DNA from: Draconibacterium sp.
GTDB lineage: Bacteria > Bacteroidota > Bacteroidia > Bacteroidales > Prolixibacteraceae
Reading direction: 5' to 3'
DNA length: 62,937 nt
Assembly: GCA_011620585.1 (NCBI GenBank)
Contig: WOYV01000038.1
Coordinates: 1-62,937 of the forward strand
A program made the position numbers and the translations under genes. Numbering within the stretch: position 1 is the first letter of the stretch; each line of letters starts with the position of its first letter. The notes beneath the pieces were generated by a model. That model was given only the letters and a program-made list of their open reading frames with translations, was not told the origin of the DNA and did no database searches. Below, piece by piece: positions 1-62,937 of this stretch.

Positions 1-39
1 CCTTCGGGGAGTAACCCCAACTTTTATTTTTTTAGTCGT

Positions 40-918
40 TCAGTAGTGATAAATTTTCTTTTTTGCTGAAAGAAGCGTATTCAACAACAACGAAGTTCTG
101 GTCATTGGCCCAACTCCGCCAGGTACCGGAGTTATGTAAGAACATTTTGGGGCAACCTCATCGAAAAGTACATCGCCTTTTAGTTTAAACCCCGACTTGG
201 TCAGATCTGATTTTACACGAGTGGTTCCCACATCGATCACAACCGCTCCTTCTTTCACCATATCGCCCTTTACAAATTCGGGGACACCCATGGCAACAAT
301 TAAAATATCGGCGGAGCGACAAACTTCTTTTAAATTGGCGGTTCGGCTGTGTGCAACGGTTACAGTTGCATTCATTGCCTTTTGCGACATCAGCACACTC
401 ATTGGCCGGCCAACAATATTGCTTCGGCCAAGCACCACACAATTTTTTCCGTTTGTTTCGATATTATACCGTTTGAGCAATTCAACAATTCCGTAAGGTG
501 TTGCTGATACAAACGAAGGAAGACCAATTACCATTCTTCCCACGTTAATTGGATGAAATCCATCCACGTCTTTTTTGGGATTGATAGCTTCGATCACTTT
601 TTGTTCAGAAATATGTTTCGGTAAAGGCAACTGTACAATGAAACCGTCCAAATCGTCATCGTTGTTGAGTTCTTCAACTTTAGCCAGCAATTCTTCTTCG
701 CTTACATCATCTTCGTAGCAAACCAGCGACGATTTGAACCCAACAGCTTCACAGTCTTTTATTTTATAAGCAACATAGGTTTCGCTTCCACCATCGTGCC
801 CTACAAGAATTGCAGCCAAATGCGGCTGCTTTCCTCCTTCAGCAATCATCTGCTTCACTTCTTCAGCAATTTCCTGTTTAATTTCAGCTGCTACCTTGTT
901 TCCGTCAATCAATTGCAT
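40..918 (-). CDS. folD: Bifunctional methylenetetrahydrofolate dehydrogenase / cyclohydrolase
   Basis: FolD interconverts 5,10-methylene-THF, 5,10-methenyl-THF and 10-formyl-THF in the cytoplasm using NADP, feeding purine and formyl-Met synthesis. The 292-residue protein has the usual family length. It shows the catalytic Tyr48-x3-Lys52 pair, the PLPKHI substrate loop near residue 100, the cofactor motif GRSNIVGRP near residue 165 and the C-terminal [11 protein letters not shown] motif. It starts with ATG and lies 46 bp downstream of ffh on the same strand, so the two may be cotranscribed. Identification is by motif recognition and is very secure. Confidence 0.97.
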
Positions 919-964
919 GATAATGTAATTTGATAATTTTTACCTGGGTTTCTTCGGGGTCAAT

Positions 965-2299
965 TTATCTGCCGCGCTGTTGCATGCCCGACATCATGCG
1001 TTGTATATTTTTACCTTGCGAAACCATCTTCATCATTTTTCGTGTTTCGTCGAATTGTTTCAGCAAACGGTTTACTTCCTGTACATCGGTTCCCGATCCA
1101 GTTGCAATCCGTTTTCTGCGGGTTCCGTTTATTATGGCCGGGTTTTCGCGCTCGGTTGGGGTCATCGAATAAATAATGGCTTCAATATGTTTGAAAGCGT
1201 CGTCGTCGATATCCATATTCTTGATCGCTTTTCCCATTCCCGGGATCATGCCCACTACATCTTTCAGGTTCCCCATTTTTTTGATCTGGCTGATCTGTTT
1301 CAGAAAGTCGTTAAAGTCGAAAGTGTTCTTCGCCAGTTTCTTCTGAAGACGTTTGGCTTCTTCTTCATCAAACTGCTCCTGTGCTTTTTCAACCAGCGAA
1401 ACAATGTCGCCCATTCCGAGAATCCGGTCGGCCATCCTTTCGGGATGAAAAATATCGAGTGCATCGAGTTTCTCGCCGGTACCAACAAATTTGATTGGTT
1501 TCTCAACCACCGAACGGATCGATAGCGCTGCACCACCGCGCGTGTCTCCATCGAGTTTTGTCAGAACCACGCCATCAAAATCCAGGCGGTCGTTAAATTC
1601 TTTGGCAGTATTCACTGCATCCTGACCCGTCATCGAGTCGACCACAAACAGAATTTCATCGGGATTTATCGCTGCTTTAATCGCGGCAATCTCGTTCATC
1701 ATCTGTTCATCCACTGCTAAACGGCCGGCAGTATCCACAATCACAGTATCATATCCTTTAGCTTTGGCTTCCTGGATTGCTGCTTTTGCGATTTTTACCG
1801 GATCCATGTTTCCTTCTTCGGTGTAAACAGGAATTCCGATTTGTTCACCCAAAACTTTCAACTGTTCGATGGCAGCAGGACGGTAAACGTCACCTGCCAC
1901 CAGCATCGGGCGACGGCCCTTTTTGCTTTTCAGCATATTGGCGAGTTTGCCCGAGAATGTGGTTTTACCCGACCCCTGCAACCCTGCCATTAAAATAACC
2001 GCAGGTTTTCCTTTCAGCTCGATATCGGCAAAAGTGCCTCCCATCAACTGTGCCAGCTCGTCTTTCACGATCTTCACCATCAGTTGTCCGGGTTTCACGG
2101 CAGTGAGAACCTGCTGTCCCAGCGCCTTTTCTTTTACATCGTCGGTAAATTGCTTGGCAATTTTAAAGTTAACGTCGGCATCAAGCAAGGCACGACGAAT
2201 ATCTTTTAATGTTTCTGCAACGTTGATTTCGGTAATCTTCCCCTGTCCTTTCAACATTTTAAAGGACCGATCCAACCTGTCACTTAAATTCTCGAACAT
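965..2299 (-). CDS. ffh: Signal recognition particle GTPase Ffh
   Basis: Ffh binds 4.5S RNA and signal sequences of nascent chains and delivers ribosomes to FtsY at the membrane. The protein has the N-terminal four-helix bundle, the P-loop GLQGSGKTT near residue 106, the DTAGR and TKLDGD GTPase motifs, and a methionine-rich C-terminal M domain ending in MRSG-like repeats ([11 protein letters not shown]). I place the start at the ATG at 2299, giving [14 protein letters not shown], the conserved beginning of Ffh. The frame is open ten codons further upstream to 2329, but that extension does not resemble the family. Length is 444 residues. Confidence 0.97.
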
Positions 2300-2391
2300 G
2301 CTTTCAATAGTTTTGAAAATGAGGTGCAAAAATAGGAAAAAAATGGCAAAGCTTCAGATTCATACCGAGATAAAAACAACAGGCAAAGACA

Positions 2392-2432
2392 TAAAAAAAA
2401 CCGTTCTCACTCTGAAAAGTATTGAACGGCTT
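2392..2432 (-). terminator. Intrinsic terminator downstream of kduD
   Basis: Read on the minus strand, the arm AGCCGTTC is followed by a 15-17 nt loop and GAACGGTT, which pair with one G-U wobble, and then by a run of eight T. It separates kduD from ffh. Confidence 0.75.
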
Positions 2433-2456
2433 TTTGCTTTAAACAAAGCCATTTAA

Positions 2457-3254
2457 CTATAAATCGTTCTCTCCTTGTACATATCCAAAGTTGGCGAGGA
2501 TTCCGCCATCGACAAAAAGAATGTGTCCGTTTACAAAGTTGCTCGCCTGAGAAGCAAGAAACAGAGCAGCATTTCCAACATCTTCGGGCTCACCCCAACG
2601 CCCGGCAGGTGTGCGCATCATTACTAAATCGTTAAACGGATGACCTCCTTCACGGATGGGAGCGGTTTGCGAAGTGGCAATGTACCCTGGGCCAATTCCG
2701 TTGATTTGGATATTGTATTTGGCCCATTCGCAGGCCATGTTGGCCGTAAGAAGTTTTAAACCACCTTTTGCAGCAGCGTAAGCCGAAACCGAGTTACGCC
2801 CGTAAACACTCATCATCGAACACATGTTGATAATCTTCCCCGAACGCTTTTCGATCATTTTAGGAGCTACCCGTTTTGATACAATTAGAGGCGCCACCAA
2901 ATCAATATCGATTACTTGCTTAAAGTCTGATATCGGCATATCAAGAATCGGGATACGTTTTATAATTCCGGCGTTGTTCACCAAAATATCGACGGCCCCA
3001 ACTTCCGCCTCAATTTGCGAGACACCTTTATCCACATCGGCTTCATTGGTAACATCAAATTTGAGGGTAAACACATTAAGCCCAACTTCGGCATATTCGG
3101 CCTTACAACTTTCGAGTTTTTCGTCGGAGATGTCGTTCACACAAATTTTTGCACCCGCCTGTCCGAGCACTTTTCCAATGGCCATTCCTATTCCGTGCGT
3201 TCCACCGGTAATTAAAGCCACTTTTCCTGTCAGATCAAATAATTGCTGTATCAT
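2457..3254 (-). CDS. kduD: 2-dehydro-3-deoxy-D-gluconate 5-dehydrogenase (KduD), SDR family
   Basis: KduD reduces 3-deoxy-D-glycero-2,5-hexodiulosonate to 2-keto-3-deoxygluconate with NAD(P)H, the second intracellular step for unsaturated uronates released by polysaccharide lyases or unsaturated glucuronyl hydrolases. The 265-residue protein is a classical short-chain dehydrogenase: TGGTHGIG nucleotide motif at about 16-23, NNAG at 93-96, catalytic Tyr159 and Lys163 in SAYAAAK, preceded by a Ser near 146. SDR assignment is certain. The specific activity rests on the adjacent kduI 17 bp upstream, with which it forms a two-gene operon closed by the terminator at 2392-2432. Confidence 0.9.
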   Translation of the reverse strand: MIQQLFDLTGKVALITGGTHGIGMAIGKVLGQAGAKICVNDISDEKLESCKAEYAEVGLNVFTLKFDVTNEADVDKGVSQIEAEVGAVDILVNNAGIIKRIPILDMPISDFKQVIDIDLVAPLIVSKRVAPKMIEKRSGKIINMCSMMSVYGRNSVSAYAAAKGGLKLLTANMACEWAKYNIQINGIGPGYIATSQTAPIREGGHPFNDLVMMRTPAGRWGEPEDVGNAALFLASQASNFVNGHILFVDGGILANFGYVQGENDL

Positions 3255-3271
3255 TTTTCAATTTGAATTTA

Positions 3272-4114
3272 TTAGCGAAGTTTGGTTGGTGCAATCACGT
3301 CCATATCGGTGTAGTCAAGATTTTCGCCTGCCATTCCCCAAATAAAAATATAGTTCGATGTTCCGGCAGCCGCGTGGATCGACCATTCCGGCGAAATCAC
3401 TGCCTGTTCATTCTGCATCCAAATATGACGGGTTTCATTGGGTTGCCCCATAAAATGGCAAATCGCCTGTCCTTCGGGCACATTAAAGTAAAAATATATT
3501 TCGTTACGCCGACTATGACGATGCGGCGGCATCGTATTCCAAACACTTCCGGTTTTTAATTCGGTCATTCCCATTTGCAACTGACAGGTTTCGACTACTC
3601 CGTTTATCAGCAACTGGTTTATGTTTCTTTCGTTCGAAGTTTCGAGCGCACCCGTATGCAGCACGTTGGCATCGCCCATTGTTACATGCTTGGTTGGGTA
3701 AGCTTTGTGAGCCGGCGCCGAGTTGATGTAAAAGTGGGCAGGTTCTTCAGCGTTTTCCGATTTAAACAACACTTCCTTACTCCCTCTGCCGATATAAATC
3801 GCGTCTTTAAAATTCATTTTGTATTCGGTGCCATCCACTACGATAGAACCCGGGCCAGCCACGTTGATCACTCCAACTTCGCGGCGTTGACAAAAGAATT
3901 CGGCTTTTAAGGGATCTATTGTTTCCAGCATCAATGCTTTGTTAACAGGAACTGCCCCACCAACAATGTATCTTTCGATTGAAGAATAAACGAGACGAAC
4001 ATTGTCCGGCTCCATTAGTTTTTCTACCAAAAATTCCTTTCTGATTCGATCTGTTCCATACGACTTAAAATCCTCGGGGTGATAAGCGTATCTTTCTTCA
4101 TAAATGGTTGCCAT
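3272..4114 (-). CDS. kduI: 5-keto-4-deoxyuronate isomerase (KduI)
   Basis: KduI isomerises 4-deoxy-L-threo-5-hexosulose uronate (from unsaturated galacturonate or glucuronate) to 3-deoxy-D-glycero-2,5-hexodiulosonate, the substrate of KduD. The 280-residue length matches the family. The cupin metal site is visible: His198, His200 and Glu205 in [10 protein letters not shown], plus His247 in WSIHAAAG, matching the four metal ligands known for E. coli KduI. It is the first gene of the kduI-kduD pair. No polysaccharide lyase lies nearby, so the pair probably serves lyase loci elsewhere in the genome. Confidence 0.95.
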
Positions 4115-4362
4115 TGTATTTTTGTTTCAATTTAACTTGATCTGTAGTTATTCGGTCTGCTCAATTTGAGATAAAAATAAGCATTAATAGCCAAAATGCA
4201 GCCAAGTTGACCATGTAACAAGAAACTGTAACAAATAATTGAAGTCCGGTGAAACATTTAAGATGGCAGCGTAGCAGATTCTTCTCAAATCATTGCTAAT
4301 TGAAAAATGATGACGATCCGATCGCACTTACAAAGTAAAATTAAAACCGTATTTTCGGCCCC

Positions 4363-4800
4363 GTGGAATTTTGGTTTGAATATGGGTTATGGGGACTTTT
4401 TGCTGCCAGTTTTTTGGCGGCAACACTTATCCCTTTTAGTTCCGACGCACTTTTATTGCTCATGGTTGTAAAAGGTTTTGATGCCACTACCTCAATTCTC
4501 GTGGCAACACTCGGGAACTGGCTTGGAGGCATGAGCAGTTATTACATTGGATACCTTGGGAAATGGAAATGGATTGAGAAATACCTGAGGGTTGAACGAT
4601 CAAAAATTGAAAAATGGCACGAGCGGCTCGATAAGCGTGGAGCTATTTTTGCATTTTTTAGTTGGTTGCCTTTTGCAGGCGATATATTTGCCGTTGGATT
4701 GGGAATACTCAGAAGTAACTGGAAGATAGTGGCATTAGCTATGCTGGCCGGCAAATTGCTTCGTTACATCGTTTGGGCATGGCTGGGAACTATGGTTTAG
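4363..4800 (+). CDS. YqaA-like small membrane protein (DedA/VTT superfamily)
   Basis: A 145-residue integral membrane protein. It has hydrophobic segments near residues 7-40, 43-62 and 90-145, and the family-like stretch FFSWLPFAGDIFAVGLGILR, which corresponds to the conserved re-entrant region of YqaA/DedA proteins (Glu/Phe-rich loop, Pro, Gly, Asp). DedA-superfamily members are proposed lipid or small-molecule transporters or scramblases; the precise role of YqaA is not known. The start is a GTG at 4363. It is convergent with argS, with a bidirectional terminator between them. Confidence 0.75.
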   Translation: MEFWFEYGLWGLFAASFLAATLIPFSSDALLLLMVVKGFDATTSILVATLGNWLGGMSSYYIGYLGKWKWIEKYLRVERSKIEKWHERLDKRGAIFAFFSWLPFAGDIFAVGLGILRSNWKIVALAMLAGKLLRYIVWAWLGTMV

Positions 4801-4952
4801 ATGTCTACTGAATTCCAAATCAAGAATCATTTTAAACTATAATAAATTGGATTAAATGGGGTTACCTTTCAGTAAAAACAGGAATGTATAGGTAAGGAAG
4901 GACGTCGCAAACCCCGTTCGGCCATTAAATCAAAACAACATCAAAAAAAATT

Positions 4953-4980
4953 AAGGAGACTTTGGTCTCCTTTTCTTTTA
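4953..4980. terminator. Bidirectional terminator between yqaA-like gene and argS
   Basis: AAGGAGAC, a TTTG loop and GTCTCCTT form a perfect 8-bp stem. T-rich tracts follow on both strands (TTCTTTTA on plus, TTAATTTTTTTT on minus), suiting the two convergent genes. The minus-strand hairpin begins only a few bases after the argS stop codon. Confidence 0.8.
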
Positions 4981-6768
4981 CATTCTCTCGGGCATTTCTA
5001 TTCCAAGCAATTCCATTCCGCGTTTCACCACACTCCCAACGGATGAAGCCAACATCAGGCGAAAATTCCGAATGTTGTCATCCTCTTCTCCCAGAATGGA
5101 ATGATCGTGATAAAACTGGTTGAACTCTTTTACCAGCTCGTAACAGTAGTTGGCAATAACAGCAGGACTGAAATTATCGCCTGCTTCTTCAACCGTGGCA
5201 GGGAACAAGGAAATTCGTTTCAGAAGGTCTTTTTCCTTCACCGAAATTGCTTCGTGTTTTACATCTTTGCCAAAGTCGATATTCTGTTGGGCAGCTTTTC
5301 GCAAAACCGATTGTATGCGGGCATAAGTATATTGGATAAATGGACCGGTATTCCCATTAAAATCAATGGATTCTTCGGGGTTGAACATCATATTTTTTCG
5401 AGGATCAACTTTCAGGATGAAATACTTTAACGCCCCTAACGCAATGACACGATATGTTTTTTCAGCCTCTTCTTCAGAGAGAGCATCCAATTTCCCGAGT
5501 TCGTTCGACATTTTACGAGCTACTTCAGTCATTCCTTCCATCAAATCGTCAGCATCGACAACAGTACCTTCACGCGATTTCATTTTACCGGAAGGTAGCT
5601 CTACCATACCATACGAAAAGTGATACAGGTCTTTTCCCCATTTGAAACCAAGCTTATCGAGAAGAATAGCGAGTACCTGGAAGTGATAGTTTTGCTCATT
5701 TCCTACCACATACACCATTTTATTGATCGAATAATCGTTAAAACGCATTTTTGCAGTCCCGATGTCCTGTGTCATATAAACCGAAGTTCCGTCGCTACGT
5801 AACAACAGCTTCTGATCGAGACCATCACTACTAAGATCGGCCCAAACCGAGTTGTCGTCTTTCTGATAGAAAACACCTTCTTCCAAACCACGAAGTACTT
5901 CATCGCGACCTACCAGGTAGGTTTCCGATTCATAATATATTTTATCGAAGTCGACACCAAGATTTTTATAGGTTACATCGAAACCTTCGTACACCCAACC
6001 ATTCATGGTTTTCCACAAATTTACAGTGTCTTCATCTTTGGCTTCCCATTTGCGAAGCAATTCACGCGCGGCAACAATCGAAGGCGCCTGTTTTTCGGCG
6101 TCCTCTTTGCTCTTTCCCTGCTCCATTAGCTCCGAAATCTCGGCTTTATAATGTTTCTCAAATTCAACATAAAACTCACCCACCAGGTGATCTCCTTTCA
6201 TTCCCGAACTTTGAGGCGTCTTCCCATTTCCCCATTGCTGCCACGCATACATCGATTTACAAATATGTATTCCGCGATCGTTAACGATGTTGGTCTTCAC
6301 CACTTTTTTACCGTTTGCTTTGGCAATTTCTGAAATAGAATATCCCAACAAATTATTCCGAATATGACCCAGATGTAAGGGTTTATTGGTATTGGGTGAT
6401 GAATATTCCACCATCATTAGCTCCGACTCATCAGAGGCCTCTTTTATCCCAAAACCATTATCAGAAAACGCTTCAGCCAAAATTTCCAACCAATATTCTT
6501 TACTGATCTCAAGATTCAAAAATCCTTTGATTACATTAAACGAATGAACAAGGCCAACCTGTTTCAGAAGAAAATTACCCAGCTCTTCAGCCGTTACTTC
6601 AGGAGACTTTTTTGAGGCCCGCAAAAAGGGAAAAACAACGATAGTTACGTCGCCATCAAAATCTTTGCGTGTATTCTGTACCTGTACTTGTTCTTTGGCA
6701 ATTTCCTGACCGTAAAGCTCTTTTAAAGCTGCTACCGTCGCATTTTGTATAGTGGTTTCAATGTTCAT
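4978..6768 (-). CDS. argS: Arginyl-tRNA synthetase
   Basis: Class I aminoacyl-tRNA synthetase that charges tRNA-Arg. It has the N-terminal additional domain, the HIGH-type motif HLGH at 132-135 followed by IRNN, the ArgS replacement for KMSKS (MKSREGT, near residue 390) and the C-terminal DALR anticodon-binding domain. I place the start at the ATG at 6768 (MNIETTIQNA...), giving 596 residues. The frame is open to 6837, but the extra 23 residues are cysteine-rich, unlike the family, and would overlap the promoter-like box at 6791-6798. Confidence 0.96.
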   Translation of the reverse strand: MNIETTIQNATVAALKELYGQEIAKEQVQVQNTRKDFDGDVTIVVFPFLRASKKSPEVTAEELGNFLLKQVGLVHSFNVIKGFLNLEISKEYWLEILAEAFSDNGFGIKEASDESELMMVEYSSPNTNKPLHLGHIRNNLLGYSISEIAKANGKKVVKTNIVNDRGIHICKSMYAWQQWGNGKTPQSSGMKGDHLVGEFYVEFEKHYKAEISELMEQGKSKEDAEKQAPSIVAARELLRKWEAKDEDTVNLWKTMNGWVYEGFDVTYKNLGVDFDKIYYESETYLVGRDEVLRGLEEGVFYQKDDNSVWADLSSDGLDQKLLLRSDGTSVYMTQDIGTAKMRFNDYSINKMVYVVGNEQNYHFQVLAILLDKLGFKWGKDLYHFSYGMVELPSGKMKSREGTVVDADDLMEGMTEVARKMSNELGKLDALSEEEAEKTYRVIALGALKYFILKVDPRKNMMFNPEESIDFNGNTGPFIQYTYARIQSVLRKAAQQNIDFGKDVKHEAISVKEKDLLKRISLFPATVEEAGDNFSPAVIANYCYELVKEFNQFYHDHSILGEEDDNIRNFRLMLASSVGSVVKRGMELLGIEMPERM

Positions 6769-6790
6769 TTCGACATCTAATTTAGGAGCG

Positions 6791-6798
6791 CAAATATA
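6791..6798 (-). promoter_or_regulatory. Candidate -7 box of argS
   Basis: TATATTTG on the minus strand is an exact match to the Bacteroidota -7 consensus TAnnTTTG, 22 bp upstream of the argS ATG. No good TTTG -33 element is found at the usual spacing, so this rests on the -7 box alone. Confidence 0.4.
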
Positions 6799-6833
6799 AC
6801 ACTTTAGCCCCAAACAAGCCGACAACTTGGAGC

Positions 6834-6863
6834 ACAAAAAAAGCCCTGCCCAAAGGCAGAGCT
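6834..6863 (-). terminator. Intrinsic terminator of the ompA-like gene
   Basis: On the minus strand AGCTCTGCC, loop TTTG and GGCAGGGCT pair over nine bases with one G-U wobble, followed by a run of seven T. It closes the ompA-like transcript just before argS. Confidence 0.8.
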
Positions 6864-6885
6864 TTTCTCAATATATTATTGATTA

Positions 6886-8184
6886 CTATTTTCTGATTTT
6901 TGCTACCTCAAATTCAGCACGACGATTCTCTTTTCTGTGAGTCATTGAATCATTCGGAACTGCAGGTTTGGTTTCACCATAATTGTGCGATCCAACATAA
7001 GCATTGTTCACACCTTTCATCAGCAGGTATTTCACAACAGCCTGGGCGCGTCTTTCAGATAAGCCCATGTTGTAGTTTTCAGTACCAATATTACAGGTAT
7101 GGCCTCCAATAACAATGTTGTATTCTTTGGCAGCATTCAATTGTTCAGCTACTTTATCGAGTTCTGCTTTGGCTTCTGGTTTCAAGTCTGCTTTATCGAA
7201 ATCGAAATAGATAGTTGGAATACTGATTTCTGCCCAATCAGGACAACCTTTGTTTGAAGCAGGGCCTGCTTCTTGCGGACAATTGTCTTCACAGTCGATT
7301 ACACCGTCACCGTCTGAATCAATCGGGCAACCATTGGCGTCAACCGGGCAACCTTTTGGAGTATCCGGACATTTGTCTTTTGGATCAGGAACACCGTCTT
7401 CATCAGTATCAGGACATCCGTTAAATTTAGCCAGACCAGCTACATCCGGACATTCGTCATCTTTATCAGCAATTCCGTCACCGTCACGGTCAGGACATCC
7501 TGCTAAAGCGGCAGTTCCTGGTTCATCAGGACATTCGTCTTTATAATCCGGAATTCCGTCGCCGTCGCGATCAAGCGGACAACCTTTTTCGTCAACCTGA
7601 ACTCCTGGAGGAGTGTCCGGGCATTCGTCTTTTTTATCTTTTACACCGTCGCCGTCTGAGTCTTTGGCGCTACCAAGTGCGAACTCAATAATGCTGGTAA
7701 CCATAATGTGGTCATCGGTTACTTTCGTTCCAACACCGTCAACAGAACGGGTGCCTTCGATACCTTTAACATATGAACCGGCTACAAACAGTGAAGTATT
7801 TTCGCCTACCGGAAATTTCAAACCGGCACCGCCATCGAAGTTAACGCCTGATTCCTTATTGTCCCACATATAACCAACACCACCAAACAAGTAAGGTTGA
7901 ATAGCGTTAGTTTCTTTGAATAGTTTAAGGCGCAAATTCAGTAAAGGGTTGAAAACATCAATCCCCGGATCAGAAAATGACATCCTTGAATCCAGCATCA
8001 AGTCGAAAGTTGGGCTTAAATAACGGCTAAGGTATAAGTCAGCCAAAACTCCGGCTTTTTGACTTTCCAGATTATAGTCGACACCAGGTCCCAGACCAAT
8101 TGCCCACTTATTATCTGAGTTCTGCGCAAGTGCAGCTCCAACTGCTAAAACCAACGCGAAAAAGAAAAGAGTAAACTTTTTCAT
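6886..8184 (-). CDS. OmpA-family outer membrane protein with thrombospondin type 3 repeats
   Basis: A 432-residue porin-like structural protein joining the outer membrane to peptidoglycan. In order: a signal peptide ending in ALA-QN near residue 21, an N-terminal eight-strand-type beta-barrel region (about 25-165), a calcium-binding TSP3 linker (about 175-315) with repeated DxDGDGxxDxxDxCP units, and a C-terminal OmpA domain (YFDFDKADLKPEA... LSERRAQAV). The peptidoglycan-binding loop reads GHTCN instead of the usual GHTDN, so the Asp that contacts diaminopimelate in studied OmpA proteins is Cys here. The arginine of LSERRA is kept. It is a monocistronic gene with its own promoter and terminator. 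Confidence 0.92.
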   Translation of the reverse strand: MKKFTLFFFALVLAVGAALAQNSDNKWAIGLGPGVDYNLESQKAGVLADLYLSRYLSPTFDLMLDSRMSFSDPGIDVFNPLLNLRLKLFKETNAIQPYLFGGVGYMWDNKESGVNFDGGAGLKFPVGENTSLFVAGSYVKGIEGTRSVDGVGTKVTDDHIMVTSIIEFALGSAKDSDGDGVKDKKDECPDTPPGVQVDEKGCPLDRDGDGIPDYKDECPDEPGTAALAGCPDRDGDGIADKDDECPDVAGLAKFNGCPDTDEDGVPDPKDKCPDTPKGCPVDANGCPIDSDGDGVIDCEDNCPQEAGPASNKGCPDWAEISIPTIYFDFDKADLKPEAKAELDKVAEQLNAAKEYNIVIGGHTCNIGTENYNMGLSERRAQAVVKYLLMKGVNNAYVGSHNYGETKPAVPNDSMTHRKENRRAEFEVAKIRK

Positions 8185-8300
8185 AACTAATTATTTATTT
8201 TATTTTTTTCGTGAATTCTTGAGGCAATTTAAAAATTAATTTTCATCTTTCAAAACAGCATCAACTGCGTAACGTTCATTTTTGTGATCACAACTTTTAA

Positions 8301-8333
8301 CAAAATTAAACAATTAACGCAAACATAATCAAA
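8301..8333 (-). promoter_or_regulatory. Promoter of the ompA-like gene
   Basis: On the minus strand TTTG (8330-8333), a 21-nt spacer and TAATTTTG (8301-8308) match the Bacteroidota primary-sigma promoter. The leader to the ATG at 8184 would be about 110 nt. A second TAnnTTTG match (TATGTTTG, 8320-8327) lies within the spacer but lacks a -33 partner. Confidence 0.6.
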
Positions 8334-8345
8334 AATACAAAGAAA

Positions 8346-8885
8346 TTGTTTTCAATTATTGATATAGAAACGACCGGCAACAGATACAAATATGGAAAAA
8401 TCACCGAAATAGCCATTTATCAACACAATGGTCAACACATTACCGATTCGTTTTCGACACTGATTAATCCTGAGATGGATATTCCTTTTTTTATTACCGA
8501 GTTAACCGGGATTAACAATGCAATGGTTAAAGATGCCCCACGTTTTTACGAGGTCGCTAAAAAGATTGTTGAACTTACACAGGGCCGTACTTTTGTGGCA
8601 CATAATGTAAGTTTCGATTATAAATTCATCCGGGAAGAATTTGCCCGGCTGGGTTACGATTACAAACGGGAAACCATGTGCACAGTCCAATTGTCGCGAA
8701 GATTACTTCCGGGTCATCGTTCGTATTCGTTAGGAAAAATTTGTGCTGAGCTGGGGATTGAAATCAATGGCAGGCACCGCGCTGCTGGCGATGCACTGGC
8801 CACTGTTAAACTATTTGAAATTCTTTTACATAAGAATGTCGAAATCGGTACTGAGAAAAATCAGTACAATTTTCGCTTATTCTGA
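8346..8885 (+). CDS. DEDDh 3'-5' exonuclease (DnaQ-like)
   Basis: A 179-residue stand-alone exonuclease domain like the epsilon subunit of DNA polymerase III. Motifs are complete: Exo I DIETTG (Asp/Glu near residues 6-8), Exo II HNVSFDYKFI near residue 79, Exo III HRAAGDA with catalytic His and Asp near residue 140. The start is a TTG at 8346 directly before FSIIDIETTG; no ATG is available upstream in a sensible position, and the family normally begins about here. Many Bacteroidota relatives carry a C-terminal UvrC-like nuclease domain, which is absent. The stop is one base from the stop of the convergent DUF5606 gene. Confidence 0.88.
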   Translation: MFSIIDIETTGNRYKYGKITEIAIYQHNGQHITDSFSTLINPEMDIPFFITELTGINNAMVKDAPRFYEVAKKIVELTQGRTFVAHNVSFDYKFIREEFARLGYDYKRETMCTVQLSRRLLPGHRSYSLGKICAELGIEINGRHRAAGDALATVKLFEILLHKNVEIGTEKNQYNFRLF

Positions 8886-8886
8886 A

Positions 8887-9318
8887 TTATTTATTTTCAT
8901 TTTCTGGCGATTCTTCAGACTGGCCTTCAGCTTCTTCACTAAAATCAAGCATGTCGTTTTCGAGAAGCGTATTGTACCACAAAACAACCTTTTTAATATC
9001 CGAGACATAAACTCTGTCCTGATCATAATCAGGTAAAATTTCTTCGAAATAAGCTTTGAGTTCGTTCCCGGAAGCTTTAGCCGAAATTGCCTGCCCGCCT
9101 TCTTCTTTTTCAGAAATGGTTTTGAAAATATCTTTTAGCGGAACATCCCCTTCCAAAGTATAAATCGCAATGTCTTCCAACGAAGAAACCTTGGCCGTTG
9201 AATAAACGGGAAAGCGTTTTTTGGTATCCAGCGACTCAACAATAATATTATTTTTACTTTCGGCTACGAGCTTATAAAGCCCCGAATGTCCCGAAATTGA
9301 TAGTATTCCCTTTAACAT
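8887..9318 (-). CDS. DUF5606 family protein
   Basis: A 143-residue soluble protein beginning MLKGILSISGHSGLYKLVAES, the typical start of the Bacteroidota-specific DUF5606 family. The N-terminal part (about 1-60) looks like a small beta-barrel domain, followed by a helical region and an acidic C-terminal tail rich in Glu and Ser. No catalytic motif is visible and the function is unknown. It is convergent with the exonuclease gene. Confidence 0.8.
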   Translation of the reverse strand: MLKGILSISGHSGLYKLVAESKNNIIVESLDTKKRFPVYSTAKVSSLEDIAIYTLEGDVPLKDIFKTISEKEEGGQAISAKASGNELKAYFEEILPDYDQDRVYVSDIKKVVLWYNTLLENDMLDFSEEAEGQSEESPENENK

Positions 9319-9440
9319 GGTTTATTTTTTTCGCGAAGATACAATTTTTGAATTTCTTTTGATAATGATTTATAAGTTGCAGCAGTATTGATGACTCTTA
9401 CCAAGCTATAATTTATTGATTTTCAATGGCTTATTTCTAT

Positions 9441-11489
9441 TCATTGTTTGATATTTAACTGATAAGAAACTCCCGTTTTGAACCACCTGCCGGGCTGAAC
9501 TACGTTTTCGATATCGTTGTAGGCCACATCGAACAGGTTATTTACCGAAGCAAAGAATGTGAAATTGTTAAGCTTATATGATAGCTTTCCATCGAATTCC
9601 CAAAAAGGTTGGTATTCTGCCTCACCCGCTGGCAGAGTGTCTTCGTATTTCAAATAAGTTCCTTCACGATCCTGAAAGACCACCTGTAAATTTAACGTTA
9701 GATTTTTAAGTAGTTTCTGCGAAACAGACCCCACAAACTTGTGTTTCAGGTTATCCAAAACGTATCTGGAAATATAATCAGATTCCAACTTTTCGACCTT
9801 ATTAAATAAATATGAAACCTGAAGATTGGGGTAATAATCTCCGAGTTTTTTTTGGAGACGGGCTTCAAATTGTACTTCCGTTCCAACGCTGGTTAATTCG
9901 GTTAGATTTCTGGGTTGCCATATTTCCGTTTCGTCGCTTTTGGTCCAATCGATAATATCGTGTCCTTTTCTATAAAATATCACAAAATGCCCCCGAAAAA
10001 AAAGATGATAGAGCTTTATTCCCCCTTCGAGTGTCTCCGAAGTTTCGGGTTTTAAATCGGGATTTCCAATATTTGCAGGTCCCTTGTAATATAAGTCGGT
10101 AAAAGTTGGCATTCTTAGCGAGGTATTGTAGCTTCCATAGAGTCGTAATTTATTAGTAACGCGGCAACTTACATCAAATCCGGGGAAAAAGTTGACCCCT
10201 AAACCACTATCCGAAACAGAATTGGCCAATACCCCCGCAGTAAAGGTCCAGTTGTTAAAAAAAACAGTATGTTCAAGAAAAGCAGACCATGTATTTTGCT
10301 GGTCCGACATGGTAAAAAATGCATCTTCGCCGGGAACTTTCTGAGGTTCATCCAAATCTTTCCCTAATACATTACTTAAAATATTTTGAGAACGAAATTC
10401 GACACCGAGCGCTGTTTTTCCGGGTTTCCATTGTGTCCAGGTATTTAAATTTGCACCGTAAACGTTGGTCAAATGATAATTGTGCCCGGTGTACCAGGAT
10501 GCCGGATCATCTCGGAACAGTTCAAACCTATCCTGGTGACGACGATAATATACCGCCGGCGAGAAATGAAATCTACCACTTGATTCCCAGCGAATAGAGG
10601 TAAAAAGTGTTTGTGTCGCTTCATACTGGTCAGGGTACATTGGGGTGTAAAAACTGTTGGCGCCAAATCCTTTATTTGAAGCCCCCAGTTGAAACCGGAA
10701 AGTCCCTTTTTGATTTCGAAAACGATTGGAATAAAAACCATTTACATCCCGGAAATCGGTATTATCGGCATAACCATCCGATTTTTTTAAACCCACTCCT
10801 ATGGTATGACCCCACTTTGCTGATTTCAGATGGCTTGTAATATTGCCATCAAAATAACCAAAACTTCCCACTGTGCCAACGGCCCCCAACTCACTGTTTT
10901 CCGCTTGGCGGGTTACAATGTTGATGGCTCCTGAAAAGGCATTGGGTCCGTAAACACGTGCAGCAGGACCTTCCAAAACTTCGATTCGGTCGATCTGTGC
11001 TAAACTAACAGGAAGATTTAAATTGTGATGCCCGGTTTGAGGATCGGTAATGTTGATGCCATTTAATAATACAAGTATCTGGTCGAACGTTCCGCCACGG
11101 ATACTTATATCCGCCTGAACTCCTTCAGGACCTCTTTGCCTGACATCTACTCCGGCAATGTACTCCAAAAGGTCCTGAACACTTTGAACGGGTGCCGCCT
11201 CAATTTCTTTTCTCTCAATCACGGATACCATCCGTGCCACCTGCGAGTATAAAGCAGGCGTTCTTTGCGCGTTCACCTCGATCTCATCGAGGTCGTATTC
11301 CATTTTAATTTCGGTTGTGTCTTGTTCAATAGCTAACGAAATTACCGGCGTCGAAAGAAAGTAAACGACCGATAAAACCGAAATAGCTATCGTTCTTTTG
11401 AGGGTCAGGAACGAAGAATATGATTTTCTTCCCCACCTTCTGAAAATTAAAATGTCATGCGCTGGCTGGTTGAATGACGAAGTTTTCAT
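9441..11489 (-). CDS. TonB-dependent outer membrane receptor, BtuB/siderophore type
   Basis: A 682-residue TonB-dependent transporter without the STN or CarboxypepD_reg extensions of SusC proteins. Visible are a hydrophobic export signal near residues 32-52, a TonB-box/plug region (about 70-200) with ISIRGGTFDQILVLLNG and IEVLEGPAARVYGPNAFSGAINI, and a beta-barrel ending in aromatic-rich strands (GVSYQLNIKQ). Such receptors import metal chelates or vitamins using TonB energy; the ligand cannot be read here. There is no SusD partner and no cobalamin riboswitch. The long N-terminus before the signal suggests the true start may lie at a downstream codon. Confidence 0.85.
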   Translation of the reverse strand: MKTSSFNQPAHDILIFRRWGRKSYSSFLTLKRTIAISVLSVVYFLSTPVISLAIEQDTTEIKMEYDLDEIEVNAQRTPALYSQVARMVSVIERKEIEAAPVQSVQDLLEYIAGVDVRQRGPEGVQADISIRGGTFDQILVLLNGINITDPQTGHHNLNLPVSLAQIDRIEVLEGPAARVYGPNAFSGAINIVTRQAENSELGAVGTVGSFGYFDGNITSHLKSAKWGHTIGVGLKKSDGYADNTDFRDVNGFYSNRFRNQKGTFRFQLGASNKGFGANSFYTPMYPDQYEATQTLFTSIRWESSGRFHFSPAVYYRRHQDRFELFRDDPASWYTGHNYHLTNVYGANLNTWTQWKPGKTALGVEFRSQNILSNVLGKDLDEPQKVPGEDAFFTMSDQQNTWSAFLEHTVFFNNWTFTAGVLANSVSDSGLGVNFFPGFDVSCRVTNKLRLYGSYNTSLRMPTFTDLYYKGPANIGNPDLKPETSETLEGGIKLYHLFFRGHFVIFYRKGHDIIDWTKSDETEIWQPRNLTELTSVGTEVQFEARLQKKLGDYYPNLQVSYLFNKVEKLESDYISRYVLDNLKHKFVGSVSQKLLKNLTLNLQVVFQDREGTYLKYEDTLPAGEAEYQPFWEFDGKLSYKLNNFTFFASVNNLFDVAYNDIENVVQPGRWFKTGVSYQLNIKQ

Positions 11490-11508
11490 TAAAATAGTTT
11501 TGAGCGTG

Positions 11509-11516
11509 CAAATGTA
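11509..11516 (-). promoter_or_regulatory. Candidate -7 box of the TonB-dependent receptor gene
   Basis: TACATTTG on the minus strand is an exact TAnnTTTG match 20 bp before the ATG at 11489. The expected -33 position has no TTTG. The short leader leaves no room for a riboswitch. Confidence 0.4.
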
Positions 11517-11668
11517 TAAATTGACAGCAATTATTAGCAGTACATATTTAAATACCTGAAAGCATTTTATCCTGAGATACTTATAACTTTAATGAAATCA
11601 GTGCACTTGGCAGCATAAAGAAAATTGATACTGCATAGATAAAATCAACTGACAAATGTCATGATTTA

Positions 11669-11701
11669 TTTGCTTTTAGGCTGGTCTTTAGATTACATTT
11701 G
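11669..11701 (+). promoter_or_regulatory. Promoter of the sigma factor gene at 11728
   Basis: TTTG (11669-11672), a 21-nt spacer and TACATTTG (11694-11701) match the Bacteroidota promoter consensus exactly in both boxes and spacing. The start codon follows 26 bp after the -7 box. Confidence 0.65.
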
Positions 11702-11727
11702 TTTAGACAAATTAAAAATAACGCGCC

Positions 11728-12237
11728 ATGACTCAAGTCCAATTTACCAATGCACTCTTAGGGTTAAGTGATAAACTGCATTATTATGCACTGAGCCTCA
11801 CAGCTGACTCAGAAAGGGCAGACGATCTTTTACAGGAGACTTTCCTTAAGGCTTTAATGTACCGGGATAAGTTTACCCAGAATACCAATTTCAAAGCCTG
11901 GATTTATACTATCATGAAGAATACCTTCATTAACGATTACCGCCGAAAAGTAAAAACAAAAAATACTTTCGAAGGTTCCAACAACGAATTTCATTTAATG
12001 TTCACTAAAGACAAAGTTTATCCGGCTCCTGATTCATTTTACAGCTCAAAAGAAATTACCAAGAGCATCGATTCTTTGGAAGACGAATACAGAGTACCTT
12101 TCACTATGTTTTTGGAGGGTTACAAATACAAGGAAATTGCCGAAGAATTAGAACTCCCGCTGGGAACCGTTAAAAGCCGCATTTTCTTCACTCGCAAGAA
12201 ATTGGAAAAAGCATTGCACGACTACTCAAATAATTAA
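11728..12237 (+). CDS. RNA polymerase sigma factor, ECF type
   Basis: A 169-residue sigma-70 family protein containing region 2 (about 15-80: DDLLQETFLKALMYRDKF, then FKAWIYTIMKNTFINDYRR) and region 4 (about 115-165: YKEIAEELELPLGTVKSRIFFTRKKLEKAL, a helix-turn-helix). There is no FecR gene or SusC partner next to it, unlike the two PUL sigma genes in this window, and it resembles the stand-alone ECF factors found across Bacteroidota. Its target promoters are unknown. It has a strong promoter and its own terminator, so it is monocistronic. Confidence 0.9.
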   Translation: MTQVQFTNALLGLSDKLHYYALSLTADSERADDLLQETFLKALMYRDKFTQNTNFKAWIYTIMKNTFINDYRRKVKTKNTFEGSNNEFHLMFTKDKVYPAPDSFYSSKEITKSIDSLEDEYRVPFTMFLEGYKYKEIAEELELPLGTVKSRIFFTRKKLEKALHDYSNN

Positions 12238-12263
12238 TGATAATAAATGATTAGGTTTTGATT

Positions 12264-12300
12264 AAGGTCTTCAAATTTTAGAAGGCCTTTTTTTATTTTT
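12264..12300 (+). terminator. Intrinsic terminator of the sigma factor gene
   Basis: AAGGTCTTC, an 8-nt loop and GAAGGCCTT pair with one G-U wobble and are followed by a T-rich tract. It lies 27 bp after the sigma gene stop. Confidence 0.8.
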
Positions 12301-12350
12301 ATCGTTGTAAATATCATTGTTGAATAGTTGATCAAAACATTGTAATAATC

Positions 12351-12902
12351 ATGAAAAAGATTGCCGTTCATTTAGCCGAGGGTTTTGAAGAAATAGAAGC
12401 TGTAAGTATAATTGATGTGCTGCGGCGCGCCGAACTTGAAGTAAGCATTATTTCGATAACCGGGAATTTAGAAGTTTCGGGTTCACATCGGATTAAGATT
12501 GGCGCCGACCTTCTTTTTGAAGATGTAGACTATTCGCAAATCGACATGCTGGTTTTGCCGGGCGGAATGCCGGGAGCAAAGCATTTGAAAGAACACATCG
12601 GCCTGGCCGAGCAAATCGTAAAATTTAACGACAATGGAAAACCCATAGGTGCAATTTGTGCAGCGCCGCTTGTGCTGGGCAATCTTGGAATCCTGAAAGA
12701 CATTAAAGCTACCTGTTACCCGGGGTTTGAAGGTGAACTTCACGGAGCTATTGTTACTGAAAACGATGTCGAACTTTCAGGTTCGGTGGTAACGGGTAAA
12801 GGCGCGGGTGTCGCCATCGATTTTGCGTTGAAGATCGTGGAAATGCTAAAAGGAAAAGAAGAAGCTACACAACTGGCTCATAAAATGATTGCAGAGGTAT
12901 AA
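12351..12902 (+). CDS. DJ-1/PfpI family protein (YajL-like)
   Basis: A 183-residue cytoplasmic protein of the DJ-1/PfpI superfamily. It has the conserved start (KIAVHLAEGFEEIEAVSIIDVLRRA) with the acidic Glu near residue 16, the LVLPGGMPGAKHL loop and the nucleophile elbow GAICAAP with the reactive Cys near residue 104. Family members act as glyoxalases/deglycases or redox chaperones; which applies here is not certain. It is a single gene following a terminator and convergent with purL. Confidence 0.9.
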   Translation: MKKIAVHLAEGFEEIEAVSIIDVLRRAELEVSIISITGNLEVSGSHRIKIGADLLFEDVDYSQIDMLVLPGGMPGAKHLKEHIGLAEQIVKFNDNGKPIGAICAAPLVLGNLGILKDIKATCYPGFEGELHGAIVTENDVELSGSVVTGKGAGVAIDFALKIVEMLKGKEEATQLAHKMIAEV

Positions 12903-12938
12903 TAAAAAAGCCGCCTGTTATTTCTGAAAAAGCGGCTT
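12903..12938 (-). terminator. Terminator of purL
   Basis: AAGCCGC and GCGGCTT form a 7-bp stem around a 17-nt loop. On the minus strand it is followed by six T, so it fits purL. It may also act weakly on the convergent DJ-1 gene. Confidence 0.7.
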
Positions 12939-12957
12939 ATTACGTTAAATCAAAAGC

Positions 12958-15900
12958 TTATTTTGCTTTTCCGGCGATCCAGTTTCTTGCATTTACAAAA
13001 GCCTGAATCCATGGAGCCACTTCATCCATTTTCCGTTCGGCAGGATATGTTCCCCACAGCCATGGTTGGAAAGCGCGTTCAAGATGCGGCATCATAACCA
13101 GGTGGCGACCATTGTCGGAACATAGCGATGCCGCGTTGTAATGAGAACCATTTGGATTACCCGGATATCCATCGTAACTGTATTTCATCGGAATATTGTA
13201 TTGGTCTTCGTTGAACGGCAAATAAAACTTGCCTTCGCCATGAGCTACCCAAATACCAAGTTTCATTCCGGCCATGTTTCGAAGCATTACTGATTCATTT
13301 TCCAAAATATCCACATTCAGAAATGCCGACTCAAATTTATGCGATTCGTTATGTAATAATTTTGGTTGTATGCTATGTTCGGGCACTACTACCCCAAGTT
13401 CCACCATAAGCTGGCAACCGTTGCAAACACCCAGACTCAAGGTATCATCGCGCCGGTAGAATTTCTCAAGTGCGATGCGTGCCGTCTCGTTATATTTAAA
13501 AGCGCCTGCCCATCCTTTGGCCGATCCCAGTACGTCGGAATTGGAGAAACCACCTACAAAAACAATCATATTTACGTCTTCGAGTGTTTCACGTCCGGCA
13601 ATCAGGTCGGTCATATGCACATCTTTTACATCCATTCCGGCCAGATACATGGCGTAAGCCATTTCACGGTCGCCGTTTACGCCCTTTTCCCTGATAATGG
13701 CAGCTTTAATCCCGGAACTGGTTCTTCGCTTCAAATCAATTCCCAAATCGGCAGCTTTCCCGGTAAAATCTTTAAAATCGAATTTCAGATCGTGTCTTTT
13801 ATAATTCTGAAAACGTTCGAGCGCCTTTTCTTTTCCGCTTTGTTTTCTGTCGAGCAAATACGAAGTTTTGAACCACATTTCGCGTAGCGAGTTGATATCA
13901 AAATCGGCTTCAACCGTACGATTTACCACTCTAACTTTTCGGTAAGGAACAGGGAAACCAAGCGAGATAAACTTAACGCCTGCCCGGGCAAGTTGCTCTT
14001 TTACAACATCGTTATCGGCACATTGAATAACAACCCCCGGATTTTCGGCCAGCAGTATTTTTGCCAGGTCTTCTTCTCCAAAATCGGTTACGTTCACCTT
14101 CATCCCCCACTTGGTATTGCTAAAACACATTTCGAGTAAAGTCGTGATTAACCCACCCGAAGCGATATCATGACCTGCAAGAATTAAATCCTGTTCAATG
14201 AGTTTTTGTACTGTATTGAAAGCCGCCACAAATTTTTCAGGATCGGCAACGGTTGGTGCAGTTCTGCCTATTTTGTTGATCGATTGTGCAAAAGCGCTGC
14301 CACCAAGGGCACGCTCCATAAACGACAGATCAATAAAAAGTATCTCTTTCGATTCGTCGTTTACCAGCACCGGTTCAACTACCTTTTTAACATCCGAGAC
14401 TTCACCCGACGCTGAAATTATAACAGTTCCGGGAGCAAGTACCACATCGTCCTTGTATTTCTGGGTCATCGACATGGAATCTTTTCCTGTCGGGATGTTG
14501 ATACCCAGCGCAATAGCGAATTCACTCGCTGCTTCTACTGCACGGTAAATCCTTGCGTTTTCGCCCGGATTTTTTGCCGGCCACATCCAGTTTGCACTCA
14601 ACGAAACACTTTTCAGATGATCGGTAAGCGGCGCCCAGATAATGTTTGTAAGCGATTCAGCAATCGAAAGTACCGATCCCCTTTCAGCATCGATCAAGGC
14701 TGCCACGGGTGCATGGCCAATCGAAGTCGCAACACCTGCCTTCCCCTGGTAATCGAGTGTAATTACACCAACATTATTTAATGGCAGTTGAAGTGGCCCG
14801 GCTGTTTGTTGTTTGGCAATGCGGCCGGTTACCGAGCGGTCAACCTTGTTGGTTAGCCAGTCTTTACAAGCCACCGATTCGAGCTGAATCGTTTGTTCAA
14901 CCAAATCGTATATTTCTTCCCAGTTGTATTCGAGTTCTTCAAAATCGGGAAGTACCGTTTCGTCTTCCAAAACAGTTTTAGGCGGATTTCCAAACATATA
15001 ACCCAACTGCCAGTCGATTGGTTTTTCGCCGGTTTCGGAGTTTTGAAAAGTAAATTGCATGTCGCCGGTTGTTTCCCCAATTTCATAGATCGGTGCACGT
15101 TCGCGCTCGGCAATTTTGCGCAACAGATCAACATGTTCGGCTTTCATAACCAGGCCCATGCGTTCCTGCGATTCGTTACCAATTATTTCTTTTTGTGAAA
15201 GCGTTGGGTCACCCACTGGCAATTTAGCGGTATCAATTTTTCCGCCAGTTGATTCCACAAGTTCCGACAAACAATTCAAGTGCCCGCCGGCGCCATGATC
15301 GTGAATCGAGATGATTGGGTTATCATCGGATTCGCTCAATGCACGAATAGCATTGTACACCCTTTTCTGCATTTCAGGATTTGCACGTTGCACGGCATTT
15401 AATTCGATTGAGTTTTTGAACTCGCCGGTTGCTACCGACGAAACAGCTCCTCCACCCATCCCGATGCGGTAGTTGTCTCCACCCAACAGAACGACTTTAT
15501 CGCCCACTCCGGGTTTATCTTTCAAACTATATTTTTTGGCCCCAAAACCGATGCCACCAGCTAACATGATTACTTTATCATAACCGTATTTGGTAAAATT
15601 CTCGAAATGTTCAAATGTAACTACGGAACCTGTGATAAGAGGCTGTCCAAATTTATTTCCAAAATCGCTGGCTCCGTTCGAAGCCTTAATCAGAATTTCC
15701 CCGGGAGTTTGATACAACCATTCGCGTTCATCGGTAGCTTGTTCCCACTGTCGCATAGCTTCTGTTCGCGGATACGAAGTCATGTAAACCGCCGTTCCGG
15801 CAATTGGCAATGCACCTTTCCCTCCGGCAATCCTGTCGCGGATTTCGCCGCCGGTTCCTGTAGATGCTCCGTTAAAAGGCTCAACAGTTGTTGGAAAATT

Positions 15901-16647
15901 GTGGGTCTCGGCTTTTAGCGAAAGTACGGTTTCAATATCTTTTATTTCGAAGAAATCGGGTTTATCCTGTGTTTTTGGTGCGAACTGTTCAACCACCGGT
16001 CCCTGTACAAACGAGCAGTTATCCTTGTAAGCCGAAACAATTTTATTCGGATTTACCTGTGAGGTTTTTTTGATCATTTTGAACAGCGACGATTCCATTT
16101 CCTTTCCATCAATCACAAAAGATCCGTTAAAAATTTTGTGGCGGCAGTGTTCCGAATTCACCTGAGCAAAACCATATACCTCGCTATCGGTAAGGGGCCT
16201 TCCCATTTCTTTCGAAACCCAGTTCAAATAGCTGATCTCATCTTCACTTAAAGCCAGACCTTCCTGTTTATTAAAGGCGGCAATATTTTCGATGCTGAGA
16301 ATTGGATCGGGTTCTTTATCTATCGCAAAAACCTGTTGATTCAAACCACTATATAAAGCCTGTAACATGGGGTCGTACTTAACATGTTCGTTTTCGGCCT
16401 CAAAAAACTCTTCCATCCGGCGGATGCCTTCAATACCCATGTTCTGGGTTATTTCAACGGCATTGGTACTCCATGGAGTAAGCATTTCCTTTCGTGGACC
16501 AACAAACCATCCATCCAACGTTTGCGGTTTAAGATAAGTTGCCCCTGAGAAAAGCCAGATTAATTTATCGATGTCTCCCTGCCTGAGTCCTTTGGCCGAA
16601 TACACGGCAATGATGCTTTTAATCTGAGTTTTAAAGAATTGAATCAT
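12958..16647 (-). CDS. purL: Phosphoribosylformylglycinamidine synthase, large form
   Basis: PurL converts FGAR plus glutamine and ATP to FGAM in purine biosynthesis. This is the large, single-chain type (1229 residues from the chosen start), with an N-terminal PurS-like domain, two AIRS-type ATP-binding halves (for example SLKAETHNFPTTVEPFNGASTGTGG near residue 260) and a C-terminal class I glutaminase (GVCNGCQ with the nucleophilic Cys near 1090, and HGEGKF with the catalytic His). I start it at the ATG at 16647 (MIQFFKTQIKS); the frame is open 14 codons further but that stretch is cysteine-rich and not family-like. Confidence 0.96.
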   Translation of the reverse strand: MIQFFKTQIKSIIAVYSAKGLRQGDIDKLIWLFSGATYLKPQTLDGWFVGPRKEMLTPWSTNAVEITQNMGIEGIRRMEEFFEAENEHVKYDPMLQALYSGLNQQVFAIDKEPDPILSIENIAAFNKQEGLALSEDEISYLNWVSKEMGRPLTDSEVYGFAQVNSEHCRHKIFNGSFVIDGKEMESSLFKMIKKTSQVNPNKIVSAYKDNCSFVQGPVVEQFAPKTQDKPDFFEIKDIETVLSLKAETHNFPTTVEPFNGASTGTGGEIRDRIAGGKGALPIAGTAVYMTSYPRTEAMRQWEQATDEREWLYQTPGEILIKASNGASDFGNKFGQPLITGSVVTFEHFENFTKYGYDKVIMLAGGIGFGAKKYSLKDKPGVGDKVVLLGGDNYRIGMGGGAVSSVATGEFKNSIELNAVQRANPEMQKRVYNAIRALSESDDNPIISIHDHGAGGHLNCLSELVESTGGKIDTAKLPVGDPTLSQKEIIGNESQERMGLVMKAEHVDLLRKIAERERAPIYEIGETTGDMQFTFQNSETGEKPIDWQLGYMFGNPPKTVLEDETVLPDFEELEYNWEEIYDLVEQTIQLESVACKDWLTNKVDRSVTGRIAKQQTAGPLQLPLNNVGVITLDYQGKAGVATSIGHAPVAALIDAERGSVLSIAESLTNIIWAPLTDHLKSVSLSANWMWPAKNPGENARIYRAVEAASEFAIALGINIPTGKDSMSMTQKYKDDVVLAPGTVIISASGEVSDVKKVVEPVLVNDESKEILFIDLSFMERALGGSAFAQSINKIGRTAPTVADPEKFVAAFNTVQKLIEQDLILAGHDIASGGLITTLLEMCFSNTKWGMKVNVTDFGEEDLAKILLAENPGVVIQCADNDVVKEQLARAGVKFISLGFPVPYRKVRVVNRTVEADFDINSLREMWFKTSYLLDRKQSGKEKALERFQNYKRHDLKFDFKDFTGKAADLGIDLKRRTSSGIKAAIIREKGVNGDREMAYAMYLAGMDVKDVHMTDLIAGRETLEDVNMIVFVGGFSNSDVLGSAKGWAGAFKYNETARIALEKFYRRDDTLSLGVCNGCQLMVELGVVVPEHSIQPKLLHNESHKFESAFLNVDILENESVMLRNMAGMKLGIWVAHGEGKFYLPFNEDQYNIPMKYSYDGYPGNPNGSHYNAASLCSDNGRHLVMMPHLERAFQPWLWGTYPAERKMDEVAPWIQAFVNARNWIAGKAK

Positions 16648-16688
16648 GGTACAGTGTAATTTAATAGAACATGTTGTAAAACACGCCA

Positions 16689-16696
16689 CAAAGATA
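16689..16696 (-). promoter_or_regulatory. Candidate -7 box of purL
   Basis: TATCTTTG on the minus strand is an exact TAnnTTTG match 41 bp before the purL ATG. There is no clear -33 TTTG. Confidence 0.4.
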
Positions 16697-16827
16697 AAAA
16701 ATTATACAAGGCCAGAATTATTACTTTTCACCATCGGCACGGAGTTTTCAACACACAAAACGTTAAATAGCCTGAAATCAAAAGAGAATTGAAATATTCT
16801 GTGTTATTTTAAACAAAAATATTTCGA

Positions 16828-17151
16828 ATGAAGCAGTTGTATATATTTCTCATTTTATTAACCATGCTGGCCTGCAGCCCGCAGCGAAAACTCAACCGAA
16901 CCTACCTTGGTAAAAGTATTGCTGAAATACAAGCCGAGTTGGGGGAGCCAAAAACTGTTTTCGATCGTGCTGACGGGAAAGTATATATTTTTGAAGAAGT
17001 TGAAGAACTGCGCAGCACCGAAATCAGTCAGGCCAAACTTACGCTCGACCCAATGGTTACACCCAAGGTTACCAAAACGGCGCGTTATTATGTAACGGTT
17101 AAAAATGAACTGGTTACTAAAATTGAACTGGAAAATGATTATGAACGCTGA
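16828..17151 (+). CDS. Small lipoprotein, SmpA/OmlA-like fold possible
   Basis: A 107-residue lipoprotein precursor. A short signal segment (MKQLYIFLILLTMLAC) ends in a lipobox with Cys16. The mature part begins with a short segment GKSIAEIQAELGEPKTVFDRADGKVYIFEE, which resembles the start of small BamE/SmpA-type lipoproteins (a helix, a G-x-P turn, then a strand), and ends with beta-strand-like sequence. I do not recognise a named family with certainty. It is divergent from purL and upstream of tRNA-Leu. Confidence 0.75.
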   Translation: MKQLYIFLILLTMLACSPQRKLNRTYLGKSIAEIQAELGEPKTVFDRADGKVYIFEEVEELRSTEISQAKLTLDPMVTPKVTKTARYYVTVKNELVTKIELENDYER

Positions 17152-17191
17152 GTATATTTATGTGAAGAGTATGCAGGTTAATTTTTTTTTT

Positions 17192-17199
17192 TAGTTTTG
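17192..17199 (+). promoter_or_regulatory. Candidate -7 box of tRNA-Leu
   Basis: TAGTTTTG is an exact TAnnTTTG match 46 bp before the mature tRNA 5' end. No clear -33 element is visible. Confidence 0.4.
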
Positions 17200-17245
17200 C
17201 ATTCACAAATTTTCAGGGTATCCTGAAAGAAGTTCTAAACATATT

Positions 17246-17331
17246 GCCCAGGTGATGAAATTGGTAGACATGCAAGGTTGAGGGCCTTGTGGGAGTATAA
17301 TCCCGTGCAGGTTCGAGTCCCGTCCTGGGCA
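17246..17331 (+). tRNA. tRNA-Leu (GAG)
   Basis: An 86-nt class II tRNA. The acceptor arms GCCCAGG and CCTGGGC pair perfectly. The anticodon stem CAAGG/CCTTG encloses TTGAGGG, giving anticodon GAG for CUC/CUU codons. A long variable arm (GGGA/TCCC) is present, as expected for leucine, and the T arm contains GTTCGAGTC. CCA is not encoded. The gene lies at the border between core genes and the glycan-utilisation region. Confidence 0.95.
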
Positions 17332-17340
17332 CTTATAAAA

Positions 17341-17377
17341 AAAGCAACAATATTATTTTCAGATTGTTGCTTTTTTT
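17341..17377. terminator. Terminator downstream of tRNA-Leu
   Basis: AAAGCAACAAT and ATTGTTGCTTT form a perfect 11-bp stem around an 11-nt loop, followed by T residues on the plus strand and also on the minus strand. Confidence 0.85.
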
Positions 17378-17401
17378 ATTATTCAATTTCATTCGTGTCC
17401 A

Positions 17402-18110
17402 CTAAAAATTAAAGCACAATTGAATACGACCATTTTCAGGCATATCATCCACTTTCTCTATCCATTTGAAAAGTTCTCTCATCGGCGTTTTATCGAAAAG
17501 AGACATGCTGAGGATGCGAAGTACATCAAAAGTGCTTCGATTAAGCCGGAGATTGTGCTCAATAATTGCAACAAGGCAATAAGCTGTAATTACCGAAAAA
17601 ATACGGATTCTAACCGCATTTCCTGTTACACCCCAGAAAGATATTATATGCAGATGTTGCTTAATCCACTAAAAAAACAGTTCCACTTGCCATCTGTTTT
17701 TATAAAGCCGGGCAATGTGTTTTGCGCTGATTTCAAAGTTATTAGTGAGGTAAGTGAAGGTTCTTTGGTGTTCCATAGGGTAATAGCCGCCATGCCTGAG
17801 CAAAACAGGATATTTCCCTTTTGTCTGCTGTCCTGTTAGCCGTATCGTCTGATCGAAAAGAATATTGTCTGGGCTGTCAAGAAAATTTGTCCACCAGAAA
17901 AGGTTCAGGCACAGGTCAATAGTAGTAGAATCAAAGGCATAAACCACCTCTGGCTTCAAGTTCTTTGGCAATTCGTTTTCCCTGTGCGATGGATATCATT
18001 TTGTAGGCAAATTCTTCAAAAATCCTACAACCCCTGATAGCATTCTCCTTTGCCAGGTTGCTTCGGAATACTAAAATTTTACCGAAAACCCAAATGCTAT
18101 ACTGATCCAT
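17402..18110 (-). pseudogene. Decayed IS4-type transposase
   Basis: A degraded insertion sequence, read on the minus strand in pieces. From 18110 one frame encodes an FRSNLAKENAI...CRIFEEFAYKMI segment matching the middle of IS4-type transposases. A frameshift near 17960 leads to VVYAFDSTTIDLCLNLFWW, the catalytic-core Asp motif. This jumps directly to DQTIRLTGQQ, an internal deletion of roughly 80 residues compared with the family. It continues to LYKNRWQVELFF, then an in-frame TAG where relatives have Lys, then WIKQHLHII...SFWGVTGNAV to a stop at 17402. The N-terminal third is missing. It cannot be active. Confidence 0.85.
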
Positions 18111-18137
18111 TTAAAAACCATTTCAATAGAGATACAG

Positions 18138-18172
18138 GAACCGGATCGATGATCCGGCTCTTTTTATTAAAA
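18138..18172 (+). terminator. Hairpin with T-tract, plus orientation
   Basis: CCGGATC, loop GAT and GATCCGG pair over seven bases and are followed by CTCTTTTTATT on the plus strand. No intact plus-strand gene precedes it, so it may be a relic of the inserted element or limit readthrough from the tRNA side. Confidence 0.5.
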
Positions 18173-18229
18173 GAAACCCGGGAAAAACTGCTTAATCCCT
18201 GGTTCCGCTTATTTTAATGTGACAAATAT

Positions 18230-19672
18230 TTACGACAGATTATTTATCAAATCCACTTTCCCTTCGTTAACCAGTTTTAGAATCAGTTCGCCAAACAAAG
18301 TATTTGCCCAAGCAAACCAACTGCGTGTAAAGTTTGTCAGATCGTCTTTATGGAAAGTTTCATGCATAAATCCGGTATCTGCATCGGTATCACGTAAAGT
18401 TCTGATGCACCACGCGATTTCTGTATCATCAGTACTGGTCATCGCCCGCATAATAATACTCATTGGCCAAACCATATCGTAACCAACATGAGGACCGCCA
18501 ATACCTTCCGCTGCTTTTCCTTTAAAGAAATATGGATTATCCTCACTCCAAACCAATTTTCGTGTATTTTGGTACACTTTGTCTTTTCGATCGATTAAAC
18601 CCAAATACGGCAAGGCCAACAAACTAGGCACATTGGCATCGTCCATAAACGTATGGTTTCCAAAACCGTCTGCTTCAAATGCGTATACTTTACCATATTT
18701 TTTATGATCAACAATTGCGTATTCCTTAATTGCTGCATCTACTTCTTTCGACAAAGCCAAACATTCTTTTGAAAAGGTCTTATCACCCGTAACTTCGTTG
18801 CTAATCTCTGCCAATTGTTTCAATGACACAACGGCAAATATATTTGAAGGAATTAAAAAGCCGTAAGTCGTAGCATCATCTGATGGACGGAAGGTTGAGT
18901 TGATCAGCCCTACGGATTTTAGTGGGCGACCATACCCATGATTTGCTACAGTATCTAACTGCTGAGCTGTTTCTCTCTGAAATTTATAAGGACCCAAGCC
19001 ATCTTTACGTTGCTGTTCCTTAAATGTTTTTACGATTAACGCTGCTGCTTTCTGCCAGTCGGCATCAAAAACACTCTTGTCGCCGGTAGTCTGCCAATAA
19101 TTGTAGGCCAAACGAACAGTATAACATAAAGAATCAATTTCCCATTTGCGTTCATGCAAACCCGGTTTCATATCAGTCAGGTCACTCATCCAATGCACTT
19201 CTTCTTCCTTCGTTTTATTAAAAGCATTGGCATAACGATCGAGCAAAACACATTGTGTTTGACGGTTAACCACGCCGGCCAACAACGACTGCAATTTAGT
19301 ATCTTTATTTACCAAAGGTAAATAAGGCCATACCTGTGCTGTGGAATCCCGCAACCACATTGCATGAATATCACCTGTAATTACAAATGTATCTGGTTTA
19401 CCATTCACCTTCTCGTATTCAACAGTTGTATCAAGGGTGTTTGGGAAGCAGTTTTCGAACATCCACGCCAGTTTCGGATCTTTTATTTTTGCTTTGGCAC
19501 CAACAATTGCTTCTTCAACTGCTTTCGACACAAAATTTCGATTGCTTACTGAAGGGCGATTGGTAAGGTAGTTTTTTCTACCCGATTTAGCCATTACAGC
19601 TGAACCTCCGGCAATTCCAATTCCGGCAACTGTTAATGCACTTGTTTTTATAAAATCTCTTCTGGTATTCAT
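18230..19672 (-). CDS. GH125 exo-alpha-1,6-mannosidase
   Basis: GH125 enzymes are metal-independent inverting exo-alpha-1,6-mannosidases that trim backbone-derived manno-oligosaccharides. The 480-residue protein shows the family signature DIHAMWLRDSTAQVWPYLPL near residue 102 and the C-terminal RSWFAWANTLFGELI. The N-terminus carries a twin-arginine motif (TRRDFIKTSA) followed by a hydrophobic segment with an Ala-Val-Met-Ala end near residue 29, so it is probably exported folded by Tat to the periplasm. It is the last gene of PUL1, 30 bp after GH92. Confidence 0.93.
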   Translation of the reverse strand: MNTRRDFIKTSALTVAGIGIAGGSAVMAKSGRKNYLTNRPSVSNRNFVSKAVEEAIVGAKAKIKDPKLAWMFENCFPNTLDTTVEYEKVNGKPDTFVITGDIHAMWLRDSTAQVWPYLPLVNKDTKLQSLLAGVVNRQTQCVLLDRYANAFNKTKEEEVHWMSDLTDMKPGLHERKWEIDSLCYTVRLAYNYWQTTGDKSVFDADWQKAAALIVKTFKEQQRKDGLGPYKFQRETAQQLDTVANHGYGRPLKSVGLINSTFRPSDDATTYGFLIPSNIFAVVSLKQLAEISNEVTGDKTFSKECLALSKEVDAAIKEYAIVDHKKYGKVYAFEADGFGNHTFMDDANVPSLLALPYLGLIDRKDKVYQNTRKLVWSEDNPYFFKGKAAEGIGGPHVGYDMVWPMSIIMRAMTSTDDTEIAWCIRTLRDTDADTGFMHETFHKDDLTNFTRSWFAWANTLFGELILKLVNEGKVDLINNLS

Positions 19673-19702
19673 TGTTATAGGTTTTAATTTTTGATGATCG
19701 TT

Positions 19703-21886
19703 TTATTCGGTTAAAATTATTAATTCTTTGCCGTTTTTGAGTTGGTCGTGCGACACAAAATAGCCCTCAACGCGGGTTCCATCAATTGTGAGCCCGGTAA
19801 TTTTCCTGCCAGCATTATTTTTGGTAATAGTAAATTCCGATTGTTTCCCCAAATCCAGTTTCACGGAATTGAACAACGGAACCGAAACAATGTATTCAGC
19901 ATTGGCCGGAGAATAGGGATAAATACCCATGGCTGCAAATACATACCAGGCCGACATTTCTCCGGCGTCGTCCATTCCACACAGCGCATTTCCCCACTCG
20001 CCAATTCCGTAAAAACGATTCATAATACTGTCGAGGTACAGTTGCGATTTTTCCTGTTTGCCGATAAATGTATATAAATACGGGGAGCTATGATCGGGCT
20101 GATTTCCGTGGCAATACTGCCCAATAAATGATGAAACATTCCGGGCAATGTAATTTGCATTCCATGGTACAGAGAAAAGAGAGTCGAGTTTTTCCTCGAA
20201 TTCAGCTTCATTTTTGTATAAGCCAATCAAACCTTTTGTGTCGTGAGGCGCAAAGAATGTCGATTGCCAGGCGTTGGCTTCGCGGTACATGTATTCGTAA
20301 TACGGGTATTCGGGATTGAAATTAGTTACCCAATCGCCGTTTTCCAATTTTCCGCGCATCAATCCGGTAGACGGATCGAACAGGTTTTTGTAGTTCGAAG
20401 TGCGCTTCATCAGCATCTCGTAATCATCTGTTTTATTCAGTTCTTTTGCAAGAAGTGCCACCGCATAATCGTCGTAAGCAAATTCCAGTGTTTTGGTAAC
20501 CCCTGCTTTTGCCTTTGTTTCAACCTGAGGATTTTCTATGCCTGGCGTTGAGATGTATCCTTTCTTGATATATTCGGCAATGTGCGGACGTGTACCACCT
20601 TCTTTTGTTGCATTATTCAGAAGTAGCTGGTAAGCGCTTTCAATATTATAATTACGAATGCCACGTAAATACGAACCGGAGATAAAGGGGGCAGCATGAT
20701 CGCCATGAAAAAAGGTAGGCATAAAACCTGTCTTCTCACCTTTGTCTATCAATGATTGAATTACATCGGCCGTAACATCGGGCGACAACATTCCGAGCAA
20801 GACCAACTTATTACGGTAAGTATCCCAAAGCGATGGATTTGTATAATACCGGAAACCTTTATTTACGACTTCCCCACTCACATCAGTGAAATCGCCATTA
20901 ACATCGCTGCGAAGTGCCGGCCACAAAAAAGAGCGATAAAGTGATGAATAAAAAAGTTCTTTCTGGCGTTCGGTACCCCCGGTAACTTTTATTTTCGACA
21001 GCAGCTTTTCCCAGGTTTCTGAGGCGTCGGTTTTGACTTCGTCGAAACTTTTACCCGAAAGTTCTGCTTGCAGATTTTGTTTTGCATTTTCGATGCTCAC
21101 AAACGACAGTGCTATTTTTAATTCAAGCGGCTCGTCAGAACCTTCTTTTTCAAAGGAAACAACGGCGATAGAATTTCGTCTTTCGCCGCTTGTTTCCAGG
21201 TTTACTATTGTCCGGTTGGTTTCGGCATAGAAATATATTTTTTCTCCGGTTTGCTGATATCCCTTAAAGACATTGTTTCCTTCTTGCTCAATGTGCCAGT
21301 CGCGAACCCTTTCGTTTGATCGCGAAAGATTTAGAATCAATTTTTGGGGCTTATCAGCCGGATATTGGTATTTATGAAAACCACAATGCAAGGTACTGGT
21401 GAGTTCCGCATTAATGCCGTATCGATCGAGCTTAACCTGATAGAATCCTGGTTCAGCCGATTCATTTTCGTGGCGGAATTTTGATCCAAAATCATTCACA
21501 TTAAAATTGTCGGTAACGGGAAGAATTGGTATTTGACATAAATTCCAATGCCCTTTATTTGTGTGGGTAAAAGCCAATATAACGTTATCCTCATACTCAT
21601 ATCCGGCTCCACTTCGCCACTCGGTAATCGGACTAAGTTGTACCATCGCATTTGGAACCGATGCACCTGGGTAAGTTAATCCGGCCCACACACGCCAGTC
21701 TTTTGGCGGGGTGTACCCAACAATCCTACTGTCCTGCAGCGGAGCTGTTCCCAGAAAAGTATTGACGTAATTAGTAAGCTTCCCTGATTTCTCAGGGCTT
21801 GCGCTGTTACTGGCTGTATTGCAGCCTGCCATTGTAACAAGGAGTGTAAATAAAAGAATTGTTCGTATCATTTTTAGTTGGTTCAA
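19703..21886 (-). CDS. GH92 alpha-mannosidase, lipoprotein
   Basis: GH92 enzymes are calcium-dependent inverting exo-alpha-mannosidases (alpha-1,2, 1,3, 1,4 or 1,6) that strip mannan side chains. The 727-residue protein has a lipoprotein signal (VTMAGC, Cys near 22), the N-terminal sandwich motif FLGTAP...YPGASVPNAMVQLSP and the catalytic-domain signature CGMDDAGEMSAWYVFAAMGIYP near residue 640. Linkage specificity cannot be read from sequence. It lies 18 bp downstream of the LamG/GH76-like gene. Confidence 0.93.
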   Translation of the reverse strand: MNQLKMIRTILLFTLLVTMAGCNTASNSASPEKSGKLTNYVNTFLGTAPLQDSRIVGYTPPKDWRVWAGLTYPGASVPNAMVQLSPITEWRSGAGYEYEDNVILAFTHTNKGHWNLCQIPILPVTDNFNVNDFGSKFRHENESAEPGFYQVKLDRYGINAELTSTLHCGFHKYQYPADKPQKLILNLSRSNERVRDWHIEQEGNNVFKGYQQTGEKIYFYAETNRTIVNLETSGERRNSIAVVSFEKEGSDEPLELKIALSFVSIENAKQNLQAELSGKSFDEVKTDASETWEKLLSKIKVTGGTERQKELFYSSLYRSFLWPALRSDVNGDFTDVSGEVVNKGFRYYTNPSLWDTYRNKLVLLGMLSPDVTADVIQSLIDKGEKTGFMPTFFHGDHAAPFISGSYLRGIRNYNIESAYQLLLNNATKEGGTRPHIAEYIKKGYISTPGIENPQVETKAKAGVTKTLEFAYDDYAVALLAKELNKTDDYEMLMKRTSNYKNLFDPSTGLMRGKLENGDWVTNFNPEYPYYEYMYREANAWQSTFFAPHDTKGLIGLYKNEAEFEEKLDSLFSVPWNANYIARNVSSFIGQYCHGNQPDHSSPYLYTFIGKQEKSQLYLDSIMNRFYGIGEWGNALCGMDDAGEMSAWYVFAAMGIYPYSPANAEYIVSVPLFNSVKLDLGKQSEFTITKNNAGRKITGLTIDGTRVEGYFVSHDQLKNGKELIILTE

Positions 21887-21904
21887 GTTTTAATGTATTC
21901 TATT

Positions 21905-24316
21905 TTAGTGTATTAAGATTTTTGCCGGGTATGTTTTTCCAGCAGAAATAAGCTTAATGAAATACATTCCGGGGGAGCTTGTTTCGGGCCGAAAATATAC
22001 TTTCCCATCCGCAGTAAGCTGTATCGCATTGTGCTGTTGAATTAGTTTCCCTGACTGGTTATAAAAATAAATATCGCAGAATATGTCTTTTTTGCCGGGT
22101 ACTTGAATGCTAATTTCCTCACCTGACAAAGCCGGATTTGGAAACACAGTTAAACTTTGTTTTTCCAAGGCAATTTCAATGTCGTAGATAGCTGTCACAG
22201 GGTTAATCGAATTATAAGCCACATTCATAAAAGAAGAGGCTGCTGCAGCCTGTCCCATCATACCAATTTCAGAAGGATTTTCACTTGTTCTATACAAGTT
22301 CCATTTTCCTTCAGCATCCAAATAACTACTGGCATAGTAGCCCCTTTTATCGCGATTGTGGGTACTTAAAAAATCCATGATGTCGGCTGCAATCGTAAAA
22401 AACTCCTCATCTGTGGTTTCGCGGTACATATCGAGCAAAGCATCAATCATATCATCACCACCCCAGAAAGAGATTTCGCTAAGGCCCTGACTGGGTGTGT
22501 ACCATTGATCGATACCACTGTTCATCATTTCGTAGGCATCATCGAGGTATTTTTGTTCATTAGTAAGCTGATACAAAAGAATTGCATTTTGAATTACAAC
22601 GGTTGTTTGGTAGGCACGATAACCACCGCCCCAAACCGAGTTTCCGTTAACGGTGCCATTTAAGGACCAACTCCCGTTTTGGTAATAACTCGCCTGATTA
22701 AACAATTTGGTGTTTGAATCTTTAATTTTTACCGACAAATCGTTCTCCAGCTCATAATAAGTCAGTGCTTCGTTAAAGTATCGGGTTTCATTGCTTACCT
22801 GGTACAATTTGGCCGCAGTGTAACTGGTGTAATTCACCGACATGGAAAATAACATTTCAAATCCCAGCTGATCTTCGTGCTGCGGAATGGCATATCTACT
22901 GTCGCGAATGCCGTTGTTAAACTCATAGGCAATTTTCAGGTTTTCAAGCGTGGTACTATCCTGCTCAAGATCGTAGATCATACAGAAAGGCATCATTAGC
23001 TGTCCGTTATCATCGTAAAAACGTGTTCCGGTATTCCCCGGCAGCACTGCATAACCAGTTCTTCCCGCTTTTGTTACCTTGTATTGTTCGATGGCAGCCA
23101 GGTAATCAAAAAGTAGCTTTTCGTATTTTTCAGGATTTAGTCTCCAGGCGCTTGTTAATGCGCGCAACATATGCGAGGCCGGCCAAACAAAGCTGGTTCC
23201 CTGTATAAAATTTGATGACGCATCGATCGATTCAGCATACAAACCATTGCTTTTATTGTAAAACTCATCGTGAACCTGATCCAGCAATTTTTCACCAAAA
23301 TATTGGTACTTATTGTTGTATAAATCAATCGGCACTTTAGCGTTCAACTTTTCTCCGCCGGCTGTTTCAGCCATAAAAAATACAGTATCGTTTCGGTAAT
23401 TTGCGGTTTGTGGTTCAAAAATTAAATAAGCTGAATAGTCATCAACAACCTTAAATGTAACCTCCCCAATTGTGGCTGAACTTAGTTTCCAATCAGAGAT
23501 TTGTTCACCGGACACGCGAACCAAAACGGAATCTTTTCCACTATTCAGGATTTTCAGGCTTCCGTTCACCTGAATATTATTTTTCTGAACCCATTCTGTT
23601 CCCGCTCCTCTTTTAAGATTGTACCGAGTGGTAAGGTCGAGAACAGAATCGCCATGCCCTTCGTTCAGCAGCCAGTTGGCTGCCAATCCCTCCTCACTGC
23701 CGTTGAGTTGAATGTCTTTATTCGAATATATTTCTTCTTCTGTTCGAGCTGTATTCCAAATTCTGAGATCGAATAATTTTCCATCCAAACGGCGGTCTTT
23801 CCACATGGAGCCTTCACACATAAAAACGTGAGTTCCGGATGCAATCATTGGCGTGCTCAAGGTACCGCTCGCAACCGGAGTGTCATCAACATATAACTTT
23901 ACTTCTTGATTGCCTGCATTCATGGTTATGGCAACATGTTGCCATGTATTGAGTTTAATCACACCAGCAGTGCTATTAAACGACTCCCAATCACCTGTTC
24001 CGACATTCATTTCCAACTTTCCATCCGCCGAAAAGCGAAAAGCAAATCCTACAGAACCAGAAGTGCTGTTCCAGGATTCATCAGCCAATATGTAATTTCC
24101 CGACCAACTGTCGACATACATCCAGGTTTCAACGGTAAAATCGCCGGAGATATATTCATAAAAAGTTCCACAATCGATATAACTTTCGGGGTCTGAAGTA
24201 TTGAACTTTAAAACAGACGACTGACCTTTAGAAGCGACTGAAAATAAACTAAATACAAGGGAAGCAATTCCAATTATTATTGACCTTCTGTTCTGTTTTG
24301 TTATATTCTTAATCAT
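21905..24316 (-). CDS. Secreted LamG + GH76-like protein with T9SS sorting domain
   Basis: About 803 residues. In order: a signal peptide ending in SKGQ near 32; a LamG/concanavalin-like jelly roll (about 35-220, with FTVETWMYVD and WQHVAITMNAGNQEVKLYVD); a small beta region; an (alpha/alpha)-barrel domain (about 340-710) with WPASHMLRAL, a YDDN motif aligning with the GH76 catalytic Asp pair, and WGGGYRAYQT; then a type A T9SS C-terminal domain (VFPNPALSGEEI... GMYFIKLI). I infer an outer-surface alpha-mannan endo-enzyme diverged from GH76. The start at 24316 is chosen because it gives a normal signal peptide and leaves 10 bp after the preceding gene. Confidence 0.75.
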   Translation of the reverse strand: MIKNITKQNRRSIIIGIASLVFSLFSVASKGQSSVLKFNTSDPESYIDCGTFYEYISGDFTVETWMYVDSWSGNYILADESWNSTSGSVGFAFRFSADGKLEMNVGTGDWESFNSTAGVIKLNTWQHVAITMNAGNQEVKLYVDDTPVASGTLSTPMIASGTHVFMCEGSMWKDRRLDGKLFDLRIWNTARTEEEIYSNKDIQLNGSEEGLAANWLLNEGHGDSVLDLTTRYNLKRGAGTEWVQKNNIQVNGSLKILNSGKDSVLVRVSGEQISDWKLSSATIGEVTFKVVDDYSAYLIFEPQTANYRNDTVFFMAETAGGEKLNAKVPIDLYNNKYQYFGEKLLDQVHDEFYNKSNGLYAESIDASSNFIQGTSFVWPASHMLRALTSAWRLNPEKYEKLLFDYLAAIEQYKVTKAGRTGYAVLPGNTGTRFYDDNGQLMMPFCMIYDLEQDSTTLENLKIAYEFNNGIRDSRYAIPQHEDQLGFEMLFSMSVNYTSYTAAKLYQVSNETRYFNEALTYYELENDLSVKIKDSNTKLFNQASYYQNGSWSLNGTVNGNSVWGGGYRAYQTTVVIQNAILLYQLTNEQKYLDDAYEMMNSGIDQWYTPSQGLSEISFWGGDDMIDALLDMYRETTDEEFFTIAADIMDFLSTHNRDKRGYYASSYLDAEGKWNLYRTSENPSEIGMMGQAAAASSFMNVAYNSINPVTAIYDIEIALEKQSLTVFPNPALSGEEISIQVPGKKDIFCDIYFYNQSGKLIQQHNAIQLTADGKVYFRPETSSPGMYFIKLISAGKTYPAKILIH

Positions 24317-24326
24317 GTTGAGTGAC

Positions 24327-25493
24327 TTATTTTGAGTCATCAGAAATTTTGTAGGCATCAATTAAAGACTGAGCTTCTTCAGTAGTAATTTTTGTGACAC
24401 AACCGTGTCGGGCATCAGCCGGAAAATTCACGTCTTCTTCCACTTTCCAGTTAAGTAAGTCGGGCGAATACGAGGATCCAAAACGATTTGTCATACAATA
24501 ATCGTAATACAATATCCAGCCCGGTTTAACGGGATCTTTTATAATGGTTGGCCCTTCGGTGATTACCGGTACAATCTGCCCCTGGTTCAAGTATCCGTCA
24601 ATAATATTATAAGGCCCTTCTAGGTTCGCCGAAGTTGCTACCCTGATGGCACGTCGTTCGCCGGTTTTTGCACCGAATTCTTCTTCTTTATGAAAAAGAT
24701 AATACGTATTGTCGTGTTTTAGTAAAGTGCCGTCGATAACTGAGTACGAAGGTTCGAAAAATACCTTTGCCGGTGTAAAATTTTTCCAGTCATTGGTTCT
24801 TGAAAACCAAAGCTTGCTCTCTTTCCAGCCCGCATCTTTAAACGAGGATGACCAGATTAATACATATTCTTCGTTCTCTTCGTCGTAAAACCATTCAGGT
24901 GCCCAAATGTTACGGGCAAGAATATTTCCGGATTCGTCGAGTACATCTTTCATTAATGGAAGCGTTCCTTCCACCTTCCAGTGAATCAAATCATCGGAGG
25001 TAAAAAACAAACATCCCGGCCCTGTTTTTTTTCGGTCATAGTCCTTTTCTGTTCCAGTTGACAGAACACGCCACTTTCCGTCCGGTCCGCGACGAACATA
25101 AGGGTCGCGCATCCAGTGGTCCCAAATGGGTTGATTATCGTTTAGCGGAAACCAATGCCGCCCATCGTTTGATAAAGCTACATGTAACTTTGCTACTAAC
25201 ATTGGGTCGGGTAACGGAACTTCGATCGTATTACCGTCTTCATCAATCTCAATTCGGGTGGGATAACGTTGCCTGAAATAGGTGAGCATAAAAATTGCTT
25301 CGCCATCTTCAACTTGCAATTTATCAGTGCTTTTAAATGGTTGTAACTGCCTATTCTTTTCGTGCGAAGCTGCAGAGATGCAAAATGCATTTACAAGCAC
25401 CAATAAAAGCAAAGCCTTTGCATACGGATATTTTAGCTTCCCGTATCGCCTGGTTATTAAAATCAACTTAAATAAGAAGCCAGGTTCTTTCAT
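24327..25493 (-). CDS. GH43-like five-bladed beta-propeller glycosidase
   Basis: A 388-residue exported protein with propeller-type repeats and the three acidic residues expected for GH43: Asp in WMRDPYVRR, Asp in SVIDGTLLK and Glu in VITEGPTII. A hydrophobic export segment lies near residues 26-42 with an unusually long basic stretch before it, so the true start may be downstream. GH43 enzymes usually act on arabinosides, xylosides or galactosides, so its presence in an alpha-mannan locus is atypical and suggests a decorated mannan. Linkage is unknown. Confidence 0.72.
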   Translation of the reverse strand: MKEPGFLFKLILITRRYGKLKYPYAKALLLLVLVNAFCISAASHEKNRQLQPFKSTDKLQVEDGEAIFMLTYFRQRYPTRIEIDEDGNTIEVPLPDPMLVAKLHVALSNDGRHWFPLNDNQPIWDHWMRDPYVRRGPDGKWRVLSTGTEKDYDRKKTGPGCLFFTSDDLIHWKVEGTLPLMKDVLDESGNILARNIWAPEWFYDEENEEYVLIWSSSFKDAGWKESKLWFSRTNDWKNFTPAKVFFEPSYSVIDGTLLKHDNTYYLFHKEEEFGAKTGERRAIRVATSANLEGPYNIIDGYLNQGQIVPVITEGPTIIKDPVKPGWILYYDYCMTNRFGSSYSPDLLNWKVEEDVNFPADARHGCVTKITTEEAQSLIDAYKISDDSK

Positions 25494-25529
25494 TTGAAAT
25501 TAGTCTTCGATTCAGGAAGTACGCTTCGT

Positions 25530-26675
25530 TTAGTTCGTAATCAAACTTTCCGCTTCAAGTAAGGCGGCTGCCTCAATTAACATGGCACCGCTGGTTTGTG
25601 TGGTCAAATCGCTCGTAGTTCCAGGTTTGTTTTTCCAGTAAGGTCCGAATAATAAAGTATTCTTATCCGTACCTGTTTTCCAGAGTGTTTCGGCGTTATA
25701 TTTTAGAAATTGGAGGTAACGGTTACGTGTACCATCTGATAAATCGGGCTGCAGAATCAGCTGGGTGAAATACCTTACAAATATTCCTTTAAAAAGCCCA
25801 CCGTCACCATTTCCCTCATCTTTTAATAAGCGGTCGTTACTGTTTACCAAAGCGTTAAGTGTATGATCGGCCGCTTTTTGGGCATCGTTTAAGTAACTTT
25901 TTTCGCCTGTTATTTTGTACAATTCAAGTGCAGAGCCAAGAAATGTTCCCTGATTATAGGTAAAAATCCAGGCTTTTTGGGTTTCTCCGGTACGACTATT
26001 AATGTTATCGTATACTGCTCCGTTGGCAGGATTAAAAAGGTATTCTTTTTCCCAGTCGTAAATTTTAATTGCCCATTCTTTATCGGTGCCGTCGCCAAAC
26101 TGCTGATAAAGTCGAGCCGCTAATATGCATGCAGGCCCATTCGAACACGCATTTTTGCTGTAAGGTTGATCTTTTTTCCAGGAAATGCCACCACCAGCAT
26201 TGTCGTTCCAACCGGTTTTTATGTCATTCCAAACCGAAATGGCAGCTGTTTTATAGCGTTCCTGATTGCTTGCGTTATAGGCACGCAACATAACCAGGGC
26301 ATTCCACTCCATATCGTCGTAATAAACATTAAAAAATGAATTCCCATTCTTTGCTTTTACACCTTCGTACCAATCGTTTATGGTGGTCAGGTATAAATTA
26401 TCGCCTGTTCTTTCGTAGGCATCAACGACGACATCCAATGCATGCGCCTGCGGCCAGTAGTGGAAATCGGTATTGTTCAGGTTGTTGTATTGGAAATATG
26501 CTTCAGCAGGATTCCAGTATGAATAAATAAACGACGAACTGCTGCTATCAGCGGCTGCAGCCCAGTTTATTGTGGCTTCTTTACCTACCTCATTCCCCGG
26601 ATCAATTTCATCCTTCTCACACGCCTGAAAAATAACCAGGCTTACCACCATTAAAATAATCAGTTTCTTATTCAT
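25530..26675 (-). CDS. GH76 endo-alpha-1,6-mannanase, lipoprotein
   Basis: GH76 enzymes hydrolyse the alpha-1,6-mannan backbone with retention. The 381-residue protein has a lipoprotein signal (VIFQAC, Cys19), the catalytic Asp pair at residues 120-121 in YYDDMEWNAL, and the family block GGGISWKKDQPYSKNACSNG near residue 160. As a lipoprotein it may sit at the outer surface or face the periplasm. It is the first gene after the susCDE terminator at 26687-26728. Confidence 0.93.
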   Translation of the reverse strand: MNKKLIILMVVSLVIFQACEKDEIDPGNEVGKEATINWAAAADSSSSSFIYSYWNPAEAYFQYNNLNNTDFHYWPQAHALDVVVDAYERTGDNLYLTTINDWYEGVKAKNGNSFFNVYYDDMEWNALVMLRAYNASNQERYKTAAISVWNDIKTGWNDNAGGGISWKKDQPYSKNACSNGPACILAARLYQQFGDGTDKEWAIKIYDWEKEYLFNPANGAVYDNINSRTGETQKAWIFTYNQGTFLGSALELYKITGEKSYLNDAQKAADHTLNALVNSNDRLLKDEGNGDGGLFKGIFVRYFTQLILQPDLSDGTRNRYLQFLKYNAETLWKTGTDKNTLLFGPYWKNKPGTTSDLTTQTSGAMLIEAAALLEAESLITN

Positions 26676-26686
26676 TCTTCGCCTGC

Positions 26687-26728
26687 AAAAAAAAAAGAAA
26701 CTGAGACAGGGTGTCCCCTGCCCCAGTT
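26687..26728 (-). terminator. Intercistronic terminator between susE-like gene and GH76
   Basis: On the minus strand a 13-bp stem (AACTGGGGCAGGG with CCCTGTCTCAGTT, two G-U wobbles, loop GACA) is followed by TC and about ten T. It lies 16 bp after the susE-like stop and 11 bp before the GH76 start, inside the operon, and would lower expression of the enzymes relative to the binding proteins. Confidence 0.85.
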
Positions 26729-26744
26729 CTACCTTAACTCTATT

Positions 26745-27884
26745 CTATTGATCACCTACTTTAATAACATTGTGTGTGTATGGCCCTTCTGCCCAGAAAT
26801 AGGCAATTACATCGATGTAGGCCATATCCATAATACCGTCAAATTTCCATTTGTCATCCCATCTCGATTCAGGAACTACTGTCATATAATAGTATTCTTC
26901 GTTTCCTGATGGACGGCCATCGGTAGGATTCAGCGTACCCCACCATTCGTAAGCATCGTTACCTTCGGCATCTTTAATGGTCATTCTGAACTTGTAACGT
27001 TCATCACGTCCCCAACCTTCCTGCTTGAATTCAAGCGGCTGGTTGCTAGCTTTGAAAATACCTCCGCCCTGGTACTCTAACGAGAACAGGAACTCATCGG
27101 TTGGTGCAAAATGCAACTGGAGGTCAACAATCTCAGTCATCACAGTTGAACCAACATTAAAGTCGATATTGATCCGGTAAACGGCTGTTTTATCAACTGT
27201 ACCTGTTGATACACCTTCTTTAATTACACCGTTTTCAATATAAAACTGACGTGTATCTCCAGAATTTGCATCGGTAAAATAGTAGGCTTGTCCAGCTGTA
27301 AGTTTGGTGTAAATTTCAAACTCGCCCGGAGCAATTCCTTTCATAATACTTGCACTGGCCAAGTCGCTACCACCTTCCGATCCGGCTCCTGTAACATAAA
27401 CATCAACAGGAACATCAGCAAAACCTGCCAATCGTGTAATTTCCATTGTGCGCACTTCCTCTCCTTTCAGATCGTTAATTCCTTTTGAAGAAAAAATAGT
27501 CCAGATGATTTTTCCGGTTTCAGCCGAACCAATACCGGCCAATGCACCAATTTTATTTAATTGTTTGTGCGTGATTGTCGCATGATTGTATCCGCCATTA
27601 TTATCCGAGGCCATTCTGTAAATCGGTGCTGAGAAATCGCCACCTTCAACATCAAAAGCCACCTCGTAAAGTACCATTCCACTGTCTTCAGCTTTTGCGG
27701 GCTCCCACTCGAAATATACGGAAGCAGAAGCCGACGTTTGTAGAATAATAGACGCATTGTTAGCAGGTTCGTACAAGGTTTGTACGGCAGTTACACGGGT
27801 ATCTCTTAGGCTATCTTCTTCACAACCTACAATAGCTAAAAGTAAAGAAGACAATATTGCTAATTTTATAAATAGTGTTTTCAT
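26745..27884 (-). CDS. SusE-like outer surface glycan-binding lipoprotein
   Basis: A 379-residue lipoprotein: signal ending in LLAIVGC with Cys20, an N-terminal Ig-like SusE domain (VQTLYEPANNASIILQ... VYFEWEPAKAEDSGMVLYEVAFD), then two tandem beta-sandwich domains ending in PYTHNVIKV. SusE/SusF-type proteins bind the polysaccharide at the cell surface and are not enzymes. I start it at the ATG at 27884, which gives a proper lipoprotein signal; the open frame extends to 27932 with a lysine-rich non-signal stretch. It follows susD. Confidence 0.85.
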   Translation of the reverse strand: MKTLFIKLAILSSLLLAIVGCEEDSLRDTRVTAVQTLYEPANNASIILQTSASASVYFEWEPAKAEDSGMVLYEVAFDVEGGDFSAPIYRMASDNNGGYNHATITHKQLNKIGALAGIGSAETGKIIWTIFSSKGINDLKGEEVRTMEITRLAGFADVPVDVYVTGAGSEGGSDLASASIMKGIAPGEFEIYTKLTAGQAYYFTDANSGDTRQFYIENGVIKEGVSTGTVDKTAVYRINIDFNVGSTVMTEIVDLQLHFAPTDEFLFSLEYQGGGIFKASNQPLEFKQEGWGRDERYKFRMTIKDAEGNDAYEWWGTLNPTDGRPSGNEEYYYMTVVPESRWDDKWKFDGIMDMAYIDVIAYFWAEGPYTHNVIKVGDQ

Positions 27885-27938
27885 AATCGATTTATGTTTG
27901 TGTTTTTTATTCATCTTATTAAAATTGTTCACTTAAAA

Positions 27939-29585
27939 TTAATAACCAGGATTTTGTCCAAGATTCGGATTCAAATCCTTTTCAGCCTGAGGCACAGCCC
28001 ACAGATAATCTCTTTGCGGATTAAACGATCGTTTATCGAGTTTGATGTAGCCATTATCGATACTTGGATCGCCATACTGAGCACCATGTGGATTGCCATT
28101 TAATACAGTCTCGGCTGTTTGCCAGCGACGAATATCAAAAACCCGAAGTCCTTCCAATGCGAGTTCTACACGACGTTCGCGCCGAATAATATCCCGAAGG
28201 TTGGCCTGGTTCAACGAATTATCAAAGTTTAATGCACTTGCATCGATAAATCCAGCACGTTCTCGTAATGCCTTTATCGTTAAATTCCAGATGTTCTCAT
28301 CCATTTGATTTAATTCGTTTTTAGCTTCGGCATACATTAAAAGGACATCGGCGTAACGAATCAATATCAAATTCAAACCTGAAGTAAACGATGCCAACGA
28401 TTGAGGATCGTAATACTTACGCATATAATAACCTGTTGATGTTGAGTTCGTTCCCTGACCTTTATATTCATCTACTGCTGCCGACTCGTCAGGAGCAGTA
28501 CCCGGTTTTATGTAAATAGTCTGAGTTGTTCCGTCAGGTAACTTCCAGGGAAATTCGTGATAAACTGCAGTAGCTGTCAAACGTGGATCGCGACGAGCAT
28601 ATGGATCGTTTTCGTCGTAACCTGAATTAGCGTCGTCGATGGTTCTGCCATTTGTCATTAAATAATCGTCAATCAATTCCTGTGTAGGCGACATTTGGTT
28701 TACCCGGGCTCCTACCGAAAGTGGTGCATAATCAAAATATTCACCCCATGTACGTAATGAAGGTACATAAGCAAGATCGAGAATCACCTCATTATTGTAT
28801 TCATTTTCGGGAAGGAATATACCTTCGTAAGACGGAAACAGACTGTATGACCCGTACAGATCAGAATTAATCAACTCTTCGCAGGTACTAACAACATTTT
28901 GCCAGTCGTTACTGTAGAGATAAATTCTTGCTTTCAGCGCTACTGCAGCTCCGGCAGTGATTCTGCCATTATCCACTTCGCTGTATTCTTCGTTTGTTGG
29001 TAAAGTGCCCACAACAGCATCGAGTTCATTTCGGACAAAAGCCAGTACCTCTTCGTGCGAAGTTCGTGCAATCGCTTTCGATTCATCTAAAGTGATATCG
29101 GTTTCAAACAACGGAACATCGCCGTACCAGGTGGTTAAGCGGAAATAGAGAAATGCTCTGATAAAACGTGCTTCAGCAATCATTCTTGCTTTTAGGTTTT
29201 CATCCAAGCCTTCTACCCGATCAACATTTTCGAGGAAAGTGTGGCATGTTTTAATACCTGCATAACAATCTCTCCATTCGTTTTGAAAACGATTGTTTGA
29301 AGCATCAGCCTGTCCTGAAGAAATTATTTTCTCTGCACTCGATCCACGTCCTTCATAAATATTATCGCTAAGCGCTTCGGTTGAGAAGAAATAGCCCGAA
29401 TTATACATTTGACTGTAGGCCATATTCAAAACCATATTGGCTTTTTCTGGAGATGTCCAATAGTTGGCTTCTGTAAACTTGTTTGTTGGTGCCAAATCCA
29501 GTTTATTACAAGAAGTAAAAAGTATTAAAATTAAACTTGCAACACCTGCACCATATTTTAGAAATTTCATCTTCATGTTATTCAA
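27939..29585 (-). CDS. SusD/RagB family lipoprotein (PUL1)
   Basis: SusD proteins form the lid of the SusC transporter and bind the glycan. The 548-residue protein has a lipoprotein signal (ILFTSC), the typical N-terminal region (LDLAPTNKFTEANYWTSPEKANMVLNMAYS), TPR-like helices (ARFIRAFLYFRLTTWYGDVPLFE) and the conserved C-terminal block RRERRVELALEGLRVFDIRRW ending LNPNLGQNPGY. Three in-frame ATG codons lie close together (29585, 29576, 29570); which is used is uncertain. It follows susC by two bases. Confidence 0.95.
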   Translation of the reverse strand: MNNMKMKFLKYGAGVASLILILFTSCNKLDLAPTNKFTEANYWTSPEKANMVLNMAYSQMYNSGYFFSTEALSDNIYEGRGSSAEKIISSGQADASNNRFQNEWRDCYAGIKTCHTFLENVDRVEGLDENLKARMIAEARFIRAFLYFRLTTWYGDVPLFETDITLDESKAIARTSHEEVLAFVRNELDAVVGTLPTNEEYSEVDNGRITAGAAVALKARIYLYSNDWQNVVSTCEELINSDLYGSYSLFPSYEGIFLPENEYNNEVILDLAYVPSLRTWGEYFDYAPLSVGARVNQMSPTQELIDDYLMTNGRTIDDANSGYDENDPYARRDPRLTATAVYHEFPWKLPDGTTQTIYIKPGTAPDESAAVDEYKGQGTNSTSTGYYMRKYYDPQSLASFTSGLNLILIRYADVLLMYAEAKNELNQMDENIWNLTIKALRERAGFIDASALNFDNSLNQANLRDIIRRERRVELALEGLRVFDIRRWQTAETVLNGNPHGAQYGDPSIDNGYIKLDKRSFNPQRDYLWAVPQAEKDLNPNLGQNPGY

Positions 29586-29587
29586 TT

Positions 29588-32500
29588 TTAAAATTCTAAT
29601 TCTAAACCAAAACCGTAGTACTTAAGTGTAGGATAATTCCGGCCACTATTTGCACCGGTTCCTCCGGCTCCACCCATATTGCTTCCAAATTCAGTAGATT
29701 CAGGATCAATAAATGAGACTTTTGAAAGTGTAAACAGATTCTGAGCATTTACACTTAGTCGCAATTTTTGTACACCAACTTTTGAGGTCAGTTCTTTTGG
29801 CAATGTGTATCCCAACTGAATGTTTTTCAAACGGATATAAGCCGCATTGAAAATGTAAATATCAGAAGCTTTGCCCCAGTTATTTTGGTTGGATGCTGAT
29901 CCGGGAGCCGATAGCCGTGGCCATTCTGCTTCAGGATTTACGGGTGTCCAGAAATCTAATTGATGTTGATATATTACGTACGAGTAGTTAGCATGGAAAG
30001 GTTCAACCAATTCTCCACGCAAGAACATATCACGTTTTCCAACTCCCTGAACTAAAATACCAAGGTCGAATCCTTTCCAGGTAAGGTCGTAATTAAATCC
30101 AAAGGTATAACGCGGGAAAGCGTTTCCTAAAACCTGACGGTCCTTATCATCAATAACACCATCTTTATTTGTGTCGACATATTTTACGTCACCTGGTTCA
30201 ACAGTTGCTCCAATTGGTAAAGCACTGTTTTCAATCTCCTGGTAGCTTCCGAAATAACCATCGGTTTTATATCCGAAGTAGGAACCCAATGCTTCGCCTT
30301 CGCGAATTAACTTACGCATTTGGTCACTAGAATTGATTTGTTCGTTACCACCAAAATCAACTACTTCGTTTTGTGCATCGGCCAGATTCAATCTTATGTT
30401 GTGATCAACTGCTCCTGTTTTTGCATGATAGTTAATTGTAAGTTCCCAACCGCGGTTTCTCATTTCGCCTGCATTCTCTTTAGCTACAGCACCTCCAAAT
30501 ACAGATGGGACAACTGGTGTGAGTAAGATTTGAGAAGTAAGCTTGTTAAAATAATCGAAAGAAACCGATAGCCTATTATCCAAAAAGGTTGCATCGGCAC
30601 CAATATTGAAATTGGCTGATTGTTCCCATTGCAAAATACTGTTCCCGAAATCGAATCCGGTTCCGGATACGGCTTGATTGTTAAAACCATAGCTGTTATT
30701 GTATACGGTATAAGTTGTAAAGTATGAATAATCATCAACGTTCTGATTACCGAGCACACCATACGACCCTCGCAATTTCAGGTCGCCAATGTTGTTTCTG
30801 TAATTCTCCATGAAAGCTTCTTCAGACAACCGCCAACCGCCGGTAAACGATGGGAAAAATCCCCAACGGTAATCTTTCGAGAATTTGGACGATCCATCGT
30901 ACCTGAAACTGAATTCGCCATAATACTTGTCTTTATAGTTGTAACCGGCACGACCGAAAACAGAGTAAATACTTCTTTCCTGTGTTTGGGCTGGCGTGTT
31001 GTAGCTCGTTGGATCAATTTCAGTCTCCGATTCAGGAAGACCAAGATCGCGGTCGGTATATTTCATTTTAATTTCATTCGCCTGACGGGTATATGATTCG
31101 TTGGAAACACCTATCAATCCGGAAACATTATGATCTTCTTTAAAAGTGCGATTGTATTCCAATAAGAACTGGGTGTTCAGAATATACCTCTTTTCGTTGT
31201 AATCTTCTGTATTACGTGTATCGTTGGCATACGAGTTTGGCTTTTCGGCCGTTTCGCTCGAATAGAACGGAACTTCCAAACCTCTTATAAAACGATGATT
31301 TGCTCCTAAATCGAGACCAACCATACCTTTTGCTTTCAAACCTTTAGCCAAGTCCAATTCCAGATTCAAACTTCCCAGGAAATTATCGTCATCTTTTTTC
31401 TGGAATCCACCGGCTTCCAATTGTCCCAGCGGGTTAAACTGAGAAAGCACATCGTTAATCAGATACTTTCCATTATCAGCTTTCATCCTGTAATTATAGT
31501 ATGGCGGTATACGCGAACCATCAACAATGAGAAATCCTGTGCTCGCGTTTGGAGCCGTCTGCATAGTGCGGTTGTAGGCCATTAAGGCACTAATTTTTAA
31601 CTTGCCGTATTCGCTAACTAAATTGGTTCTGAAATTATAGCGTTCGATTCCAAAATCGCCAACAAAGTTGCTTTCCTGGTTATAATAACCGGCAGAAACC
31701 ATATACGTAGACGTTTCATTACCACCAGAAATGCTGGCATTGTAGTTTTGTTGTAAAGCGGTTCGCAAAATTCCGTCAAGAAACCATTGTCCATCACCAT
31801 GTTGCTGAAAGTCTCTGATTTCGGCAGGAGTATACTGAGGTGATGACCCAACATTTAAAAGCGCTTGGTTTTTCAGCAAGGCATTTTCATATCCCTTTAC
31901 AGGTTGAAACAAAACCTCTGGATCCTGAAAACCAGTCATTGTATTGACACGTACAACAGGTTTCCCACTTTTTGCTCCTTTTTTCGTGGTTACCAGGATA
32001 ACCCCATTTGATGAACGCGATCCATAGATAGCTGCACTACCGGCATCTTTTAACACCGATACATTTTCAATATCTGCAGGATTCAGGTTATTCAAACTTC
32101 CCATTTCTGTAATCATTCCGTCGATTACAATAAGTGGATTATTGTTATTCATGGTACTAACACCTCGAATATTTATGTTCATGCTGTTGTCGTTCGGGTT
32201 CATGCTTCGCTGCTGAATGATTAGGTTTGCAGAAGCACCTTGTAATGCCTGCACTGTATTACCTACCGGACGATCTTCAATCAGGTTCGAATTAATTTGA
32301 TCAACCGAACCAATCAGGTTTTTCTTTTGCATTGTACCATAGCCAATAACCACAACTTCCTCAATACCAATAGCATCTTCTTTAAGAACTACTGAGATAT
32401 TGTTTTGCCCTCCCACAGGAATTTCCTGTGTTAACATCCCAACAAACGAGAAAACAAATATGGCATCAGGATCAACGTCATTTAACTGATAATTTCCATC

Positions 32501-32998
32501 AATATCAGTAACAGTACCTTGTGTTGTACCTTTTACAAACACTGTTACTCCCGGAATTGGCTGGCCCTCGGTACCAGTAACCTGCCCGGTTACAGACCGT
32601 TGTTGAAGTACGGTTAGATAATCGTTGCTAACTTCGCCCTTATACAGTGCGACCTGTCTGCCAACAATTTTATACTCAACACCAGTGCCTTCAAATATTT
32701 CATTCAGAATTATTTCGATGTTTATATTCTGAAAATCTACCGACACCTTTCGATCAGCATCGATTACATCCTCAGAGTAGAAAAAGTGAAATTCACTTTG
32801 CTCCTCAATCTGAGTTAATACATTTTTTAGGCTCGCATCTCTCATTTCGAGAGATAGCTTGGTTACCTGCGAATAGCTTTCGTTAGCCATCACCGAAAAA
32901 ACACTCAAGCATAAAAAAAACAAACTTAGTTTCATAAGCATTAAAAGTTTTAAGAAGAAAGTCCCCGGAAGGATATCCTTCAATCTCTTTTTTTTCAT
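29588..32998 (-). CDS. SusC/RagA TonB-dependent transporter with STN domain (PUL1)
   Basis: Outer-membrane importer of oligosaccharides, energised by TonB. The 1136 residues comprise an export signal near 20-40; an STN domain (about 45-120: LSLEMRDASLKNVLTQIEEQ); a CarboxypepD_reg-like beta domain (about 135-210: VTGTEGQPIPGVTVFVKGTT); the plug (about 215-345, with VVVIGYGTMQKKNLIGSV and LKDAGSAAIYGSRSSNGVILVTTKKG); and a barrel ending in GFGLELEF. The STN domain indicates signalling to the FecR anti-sigma factor encoded just upstream. Its ATG coincides with the plus-strand -7 box of a predicted antisense RNA. Confidence 0.95.
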   Translation of the reverse strand: MKKKRLKDILPGTFFLKLLMLMKLSLFFLCLSVFSVMANESYSQVTKLSLEMRDASLKNVLTQIEEQSEFHFFYSEDVIDADRKVSVDFQNINIEIILNEIFEGTGVEYKIVGRQVALYKGEVSNDYLTVLQQRSVTGQVTGTEGQPIPGVTVFVKGTTQGTVTDIDGNYQLNDVDPDAIFVFSFVGMLTQEIPVGGQNNISVVLKEDAIGIEEVVVIGYGTMQKKNLIGSVDQINSNLIEDRPVGNTVQALQGASANLIIQQRSMNPNDNSMNINIRGVSTMNNNNPLIVIDGMITEMGSLNNLNPADIENVSVLKDAGSAAIYGSRSSNGVILVTTKKGAKSGKPVVRVNTMTGFQDPEVLFQPVKGYENALLKNQALLNVGSSPQYTPAEIRDFQQHGDGQWFLDGILRTALQQNYNASISGGNETSTYMVSAGYYNQESNFVGDFGIERYNFRTNLVSEYGKLKISALMAYNRTMQTAPNASTGFLIVDGSRIPPYYNYRMKADNGKYLINDVLSQFNPLGQLEAGGFQKKDDDNFLGSLNLELDLAKGLKAKGMVGLDLGANHRFIRGLEVPFYSSETAEKPNSYANDTRNTEDYNEKRYILNTQFLLEYNRTFKEDHNVSGLIGVSNESYTRQANEIKMKYTDRDLGLPESETEIDPTSYNTPAQTQERSIYSVFGRAGYNYKDKYYGEFSFRYDGSSKFSKDYRWGFFPSFTGGWRLSEEAFMENYRNNIGDLKLRGSYGVLGNQNVDDYSYFTTYTVYNNSYGFNNQAVSGTGFDFGNSILQWEQSANFNIGADATFLDNRLSVSFDYFNKLTSQILLTPVVPSVFGGAVAKENAGEMRNRGWELTINYHAKTGAVDHNIRLNLADAQNEVVDFGGNEQINSSDQMRKLIREGEALGSYFGYKTDGYFGSYQEIENSALPIGATVEPGDVKYVDTNKDGVIDDKDRQVLGNAFPRYTFGFNYDLTWKGFDLGILVQGVGKRDMFLRGELVEPFHANYSYVIYQHQLDFWTPVNPEAEWPRLSAPGSASNQNNWGKASDIYIFNAAYIRLKNIQLGYTLPKELTSKVGVQKLRLSVNAQNLFTLSKVSFIDPESTEFGSNMGGAGGTGANSGRNYPTLKYYGFGLELEF

Positions 32999-33005
32999 AG
33001 ATTTG
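32998..33005 (+). promoter_or_regulatory. Candidate plus-strand -7 box antisense to the PUL1 susC leader
   Basis: TAGATTTG is an exact TAnnTTTG match on the plus strand, beginning at the A of the susC ATG on the other strand. No TTTG is found at the -33 position. The match may arise by chance from an A-rich leader, but PUL2 has the same arrangement. Confidence 0.4.
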
Positions 33006-33009
33006 ACTA

Positions 33010-33079
33010 TTAAGATTAATAATTGTAATTATTATTTATCGGAGGTGGGGAAGTTGGTGGCTTCTCCGCCTCTTTTTAT
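33010..33079 (+). ncRNA. Predicted antisense RNA covering the PUL1 susC leader
   Basis: Inferred from a plus-strand -7 box at 32998-33005 and a plus-strand intrinsic terminator at 33041-33081, giving a transcript of about 70 nt that is fully complementary to the susC 5' untranslated region. The architecture (anti-sigma, susC, antisense RNA between them) is that of DonS in Bacteroides fragilis, a cis-encoded repressor of a PUL. Ends are estimates; there is no expression evidence. Confidence 0.45.
33017..33034. repeat. Inverted repeat in the PUL1 susC leader
   Basis: TAATAATT and AATTATTA form perfect 8-bp arms around GT. A two-base spacer is too short for an RNA loop, so a protein-binding site is possible; an AT-rich coincidence is also possible. 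Confidence 0.4.
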
Positions 33080-33081
33080 TT
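33041..33081 (+). terminator. Plus-strand intrinsic terminator between fecR and susC (PUL1)
   Basis: GAGGTGGGGAAG (33042-33053), loop TTGGTGG and CTTCTCCGCCTC (33061-33072) pair over 12 bases with two wobbles that are possible only in plus-strand RNA; on the minus strand they become A-C mismatches. TTTTTATTT follows on plus only. Both flanking genes are on the minus strand, so this does not serve them. Confidence 0.75.
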
Positions 33082-33123
33082 GATTTATTGGTAAAGGTTT
33101 TTTTTTGAAACTTATCTCATAGG

Positions 33124-34095
33124 CTAAACGTTTTTCGGTTTAATAATTAGTTTTCGTTCGTCTTTCACATATTCGTATTTTATTGAAAGTGTAATTCCAA
33201 GTAAATCCATTACTTCAGTTATCGATTCATATTCGATAGTCGCTGTTAATTTCTTATCCGAAATATACTGCCCATCTATTTCAATAGTTATGTTGTACCA
33301 ACGTTCTAACCTTTTAACAACGTCGGTTAAAGACTCGTTTCTGAAAATTAGTTTATTATCAACCCAAGAAGAATAAATATCAGTATCAACCTTGCGAATG
33401 GCAATTAAATGCGACAGAGAATCGATTGTTGCTTGTTCTCCGGGTTTCAATATCTTTTGGTTTCCTGCTTCAGAAGAAACAATCACTTTCCCCCGTTCAA
33501 GTGTAACAACAGGGTTTTCACTCTTGTATGCCATTACGTTAAAAGCAGTACCCAACACATTTACAGTTGTGTAATTAGTTTCGACCTGAAAAGGAATTTC
33601 ACTTTTTTGTACATCAAAATATGCTTCTCCATTTAGCTTGACTAGTCTTTTCTTTTTATCAAAACTCTCGGGAAAGGAAATTGATGATCCTGAATTTACC
33701 CAAACATTTGAACCATCGGGAAGCACGAAATGGGTTTTTGCTGCCATTGGCGTTGAAACAGTCTGGTAGATGATCTCGCTTTTGCTACCTTCGAATTTAT
33801 AAAAGAAAGCGATGGACAACGGAATAAAAAGAACTGCCGCGACACGGGTTAAATAATGGATCAATCTTACTTTTTTGATCTTTTTTTCTTCCTGAGAATT
33901 TATTGAATAATGAATCTTATACAAGGTTCCTTCCATATCAGGTAATTCACCATCGTCTTCAATTGTCTTCCAATGTTCTCTCATGTTTGGGGTTACATCC
34001 TCTTGTTTTCCTGAATCAAGGAAATTGTCAACAAAGGATTTAAATTCTTCTTCGGAACAATTATTCTGTAAATATTTTTGAAATAGTGCCTTCAT
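33124..34095 (-). CDS. FecR-type anti-sigma factor (PUL1)
   Basis: An inner-membrane regulator that holds the ECF sigma factor and releases it when the SusC STN domain signals ligand. The protein (323 residues from the ATG at 34095) has a cytoplasmic N-terminal sigma-binding region (MKALFQKYLQNNCSEEEFKSFVD), one transmembrane helix near 78-94 (VAAVLFIPLSIAFFY), the periplasmic FecR beta domain (about 110-215: DGSNVWVNSGSSISFPE) and a C-terminal DUF4974 domain (about 240-320: LTDVVKRLERWYNITIEID). The frame is open five codons further upstream. It is divergent from the sigma gene. Confidence 0.92.
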   Translation of the reverse strand: MKALFQKYLQNNCSEEEFKSFVDNFLDSGKQEDVTPNMREHWKTIEDDGELPDMEGTLYKIHYSINSQEEKKIKKVRLIHYLTRVAAVLFIPLSIAFFYKFEGSKSEIIYQTVSTPMAAKTHFVLPDGSNVWVNSGSSISFPESFDKKKRLVKLNGEAYFDVQKSEIPFQVETNYTTVNVLGTAFNVMAYKSENPVVTLERGKVIVSSEAGNQKILKPGEQATIDSLSHLIAIRKVDTDIYSSWVDNKLIFRNESLTDVVKRLERWYNITIEIDGQYISDKKLTATIEYESITEVMDLLGITLSIKYEYVKDERKLIIKPKNV

Positions 34096-34172
34096 ATAAC
34101 GTGTTGTCAATAGTATAAACGCCTGTCTTAATAAAAACCCCTGCTCACTTTTTAATAAAATTTAATTTTCTT

Positions 34173-34180
34173 CAAAATTA
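34173..34180 (-). promoter_or_regulatory. Candidate -7 box of PUL1 fecR
   Basis: TAATTTTG on the minus strand matches TAnnTTTG, about 78 bp before the fecR start, in the divergent fecR/sigma intergenic region. No -33 element is visible. Confidence 0.35.
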
Positions 34181-34258
34181 CTGCAGCTGCAACATTATCA
34201 TTCTTTGTTATCGGTCTAAAAACTATTTTGTAGTTTTACTGTCAATCTAATCAAAAAA

Positions 34259-34837
34259 ATGAAAGAATCGAACTTGGTAAACAGACTTATTAATAATGAG
34301 AGATCAGCTATTAATGAGCTATATGCCGAATATAGCCCTAAACTATACCGATTCGCTTACGGGTATTTAAAATCCGAAGCTGAAGCATTAGATATCGTTC
34401 AGGAAGTATTTATTAATATATGGAATTACCGTAGTAAATTAAATAAAAATTCTAACCTCGATTCGCTTTTATTTACCGTCGCCAAAAACACCATTATTAC
34501 TGTTTTTCGAAAAAAGGTAAACGAAAAAGGTTTTCTGGAGTATTTAAAACACAAGGTAATCACAAATAGCATCGATACTGAATCGCAGTTCAACTACAGT
34601 CAGTTTTCTAACGAAATAAAAAATCTGGTAGGACAGCTTCCTCCCCAACGAAGAAAGATATACCAACTAAGCAAAGAAAAGGGATTAACAAATAAAGCAA
34701 TTGCGACAGAACTTGGCATTTCGGTTAAAACAGTCGAAGATCATTTAAGCAAAGCAACAAAATACCTGAGAAAACATTTAAGCGAGTATGGATTTTTGGC
34801 GCTGTTATTCTTTGAAATGTTTGTACGGTTAAAATAG
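34259..34837 (+). CDS. ECF sigma factor (PUL1 regulator)
   Basis: A 192-residue ECF sigma factor with region 2 (about 12-85: AINELYAEYSPKLYRFAYGYLKSEAEALDIVQEVFINIW) and region 4 (about 125-175: QLPPQRRKIYQLSKEKGLTNKAIATELGISVKTVEDHLSKA). It is expected to direct RNA polymerase to the PUL1 susC promoter when freed by FecR. The C-terminus ends in a hydrophobic stretch (FLALLFFEMFVRL), seen also in the PUL2 sigma. It is the only plus-strand gene between 18 kb and the end of the window. Confidence 0.92.
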   Translation: MKESNLVNRLINNERSAINELYAEYSPKLYRFAYGYLKSEAEALDIVQEVFINIWNYRSKLNKNSNLDSLLFTVAKNTIITVFRKKVNEKGFLEYLKHKVITNSIDTESQFNYSQFSNEIKNLVGQLPPQRRKIYQLSKEKGLTNKAIATELGISVKTVEDHLSKATKYLRKHLSEYGFLALLFFEMFVRLK

Positions 34838-34894
34838 AACATAAAGTTATTTGGTCTATTGTTTCACTCTTTAAATGAAAATACATACACACGG

Positions 34895-37393
34895 TTACAT
34901 CTTTATAAATTTAGCATAACGGACCCGTTGTTTTTTCTCCATTTTTAAATAATAAATCCCGGCCTTTAGCCGTGAAATATCAAGTTGTTCATTCACATTC
35001 TCTTCGCGTTTTATAAATCTGCCATCTGCACCATACACCATTACCGAAACAGGTTTATCAAAAGGATTGGAGAAATGCAGGGTATTGCCCGCCGGATTCG
35101 GGTAAATGAAATCGAATCGATTGTTATTATTTTTAATGGTATTAAAACTTGTTGTCAGCTTTTCATCCGACAGAACTGAAATTCCTGCATCAATATACTG
35201 TCCTCCATCCGTTTGTTTACAATGAATCGCGATTGTATTCAGGGCATTCGACCTCAGAGCATTATATGCTGAGCTACCAATCGGAACCGTAATGTAACCG
35301 GTGGTCCATCCGGTTAGCGATACTGCCCAAACGCCGTTTATATAAACTTCGCAATCTTCGTCGTGATGAATATATAACACGAGATCTTCCTGTTCAAACG
35401 AACTTATATCTTCCAAATCAAACGATTTCCGAACCCAAATTTCGGGGGTATCCCAAATAGTGCCAACAATTGCTCCCGGTGTTCCGGATGTGCCAAACCC
35501 GGCTGTTCCGGTTCGCCAACCTGAATCATCAAAATCTTCCTCATACCAATCATAATTCGGGGTATCGTTGGTGTATTTCCAGTCCGTTTCCTCTTGTTTT
35601 GCCGTGGGCAACAAATGTGTGAGATAAATATCTTCTTCAATAACTTTTCGGTTGGCGGCATAAATTCGCGACACATCGGCTTTTACAATGCGATCGTAAG
35701 TCATCAAACCATTCAATTCAATTTCAACATCAGTAATCTCGGTGTAAACTGCAGCACTTAAGCCTTCGTTGGTTTTGAACAGGGTTAGTTGGTCAATGTA
35801 CTTTTCATAACTCGACATCATCTCCTCAGCATTGGCTACAGTTACATAGCCGAAATAACCATCGCTCCAGGTATGTTCGTCAATTTCCAAACCTATTCCG
35901 CCATATTCGCCACACACCACAGCCTGACTGCTACTTTCGGGGCAAACCGGTGCCGGATAATTGTGCCAATCAAGTACATCGCCTACTCCGTGCCAGGCTC
36001 CCCCACTGCCCTGGTTTACCAGGCGTGAAGGGTCAAGGGTTTTCACCATATTCACCAGTTCCACGGTATTGTGCTGGCCTTGCGATTCGTTAAAAACCAC
36101 CCACATAATAATGCTCGGGCTGTTCCAATGGGTTTCAACCATTCGTGTAAGTTCTTTTTTATATGCTGGCTGATCGATGGGTTGCGGCATATTGGTGTAC
36201 GAATTTACAGAAGGCATGTCTTGCCATACCATAAGCCCTAATTTATCAGCCCAGTAATACCAGCGCTGAGGTTCGACTTTTATGTGTTTACGAACCATGT
36301 TAAACCCGAATTGCTTTATCATTTCCAAATCGTATTTCAAGGCTTCGTCAGTTGGTGCGGTGTAAATTCCATCGGGCCAGAATCCCTGGTCTAGTGGCCC
36401 CATCTGAAACAAAAATTCGTTGTTCAGATACAATTTTTTTAAGCCATCAACTTCTTCCACCGAAACTTTTCGCATTCCAAAATAGCTGTTCAGGGAATCG
36501 ATCTTTTCGTCGCTGCGCAGCAAAGTCAGTTCCAGATCATACAAAAACGGATTGTCGGGCGACCACAATTTCTGATTCGGAACAGTAATGCTAAAATTCT
36601 CGTTTACCGCTTCAACAACGGTTGCAATGGTGTTTCCATTATCCTTTATAACAGCTTTTACCGAAACTTCTTCTGAACTGCCCGAAGTTGATACTTTTAT
36701 TTTTAACACTGATTGATCAATATCGGGGACCAGTTTTATCGCCTGAATATGGGTTTCCGGTACCGGTTCAAGCCAAACTGTTTGCCATATTCCTGTAGTA
36801 GAAGTGTACATAATTCCTTCGGGATGCAAGGTTTGCTTGCCTCTTGGGAATCCGGCAACATCAGTCGGATCGAAAACACGCACGGTTAATTCCTGGCTTT
36901 TATTTTGACTCAGATAGTCAGTGATATCAAAACTGAACGGATCGTAGCCACCAAAATGTTTTCCAAGGCTTTCGCCATTAATAAAAACTTCGGTTTCGTA
37001 ATCAACCGCGCCAAAATGCAGGATAATCCTTTTCCCGCCCCAATCAGCAGGTACTTCAAAAGTACGTCTGTACCACAACCTTGAGTGGTGTTCCTTTACA
37101 CCCGAAATGGCTGATTCAACCGGGAATGGTACCAGAATCGATCCTGATAACTGACCGGCAGGAGGCGTTTCCTGTTGACTAACCCCTGGTTGAAACTGCC
37201 AGATTCCATTGAGATTCATCCATTCGGTTCGTTGCATTTGCGGACGTGGATACTCCGGCAAAACGTTTTGCGGGTCAACATCGTTGGCAAAAGATGTCAT
37301 CAGCGGAGCCTGTTTCATTTGCCAGGTCTGAGATTCTGACGGTAATGCAAAAAACAAAAAGACACTTAAAAAAAACACAATACGATTAATCAT
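34895..37393 (-). CDS. GH2 glycosidase with extra sugar-binding module and T9SS sorting domain
   Basis: An 832-residue secreted GH2 enzyme. In order: signal peptide (ending near ESQT, 22), jelly-roll sugar-binding domain (about 45-200), Ig-like domain (about 205-300), TIM barrel (about 310-595) with the acid/base Glu in VVFNESQGQ and the nucleophile Glu in GEYGGIG, an added beta-sandwich module (about 605-745: WYEEDFDDSGWRTGTAGFGT, then WVRKSFDL), and a T9SS type A domain (YPNPAGNTLHFSNP... GIYYLKME). It is a tandem paralogue of the next gene upstream, which lacks the two C-terminal modules. Beta-galactosidase or beta-glucuronidase activity is likely; which one is open. The 5' leader carries seven AAAG repeats. 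Confidence 0.88.
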   Translation of the reverse strand: MINRIVFFLSVFLFFALPSESQTWQMKQAPLMTSFANDVDPQNVLPEYPRPQMQRTEWMNLNGIWQFQPGVSQQETPPAGQLSGSILVPFPVESAISGVKEHHSRLWYRRTFEVPADWGGKRIILHFGAVDYETEVFINGESLGKHFGGYDPFSFDITDYLSQNKSQELTVRVFDPTDVAGFPRGKQTLHPEGIMYTSTTGIWQTVWLEPVPETHIQAIKLVPDIDQSVLKIKVSTSGSSEEVSVKAVIKDNGNTIATVVEAVNENFSITVPNQKLWSPDNPFLYDLELTLLRSDEKIDSLNSYFGMRKVSVEEVDGLKKLYLNNEFLFQMGPLDQGFWPDGIYTAPTDEALKYDLEMIKQFGFNMVRKHIKVEPQRWYYWADKLGLMVWQDMPSVNSYTNMPQPIDQPAYKKELTRMVETHWNSPSIIMWVVFNESQGQHNTVELVNMVKTLDPSRLVNQGSGGAWHGVGDVLDWHNYPAPVCPESSSQAVVCGEYGGIGLEIDEHTWSDGYFGYVTVANAEEMMSSYEKYIDQLTLFKTNEGLSAAVYTEITDVEIELNGLMTYDRIVKADVSRIYAANRKVIEEDIYLTHLLPTAKQEETDWKYTNDTPNYDWYEEDFDDSGWRTGTAGFGTSGTPGAIVGTIWDTPEIWVRKSFDLEDISSFEQEDLVLYIHHDEDCEVYINGVWAVSLTGWTTGYITVPIGSSAYNALRSNALNTIAIHCKQTDGGQYIDAGISVLSDEKLTTSFNTIKNNNNRFDFIYPNPAGNTLHFSNPFDKPVSVMVYGADGRFIKREENVNEQLDISRLKAGIYYLKMEKKQRVRYAKFIKM

Positions 37394-37405
37394 AATTGAA
37401 ATTAA

Positions 37406-37433
37406 AAAGAAAGAAAGAAAGAAAGAAAGAAAG
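37406..37433. repeat. Tetranucleotide repeat (AAAG)7 in the GH2 leader
   Basis: Seven perfect AAAG units on the plus strand (CTTT on the coding strand) occupy positions about 13 to 40 upstream of the GH2 ATG at 37393 and form the pyrimidine tail of the terminator just before it. Tandem tetramers of this kind are prone to slipped-strand length change. Confidence 0.95.
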
Positions 37434-37473
37434 AAAAAGGAGTCTCAGATTTCAAAGAAAACAAGACTCCTTT
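37434..37473 (-). terminator. Intercistronic terminator between the two GH2 genes
   Basis: On the minus strand AAAGGAGTCT (37464-37473), an 18-nt loop and AGACTCCTTT (37436-37445) form a perfect 10-bp stem followed by TTCTTTCTTTC. The U-rich tail merges with the CTTT repeat. It lies 52 bp after the upstream GH2 stop. Confidence 0.8.
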
Positions 37474-37525
37474 AAGCTATCCTATTATTTAAACAAGCAA
37501 TGTTGATTCAAACAATGAACCAACT

Positions 37526-39337
37526 TTATTTCAATGCATTACATACTTTTTGATTTATTTCCCGCAGTCGATCCTCTTCCAATTTTATAACTTTTCGATC
37601 GTATGTCATCAAACCGTTTACTTCACCTTCCACATCAGTGGTTTGAGTATAAACAGCTGCAGAAAACCCTGATTTTGCCATTTTAATCAGTTGTTCGGCA
37701 AACTCAACATACTTATCCGTTACTTCTTTTGAGTTCTTAAATTCAACATAACCCCAGTTGCGCCCTGTATTCCACAGGTGTCCTTCCAAAGCAAGGCCAA
37801 TTCCACCGTATTCTCCCAAAACAGTTGCACGGCTGCCATCGTACAAATACATTTCCGGGCCGGGATAGTTATGCAGGTCAAGCATATCTCCCACATGATA
37901 ATGATTTCCGCCACTGGCGGGATTTACTAAACGACTTGGATCATGTGCTTTTGTCCAGTCTACAATTTCCTCGGTTTTGAATTGCCCCCAGGCTTCGTTA
38001 AACGGCACCCAGCACACTACCGAAGGATATGACATATGTTCGTCCATAATTTCTTTCCATTCGTTCCGGTAGTTAGCTTCTGATTCAGGTGAGCGTTTCA
38101 GCTCAGTTCCGTCGAAATATTGATGGTTTTGCCAGCGTGGCGAACGATCGCCGTTAGGCATATCCTGCCAAACCAAAATACCCAGTTCGTCGCAGTGTGT
38201 GTACCAACGTGCAGGTTCAACTTTTACATGTTTACGAATCATGTTGAATCCAAAATCTTTGGTTTTCACAATGTCGTATTTCAATGCTTCATCGGTTGGA
38301 GCGGTGTACAATCCATCAGGCCACCATCCCTGATCCAGCGGACCAAATTGAAAATAATCTTCGTTATTCAATTGTAAACGAACGATTCCGTTTTCGTCGC
38401 GTTTGGTTGAAACTTTGCGCATAGCGGTGTAACTTCCCACTGCATCAACTGTTTTACCATCACTAATCAGGTTCACTTCCAAATCGTACAAAAATGGTGA
38501 TTCCGGGCTCCATAGTTTTGCGTTTGAAACAGCCAATTCAACCGACTGGCCAACAACAGCTTTTCCGGTTGAAACCACTTTACCTGCATCTTTTAATATA
38601 ACCTCATAAACATCTCCGAAGGCTGCGCCGCAGGCAGATGCATCAACTTTTAAACTGCCATTGTCGATATCAGGAATGGCCACAACATTTGTAATGTGTT
38701 TTTGATTTACCGGTTCTAGCCAAACAGTCTGCCAGATTCCGGTAACTGGTGTATACCAAATACCACGTGGGTCGCTTACCTGTTTTCCGCGTGGCTGATA
38801 TTCTTCGTCGGATGGATCCCACACTTTTACCACCAGATTTTGCTGTCCAGACTTGGTAAGAAACGGAGTTACATCGAATGAAAAAGCATCGTAACCACCT
38901 TTGTGCGAACCAACTTTGATGTCGTTTACCCAAACATCAGCTTTCCAATCCACTGCGCCAAAATGCAGCAATACTTTCTGGCCTTTCCAGTTAGAAGGTA
39001 CTTCAAAATTACGCTGGTACCACAATTCTTTATCTTCGCCAACACGTTTTTGTACGCCAGACAAACTCGATTCTACAGCAAAAGGGACAAGAATTTCACC
39101 ATCAAATTCTGTTGGTTGTTTTTGTCCGGCATCAGTAACGGCGTAATTCCACAACCCATTCAGATTTTGCCAGTTGGTGCGTTCCATTATCGGACGCGGG
39201 TACTCGGGCAGCACATTATTTACATCAATTTTTTCGGCCCATGGAGTTTTAATTTTATCGCCTGCCGGCTGCCACTGGGCAAAGGCGTTCATCGATAACA
39301 GGCTAAGCAGTACAATCAGGATTTTACTTTTTTTCAT
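37526..39337 (-). CDS. GH2 glycosidase
   Basis: A 603-residue exported GH2 enzyme: signal peptide ending NAFAQ near 21, jelly-roll domain (about 40-200), Ig-like domain (about 205-305) and TIM barrel (about 310-600) with acid/base Glu in VPFNEAWGQ and nucleophile Glu in LGEYGGIG. Compared with the paralogue downstream it has no added module and no sorting signal, so it probably stays in the periplasm. Likely substrates are beta-galactosides or beta-glucuronides. It follows the GH127-like gene by 33 bp. Confidence 0.9.
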   Translation of the reverse strand: MKKSKILIVLLSLLSMNAFAQWQPAGDKIKTPWAEKIDVNNVLPEYPRPIMERTNWQNLNGLWNYAVTDAGQKQPTEFDGEILVPFAVESSLSGVQKRVGEDKELWYQRNFEVPSNWKGQKVLLHFGAVDWKADVWVNDIKVGSHKGGYDAFSFDVTPFLTKSGQQNLVVKVWDPSDEEYQPRGKQVSDPRGIWYTPVTGIWQTVWLEPVNQKHITNVVAIPDIDNGSLKVDASACGAAFGDVYEVILKDAGKVVSTGKAVVGQSVELAVSNAKLWSPESPFLYDLEVNLISDGKTVDAVGSYTAMRKVSTKRDENGIVRLQLNNEDYFQFGPLDQGWWPDGLYTAPTDEALKYDIVKTKDFGFNMIRKHVKVEPARWYTHCDELGILVWQDMPNGDRSPRWQNHQYFDGTELKRSPESEANYRNEWKEIMDEHMSYPSVVCWVPFNEAWGQFKTEEIVDWTKAHDPSRLVNPASGGNHYHVGDMLDLHNYPGPEMYLYDGSRATVLGEYGGIGLALEGHLWNTGRNWGYVEFKNSKEVTDKYVEFAEQLIKMAKSGFSAAVYTQTTDVEGEVNGLMTYDRKVIKLEEDRLREINQKVCNALK

Positions 39338-39370
39338 TTTTTATTATTAATTGATTTAGATTAAAAAATT

Positions 39371-41377
39371 CTATTTCCGGTAAACAGGGAATTGAGCGAT
39401 TCTCAAGGTTGTACAACCATACGGAATCAGTGTAATCTCCTCCTCATTCTCTTCCACAATCCGGTATGGCCAAGACGGCGATGGTATTTTGCCAGCCATA
39501 TTTCTGGATTCGGTCCATATTGGCATTCTCCGGCCTTTTGTTTTTAAAGTAATAGGTGCATTTTCGAGGTTCCAGGGATTGGGCTGAATTTCGTCTGCAA
39601 ACTCAAGCTGAAAATCTGCATTTTCAACTGTCTTTTCCCAAATGGCATAATTCCATGGCGATTTGGGAAGTACTTCCCAGAACGTATCATCATAACCTTC
39701 TTTTTCAACTTCGCGCCATTCTTCTTCTATCCGAAGTGCATAAACGAGCGGCCCGCGTTCAATTCCCAACGACATTTCGTACCAGTGACTGAAACGAAAA
39801 TCCATCGCTAAATTCAATTCAACTTCATCACCCGAGTTCCATTCACGATCAAGAATTACAATTCCATCCTGCGCTTCCACTTGCTGAACCGAGTTGTTTA
39901 CCTTCAAGGTGAAGGTTTTACACCACTCCAGAATACGTAAATGAAACGGGAATTTCACGGTTTTCTCACATTCAACAGTAAACAGGATTTGTTCTTTAAA
40001 CGGGTAGCCTGTTTCCTCTTTAATGGTAACCAGCTCGCCGTTTGCAACTTTTGCTGTTACCGTTGTAGGACCATAAACCAATGCAGCTAGCCCGTTATCG
40101 GCAGTTGCGAACCATGTACTTTGAACAAATTTTGGCCAGCCCTGATGCATGTTGGTCAGGCAACACGGATAGCCGGTAGTTGTTCCGAAAACGTTTCTTC
40201 CTTCACGGTCGTTAAAGAGGTTTCGCTCATCGTCAGAAACCTTAATCTGGTTCGCCTGCTGAAAATATTGTTTACGCATGTAGTCATCAGTACTCTGTGT
40301 CGGCAGTACATTGTAGGCTATTTTTTCAAGATAATCGGCATAATACACATCGCCGGTTATTGGAAGAATGTTCTCAAAACAAAACATCATCTCTACAGCA
40401 GAACAGAGCTCGGAACCTTGTGTTGGATCGTTACCATGCATGCGTTCGTCGCCTCCATACATTCCGTTCACAAAGCCGTGTACTTCTTTAAGCGAAGTCA
40501 GGCCTTTTTTAACAGATTCGAGGTATTTTTCTTCAGGATGTTGCTGATAATAAATCACCGGCTCTTTCAATCCTTGTGCCACATTCACACAATGCAGGTC
40601 GGGTAAAGGATTTAATCGACGGATCATATCTCCGGCATAAACTTCTGTCCAGTTAAAAGTTTGTTTATGAATAATCTCTGCCAAATCCAACAGAAACTTG
40701 TCGCCGGTAATATTGTAAAGCCAGTAAACCACTGCGAGGTTATCTCCACCTCTTCGGTTGGCCCAGAAAGTAACATATCCCAGTTCATTTTCAGGCAGCA
40801 TTTTTAACTGATACTGAAAATAGTCAGTCATCAACTCTACAACACGTTCATCGCCGGTAGCCATGTAATATTGTTGAAGCACTTTCAGCATTACCATTTT
40901 TGGCCACCAGTCGTTTCGCATTCCCTGCTGGGTTCCGGGAATATGCTCATAGTTTTCGGGCAAAGGCCTTGGCCCGAAGTAACCGTCTTCCTGCTGGTTA
41001 TTGATGCTCCATTCAATCCATTTTTGTGCTTTGGCTTTTAGTTCGTCATCATCGAGTAAATAAGCAAGCGGAACCAATCCGTCGAGCCAATATGGGCCAC
41101 GTTCCCAGCCATCGCCGGTACCACCCAACCAGCCGTTATTGTCGCCACAAACCACTTCGTAAATACTGTCGAGTTGGCCTGTAAGGCCATCGCGTTGTAT
41201 TTTAAGCATTTCCTGTAAAAAACTTTCAGCATGAATTGCACCAATAGGCAAAGCAGTGTATGGCTGAGCCACTAGAGGTGCCTGGTTGGTAATGTAATGG
41301 GCGTTTCTCTTTTCTCTTGCAAAACCAATTTGCACGAAAATCAAAATCAAAACCGTAGTAATATAAATCTGTTTCAT
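39371..41377 (-). CDS. GH127-like (DUF1680) glycosidase, divergent
   Basis: A 668-residue exported protein with a signal peptide ending near GFA (20). The (alpha/alpha)6 barrel contains the DUF1680 zinc ligands in the same order as known GH127 enzymes: Glu and Cys in GSELCSAVE and a Cys pair in YPCCLTNMHQGW, the first of which is the expected nucleophile. A C-terminal beta region ends LIPYGCTTLRIAQFP. The segment before the Glu-x-Cys motif (HGNDPTQ) differs from the standard GNE-type segment of the other GH127 in this locus, so the general acid and the specificity may differ. Probable L-arabinofuranosidase or a related activity. Confidence 0.8.
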   Translation of the reverse strand: MKQIYITTVLILIFVQIGFAREKRNAHYITNQAPLVAQPYTALPIGAIHAESFLQEMLKIQRDGLTGQLDSIYEVVCGDNNGWLGGTGDGWERGPYWLDGLVPLAYLLDDDELKAKAQKWIEWSINNQQEDGYFGPRPLPENYEHIPGTQQGMRNDWWPKMVMLKVLQQYYMATGDERVVELMTDYFQYQLKMLPENELGYVTFWANRRGGDNLAVVYWLYNITGDKFLLDLAEIIHKQTFNWTEVYAGDMIRRLNPLPDLHCVNVAQGLKEPVIYYQQHPEEKYLESVKKGLTSLKEVHGFVNGMYGGDERMHGNDPTQGSELCSAVEMMFCFENILPITGDVYYADYLEKIAYNVLPTQSTDDYMRKQYFQQANQIKVSDDERNLFNDREGRNVFGTTTGYPCCLTNMHQGWPKFVQSTWFATADNGLAALVYGPTTVTAKVANGELVTIKEETGYPFKEQILFTVECEKTVKFPFHLRILEWCKTFTLKVNNSVQQVEAQDGIVILDREWNSGDEVELNLAMDFRFSHWYEMSLGIERGPLVYALRIEEEWREVEKEGYDDTFWEVLPKSPWNYAIWEKTVENADFQLEFADEIQPNPWNLENAPITLKTKGRRMPIWTESRNMAGKIPSPSWPYRIVEENEEEITLIPYGCTTLRIAQFPVYRK

Positions 41378-41394
41378 TGGTTAGGTCTTTTTAC

Positions 41395-42384
41395 TTAATT
41401 CAGTGGCCGTTCTGAAACGCCTTCAAAAGTAATTTTAACGGGTTTGATCAAACCGTCCTCATCAAAATACATCCGGTCGATACAAGTCTCGCGATGATTT
41501 CCATCGGTTTCGCCCAATGGCCTACGATGATAAACAATGTAATATTCGTCGGTGCCCGGAACATGGATAACTGAGTGATGTCCTGCGCCTGTAGCCACAT
41601 CAGGATCCTGTTTCAATATCTTGCCAATTCTTTTAAACGGACCAAAAGGCGAATCGGCAATGGCATAAGCCACACTGTAATTGGGGCCTGTCCAACCACC
41701 TTCACTCCACATAAAATAGTACTTCCCGTTACGGATAAACATAAACGGACCTTCTACGTAACCTTCGGGCGTAATTTCTTTAAAAGTTGTACCATCATTA
41801 AAAGGGACAAAACCGCTAAAATCATCTTTCAATTTAACAATGTTGCAGTGCCGCCATCCGCCATAAATCATGTAATACTGACCGTCTTTGTCGTGAAACA
41901 CAAACTGATCGATCGGTTGAGCGCCATTATGAAACTTATCAAGTAAAGGTTTTCCAAGGTAGTCTTTAAACGGGCCTTCGGGTTTATCAGCTACTCCTAT
42001 TCCAATTCCGCCTTCTTCGTTATCATTTTGAATATCATTGGCAGCAAAAAACAGGAAATATTTTCCATCCTTTTCGATAATTGCAGGAGCCCACATCGCA
42101 CGCCATGCCCATTTTACTTCGGCAGTGTCAATAATTCGTTCGTGTTTGGTCCAGTTCACAAGGTCTTTTGAAGAAAAACAATCCATAAAAACCTGTTCAT
42201 TGTAGGGAGCTGAATATGTGGGGTAAATCCAGTACTCGTCGCCAAAAACAATTCCTTCAGGATCAGCATACCAGCCTTCAAAAACCGGGTTGTGGTTGTT
42301 TCCGGTTCTTTTCTGGGCAAAAGCAGTTTGACCTAAAAATGTCAGGCTTATAAAAAATATCAAAAATTTAAATCTTGTATTCAT
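41395..42384 (-). CDS. GH43 family glycosidase
   Basis: A 329-residue exported single-domain five-bladed propeller. The signal peptide ends in TAFAQ near 23. The catalytic triad is intact: base Asp in WYADPEGI, pKa-modulating Asp in QPIDQFVF and acid Glu in YVEGPFMF. The sequence ATGAGHHSVIH supplies the His typical of propeller-bottom metal sites. Alpha-L-arabinofuranosidase or beta-xylosidase activity is likely. It is 17 bp upstream of the divergent GH127-like gene. Confidence 0.88.
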   Translation of the reverse strand: MNTRFKFLIFFISLTFLGQTAFAQKRTGNNHNPVFEGWYADPEGIVFGDEYWIYPTYSAPYNEQVFMDCFSSKDLVNWTKHERIIDTAEVKWAWRAMWAPAIIEKDGKYFLFFAANDIQNDNEEGGIGIGVADKPEGPFKDYLGKPLLDKFHNGAQPIDQFVFHDKDGQYYMIYGGWRHCNIVKLKDDFSGFVPFNDGTTFKEITPEGYVEGPFMFIRNGKYYFMWSEGGWTGPNYSVAYAIADSPFGPFKRIGKILKQDPDVATGAGHHSVIHVPGTDEYYIVYHRRPLGETDGNHRETCIDRMYFDEDGLIKPVKITFEGVSERPLN

Positions 42385-42406
42385 CGTATGTAACTGTATT
42401 TTAATG

Positions 42407-42424
42407 ATCCGTCAGCCGACGGAT
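42407..42424. other. Short perfect hairpin downstream of the hypothetical gene
   Basis: ATCCGTC and GACGGAT pair over seven bases around AGCC. No adjoining T-run is found on either strand, so I do not call it a terminator; it could be an mRNA processing or stabilising structure. Confidence 0.35.
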
Positions 42425-42461
42425 GTGAAAATTTTATTTTTTTGACGACTCCATTCGCCGG

Positions 42462-43109
42462 CTATTGATTGTTCTTGCAATACTCAATAATTTTTATCAC
42501 GTCGTTCAAATCCTGCATATTCAATTTTTCGGTTTTAATAAATTTTGCCACTTCTTTTTTATTTCCTCCAAAAACTTTGCAGAATTCATTTTGTGAAGTC
42601 AAACTTCTAAAGCTTGTCTTTTCTTTAGCGTAATACAAATTATCAGGTTTCAATTCAAAATCCTCATTTATAGTCAATTCAGAGGTCTGTTTGTCATATC
42701 CCCGAGGCAGGTTATTAACCGGTTGTACCGACGAGGTGTTCGATACACCCCCAAAAGCGGTACCTTTTCCTTTTGATATCAACTGGTTACGGTTTCTTTT
42801 ATAGATTAATACAGGTGTTGAATCTAACCTTTCGAGAAAAACATCACCTTCCAACCATTCAAAAATACGATCCTCAATTTTAATTGAAGCTATCAATTCG
42901 GGTGATGCCAGCGCCAAAACTTCGTTACCATTTTTGAAGATCATTTCTTCTTCGTAAGTATCGTAATTAAGAAAAGCAGCTGTTCTGGTTCCATCCTTAA
43001 AATAGACCACTCCTTCTGTGAAATCAGAAAAAATCATTCTATTATCATTTGTTTGACCAATTGATATCAAAGACATAGAAAGAAAAATTGCGAATACTAT
43101 TGTTTTCAT
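42462..43109 (-). CDS. Hypothetical exported protein
   Basis: A 215-residue protein (from the ATG at 43109, which gives a proper signal peptide ending SIGQ near 19). The mature part opens with beta-rich sequence (GVVYFKDGTRTAAFLNYDTYEEEMIFKNG) and ends in a charged helical region (KKEVAKFIKTEKLNMQDLNDVIKIIEYC). I do not recognise the family and see no catalytic motif. It is not an obvious glycan enzyme although it lies within PUL2, and unusually large gaps (about 104 bp upstream, 77 bp downstream) surround it, so it may be an insertion into the operon. Confidence 0.7.
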   Translation of the reverse strand: MKTIVFAIFLSMSLISIGQTNDNRMIFSDFTEGVVYFKDGTRTAAFLNYDTYEEEMIFKNGNEVLALASPELIASIKIEDRIFEWLEGDVFLERLDSTPVLIYKRNRNQLISKGKGTAFGGVSNTSSVQPVNNLPRGYDKQTSELTINEDFELKPDNLYYAKEKTSFRSLTSQNEFCKVFGGNKKEVAKFIKTEKLNMQDLNDVIKIIEYCKNNQ

Positions 43110-43213
43110 CTCATTATAATTGTTAGTAATAAATTGCATTCGATGGAACTCCCATGATTTTAAATCTACTTGTTTGTGGCAATCTATTTTTCATGGTTGT
43201 TTCATTATTCTAT

Positions 43214-44782
43214 TTATTTAAATTGATACCTGATTCTTATTGAAGAAAAACGAGAAGCGTTTTGACTGCTTCCTCTAACAATAAAGCCAACACGGGGAGA
43301 AAATCCCCACCGCGCCAAAAATGTTCCGTCAACTTGTTGTTCATTATCTACCTCAACCGGAATCCAGTCTTCACCGTTTTCCGACCAGAAAAACCGAAAG
43401 TAGCGCCCCGAAACAGCTTCGTATTTCATAAACACCGATGCCGGGCTATTCAATGCAACTTCAGCCAGAACTCGCTCTTCTCCATTGTTTATTTGGTAGA
43501 GAATTAAACCGGATTCATCAGTTGCCAGACTTAATAAATAGTTTTCGTTGCTGTAAATACCAATTCCGCTTTGTTCTTCACCAGTAATTACGTCGGAAAC
43601 CAGCTCGTAATCTCCGGTTTCAGGGCGTAGCCCCATAAAAGTTGTTCCGCTTTGGAGTGGTGTAATCAGCAATTCACCATCAACAACTTTGGCATCAGGT
43701 TTCACACCTTTTACATCCCATTCCAGGAACGACAGATATTTGTCGCTTGAAAAATCATCTTCGAAAACGGAATCAATTTTTTGCACCGTATTTTCGAACG
43801 GAACGGGAGCACTGACCGATGCCGTGCTGTTCTTGAAATAGGGCCAACCGGTTTCTTCGTTCCACAGCATTTCATCCAACATTCCCTGCCGGCCGATAAA
43901 CTCAAAATCGGTAGCATTGTACGAATGATACATATAAAAATATCGACCATCAGGAGTATTCACCAAAGTTCCGTGTCCGGTACAACGCCAAGTCTCTCCT
44001 CCCTGCAAAATAGTTTCCGGATTTTGTTCCCAACCTTCTCTCAGGTTTTTCGAACGAGCCACCATAACATGGTAGTCGCAACGATTATCGCAACAGCCAC
44101 CTGCCGAATAAAGCAGGTAATAATACCCGTTGCGCTTTATCAGGCATTGTCCTTCGTGTCCCGGGCCATTCCAGCCTTTTGTTTGATCTGTCAGCGAAAA
44201 ATGCTCGCCCACCAAACTCAAGCCATCATCACTTAATTCAGAAGCCAGAATCTCAATCTCGCGACCCCTGGTTAATCCATAAGCTTTCCAGGTGATGTAG
44301 AGTTTTTCATCGTCATCCTGAAAGACAAAAGCATCAATGGCTTCGTCGCCCCATTCGATTATAATTCCGTGATCGGTAAAGCCTTTGTGAATATCTTTTG
44401 TGGTTGCTACTCCAATACAGGCAATTCCAGTGTCTTTTCGTTTGGTGGTGTAATACACGAAAAATGTACCGTCTTTATAATAAAGCTCCGGGGCCCAAAA
44501 GTCTTCCGACGACCATGCAGGAGGCTCGCTAAAAACGGCTCCAATTCTTTTCCAGTTAACCAAATCGCTCGATTCATACAAAGGATAATTCGGTGCAAAA
44601 TCGTTACTGGTACCGGCGGCGTAGTAAATATTTCCTACCCTTATAATTGTAGGATCGGGAAAATCTCCTCTGATCACCGGATTTTTATAGTACGCCTGTT
44701 CCTTTTCCTTCTTTTGCTCTGTACAAGAAGCCAAAAACAGTGCAACAATTGTCAAAATAAAAATATGCTTTGTCGTATACAT
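43214..44782 (-). CDS. GH43 glycosidase with C-terminal beta-sandwich, lipoprotein
   Basis: A 522-residue lipoprotein (LFLASC, Cys20). The propeller domain (about 30-330) has Asp in DFPDPTII, Asp in EAIDAFVFQ and Glu in GHEGQCLI. A C-terminal concanavalin-like sandwich (about 335-520: DDFSSDKYLSFLEWDVKG... GRYFRFFWSENGEDW) resembles the accessory domain found in many GH43 beta-xylosidases and arabinofuranosidases, where it shapes the active site. It sits 10 bp after the GH127 gene. Confidence 0.88.
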   Translation of the reverse strand: MYTTKHIFILTIVALFLASCTEQKKEKEQAYYKNPVIRGDFPDPTIIRVGNIYYAAGTSNDFAPNYPLYESSDLVNWKRIGAVFSEPPAWSSEDFWAPELYYKDGTFFVYYTTKRKDTGIACIGVATTKDIHKGFTDHGIIIEWGDEAIDAFVFQDDDEKLYITWKAYGLTRGREIEILASELSDDGLSLVGEHFSLTDQTKGWNGPGHEGQCLIKRNGYYYLLYSAGGCCDNRCDYHVMVARSKNLREGWEQNPETILQGGETWRCTGHGTLVNTPDGRYFYMYHSYNATDFEFIGRQGMLDEMLWNEETGWPYFKNSTASVSAPVPFENTVQKIDSVFEDDFSSDKYLSFLEWDVKGVKPDAKVVDGELLITPLQSGTTFMGLRPETGDYELVSDVITGEEQSGIGIYSNENYLLSLATDESGLILYQINNGEERVLAEVALNSPASVFMKYEAVSGRYFRFFWSENGEDWIPVEVDNEQQVDGTFLARWGFSPRVGFIVRGSSQNASRFSSIRIRYQFK

Positions 44783-44792
44783 CTATTCAATA

Positions 44793-46661
44793 TTATTCAT
44801 TGTAATCAATCCAAACCTTCATTCTGCCAGCTTCGCGATTGTCCCAGGCAAAATACGGGATCATGGTAAAATTTGCATCGCCGGTTTCTCCTTGGATTTC
44901 TACCATTCCATCCAGTTTACCGGAAGCATTCGTGGCTTCAAAAGTACTGGCACCTGATAATTGAATTGCGTCCAAGTTTTTATTCGCCTGATCAATTTCT
45001 TCAATACAATAAACCAGCGGGCCTCGTTGAATGGCACGTTTGCCGATATTGGCTTCAACTCTAGGGTCGGCAGCAACAACTTCAACCGGCATATCCAGCG
45101 TTAGTGTAATCTTATCTCCCCGTTCCCAGTTTCTTTCCAATGTTACATAACCGTTCTCCTTACTTTCAGTATTTTGTTTTTTATCGTTTACTGAAAGTGA
45201 ATAACTTTTACACCAATCCGGAATCCTCAAATTCACCGGAAAACTTGCATCTTTTTCAGGCCGAACTTCCAATTCAATTTTACCGTACCAGGGATAGTTG
45301 GTATTTTGCACAAGTTCGAGTTTTGTGTCATTCATTTCCATCCCGGCTGTACTTCCCACATATAAATTCACAAATACGCCTTCCGATTCAGAAACGGCGT
45401 AAATATAGCTCCCCACCGAAGGTAAAAAACGTGATACATTGCTCGGGCAACAAGCACATCCAAACCATTCCTGACGGTGATGATGCCCTTCAGATTCGAG
45501 CGGATTTACATAGAAAAAACGATCGCCTTCGAGCGAAATACCTGCCAGCACACCATTATACATCGAGCGTTCCATGACATCAATGTATTTGGCATCCTGC
45601 GAAAAAAGGTTCATCCGGTTGTTCCACAAAACCATTCCGATTGAAGCGCAAGTTTCGCAGTAGGCTTCTTTGTTGGGTAGTTCGTAGTCTTTCGAGAATC
45701 CTTCGTTGGAACCAGAGCTACCAATTCCGCCTGTGATGTACATATTCCGTCCAACCACATCTTCCCAAACGCGTTGTAAAGCCGCAGTGTATTCCGGCAA
45801 ATCTTTTTCCGCAGCTACATCTGCCATTCCCGAAAACAGGTACATGGCGCGCACAGCATGGCCTTTTATATCCGAAATTTCAGAAACCGGTACATCATCC
45901 TGACAATAAGCCGGCCCCCAATCTTTATTATCCCAAATAGCTCCATGGCCTAAGCCGTGGCCACGTTCTTCGAGCAACCAATGCGATAAATCAAGGTATT
46001 TCTTTTCTCCGGTTTCGTGGTAAAGTTTTACCAGTGCCAGTTCAATTTCTTCATGTCCCGGAACCCAATGTTTTTTCTCCGGCCCAAATGTATCGTACAA
46101 ATAATCGGCAAAATTGGTAGCTACATTCAGGAAAGTAGTTTTTCCGGTAGCTTTATGGTGTGCCACCGCCGCTTCAATCATATGTCCGCCGCAATACATT
46201 TCGTGCTTTTCCATATCCGTCCAACGCTCATTGGGATGGTTCAGTGTATAAAAAGTATTGAGATAGCCATCCGGTTGTTGTGCTTTGGCAATGTAGCCAA
46301 TCCATTCATCAAGTAAAGCTTCATGTTCCGGGTTTGGATTATTGATAAGCGAATAAGCAATTCCTTCCATTGCCTTATACACATCCGAATCATCAAAGTA
46401 AATCCCTTTGTGTTCCCCATCCATCAATCCGGCAGCTTTTATAAAATTGTTGATGCGCTCGGTAGAATCCTGTGTTTGAACAATACAGGTTTCGAGCATG
46501 GCATGCGCATGCGCCTCTAACCGCGAACTCCAAAACTGATCAGTGATTTTAACCTGGTTGAAAGGCACCTGCTGTACAGTGTAATTTTGAGCCGGTTTCT
46601 GGCATCCTGAAACGGCTAAAATCAAAACCAGGATTGTACTTTTCAAAATTCTCTTTATCAT
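44793..46661 (-). CDS. GH127 beta-L-arabinofuranosidase, lipoprotein
   Basis: A 622-residue lipoprotein (AVSGC, Cys20). GH127 enzymes release beta-L-arabinofuranose with a zinc-bound cysteine nucleophile. All key residues are present by comparison with Bifidobacterium HypBA1: a candidate acid/base Glu320 in GSNEGF, zinc ligands Glu336 and Cys338 in YCETCAS, and Cys404-Cys405 in GCACCPSN, Cys404 being the expected nucleophile. Known substrates include hydroxyproline-linked arabinans and pectic side chains. It starts on the base after the stop codon of the preceding GH43 gene, so the two are probably translationally coupled. Confidence 0.92.
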   Translation of the reverse strand: MIKRILKSTILVLILAVSGCQKPAQNYTVQQVPFNQVKITDQFWSSRLEAHAHAMLETCIVQTQDSTERINNFIKAAGLMDGEHKGIYFDDSDVYKAMEGIAYSLINNPNPEHEALLDEWIGYIAKAQQPDGYLNTFYTLNHPNERWTDMEKHEMYCGGHMIEAAVAHHKATGKTTFLNVATNFADYLYDTFGPEKKHWVPGHEEIELALVKLYHETGEKKYLDLSHWLLEERGHGLGHGAIWDNKDWGPAYCQDDVPVSEISDIKGHAVRAMYLFSGMADVAAEKDLPEYTAALQRVWEDVVGRNMYITGGIGSSGSNEGFSKDYELPNKEAYCETCASIGMVLWNNRMNLFSQDAKYIDVMERSMYNGVLAGISLEGDRFFYVNPLESEGHHHRQEWFGCACCPSNVSRFLPSVGSYIYAVSESEGVFVNLYVGSTAGMEMNDTKLELVQNTNYPWYGKIELEVRPEKDASFPVNLRIPDWCKSYSLSVNDKKQNTESKENGYVTLERNWERGDKITLTLDMPVEVVAADPRVEANIGKRAIQRGPLVYCIEEIDQANKNLDAIQLSGASTFEATNASGKLDGMVEIQGETGDANFTMIPYFAWDNREAGRMKVWIDYNE

Positions 46662-47759
46662 TTATTCTTGTTTTGTTGTTGGCCCGTGAACAATAAGTTT
46701 ACCGTCGTCGGTTATTTCCATCGGATCGATAAAAACTACACGTTCGTCGCCGGTTTTAGAAGTCCTTCCATGATAAACACACAACATAGTTTCTCCGTCG
46801 GGTGCTACAGTAATCATATTATGTCCTGTGCCGGTTACAACACCACCCTGCTCCACATTTTTCTGTAAAACCGGGTTATTGTCTGCTTTCTCGAAAGGCC
46901 CAAGTGGTGATTTGGAAGTGGCATACCCAACCGCATAATTTTTCCCACCAAAGTAATTGGCAGAGTACATCATGTAATAGGTATCCTTATCCTTAATTAT
47001 GTACGATCCTTCTGTCCAGCGGCGGTTCACTTCGCCCGAAGTTACCGAGCGGCTCTCCCATTCTGCCTGTTCGTCATCCATTTTTAAAGGCGGGCGCAAC
47101 AATAATTCCGGTTCGCCGATAATTCCTGAAAAATCGGGTTGAAGTTCAACGCCATAAACCCAACTTTCTTCAATCTCATCAAACATTCCTTTTTCGCGCG
47201 CCCAGTCAGCTACTTCACTCTCTACCGGGTTTTTGTAGCAGCAACGCGAATAATACAGGTAAACCTTTCCGTCTTCGAACCAAAGATTTCCATCTATTAC
47301 CGGATAGCCGGGATCGAAGATCGGACGATCCATCAAATCGGTATAAGGCCCGGTAGGATTGTCGGCAACGGCAACTCCAATTCTAAAATTTTCGAGTTCA
47401 TTGGTTGGGTTTTCGCGCCAATCGGCACTAAAGAGCAGGTAAAATTTGCCCTTGATCTCGTACAATTCAGGTGCCCAAAAATTGGCAATATTCCATGAGC
47501 TATCAGTATTTCCCTGGTAAATCCGTCCTTCGTCTTTCCAATCCATAAGATCGGTTGACGAAAGCATTTTGAAACCGTCTCTTACACCTCCGGTCCCAAT
47601 CATATAGTACATGCCATCCGAAGCTTTCAGAATATACGGATCACCAAATTCAACAGGCAAGGGATTACTGATTTGAAGCCCGGTAGTTTTTTTCTGCTGA
47701 CAGGCTCCCAGTAAAAAAGAAGCAACAATCACTAATAAAATTGTGGGTTTTAATCGCAT
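46662..47759 (-). CDS. GH43 family glycosidase, lipoprotein
   Basis: A 365-residue lipoprotein (LLGAC, Cys20). Propeller with intact triad: Asp in EFGDPYIL, Asp in PVIDGNLWF, Glu in WTEGSYII. The GTGHNMI motif near residue 315 contains the conserved central His. It is the gene before GH127 and abuts it. An arabinofuranosidase role alongside GH127 is likely but not proven. Confidence 0.88.
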   Translation of the reverse strand: MRLKPTILLVIVASFLLGACQQKKTTGLQISNPLPVEFGDPYILKASDGMYYMIGTGGVRDGFKMLSSTDLMDWKDEGRIYQGNTDSSWNIANFWAPELYEIKGKFYLLFSADWRENPTNELENFRIGVAVADNPTGPYTDLMDRPIFDPGYPVIDGNLWFEDGKVYLYYSRCCYKNPVESEVADWAREKGMFDEIEESWVYGVELQPDFSGIIGEPELLLRPPLKMDDEQAEWESRSVTSGEVNRRWTEGSYIIKDKDTYYMMYSANYFGGKNYAVGYATSKSPLGPFEKADNNPVLQKNVEQGGVVTGTGHNMITVAPDGETMLCVYHGRTSKTGDERVVFIDPMEITDDGKLIVHGPTTKQE

Positions 47760-47771
47760 AGTTTATATAAG

Positions 47772-48968
47772 TTATTTTAATAATTTCATTCCAAAGCCAG
47801 GTGCTGAAGAAGGTATTAATTTCCCATCTTTCAGTTGATAATTTCCTAAGTCTGCATCGTCTGAAATACATGTTACACCTTCTATCGTTACCGTATTTCC
47901 CAAAGCGCCTGTTAAATGAGCCACTGCATTGGTTTTTATTTGTGATCCCCAGGCATGTGGCGATGCAAACACATTCATCTTTTTGAGTTCGGGCATTAAC
48001 TTTCTCCAGCCCGTGTAACCAATGTCCTGAATGTCTGTTAAATGTACATCGATCAATTTCATTTCCTCCAGCTTTCGCATAAAGTCGTGGTCAGGAGAAG
48101 CCTCGCCATCGGCAAGAAGGGTTTCGATTCCCATTTCTTTCAAAATCGCTTTCAGCTTTGTGTAATCTTCAACGGTTTCCCTGAATGGCTCTTCAATCCA
48201 GAACAATTTGATACCTTCTATTCCCTGCAAATACTGTTTAAATTCATCAAGCGGATAACCATCGTTGCCGTCAACCAATATTTCACAGTCGGGGAACGCC
48301 TCGGCCACCAATCTCGTTACTTCAATATCGCGTTTGATTCCTTCGGCTTTTGGCATCCATTTATTTCCACGGCCAATTTTCAACTTAAACTGCCGGTAAC
48401 CAATATCATAGTCAAACTGGCATTCTTTCAGAATAATGTCGAGCCCCAATGTTTTATTGTAGAATGGTGTCAGATCATCAAAATAAATCATACCGCTGTA
48501 ACATTTGGTGGTCTCCGGAGTTTTAGCGCCCATCACCTCATAAACCGGTTTATTCAGGATTACTCCGGCCAAATCATGAAGTGCGATGTCGCAATATTCA
48601 GCTTTAGGATCGATCAAGCCAATTTCAGGTGAAAACAAATCAGACACCTTTTTACCCACCACATAATCTGCAAGCCCTTCATCTGATCTCCCCCACAAAG
48701 TAACGCCCCAACCTTTTGCACCTTGTTTGGTTACCAGCTCACAAACTGTTTCATCGTAACCCCAACCGTGGTTGCCTTTAATTGCATTTTTACTCACAAA
48801 ACGCGGATACTGAATACGGACTTTTTTTGTGGATACACTTTCAATTGTGTGATAACTTAAGTCGCTGTCTTTAGCAAATACTGAAGAAGAGCTTACCAGT
48901 GGATTCGTTGTGAAATAAGCTGCTGCTGTGCCGCCTGATAATGTTTGAATAAAATTGCGTCGTTTCAT
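47772..48968 (-). CDS. Enolase-superfamily (mandelate racemase-like) enzyme with Tat signal
   Basis: A 398-residue protein. The N-terminus is a twin-arginine signal (MKRRNFIQTLSGG) with a cleavage region near residue 32, implying export. The body has the enolase-superfamily layout: N-terminal capping domain, then a barrel with the KLKIGRG Lys motif, metal ligands Asp in ILVDGNDGY, Glu in WIEEPF and Glu in LADGEAS, and a His in FASPHAWGSQ. Members abstract the proton next to a carboxylate, for example sugar-acid dehydratases and racemases. The substrate is unknown; a uronic or aldonic acid from the glycan is a reasonable guess. Location among glycosidases in the periplasm is unusual. Confidence 0.85.
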   Translation of the reverse strand: MKRRNFIQTLSGGTAAAYFTTNPLVSSSSVFAKDSDLSYHTIESVSTKKVRIQYPRFVSKNAIKGNHGWGYDETVCELVTKQGAKGWGVTLWGRSDEGLADYVVGKKVSDLFSPEIGLIDPKAEYCDIALHDLAGVILNKPVYEVMGAKTPETTKCYSGMIYFDDLTPFYNKTLGLDIILKECQFDYDIGYRQFKLKIGRGNKWMPKAEGIKRDIEVTRLVAEAFPDCEILVDGNDGYPLDEFKQYLQGIEGIKLFWIEEPFRETVEDYTKLKAILKEMGIETLLADGEASPDHDFMRKLEEMKLIDVHLTDIQDIGYTGWRKLMPELKKMNVFASPHAWGSQIKTNAVAHLTGALGNTVTIEGVTCISDDADLGNYQLKDGKLIPSSAPGFGMKLLK

Positions 48969-49092
48969 GATTAGTATTTTATTGGTTTACCGGGAAACGG
49001 TCCTTGATCTTATTTCCCCGAATTAAATAGGTCCAATCTTCTATCAATATCTGAATAATAACACTTTCATCCGTTTAGTGCAGGTGAAATTT

Positions 49093-50166
49093 CTATTCTG
49101 TTTTAGCTTTCTCAATTTCAACTTCTCCTGAAGGACGTTGAATCTCTTTGCCAGTCTTTACTGCTTCACCAAAATTTGGAGTTCCGTCCGGATTCCAGGT
49201 AAAAGGTTGCATTCGCACATCGCGGTCCCAACCGGGTTCTGTGCTTTTCTTTGAGTGATAAATGATCCAATCCTCTGTTTCGTCGGGCGATTTTACAAAC
49301 GATACATGCCCCACTCCATACACCGAATTATTTCCTTCGAAAACCGGTCCTGTTTTTATCCAATTTTGCGGATCAAGCGGATCAGCATCCGGACTGTTCA
49401 ACTGCAGCATGCCCTGACGATATTCTTTTAACCATGATTCGCGACAGGAATAAACGACAAACACCTCCTCGCCATGCTTAAGCACCTCCGGTCCTTCATT
49501 CAAATTTAACGGGCCACCGGTTTCCCAGCTTTCTTCAGGCGAAGAAAGCAATACACGGCTACCTTTTAAGGTATAAGGATTTTCCATTTCCTGAATGAAA
49601 AGGTGTTGCGGTGTAGCATCGGTATCCATTTGCTCCAACCAACCCGACCAAATGGCGTACAATTTTCCGCGATGTTCCAAAACGGTCATATCAATAGCCC
49701 AAATATTTTTTGAGATATCATCAGGATCGTCACCGGTATTCAACATTCCCATATCTTCGTATTCACTATAAATATAATCGTTTATCGAGCGCAAAACCCC
49801 TGTTCGCTGATGAATAAAAGGTGGTCCCGATACTCCGGCTGCATAATAAACATACCAGTGTCCATCTATAAAGTGAATCTCGGGTGCCCATACACAGTTA
49901 CTGTTCCAGCCCGATGAGGGTGCCCTCCAGATGTATTGGGCGGTGTTTTTTTGTGTCATTAGTTTTGAGCGCGATACTGCAATTCCGTTGTTCATTGAAA
50001 AACAGTAAATATATTCGTCGCCTTGTTTTACCATCCACGGATCAGCGCCGTTCCAAACCGGATTTTTAAAAGTTTCTTTTACCTCATTTTCAGGAAGTTG
50101 CTCACTTTTTGAACAATCAGTGAATAAGAAAAAAGCGAGTATAGTCAATAATAATCTAGTCTCCAT
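49093..50166 (-). CDS. GH43 family glycosidase, lipoprotein
   Basis: A 357-residue lipoprotein (LFTDC, Cys18). Triad: Asp in NGADPWMV, Asp in WAIDMTVLE, Glu in NEGPEVLK. Propeller repeats include WAPEIHFIDGHWYVYYAA, and GVGHVSFVKS near residue 300 holds the central His. It is a clear paralogue of the frameshifted GH43 at 51207-52324 (same order of motifs). The C-terminal segment RMQPFTWNPDGTPNFG is complete here and shows what the frameshifted copy has lost. Confidence 0.88.
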   Translation of the reverse strand: METRLLLTILAFFLFTDCSKSEQLPENEVKETFKNPVWNGADPWMVKQGDEYIYCFSMNNGIAVSRSKLMTQKNTAQYIWRAPSSGWNSNCVWAPEIHFIDGHWYVYYAAGVSGPPFIHQRTGVLRSINDYIYSEYEDMGMLNTGDDPDDISKNIWAIDMTVLEHRGKLYAIWSGWLEQMDTDATPQHLFIQEMENPYTLKGSRVLLSSPEESWETGGPLNLNEGPEVLKHGEEVFVVYSCRESWLKEYRQGMLQLNSPDADPLDPQNWIKTGPVFEGNNSVYGVGHVSFVKSPDETEDWIIYHSKKSTEPGWDRDVRMQPFTWNPDGTPNFGEAVKTGKEIQRPSGEVEIEKAKTE

Positions 50167-50178
50167 TTTTATAATCTT

Positions 50179-51210
50179 TTAATCTTTGTCGGGCAGGAAA
50201 AAATGAAAAGGTTTATCCCTGTCTTTTACTTCCAATATTCCATTGTTTACCTCCAGTTCAGCTACCTGAATCGAAGATCGTTTTTCATTTATCGGGTATT
50301 TCCCATGTGCATCAAGCGTTGCTTTTGTATGTGATTCACGTCCTGGATGTGTAAAATAAAAAATGTAGGCTTGCTCGTTTTCTACTACCACACAACCGTG
50401 TGCACCACTCGGCTTGTCGTCTGGACGGTTTGAAGCTCCGGTCAGAATAGGATTTTCCTGCTTTGTCCAGTTTTCCAGATCATCAGAACGGTAAACTCCC
50501 ATTCCGGCCCACTGGTCAGTTATGAGCCAGTAGAATCCCGCAAATTCAAAAACAATTGGCCCTTCGTGCGCCTGGTCAGCAATAATGGGCTCATTACGCC
50601 ATGTCCAGGTATACAAATCTTTACTTTCTGCCAGCCATGACTGGCTATTGTCTTTGTACCACATTTTCCAGGTTTCGTTTTCATCTTTAAAAAGTGTGGC
50701 ATCAATTACCGCATCAGAAGATAAAGTTAGCAAACCTTCAAAACTCCAGTCCCAGCAGTTTTCACTGGTGTAATGTGCCATTCGGGCATCGCCGCCCCAG
50801 TGGTTTCGTACGCCGCGAATGTATACCACAAACATGTGGTATTTTCCATTCTCAAAAACTACTTCAGGTGCCCAAAATGTATTTTTACCATGTTCAAACT
50901 CAAGGTTGAGCGTTCCACGGTAAATCCAGCTTTTCCCGTTATCAGAGGAGGAAGCTATTCCTATTTCGTTCCCATAACAAAAGGCAACATCAGCAGTCTC
51001 TTCGTTGGCCCGGCGTTGGGTATAAAGCATCCACCAGTTTTTCTCGGTTTGGTTCCAAAAAACAACAGGATCAGCAGCTCCATCATAAACCGGATCTCTG
51101 AACAGAGGAGCCGGTGCTTTTTGCACAGACTGAGCACCGGCTGCCACTGTCAGCATAATAACTAAAACTAATCCAAATCCTAAACTTATGATAGAAAACC
51201 TATTTTTCAT
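50179..51210 (-). CDS. GH43-like propeller glycosidase
   Basis: A 343-residue exported protein: signal peptide ending GAQS near 27; Asp in GAADPVVFW, Asp in AVIDATLFK and Glu in AHEGPIVF form a GH43-type triad. The pattern of repeats (FWAPEVVFENGKYHMFVVYI) places it in the GH43/GH117-like propellers, more distant from its neighbours. Its ATG overlaps the restored stop codon of the upstream GH43 gene in an ATGA arrangement, a sign of translational coupling. Confidence 0.82.
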   Translation of the reverse strand: MKNRFSIISLGFGLVLVIMLTVAAGAQSVQKAPAPLFRDPVYDGAADPVVFWNQTEKNWWMLYTQRRANEETADVAFCYGNEIGIASSSDNGKSWIYRGTLNLEFEHGKNTFWAPEVVFENGKYHMFVVYIRGVRNHWGGDARMAHYTSENCWDWSFEGLLTLSSDAVIDATLFKDENETWKMWYKDNSQSWLAESKDLYTWTWRNEPIIADQAHEGPIVFEFAGFYWLITDQWAGMGVYRSDDLENWTKQENPILTGASNRPDDKPSGAHGCVVVENEQAYIFYFTHPGRESHTKATLDAHGKYPINEKRSSIQVAELEVNNGILEVKDRDKPFHFFLPDKD

Positions 51211-52324
51211 TCTTCAGTCAATATTGTTCCTGACGGCTTTTTCAATTCTTTTGATGTGGCAAAAGGCACGCCAAAAACCGGATAATCATTTTCATCCCAT
51301 TCAAACTTCTGGGCGCGTGGCGAACGTGTATCGCCCATCCCCAGAGGATCTGTTTCTGTATCACGGGCATGGTACAAGATATAATTTCTTTTCCATCCGG
51401 TGATTTAAAGAAACTGTTGTGCCCCGATCCGTAAACCCCATTCTCTGGTGACTGGCTAAAAACCGGTTCCTGTGATTTTACCCAGGATTCCGGGTCTAAC
51501 AAATCGGAGCCAACTGTAGCTGTTAACATTCCCAAAGCATAGTAGGGTGTCCATACTCCACTTGCGGAATACGCAATATGAATGTATTTTCCATTTGGGC
51601 TTTTCAAGGGCTGAGGCCCTTCGTTTACAAAAATTTTGTAATCCGGTGTCCAGCCACTTTCGTTAATGTAGTGGCGTTCCCATTCCAGTTCAGGTTTTGA
51701 AATCAACACACGTTCAGAAGCTAACGTCCACGGATTTTGCATTTTTGCAATGTAAATACATTGAGTTTCTGTATCAATCCGTCGTGTTTGCCACCCCGAC
51801 CAAACCATGTATAATTCCTCGTTGTATTCAAACAACGAAGCATCAATGGCCCAATTGTTATCCTTATCGGTACTTATGCGTTCTTTAAAGGAAAATTCTT
51901 CCTCAAACGGATCGGCATTTTCATTCTCCAATACATAGAGCTGATGGTTGTCGGTATCACCATCGTCTGCCGCATAATAAACGTACCATTTTTTATCAAT
52001 GTAATGAATTTCAGGCGCCCATAAATCTCTTGCCCGCGAAGGCTCCGTTGGTATCCATATTGTTTTCTTCGGAGCATTTTTTAGGTCAGTTAAATCTGCC
52101 GTTTTCCAAAGCACCAAACTATCGGGCGAAGTTTGCATGTAATAGTAAAATCCATTGTGAAAAACCGACCATGGGTCGGCTCCCTGTGGTAGCAACGGAT
52201 TTGTGAAAGTAGCTGCTTGCTTTTCAGTTGTTTCTACACTACCGGACTTCCTGCCTGAATTTCCGGTACAAGAAGAAAAAGTCACAGCAAAGATCAAAGC
52301 AACTATGTAAGCAAGTTTCAGCAT
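51207..52324 (-). pseudogene. GH43 lipoprotein gene with a C-terminal frameshift
   Basis: A GH43 lipoprotein (SSCTGN, Cys19) with intact triad (Asp in QGADPWSV, Asp in WAIDASLF, Glu in VNEGPQPL). As written, the frame runs to a stop at 51242 and ends in about 35 residues unlike GH43 (ISCTMPVIQKQILWG...). Shifting by -1 near 51380-51390, in an A-rich run on the coding strand after SPDGKE, restores YILYHARDTETDPLGMGD and QKFEWDENDYPVFGVPF up to a TGA at 51207-51209 that overlaps the next ATG. One missing base explains this. It is either a real recent mutation or a sequencing error; the enzyme core precedes the lesion. Confidence 0.88.
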
Positions 52325-52328
52325 GTCG

Positions 52329-54830
52329 TTATTCCAGCATTTTTATAAAATAGCCACCTACAACAGAACGCGCCTGAAAACCAACCTGGGTTGCATCGGT
52401 AGTCATGTACCAGTCGGACATCGGAACCCGGTCGGGTGTTTCAGTAACGTACAAATACAGCGGGTCGATAAATTTTTGAAAGGTAGATTTGTCGTCAGCA
52501 AGTGTTGCTGTCCATACAATCCAATCCGATTTGGTATAATCTTTCCGGTTATCCAAAGGAAGCCCGTATTTGTTCTGTTTTGTAAGGTAATAAGCAATTT
52601 CTGTTTGTGCCACCTCTGGCGGAAATATTTCGAGGCCGAGTAGTTTGTCCCAAACCAGGTTGTATTTCTGGCTCCATGTTCCGGGCTGGTCAAAAGTTAA
52701 ACGATAGTGGTCGCCATCATCAGCCATTTTTATCCACTCCTGTGCCATGTTTTTTGCTTCAGTGGTATATTTTTCAGCCACTTCTGTTTTTCCCAGTATT
52801 TCTGCCAGTTTACCATAACCGGCGATTCCCATAATGGCTTTTACCGAAAGATTTACATTGTGAGCAAAGTGACCCGCAAAATCATCGGTACACAATTGGT
52901 TTTCAGGATCGAGCCCGTTTTCAAGCAGGTAATTCGCCCAGGTTGTGAGCACCTCCCAATGTTCTGCTGCATAATCGGCATTTCCTTCTGCATCGGCAAT
53001 GGCTGTTGTAAGAATGATCATATTCCCGCATTCCTCCACCGGCATATCGCCGCCATAGGTTTGACCATTGGCAATCGGATAAGTTCCTACATCGTGGGCA
53101 GCAAAAGGTTTGGTCCATTTTCCGCTTTCAGAATAATAAAAAATAGGATTTAGCATCCCTTTCAACAACTCCGGATTGTATCGTAAAAATAAGGGTGCTG
53201 AGGGATAAGTAACATCCACTGTACCAATTGAACCGTTGCTAAAGTTTTCTTTTGAAAGGAAAAGGATATTTCCGTCGGGATCTTTTACCAGTTTGTGCGC
53301 AGCAATCGATTGGCGGAAGGCCAATTCACACAGGTCGGCGTAATTTTCGCCACCGGCTTTCAAGGCTTTAGCATGCAATTCCCGATCGAGTTTGGCGCAA
53401 CGTGCCAAAACATCATCACGTTCAGTAACCGCCGATTGCAGTACATCTGCAATGCTAACTTCCCCGTTTTTTGTCCACCAGGCTTTCAGGTTATCACCAA
53501 AGTACTGAATGGATTCAATATCGTCGTAAGCGATCATTACATAACCGCTTGTTGCCTTATCTGAAACTTCTTTCATGTCGTCTGTAAAAACCATGGCAGG
53601 CATCGACTGGCTCATTTTTGTAATAAATTCATCTACACTGCTACCGGGTATTTCCTGGTTTAAAAACTGCTGTTTCGAAAGTATATAATCACCAATATGT
53701 ACAGAAGCTCCTTCGCTATCAACTGTTGCCAGATAATGATAGCCCCAATCAATACGAACGTTATCGCCTTTTTTTTGCAATATTGGTTGTTCAACGGTTC
53801 CGGCTTTTACCCAATTAATATTCTGTTTGGCTCCTGTTGTTACAATTACTTCCTGGCTCAAATCATTTACTGCCCATTCGGGTGTGGTTTCAATGTAAAT
53901 CTGAACATCATGGCTTTTGTTGTCGTTTGCCAGTATCTCGTAATCGATATAATTCACCGGCCTCGACAACAAATCAAGGTCGTCCGGCAATAAGGGGGAT
54001 ATAAACTCCAGCTGAAGATCTACCGGGCCACAAGTAAAATCGTATTTCGTACTTGTAGCCGTAAGTTCAACTTTGTTTTGAATCGCTGTTGATGCAAAAA
54101 TCTCTTTTTCGTTGCGGTCCTGAATAATACCAAAATCCACGTAGCCTCCTCCTGTCCGATTATGACAATGTGCCGCAATGGTATTTTTTTCACCAAGCTT
54201 TAATTTCTCGCGATTGAGTTTTAGCCTCACATTATTGTGCCACTCGTATTCAGTTTTTACCAATTGCTCGCCGTTGAGGTAGAGTTCAAAAATATCATCG
54301 TGCGAATAAATAAGGTAGATATCCTGTTCGTCCAATTCTGCTGGCAACTGAAAAGTACGCCGTACCCAAATGTCTTTGCTTTCCCACGGTGTTGCCAAGG
54401 CCGGCATCCCGGTAGTTCCAAATGCAGCTTTACCACTGTTCCATGCGGAATCGTTAAAACCGGGTGCTTCCCATCCGGCGCCTGGTTGCTTTTCGGTGAA
54501 ACGCGCATCCCAGTGTTCGTAATTGGCCATCGGGATAATAACCCTGGGTGGTATTTCCTCTTTTCCCATAAAACGATAAATTTCTCCATCTACCTTAAGC
54601 GCACCAATCAGCGAATGGGTTTTACCTGTCCAATGTGTAACGGGTGTATCAAACAACTGATCGCTTGTTGACCAGGCACTGGTATACGGATCGATAGTAA
54701 CCAGCGGGTAGGCCGGCGCTCGAAAAGCCTGTTCGGTGGTAGCATCAGTCGTTTTCTCAGTTGGAGAACAGGCAAATAACAACACAGCAAGTATTGCAAC
54801 AATACTGCTAAAATGGATTTTGCAAAACAT
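52329..54830 (-). CDS. DUF4965 (GtaA-like) protein with inserted sugar-binding module, lipoprotein
   Basis: An 833-residue lipoprotein (LLFACS, Cys21). The N-terminal DUF4964-like start (RAPAYPLVTIDPYTSAWS... THWTGKTHSLIGALKVDG) is followed by an inserted GH2-type beta-sandwich (about 95-245: WEAPGFNDSAWNSGKAAFGT, then IWVRRTFQLP), then DUF4965/DUF1793-type regions with an (alpha/alpha)-barrel (about 500-830: KPFAAHDVGTYPIANGQTYGGDMPVEECGNM). Fungal relatives are called glutaminase A, but in Bacteroidota PULs a glycosidase is more plausible; Asp and Glu in that last segment are candidate catalytic residues. Activity is unknown. It is the first enzyme gene after the susCD terminator. Confidence 0.78.
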   Translation of the reverse strand: MFCKIHFSSIVAILAVLLFACSPTEKTTDATTEQAFRAPAYPLVTIDPYTSAWSTSDQLFDTPVTHWTGKTHSLIGALKVDGEIYRFMGKEEIPPRVIIPMANYEHWDARFTEKQPGAGWEAPGFNDSAWNSGKAAFGTTGMPALATPWESKDIWVRRTFQLPAELDEQDIYLIYSHDDIFELYLNGEQLVKTEYEWHNNVRLKLNREKLKLGEKNTIAAHCHNRTGGGYVDFGIIQDRNEKEIFASTAIQNKVELTATSTKYDFTCGPVDLQLEFISPLLPDDLDLLSRPVNYIDYEILANDNKSHDVQIYIETTPEWAVNDLSQEVIVTTGAKQNINWVKAGTVEQPILQKKGDNVRIDWGYHYLATVDSEGASVHIGDYILSKQQFLNQEIPGSSVDEFITKMSQSMPAMVFTDDMKEVSDKATSGYVMIAYDDIESIQYFGDNLKAWWTKNGEVSIADVLQSAVTERDDVLARCAKLDRELHAKALKAGGENYADLCELAFRQSIAAHKLVKDPDGNILFLSKENFSNGSIGTVDVTYPSAPLFLRYNPELLKGMLNPIFYYSESGKWTKPFAAHDVGTYPIANGQTYGGDMPVEECGNMIILTTAIADAEGNADYAAEHWEVLTTWANYLLENGLDPENQLCTDDFAGHFAHNVNLSVKAIMGIAGYGKLAEILGKTEVAEKYTTEAKNMAQEWIKMADDGDHYRLTFDQPGTWSQKYNLVWDKLLGLEIFPPEVAQTEIAYYLTKQNKYGLPLDNRKDYTKSDWIVWTATLADDKSTFQKFIDPLYLYVTETPDRVPMSDWYMTTDATQVGFQARSVVGGYFIKMLE

Positions 54831-54875
54831 GAGATTAAAATTTTAAGTAAAAAGTTGGTTTAAAATTAAAAGGCC

Positions 54876-54919
54876 AAAAACAAAAAAGTTACCCCGGAAA
54901 ACAATCCGGGATAACTTTT
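54876..54919 (-). terminator. Intercistronic terminator between DUF3823 and DUF4965 genes
   Basis: On the minus strand AAAAGTTATCCCGGA and TCCGGGGTAACTTTT form a 15-bp stem with one G-U wobble and a 6-nt loop, followed by TTGTTTTTGG. It starts about 12 bp after the DUF3823 stop, inside PUL2. Confidence 0.82.
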
Positions 54920-54930
54920 GCTGATATGTT

Positions 54931-55617
54931 CTACAAATCTATTTTTTGTACTTGAGAAAAGATCATGTCTTCGCGTCCGGCCACTTTAAGCCCTACGCGT
55001 GCATACACATAATTTTGTGTTGGCGTAAGCTCAGGAACACTTACCGACATACTGATTGAACCCGGATTGGCTATATCACCTCCGGAAATTTCAGTACTGG
55101 CTACGTTAGTTCTGAAATCGACAAACATTCCTTTGTTTACGTACAGGTTCACCCGTTCAATATCGAGCGCATCAGCATCCGTAATAATTTTTTCAGCCTG
55201 AAAAGAAGCAGTTACATTTCTGCCACTAGCCGAGAACTGTGCATTACGGATCATGTAGTACGGTTCCACCTCGATATCGAGCGTTTGATTACCGGCAATA
55301 TTTACGGTTAATGTATCGGCGCCTACCATTCTGAACGGCCCCTGTCCGTCGGGAAATACCAGTTTATAGGTAGCATTAAACAATTTAGCCGAATACGAAC
55401 CATCCTGAGCAACAACTACATCAATCGGGTAAGAGAGTTGCCACCCCGGTTCCCACAACTGAAATGTAACATCGTTGTAGCTTACACCAATTGGTTCGTT
55501 GTTGTACACGATGTTTCCCTTTAGGAACGATTGCGGTTCGTCGTAATTATCCCATGCACATGATGCGAGAATTGTAGTCGCAATAATAAGTGTGAATATA
55601 AATTTTAACTTCTTCAT
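54931..55617 (-). CDS. DUF3823 lipoprotein, probable surface glycan-binding protein
   Basis: A 228-residue lipoprotein (TILASC, Cys20) that follows susD in many Bacteroidota loci. It has an N-terminal carboxypeptidase-regulatory-like beta domain (about 28-120: LKGNIVYNNEPIGVSYNDVTFQLWEPG) and a second Ig-like domain (about 125-225). These proteins are thought to bind glycan at the surface in the position occupied by SusE in other loci. No enzymatic motif is visible. It is 18 bp after susD. Confidence 0.85.
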   Translation of the reverse strand: MKKLKFIFTLIIATTILASCAWDNYDEPQSFLKGNIVYNNEPIGVSYNDVTFQLWEPGWQLSYPIDVVVAQDGSYSAKLFNATYKLVFPDGQGPFRMVGADTLTVNIAGNQTLDIEVEPYYMIRNAQFSASGRNVTASFQAEKIITDADALDIERVNLYVNKGMFVDFRTNVASTEISGGDIANPGSISMSVSVPELTPTQNYVYARVGLKVAGREDMIFSQVQKIDL

Positions 55618-55635
55618 TGTATTCTCCTTTAAAGG

Positions 55636-57525
55636 TTATTGATTAGGGTTCTTAACAATTTGCGGATTGTTATTTCTGATCTCGTCGTTAATGAACGAAT
55701 AGTAGTTTCCTAAACGGAATCGGTCGGCTCCTGTAACCTGCCCCGGAAGTATTTGTTTGAAGATGTATTTACCATTGTTTTCACTTCCCGGTTCGTAATA
55801 TTTGTATGGCCATAATCCGAATACGCGCGTACTCACTTCGTCGGCTTTCCAAGGCTTGTCAGTCAACGGAACTTTCTCGCCATTCCAAACGATGTGGGCC
55901 AAACGCCAGCGTTTCATATCCCACAATTCATGCCCTTCAAATGCCAACTCCACTTTGCGTTCGTGAACAATACGATCGAAAGTAACGTCGCTTGCCTTTA
56001 GATCAGTTGTAAACCCGGCCCTTTGGCGAACCACATTAAGATAGCCGGCTGCTTTGCCTGCCTGATCCAGTTCGAAAGCGGCTTCAGCAGCATTCAGGTA
56101 AACTTCGGCCAAACGGTAGCGAACCCACCATCTGTCACTTTTTAAACCTCTCTGTCCACTACCGGTCTGTGGATCCATGTGCTTGCGTACGTAAAACCCA
56201 CTTTGCGCACTAAACTCACGGCCATCAATTGGCCCGTCGAAACCTACCACCTGTACAGGAGTATCTGTTCCGGGAAGTTCTTTACGCTGGCCAAACTCAT
56301 CGCCTGTAATAATGCTTCCGTCGGCCAGTTGGTAACCAGCCCAAATATCAAGGTCTTTGCCTTTAAACTTACTTCCGGGAAGAATGACAGTTCCTGCCAA
56401 ACGGGCATCGCGACCTGCAAACATTTCTAAAGGATTGTCAAAATAAAGATAATCTCCTCCACCATCCATGGTTTCGAAAGTTGCAAAAGTATTGTCCAGC
56501 AGTTCAAAGGATTGCACCAGGTTTAGCGACGGGTTGGTACGGCCACCTTCCAAATCTTCGGCACCCGACCATGGCTGATTCCAAAGCGTCCAGAGATTGG
56601 CCCTTCCGTCCCAGCGTTCGCTTTGTACGTAGTCGCGTACAAAAATCACCTCGGTATTGTTTCCTTTGTCAACAAACAAACTTGCGAAATTGTCAGAAAG
56701 GTCTTCTTTTTTGTTGTACAGTGCATAATCACCATTTTTAATTAATTGCTCTGCAGCACTCAACGCCTTTGTGTAATAGCTTTCGGCCATGCTTGCCGGA
56801 ATACCGACTTCGCCGCCCGGTAAAAAAACAGCCGGAGTGGTTGCGCCATATTTCGCAATTGAAGCAGCATATAAAGCTACCCTCGATTGCATGGCCAAAA
56901 CCAGCGCCTGGGTTGCACGGCTTTTAACGTTCACATCGTTAGGCAAATCATTTTTAATCTCTTCTAACTCGCTCAAAACGAAATCGTAAATATCGGATTC
57001 TTTCGCACGGGGACGTTGCAAATAACTTGCATCTCCGCTAAAATCGTATTCCAACGGCTCGGTAATTAAAGGTACGCCCCCCATACGTTTTACCAGTTCG
57101 AAATAAGCATTGGCACGTAAAAAGCGGCCTTCGGCAATAAAACGTGATTTAACCGCCGGATCCAGGTTATTGGTCAAATCAGATTGCGCTTTTTGAATAA
57201 AGAGGTTGATTTCGCGGATATAACCGTAGTTCCAAAGGCTCCATTCGCCATAACCCCAGTCGTTATTTTTATGGCGCCAGTAGTCGCCAAAATTCGAGGC
57301 AAAAGCTTCATCAAAATCGGCAAAATTCCACCAACCTTCCAAAGATTGGTACTCAGGAATCCTGAAATACAGGTCGCTTACCACAGACAGAATCAAAGCC
57401 TCGTCCGTCCATACTTGTTCATCCAGCAGGATATTGGTGGGTTCCCTGTCCAGAAAATCATCGTCGTTACAGCTCCAGTTAAATGTTAAAAGCAGAAGCA
57501 GTATATATACTATCTTTTTATTCAT
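55636..57525 (-). CDS. SusD/RagB family lipoprotein (PUL2)
   Basis: A 629-residue SusD homologue: lipoprotein signal (FNWSC, Cys19), N-terminal FLDREPTNILLDEQVWTD, TPR helices (GRFLRANAYFELVKRMGGVPLITEPL) and the C-terminal block VHERKVELAFEGHELWDMKRW. It caps the SusC barrel and selects the glycan. It is about 80 residues longer than the PUL1 SusD. It follows susC by 20 bp. Confidence 0.95.
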   Translation of the reverse strand: MNKKIVYILLLLLTFNWSCNDDDFLDREPTNILLDEQVWTDEALILSVVSDLYFRIPEYQSLEGWWNFADFDEAFASNFGDYWRHKNNDWGYGEWSLWNYGYIREINLFIQKAQSDLTNNLDPAVKSRFIAEGRFLRANAYFELVKRMGGVPLITEPLEYDFSGDASYLQRPRAKESDIYDFVLSELEEIKNDLPNDVNVKSRATQALVLAMQSRVALYAASIAKYGATTPAVFLPGGEVGIPASMAESYYTKALSAAEQLIKNGDYALYNKKEDLSDNFASLFVDKGNNTEVIFVRDYVQSERWDGRANLWTLWNQPWSGAEDLEGGRTNPSLNLVQSFELLDNTFATFETMDGGGDYLYFDNPLEMFAGRDARLAGTVILPGSKFKGKDLDIWAGYQLADGSIITGDEFGQRKELPGTDTPVQVVGFDGPIDGREFSAQSGFYVRKHMDPQTGSGQRGLKSDRWWVRYRLAEVYLNAAEAAFELDQAGKAAGYLNVVRQRAGFTTDLKASDVTFDRIVHERKVELAFEGHELWDMKRWRLAHIVWNGEKVPLTDKPWKADEVSTRVFGLWPYKYYEPGSENNGKYIFKQILPGQVTGADRFRLGNYYSFINDEIRNNNPQIVKNPNQ

Positions 57526-57545
57526 ATTGTTACTGTTTTAGAAGT

Positions 57546-60500
57546 TTAGAATGAAACATTTACTCCAATATTCACCATGCTGTTTTGCGGATACTGTAAA
57601 CCGTTCTCTTCCATAATTTCGGGTTCTACACCCAGATCTTTCAAATTATCGAGAGAGAACAGGTTGTAGGTATTCAGATACAAACGGCAGTTCTGTGCCC
57701 CAATTTTTGTTACCCACTCTTTAGGCAGGGTATAACCCAGTTCAAGGGTTCTTAAGCGAATGTAGTGGGCGTTGGTCAACCAGAAAGTTGACTGCTTGTT
57801 GTAATTACTGTGCCAGCCGGTGTTAAAACGTAGTGCAGGGTATTTCCCCGGGATCCATTCGCTATTCAGATCAAACGGATCTTCGCGGTGCCAACGATCG
57901 TCGTAAAATTGTTTTAGCAGGTTACCAGTATTCTGGTAAGGCCAGCGCATTTCCCAGTTCTGGTTGTAGGAGTAAGCCGAACCACCTGAGAAATCAGCTT
58001 TCAGGTCGAATCCTTTGTACTGGGCAGCAAGGTTAATACCAAAGTTGATGATCGGGTTACGATCTCTCGGGTATCCGATCGGACGTTGATCATATCCGTT
58101 GATAACGCCGTCACCGTTAATGTCTTTATAAATAATGTCGCCGGGCAACATATCGCGGTTACCATTTCCGTCGTTGTTAACCGGCCAGCTGTTAATCTGT
58201 TCGAATGACTCGAACTGACCTTCAATTTCATAGCCCCAGAAAACGCCTGTCCAGCGATCTTCCGATGAGTTGCGGTAATGGTCCCAGGAGTTTCCAAAAC
58301 GAGGTTTATACGATTGGAGGAATTTATTACGTGCGTACGAAATATTACCGCCTACGGTATATTTGAAGTCGCCTGCCGAGCCATCATAAGCAATCGATGC
58401 TTCTGCCCCCATGGTGGCATCGCTGTTTACGTTTTCATCGGGCAAGGTGTATCCAAGTTCGTTTGGTACCAGGATATCGTATTTGCGTCCGCGCAGTCCG
58501 TCGCGTTTACGATAGAAGTAATCGACAGCACCACTTAATTTTCCGTTGTATAACGACCAGTCGGCACCAATATCGGTTATGCGGCTGGTATACCACGAAA
58601 TAGATTTGATTGGCACACCACGGTCGCGCGCACCGGTAATAATCTGTCCATCCATTACCACGGTTTGAGAAGCGTAGTTGTAACCTGTCAGGTAATCGAA
58701 ATTACCAATGCCTACGTTGTCGTCTCCAAGTTCACCGTACGATGCACGCAGTTTCAAATTGAAGGTACTTTCACCAAGCAGCGCTTTAGAGAAATTCTCT
58801 TCGGTAATACGCCATCCTATTGATCCTGACGGGAAAAACCCCCAGCGTTCGCTCGATACAAATTTCCACGAACCATCGTAACGTCCAGAAAATTCGACGT
58901 AATATTTATTGGCAAAGTTGTAGTTTACCCTTCCGATGTAACCAATTCTGGCACTTTCGTCATCCGAGTCGTTGTAGGTATCCATATCAGGGAACTGGAT
59001 TAATGGAAGTGCATTGGTTTTTGGCACAGCATGTACCCATACATCCAGATCACGTCTTTCAATACGCTCGTTTGCAAAAGTTGCTGCCACTGTATGCTCT
59101 CCAAATGTATTTCCATAGTCAACCTGGCCAATCAATACATTTTCCATTACTTTGTGTGTACCACGTTCACGCCATGGGTTTTGCATAGAAAATGTCACTT
59201 TGTACTCATCAGTTTCAGGAAAGTAAGAATAAGCTTCATAAGTATATTCGTGCCCATTCATTAAACGGTCGGCGATGTAATAAGAATAGGTTCCTTTTAC
59301 CGACAATCCTTCGATTGGCAGATCGTATTCGCCATTAAAATTCAGTTGAAGCACTCTCCAGTCTTCCGTCCAGTAACCCGAGTTTTCTTTGGTTAACAAG
59401 CCCCAGTTCTCAGCCATGTGGCCGATGTTGTTAATGAATTCCGGGTTATCGTTAGCATAAGGCCGTTCTGTAGGACGGTTGCGAAACAGTGCAAAACGTG
59501 GCGCCCAATAATCATCTCCTCCTGGAACACCTGGATTATCACGGGTTTCGATACGGCCATTAATAGAAGCGCCCACTTTTAGGCGGTCCGTAATTTGTGC
59601 GTCAATATTAGATTGAATATTTGTGCGTTCAAAAGTAAACTCCCGTCCCAAAACTGAAGTCTGGTCCAAACGGGTGAGCGAGAAATAGTAGTTAATTTTA
59701 TCGGATCCCCCCGATGTACTTATGTTAATGGAGTTCTGTGGTGCATTTGGCTGTATTATAAAATCGTACCAGTCGAAACTTTGGTATCCTGCTTCTGTTC
59801 CTGCTTTCCATTTATCCAGTTCTGCCGGGGTAATATTCGTACTGCCGTCAAGGTTCATTTCAGCGTAAGCTTTTCCCAGCATCCAGTCGTAAGCATCCAC
59901 AGTTTCAGGAAAACGCGACCAGTTTTGCCATCCCATGTAGGCATTTACATTGATGGTATTTTGGGTTCCTTTTTTACCACGCTTGGTGGTAACCACAACA
60001 ACACCGTTTGCTGCACGTACACCATAAATGGCTGCCGATGCATCTTTCAGAACACTGATGCTTTCGATATCATTTGGCGACAAGTTATTGAATTGTCCAG
60101 CATCTTTCTGTATCCCATCTATTACATAAAGCGGGTCACCCATATTCCTGATCTGAATAGTTGCCGAAGCCCCCGGACGCCCATCGGGCATACGGAAAGA
60201 CACACCTGCCAGCTTACCTGCCAAAGTAGAACTAACCGTTGAAGCGTGTACTCTTTCCAAATCTTCGGAAGTTACAGCCGAAATTGCACCTGTTAACGAT
60301 TCCTTTTTCTGGGTACCGTAACCAATAGCCACTACTTCTTCAATGTCAATAGAGGAGGGTCGCATAACAACATCGATGGTGCGGTTGTCACCTACGGTAA
60401 CTTCCTGTGTTTCCATTCCAATGAAAGAGAACAACATCACATCGCCGGGTTCAACTCCGCTGAGCGAGAATTTCCCGTCTACGTCGGTAACCGTACCGTT

Positions 60501-60983
60501 ATTGGTTCCTTTCACCAAAACCGTAACACCGGGCAACAACTCACCCTGACTGCTTTTTACTGTTCCGCTTACCAAATTTTGCGGCAAAGGATTATCAACG
60601 GATTCTGTATTTTCTTTTCCTCTGTTCTGAACAATAATGTGTCGGTCGAGCAAAACATACGAGTATTCGGTACCGACAAATGCCTCGGTAAGAATGTCGT
60701 TGATGTTCGACTTTTCCTTGTGTATTGTAACTTCCCTTGAAAGATCGATTTCGTTGCTGTCGTAAAAAAACCTGAATTCACTCGAATTCTCAATTTCTTC
60801 GAAAAGTTCGGATAGTTTGGCATTCTTCATGTCCAATGTCAACTTGATAGATTGCGCATAGCTGGAGGCCGAAACCTGCACTATGGCTACCAAGAGAAAC
60901 AAACATGTAATCTTCATAGTTCTAATCAGTTTTTTGAAATGAGCCATATAATCTACCTCATTGCAAATGTTAGTTTTTTTCAT
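57546..60983 (-). CDS. SusC/RagA TonB-dependent transporter with STN domain (PUL2)
   Basis: A 1145-residue outer-membrane glycan importer: export signal near 23-44, STN domain (about 45-120: LTLDMKNAKLSELFEEIENS), CarboxypepD_reg-like domain (about 135-215: VKSSQGELLPGVTVLVKGTN), plug with EVVAIGYGTQKKESLTGAI and LKDASAAIYGVRAANGVVVVTTKRG, and barrel ending VNIGVNVSF. The STN domain fits signalling through the FecR protein encoded upstream. The chosen ATG at 60983 lies on the predicted antisense RNA promoter; an in-frame ATG twelve codons downstream is a possible alternative start. Confidence 0.95.
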   Translation of the reverse strand: MKKTNICNEVDYMAHFKKLIRTMKITCLFLLVAIVQVSASSYAQSIKLTLDMKNAKLSELFEEIENSSEFRFFYDSNEIDLSREVTIHKEKSNINDILTEAFVGTEYSYVLLDRHIIVQNRGKENTESVDNPLPQNLVSGTVKSSQGELLPGVTVLVKGTNNGTVTDVDGKFSLSGVEPGDVMLFSFIGMETQEVTVGDNRTIDVVMRPSSIDIEEVVAIGYGTQKKESLTGAISAVTSEDLERVHASTVSSTLAGKLAGVSFRMPDGRPGASATIQIRNMGDPLYVIDGIQKDAGQFNNLSPNDIESISVLKDASAAIYGVRAANGVVVVTTKRGKKGTQNTINVNAYMGWQNWSRFPETVDAYDWMLGKAYAEMNLDGSTNITPAELDKWKAGTEAGYQSFDWYDFIIQPNAPQNSINISTSGGSDKINYYFSLTRLDQTSVLGREFTFERTNIQSNIDAQITDRLKVGASINGRIETRDNPGVPGGDDYWAPRFALFRNRPTERPYANDNPEFINNIGHMAENWGLLTKENSGYWTEDWRVLQLNFNGEYDLPIEGLSVKGTYSYYIADRLMNGHEYTYEAYSYFPETDEYKVTFSMQNPWRERGTHKVMENVLIGQVDYGNTFGEHTVAATFANERIERRDLDVWVHAVPKTNALPLIQFPDMDTYNDSDDESARIGYIGRVNYNFANKYYVEFSGRYDGSWKFVSSERWGFFPSGSIGWRITEENFSKALLGESTFNLKLRASYGELGDDNVGIGNFDYLTGYNYASQTVVMDGQIITGARDRGVPIKSISWYTSRITDIGADWSLYNGKLSGAVDYFYRKRDGLRGRKYDILVPNELGYTLPDENVNSDATMGAEASIAYDGSAGDFKYTVGGNISYARNKFLQSYKPRFGNSWDHYRNSSEDRWTGVFWGYEIEGQFESFEQINSWPVNNDGNGNRDMLPGDIIYKDINGDGVINGYDQRPIGYPRDRNPIINFGINLAAQYKGFDLKADFSGGSAYSYNQNWEMRWPYQNTGNLLKQFYDDRWHREDPFDLNSEWIPGKYPALRFNTGWHSNYNKQSTFWLTNAHYIRLRTLELGYTLPKEWVTKIGAQNCRLYLNTYNLFSLDNLKDLGVEPEIMEENGLQYPQNSMVNIGVNVSF

Positions 60984-60990
60984 ACATTTA
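60983..60990 (+). promoter_or_regulatory. Candidate plus-strand -7 box antisense to the PUL2 susC leader
   Basis: TACATTTA on the plus strand matches TAnnTTTG in all but the last base and begins at the A of the susC ATG on the other strand, exactly as in PUL1. An ATTG lies 19 nt upstream (60960-60963), a partial -33 element. Confidence 0.4.
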
Positions 60991-61000
60991 ACGTGTTAAA
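60987..61000. repeat. Inverted repeat in the PUL2 susC leader
   Basis: TTTAAC and GTTAAA flank GT: 6-bp perfect arms with the same two-base GT spacer seen in the PUL1 repeat. It lies immediately upstream of the susC ATG. A protein-binding site is possible but unproven. Confidence 0.4.
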
Positions 61001-61012
61001 TTTCGATAATTG

Positions 61013-61024
61013 AGCCAATTGGCT
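61013..61024. repeat. 12-bp palindrome in the PUL2 susC leader
   Basis: AGCCAATTGGCT is a perfect 12-bp palindrome about 30-41 bp upstream of the susC ATG. It could be an operator or the first half of a structured leader. Confidence 0.4.
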
Positions 61025-61073
61025 TATTTATTGATTCTCAAAAAGATGGAAACCCAAAAGTGTTTCTTTACAG

Positions 61074-61106
61074 GCGGGAAGTGTTGGCAGACATTTCCCG
61101 TTTTTT
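61074..61106 (+). terminator. Plus-strand intrinsic terminator between fecR and susC (PUL2)
   Basis: CGGGAAGTGT (61075-61084), loop TGGCAG and ACATTTCCCG (61091-61100) pair over ten bases with one wobble that exists only in plus-strand RNA. TTTTTT follows on plus; on minus the hairpin is followed by CCTGTAA, so it cannot serve fecR. Confidence 0.78.
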
Positions 61107-61155
61107 AGTTTCAGTTCGGATTTAGTTCATAGGCAAATAGTTTTTAAAAGTTAGA

Positions 61156-62139
61156 TTAGTTCATAATAAATATTTTTCCTTTTTCGTATTTGTAGTTGAA
61201 TGGTTTTCCTGACGCGTTTTTGAAGGCTTCCATAATGGTATAGATATTATCATCTATACTTAGTGTCCCGGTGAAGTTTCGTGTTTTAAACCCTGTATCC
61301 ATAAAAATAATTTCTACGTTGTAAATTCGTTCAATTTTTCTGGACAGCGATTCAAATGTTTCATTTTTGAAACGATAAGTCCCATTTAGCCAGTAATCGT
61401 AAAAACCATCCGGGATAATGGACTCGTAGACCTTCCCGGATGTTTTATCATAAACTAAACTATGCGATGGCTTAACCAAGAATGATTTGTATTCGTTTTT
61501 GGTATTGCCTGTATAAACATCGAATTGAATTTCCCCTGAAATCAGTTCAGTTTTAACCAGATCATCTTCGGGATAAGCCACAACTGCAAATTTAGTCCCT
61601 AACACCTTGATCTTTTCCTGCCCCACTGAAACAATAAACGGATGTTCGGTATCGTGTGCAACTTCAAAAAAACCTTCACCCTCGAGCCGAACATTTCTGG
61701 TATCCCCACTGAAGTTTTCGGGGTAAATAAGCTTTGAACCATTGCTAATCCAGACCAAACTTCCATCGGGAAGTGTTACAGAAGTCCTGTTTCCGCGCGG
61801 AACCACAATCTCATTCATTGCCAATTCAGCCCCCAGTTTGTTCTGGCTCAAGAAATATCCTCCGGCAAGTGCAAACACAATTATTGCTGCATATTTCAAA
61901 ATATTGACCACAGGATTTCTCCAAAAATTGTGATTTAACCTTTTCTGTACTTTTCTGAATCCCGACTCAATACTGGCAGCATCCATTTGGGCGCCAGTTT
62001 GCAACATTGCCCAAAGGTTTTTCTGACGGATGTATTCCTCTGCATTATCAGCAGAAGCGTTCACAAAGTCAAAAAGTTCTTTTGAATTGCTTATTGTTTC
62101 CCCTTGTGATATATTTTCTGTTAATCTCTCTATGTCCAT
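61156..62139 (-). CDS. FecR-type anti-sigma factor (PUL2)
   Basis: A 327-residue inner-membrane anti-sigma factor: cytoplasmic N-terminal region (about 1-80), one transmembrane helix near 87-103 (YAAIIVFALAGGYFL), periplasmic FecR domain (about 110-225: LPDGSLVWISNGSKLIYPE) and C-terminal DUF4974 domain (about 245-325: FESLSRKIERIYNVEIIFMD). It is expected to control the ECF sigma encoded 99 bp upstream in response to the SusC STN domain. Unlike in PUL1, sigma and anti-sigma genes are in the same direction. Confidence 0.92.
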   Translation of the reverse strand: MDIERLTENISQGETISNSKELFDFVNASADNAEEYIRQKNLWAMLQTGAQMDAASIESGFRKVQKRLNHNFWRNPVVNILKYAAIIVFALAGGYFLSQNKLGAELAMNEIVVPRGNRTSVTLPDGSLVWISNGSKLIYPENFSGDTRNVRLEGEGFFEVAHDTEHPFIVSVGQEKIKVLGTKFAVVAYPEDDLVKTELISGEIQFDVYTGNTKNEYKSFLVKPSHSLVYDKTSGKVYESIIPDGFYDYWLNGTYRFKNETFESLSRKIERIYNVEIIFMDTGFKTRNFTGTLSIDDNIYTIMEAFKNASGKPFNYKYEKGKIFIMN

Positions 62140-62238
62140 TTTGAAAAAATTATAAGTATAATGTCCGAACAGGGCATAACCCTACCCTTGATATAGATTT
62201 TTAAAAAAAATATTTTTACGATTATTATAGTTGAGGCA

Positions 62239-62829
62239 TTAACCGTACACCATCAAAAGAAAAGCTACTAACGGTAAGTAATCTTTTAATGCCAGCCTGA
62301 ATATTTTTAAAGCTTTTGTAATTTGGGCTTCAACAGCTTTAACTGAAATCGAAAGGTTATCCGCGATTTCCTGATTTTTTTTACCTTCGAGTCGGCTAAA
62401 CACAAAAATTTCACTACATCGTTCTGGAAGTTCTAAAAGCGTTTTATCAATAATTTTTTCAATTTCACGAAAGCTGATAACGGTGGTATCAATTTGCTTT
62501 AAAGCCATTTCGTGCAATTGGTTTTGCTTCTGTAAAATTAGATTTTGATTATATTTCTTTTTTACCTTTTCGTGGCGAAGAAACATTAAACAATTATTCT
62601 TTACGTTGGTATACAGGTAGCTTTGTAGCTGTGCTTCGCTAAGGAACTTCGGTTTTTTCTCCCACATGGAAACAAAGGCATCCTGCACAAGACTTTTTGC
62701 ATCGGCTTCAGGTACATATACTTTTGCGAAATAAACCAAACGCGGATAGTATAGATTGAAAACAACCTCAAAAGCAGCATCCTGTTTCTTATTCAAAAGT
62801 TTAAGTAAGTTAATCGAAATTGAGCTCAT
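62239..62829 (-). CDS. ECF sigma factor (PUL2 regulator)
   Basis: A 196-residue ECF sigma factor with region 2 (about 18-90: AFEVVFNLYYPRLVYFAKVYVPEADAKSLVQDAFVSMWEKKP) and region 4 (about 130-180: LLELPERCSEIFVFSRLEGKKNQEIADNLSISVKAVEAQITKAL). It should drive the PUL2 susC promoter. The C-terminus is hydrophobic (YLPLVAFLLMVYG). The 108 bp upstream of it to the window end contain no clear gene or full promoter match. Confidence 0.92.
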   Translation of the reverse strand: MSSISINLLKLLNKKQDAAFEVVFNLYYPRLVYFAKVYVPEADAKSLVQDAFVSMWEKKPKFLSEAQLQSYLYTNVKNNCLMFLRHEKVKKKYNQNLILQKQNQLHEMALKQIDTTVISFREIEKIIDKTLLELPERCSEIFVFSRLEGKKNQEIADNLSISVKAVEAQITKALKIFRLALKDYLPLVAFLLMVYG

Positions 62830-62937
62830 CCTTTAATTAGTTCAGCTATACAAGTATATAAAAATTAAAACAGCTAAATTACCAATACTTCGTTAAAAAA
62901 TTAAGCGGCAATAGTGCCATAATATATGAGTTCATTG

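Follow-up and report, generated by a model that had tools for sequence, protein, structure and literature searches.

This analysis focused on a question raised by the gap between fecR and susC in a PUL of Draconibacterium sp. (PUL2): does the strand opposite susC carry a gene for a small antisense RNA there? The window, i.e. the whole stretch of DNA analysed (62,937 nt), has PUL2 at its end, on the minus strand, as an ECF sigma factor gene (62239-62829; TIGR02985), a fecR-type anti-sigma factor gene (61156-62139; PF04773 above the cut-off, with a weak NCBIfam match), a susC homologue (57546-60983; TIGR04056, 822.9 bits) and susD (55636-57525). The fecR-susC gap is 172 nt long. Nine further genes downstream of PUL2 were scanned and included five GH43 (one weak), one GH127 and a gene for a GtaA-type protein; the substrate may thus be an arabinose-containing glycan. 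In a second locus of the window, PUL1, the ECF sigma factor gene (34259-34837, plus strand) is divergent from fecR, while in PUL2 the two lie on the same strand. The answer reached below is that the PUL2 gap probably contains the gene for a small cis-antisense RNA of the DonS type, predicted to lie over the susC leader.

The fecR loci compared were taken from the same genome and at least 20 related genomes (at least 12 of the same genus), via loci and 60 stretches, among the matches listed. From 97 fecR loci parsed, 88 were followed by a SusC-like gene and 82 of these had a gap of at least 40 nt, again among the matches listed; six gaps below 40 nt, L064 (no stop) and L058 were left out. Draconibacterium supplied 79 of the 82 gaps, and other families of the order the remaining three (L050, L056, L079). 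For L060 and L087, the start was shifted to an in-frame MEKK start for the box count only, not for the terminator count.

Terminator and promoter-like box opposite the susC leader

The PUL2 terminator (61075-61106, plus strand) has a 10-bp stem, CGGGAAGTGT (61075-61084) paired with ACATTTCCCG (61091-61100) and including one G-T pair, the tip TGTTGGCAGACA, and six T at 61101-61106; the terminator scan lists it too. The minus-strand side of the stem has no T-run, and the plus-strand-only terminator described in the sequence-only reading can be read directly from the letters. That reading had also proposed comparing terminator frequency in fecR-susC gaps with that in other gaps. All seven testable gaps of the same genome carried an antisense-strand terminator, as did 76 of the 82 pooled gaps (among the matches listed), compared with 47 of 410 dinucleotide shuffles; sense-strand calls were made in 16 of the 82 (among the matches listed) and 3 of the 410. 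Background gaps, i.e. co-directional gaps of 60-300 nt within 400 kb of the same genome (n = 90), gave 10 antisense and 32 sense terminators.

The hairpin is conserved as a structure. In the PUL2 ortholog alignment, 6 of 9 stem pairs showed compensatory changes on both sides, the alignment having nine rows, two of them from one genome, with changes mostly in the more distant rows. Among paralogs, hairpins were selected for pairing (38 of 76 passed a threshold of at least 5 of 8 pairs); in the 36 unique ones 261 of 288 cells were paired, where shuffled arms gave a mean of 194. Of 69 unique hairpins 13 had the tip TGTTGG, which none of 29 background terminators had. The loops were also inspected for YUNR, the U-turn loop motif, as possible pairing sites, but 9 of 69 unique antisense loops carried it compared with 6.5 expected from shuffled loops, and the idea was unsupported. 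At the gathering score, Rfam matched only a tRNA (17246-17331) in the window; the fecR-susC gap was without a family, as were seven further loci, and one other Rfam scan gave two matches, both below their gathering scores.

A hairpin is necessarily present on both strands, and the element could instead act in the susC mRNA leader, with the CAAAnnTATG sequence as a translation-initiation context and the antisense features as their mirror image. We consider this improbable. According to PMC5635687 (citing Pudlo 2015), repression of mucin PULs is mediated by an intergenic stretch of the PUL transcripts that acts in cis, and T was slightly raised on the sense side just past unselected hairpins (0.43 vs 0.33-0.36). 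However, the U-tract was far stronger on the antisense side: sense A content was 0.89 in the 4 nt adjoining the stem and 0.41-0.51 farther out for stems chosen for their U-tracts, and still 0.68 vs 0.41-0.44 for unselected hairpins (62 of the 82 gaps, among the matches listed). A search of the post-hairpin region by k-mers and dyads for a sense ECF promoter motif gave nothing convincing.

The other end of the antisense RNA gene would be defined by a -7 box on the susC start codon. The Bacteroidota promoter consensus is given as TAnnTTTG (PMC7366714, PMC9723704), and PUL2 matches it at five of six positions with TACATTTA (60983-60990, plus strand), which overlaps the start codon (CAT, 60981-60983). 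The PUL1 counterpart (32998-33077, plus strand) comprises a box with all six positions, TAGATTTG (32998-33005), a terminator (33041-33077) and a predicted RNA of ~68 nt from 33010. Both boxes start at the same base relative to the susC ATG, as had been noted from the letters. Among the matches listed, a box of at least 5/6 ended exactly on the first-called susC ATG in 70 of the 82 gaps, and a 6/6 box in 48 of the 82; the corresponding counts at 84 control starts were 4 and 0. The earlier argument that a repeated arrangement makes coincidence less likely is thus borne out by the terminator and box counts alike.

The bases before the ATG show the same pattern. The sense profile of all 82 unselected leaders (among the matches listed) was C70% A80% A94% A89% n n T93%, and the 69 unique leaders selected because their box reached 5/6 or better gave C81% A91% A100% A100% n n T100%. 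The conserved positions coincide with TAnnTTTG, and in the unselected profile the nn are constrained least. Other starts in the same loci prefer A at -3 and are without the CAAAnnT pattern, which speaks against a general initiation context. The sequence-only reading had cautioned that a leader ending in CAAAnnT yields the box automatically; this is answered in part, because such leaders are rare at other starts and because the nn show the weakest constraint. The -33 TTTG box was not seen, as CAA was not enriched at the expected sense offset and spacing in the leaders. The box in F. psychrophilum was mapped at -12 to -5 (PMC9723704), and in F. johnsoniae, too, a -33 box was reportedly not found (PMC7366714). 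The predicted antisense start is placed at a G (60995, plus strand), at sense -12, since the box was taken to occupy the position mapped in F. psychrophilum; sense -12 is a C in 72% of the 69 chosen leaders and in 63% of all 82 (among the matches listed). Separately, the first 25 nt of the PUL2 susC, ATGAAAAAAACTAACATTTGCAATG (60959-60983), are identical in DNA in orthologs L131-L134, at a protein identity of 80-81%, as if under extra constraint.

The predicted RNA and its proposed action

With these ends, the PUL2 antisense RNA would run from 60995 to 61106 on the plus strand (112 nt, three hairpins, extent inferred). The fold of this segment had an MFE of -37.2 kcal/mol, compared with -21.2 for shuffles (z -4.83). 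Predicted lengths (n = 76, among the matches listed) had a median of 87 nt, an interquartile range of 76-101 and a range of 61-158, with 26 of the 76 below 80 nt and four of at least 150 nt. If the gap holds an RNA gene with two ends, box and terminator should occur together, and such an association was found: among the matches listed, the box was present in 71 of 76 gaps with a terminator and in 2 of 6 without (best in-frame ATG within 66 nt), or 68 of 76 and 2 of 6 at the first-called start.

This association also bears on a simpler idea, that the terminator merely insulates fecR from stray antisense transcription out of susC, with no dedicated promoter and no regulatory RNA. Terminators so oriented do that job whatever the promoter, and pervasive antisense transcription has been described in flavobacteria (PMC9723704); yet an insulator would not call for a box at one fixed base of the ATG in 70 of 82 gaps (among the matches listed), at full consensus at none of the 84 control starts, nor for its association with the terminator, nor for predicted lengths of which the middle half spans 76-101 nt, and we regard it as unlikely.

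A DonS-type antisense RNA agrees better with these data. The PUL2 candidate lies on the strand opposite the susC homologue, at its 5' end, and has an intrinsic terminator as a defined 3' end. Its -7 box is of the sigma-ABfr type (5/6, with no -33 box), and at 112 nt, by its inferred extent, it falls within the 78-128 nt of the DonS class, while the ~68 nt of PUL1 are shorter. That the PUL2 box is itself short of consensus was counted against this reading, as were the missing -33 box, the sense-strand terminator calls in 16 of the 82 gaps (among the matches listed) and the boxes and terminators seen at some susC genes without fecR (below).

In the proposed mechanism, a housekeeping-sigma promoter (TAnnTTTG) on the susC start codon would fire away from susC. 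The ~112-nt RNA would start ~12 nt upstream of the ATG, cross the susC leader backwards and stop at the terminator before fecR; if, as seems likely, the susC mRNA begins upstream of the hairpin, the RNA would by its anatomy be fully complementary to the mRNA leader. While FecR holds the ECF sigma factor, the susC-susD operon would likely be kept low, either by pairing of the RNA with the leader, such that initiation is blocked or the leader exposed to RNase, or by convergent transcription. Once ECF-driven sense transcription is strong, it would pass over the antisense promoter and turn it off. Repression by PUL antisense RNAs is not universal, because the 2024 B. theta atlas reports positively correlated pairs (PMC10994844).

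Distribution of the layout and its link to fecR

The layout mostly tracks fecR. A set of 47 susC genes without fecR (12 from the same genome and 35 from relatives, among the matches listed) had a 6/6 box in one case, a further point against a translation-initiation context, and a box of at least 5/6 at the first ATG in 12; an antisense-strand terminator was found in 12 of the 47 (among the matches listed), six of them at -8.1 to -8.9 kcal/mol and four at -12 kcal/mol or stronger (L003, L202, L207, L213). This comparison also included 11 susC genes with fecR; the box and the terminator were each present in 10 of them, and six of the 11 are loci of the same genome already among the 82. Of 59 genes in this comparison 58 were scored (L018 had no ATG), and 35 of its 40 stretches from relatives were picked for short reading frames. 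Strong antisense-strand terminators, partly with a box, were seen without a detected fecR at L003 (same genome, ~1248-1280), L202, L207 and L282; their neighbours were a gene without a Pfam match (L003), a LacI-type regulator (L202), a transposase (L207) and a hybrid two-component regulator (L282).

Named orthologs of the PUL2 SusC gave a similar picture, 75 of 80 loci being scored. Of the 38 with fecR upstream, 30 had the terminator and 29 the box, these 38 not being independent (several Dyadobacter and Chitinophaga species); of the 37 without fecR, 10 had the terminator and 5 the box. The layout is kept in the PUL2 ortholog of D. orientale FH5T. Genera positive for the layout include Sunxiuqinia, Dyadobacter, Chitinophaga, Parachryseolinea and Pseudochryseolinea. 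In Flectobacillus the layout is present with a hybrid two-component regulator upstream, and fecR is therefore not strictly required.

Beyond these, 17 of 26 gaps in one further family of the order had the terminator and 14 of 26 had the box at the first-called start, and an order sample had both in 6 of 25 new loci (L322, L327, L328, L329, L334, L342), with the downstream gene in either sample not checked as SusC. A phylum sample of 30 fecR loci (15 from the same class and 15 from others) had box and terminator in three (L179, L188, L193), all of the same class, and L182 had both if a later start is taken; in the 15 loci from other classes the two were never found together. The spread of the layout is wide, and at 3 of 30 in the phylum sample it is not universal. 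The suggestion that antisense control is a routine part of ECF/FecR-regulated PULs in this organism is supported as regards the layout, with the terminator in all seven testable gaps of the genome, and was too narrow in naming one organism; the word control stands for an inferred function.

The recurrence across families and the covarying stem both argue against an RNA that is made and has no regulatory role. That possibility, to which we give little weight, has a precedent in the caution of the B. theta authors that some antisense RNAs may stem from random promoters (PMC7366714). A regulatory antisense RNA is the reading retained here.

The mini-ORF and comparison with known systems

A further feature lies between fecR and the terminator, on the sense side. 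PUL2 has ATG AAC TAA (61122-61130, minus strand) with a GCCTATG box at 61128-61134, and PUL1 has ATG AGA TAA (33112-33120, minus strand). The sequence-only reading had called the PUL1 and PUL2 gaps unrelated in sequence; they are not wholly so, since they share a GTTGG hairpin tip as well as CCTATG-NNN-TAA. An ATG followed by a stop after 0-2 codons was present upstream of the hairpin in 47 of 57 gaps, compared with a mean of 14 and a maximum of 21 in 200 rounds of shuffling, and among 85 ATGs such stops fell in frames 0, 1 and 2 in 60, 10 and 9 cases. Control regions gave 19 of 90 background gaps (frames 23, 29 and 29 of 144 ATGs), 15 of 76 post-hairpin regions and 5 of 57 on the reverse strand. 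Leaders of susC without fecR gave 15 of 35 (frames 17, 8 and 12 of 47), and are therefore not free of the mini-ORF.

The GCCTATG-like boxes show the same frame preference. A frame-0 stop within 0-6 codons followed 36 of 36 boxes in the 82 gaps (among the matches listed; other frames 13 and 12) and 24 of 24 in 42 loci of other genera (other frames 7 and 7), or 59 of 59 distinct boxes, L050 being in both sets. For 196 such boxes anywhere in 400 kb, stops within 0-2 codons numbered 32, 26 and 16 by frame. The TGCCTATG context recurred in 22 of 57 gaps compared with 0.02 expected, and a GCCTATG-like mini-ORF is also found downstream of fecR in other families (L351-L380). The stops are mixed (TAA 37, TGA 9, TAG 1), which points to translation of the mini-ORF and away from a DNA motif. 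That the mini-ORF simply extends FecR was rejected, as the frame relative to fecR varies (judged by eye). A GGAGG-like Shine-Dalgarno sequence precedes some mini-ORFs (L054, L063, L086), with a loose match in 6 of 47; a Shine-Dalgarno of this kind is unusual for Bacteroidota.

As a conserved feature of the sense side, the mini-ORF lends something to the idea of an element acting in the susC mRNA. It can also be joined to the antisense RNA: many Bacteroidota fecR-susC gaps might, as a tentative proposal that we hold to be possible and short of probable, carry a two-part post-transcriptional switch made of the antisense RNA and a conserved, translated mini-ORF beyond its terminator. In such a switch, it would depend on ribosomes at the mini-ORF whether the susC leader is shielded or is exposed to pairing with the antisense RNA and to decay. 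Within the literature searched, which mostly excluded subscription journals, no paper was found that treats this layout in Draconibacterium, and none that treats the mini-ORF, which appears new. If so, it provides a directly testable lead to mechanism. Almost all fecR-linked susC genes sampled in Draconibacterium carry the layout, which also occurs in Sunxiuqinia, Dyadobacter and Chitinophaga; this suggests an old, standard regulatory part, and offers a sequence rule for finding PUL antisense RNAs without RNA-seq.

DonS and the PUL-associated cis-antisense RNAs of Bacteroides were reportedly the subject of work by Cao et al. in 2016. According to Ryan et al. 2020 (PMC7366714), DonS is one of a family of antisense RNAs of 78-128 nt divergent from susC, and a sigma-ABfr promoter is assigned to 52% of B. 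theta cis-antisense RNAs; DonS represses its PUL (PMC7366714, PMC10994844), 32 PUL asRNAs are annotated in B. theta (Ryan et al. 2024, PMC10994844), and a 2025 paper calls the mechanism of DonS unknown (PMC11697453). Bacteroides proper was sought here through its SusD family, and 0 of 393 genomes passed the cut-off, so the comparison with DonS is by description. As far as the published accounts available describe it, the candidates resemble the DonS family in lying opposite to and divergent from a susC homologue, in length range and in the sigma-ABfr-type box. They differ in being fecR-linked, in occurring in Draconibacterium and other Bacteroidota rather than Bacteroides, and in being known from sequence; neither a promoter at a fixed position on the ATG nor a mini-ORF was found in those accounts.

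For the mini-ORF, the nearest likeness comes from another phylum, in the axe-txe minigene. This two-codon minigene acts in cis in the leader of the axe-txe toxin-antitoxin genes (PMC8708949), and by that account it shares with the mini-ORF a start-stop-like form within a leader, but it belongs to another gene, while in PUL gaps the TGCCTATG context recurs. The candidate RNA itself is best regarded as a further case of the known kind of PUL antisense RNA, with a strong genomic case and a presumed function like that of DonS.
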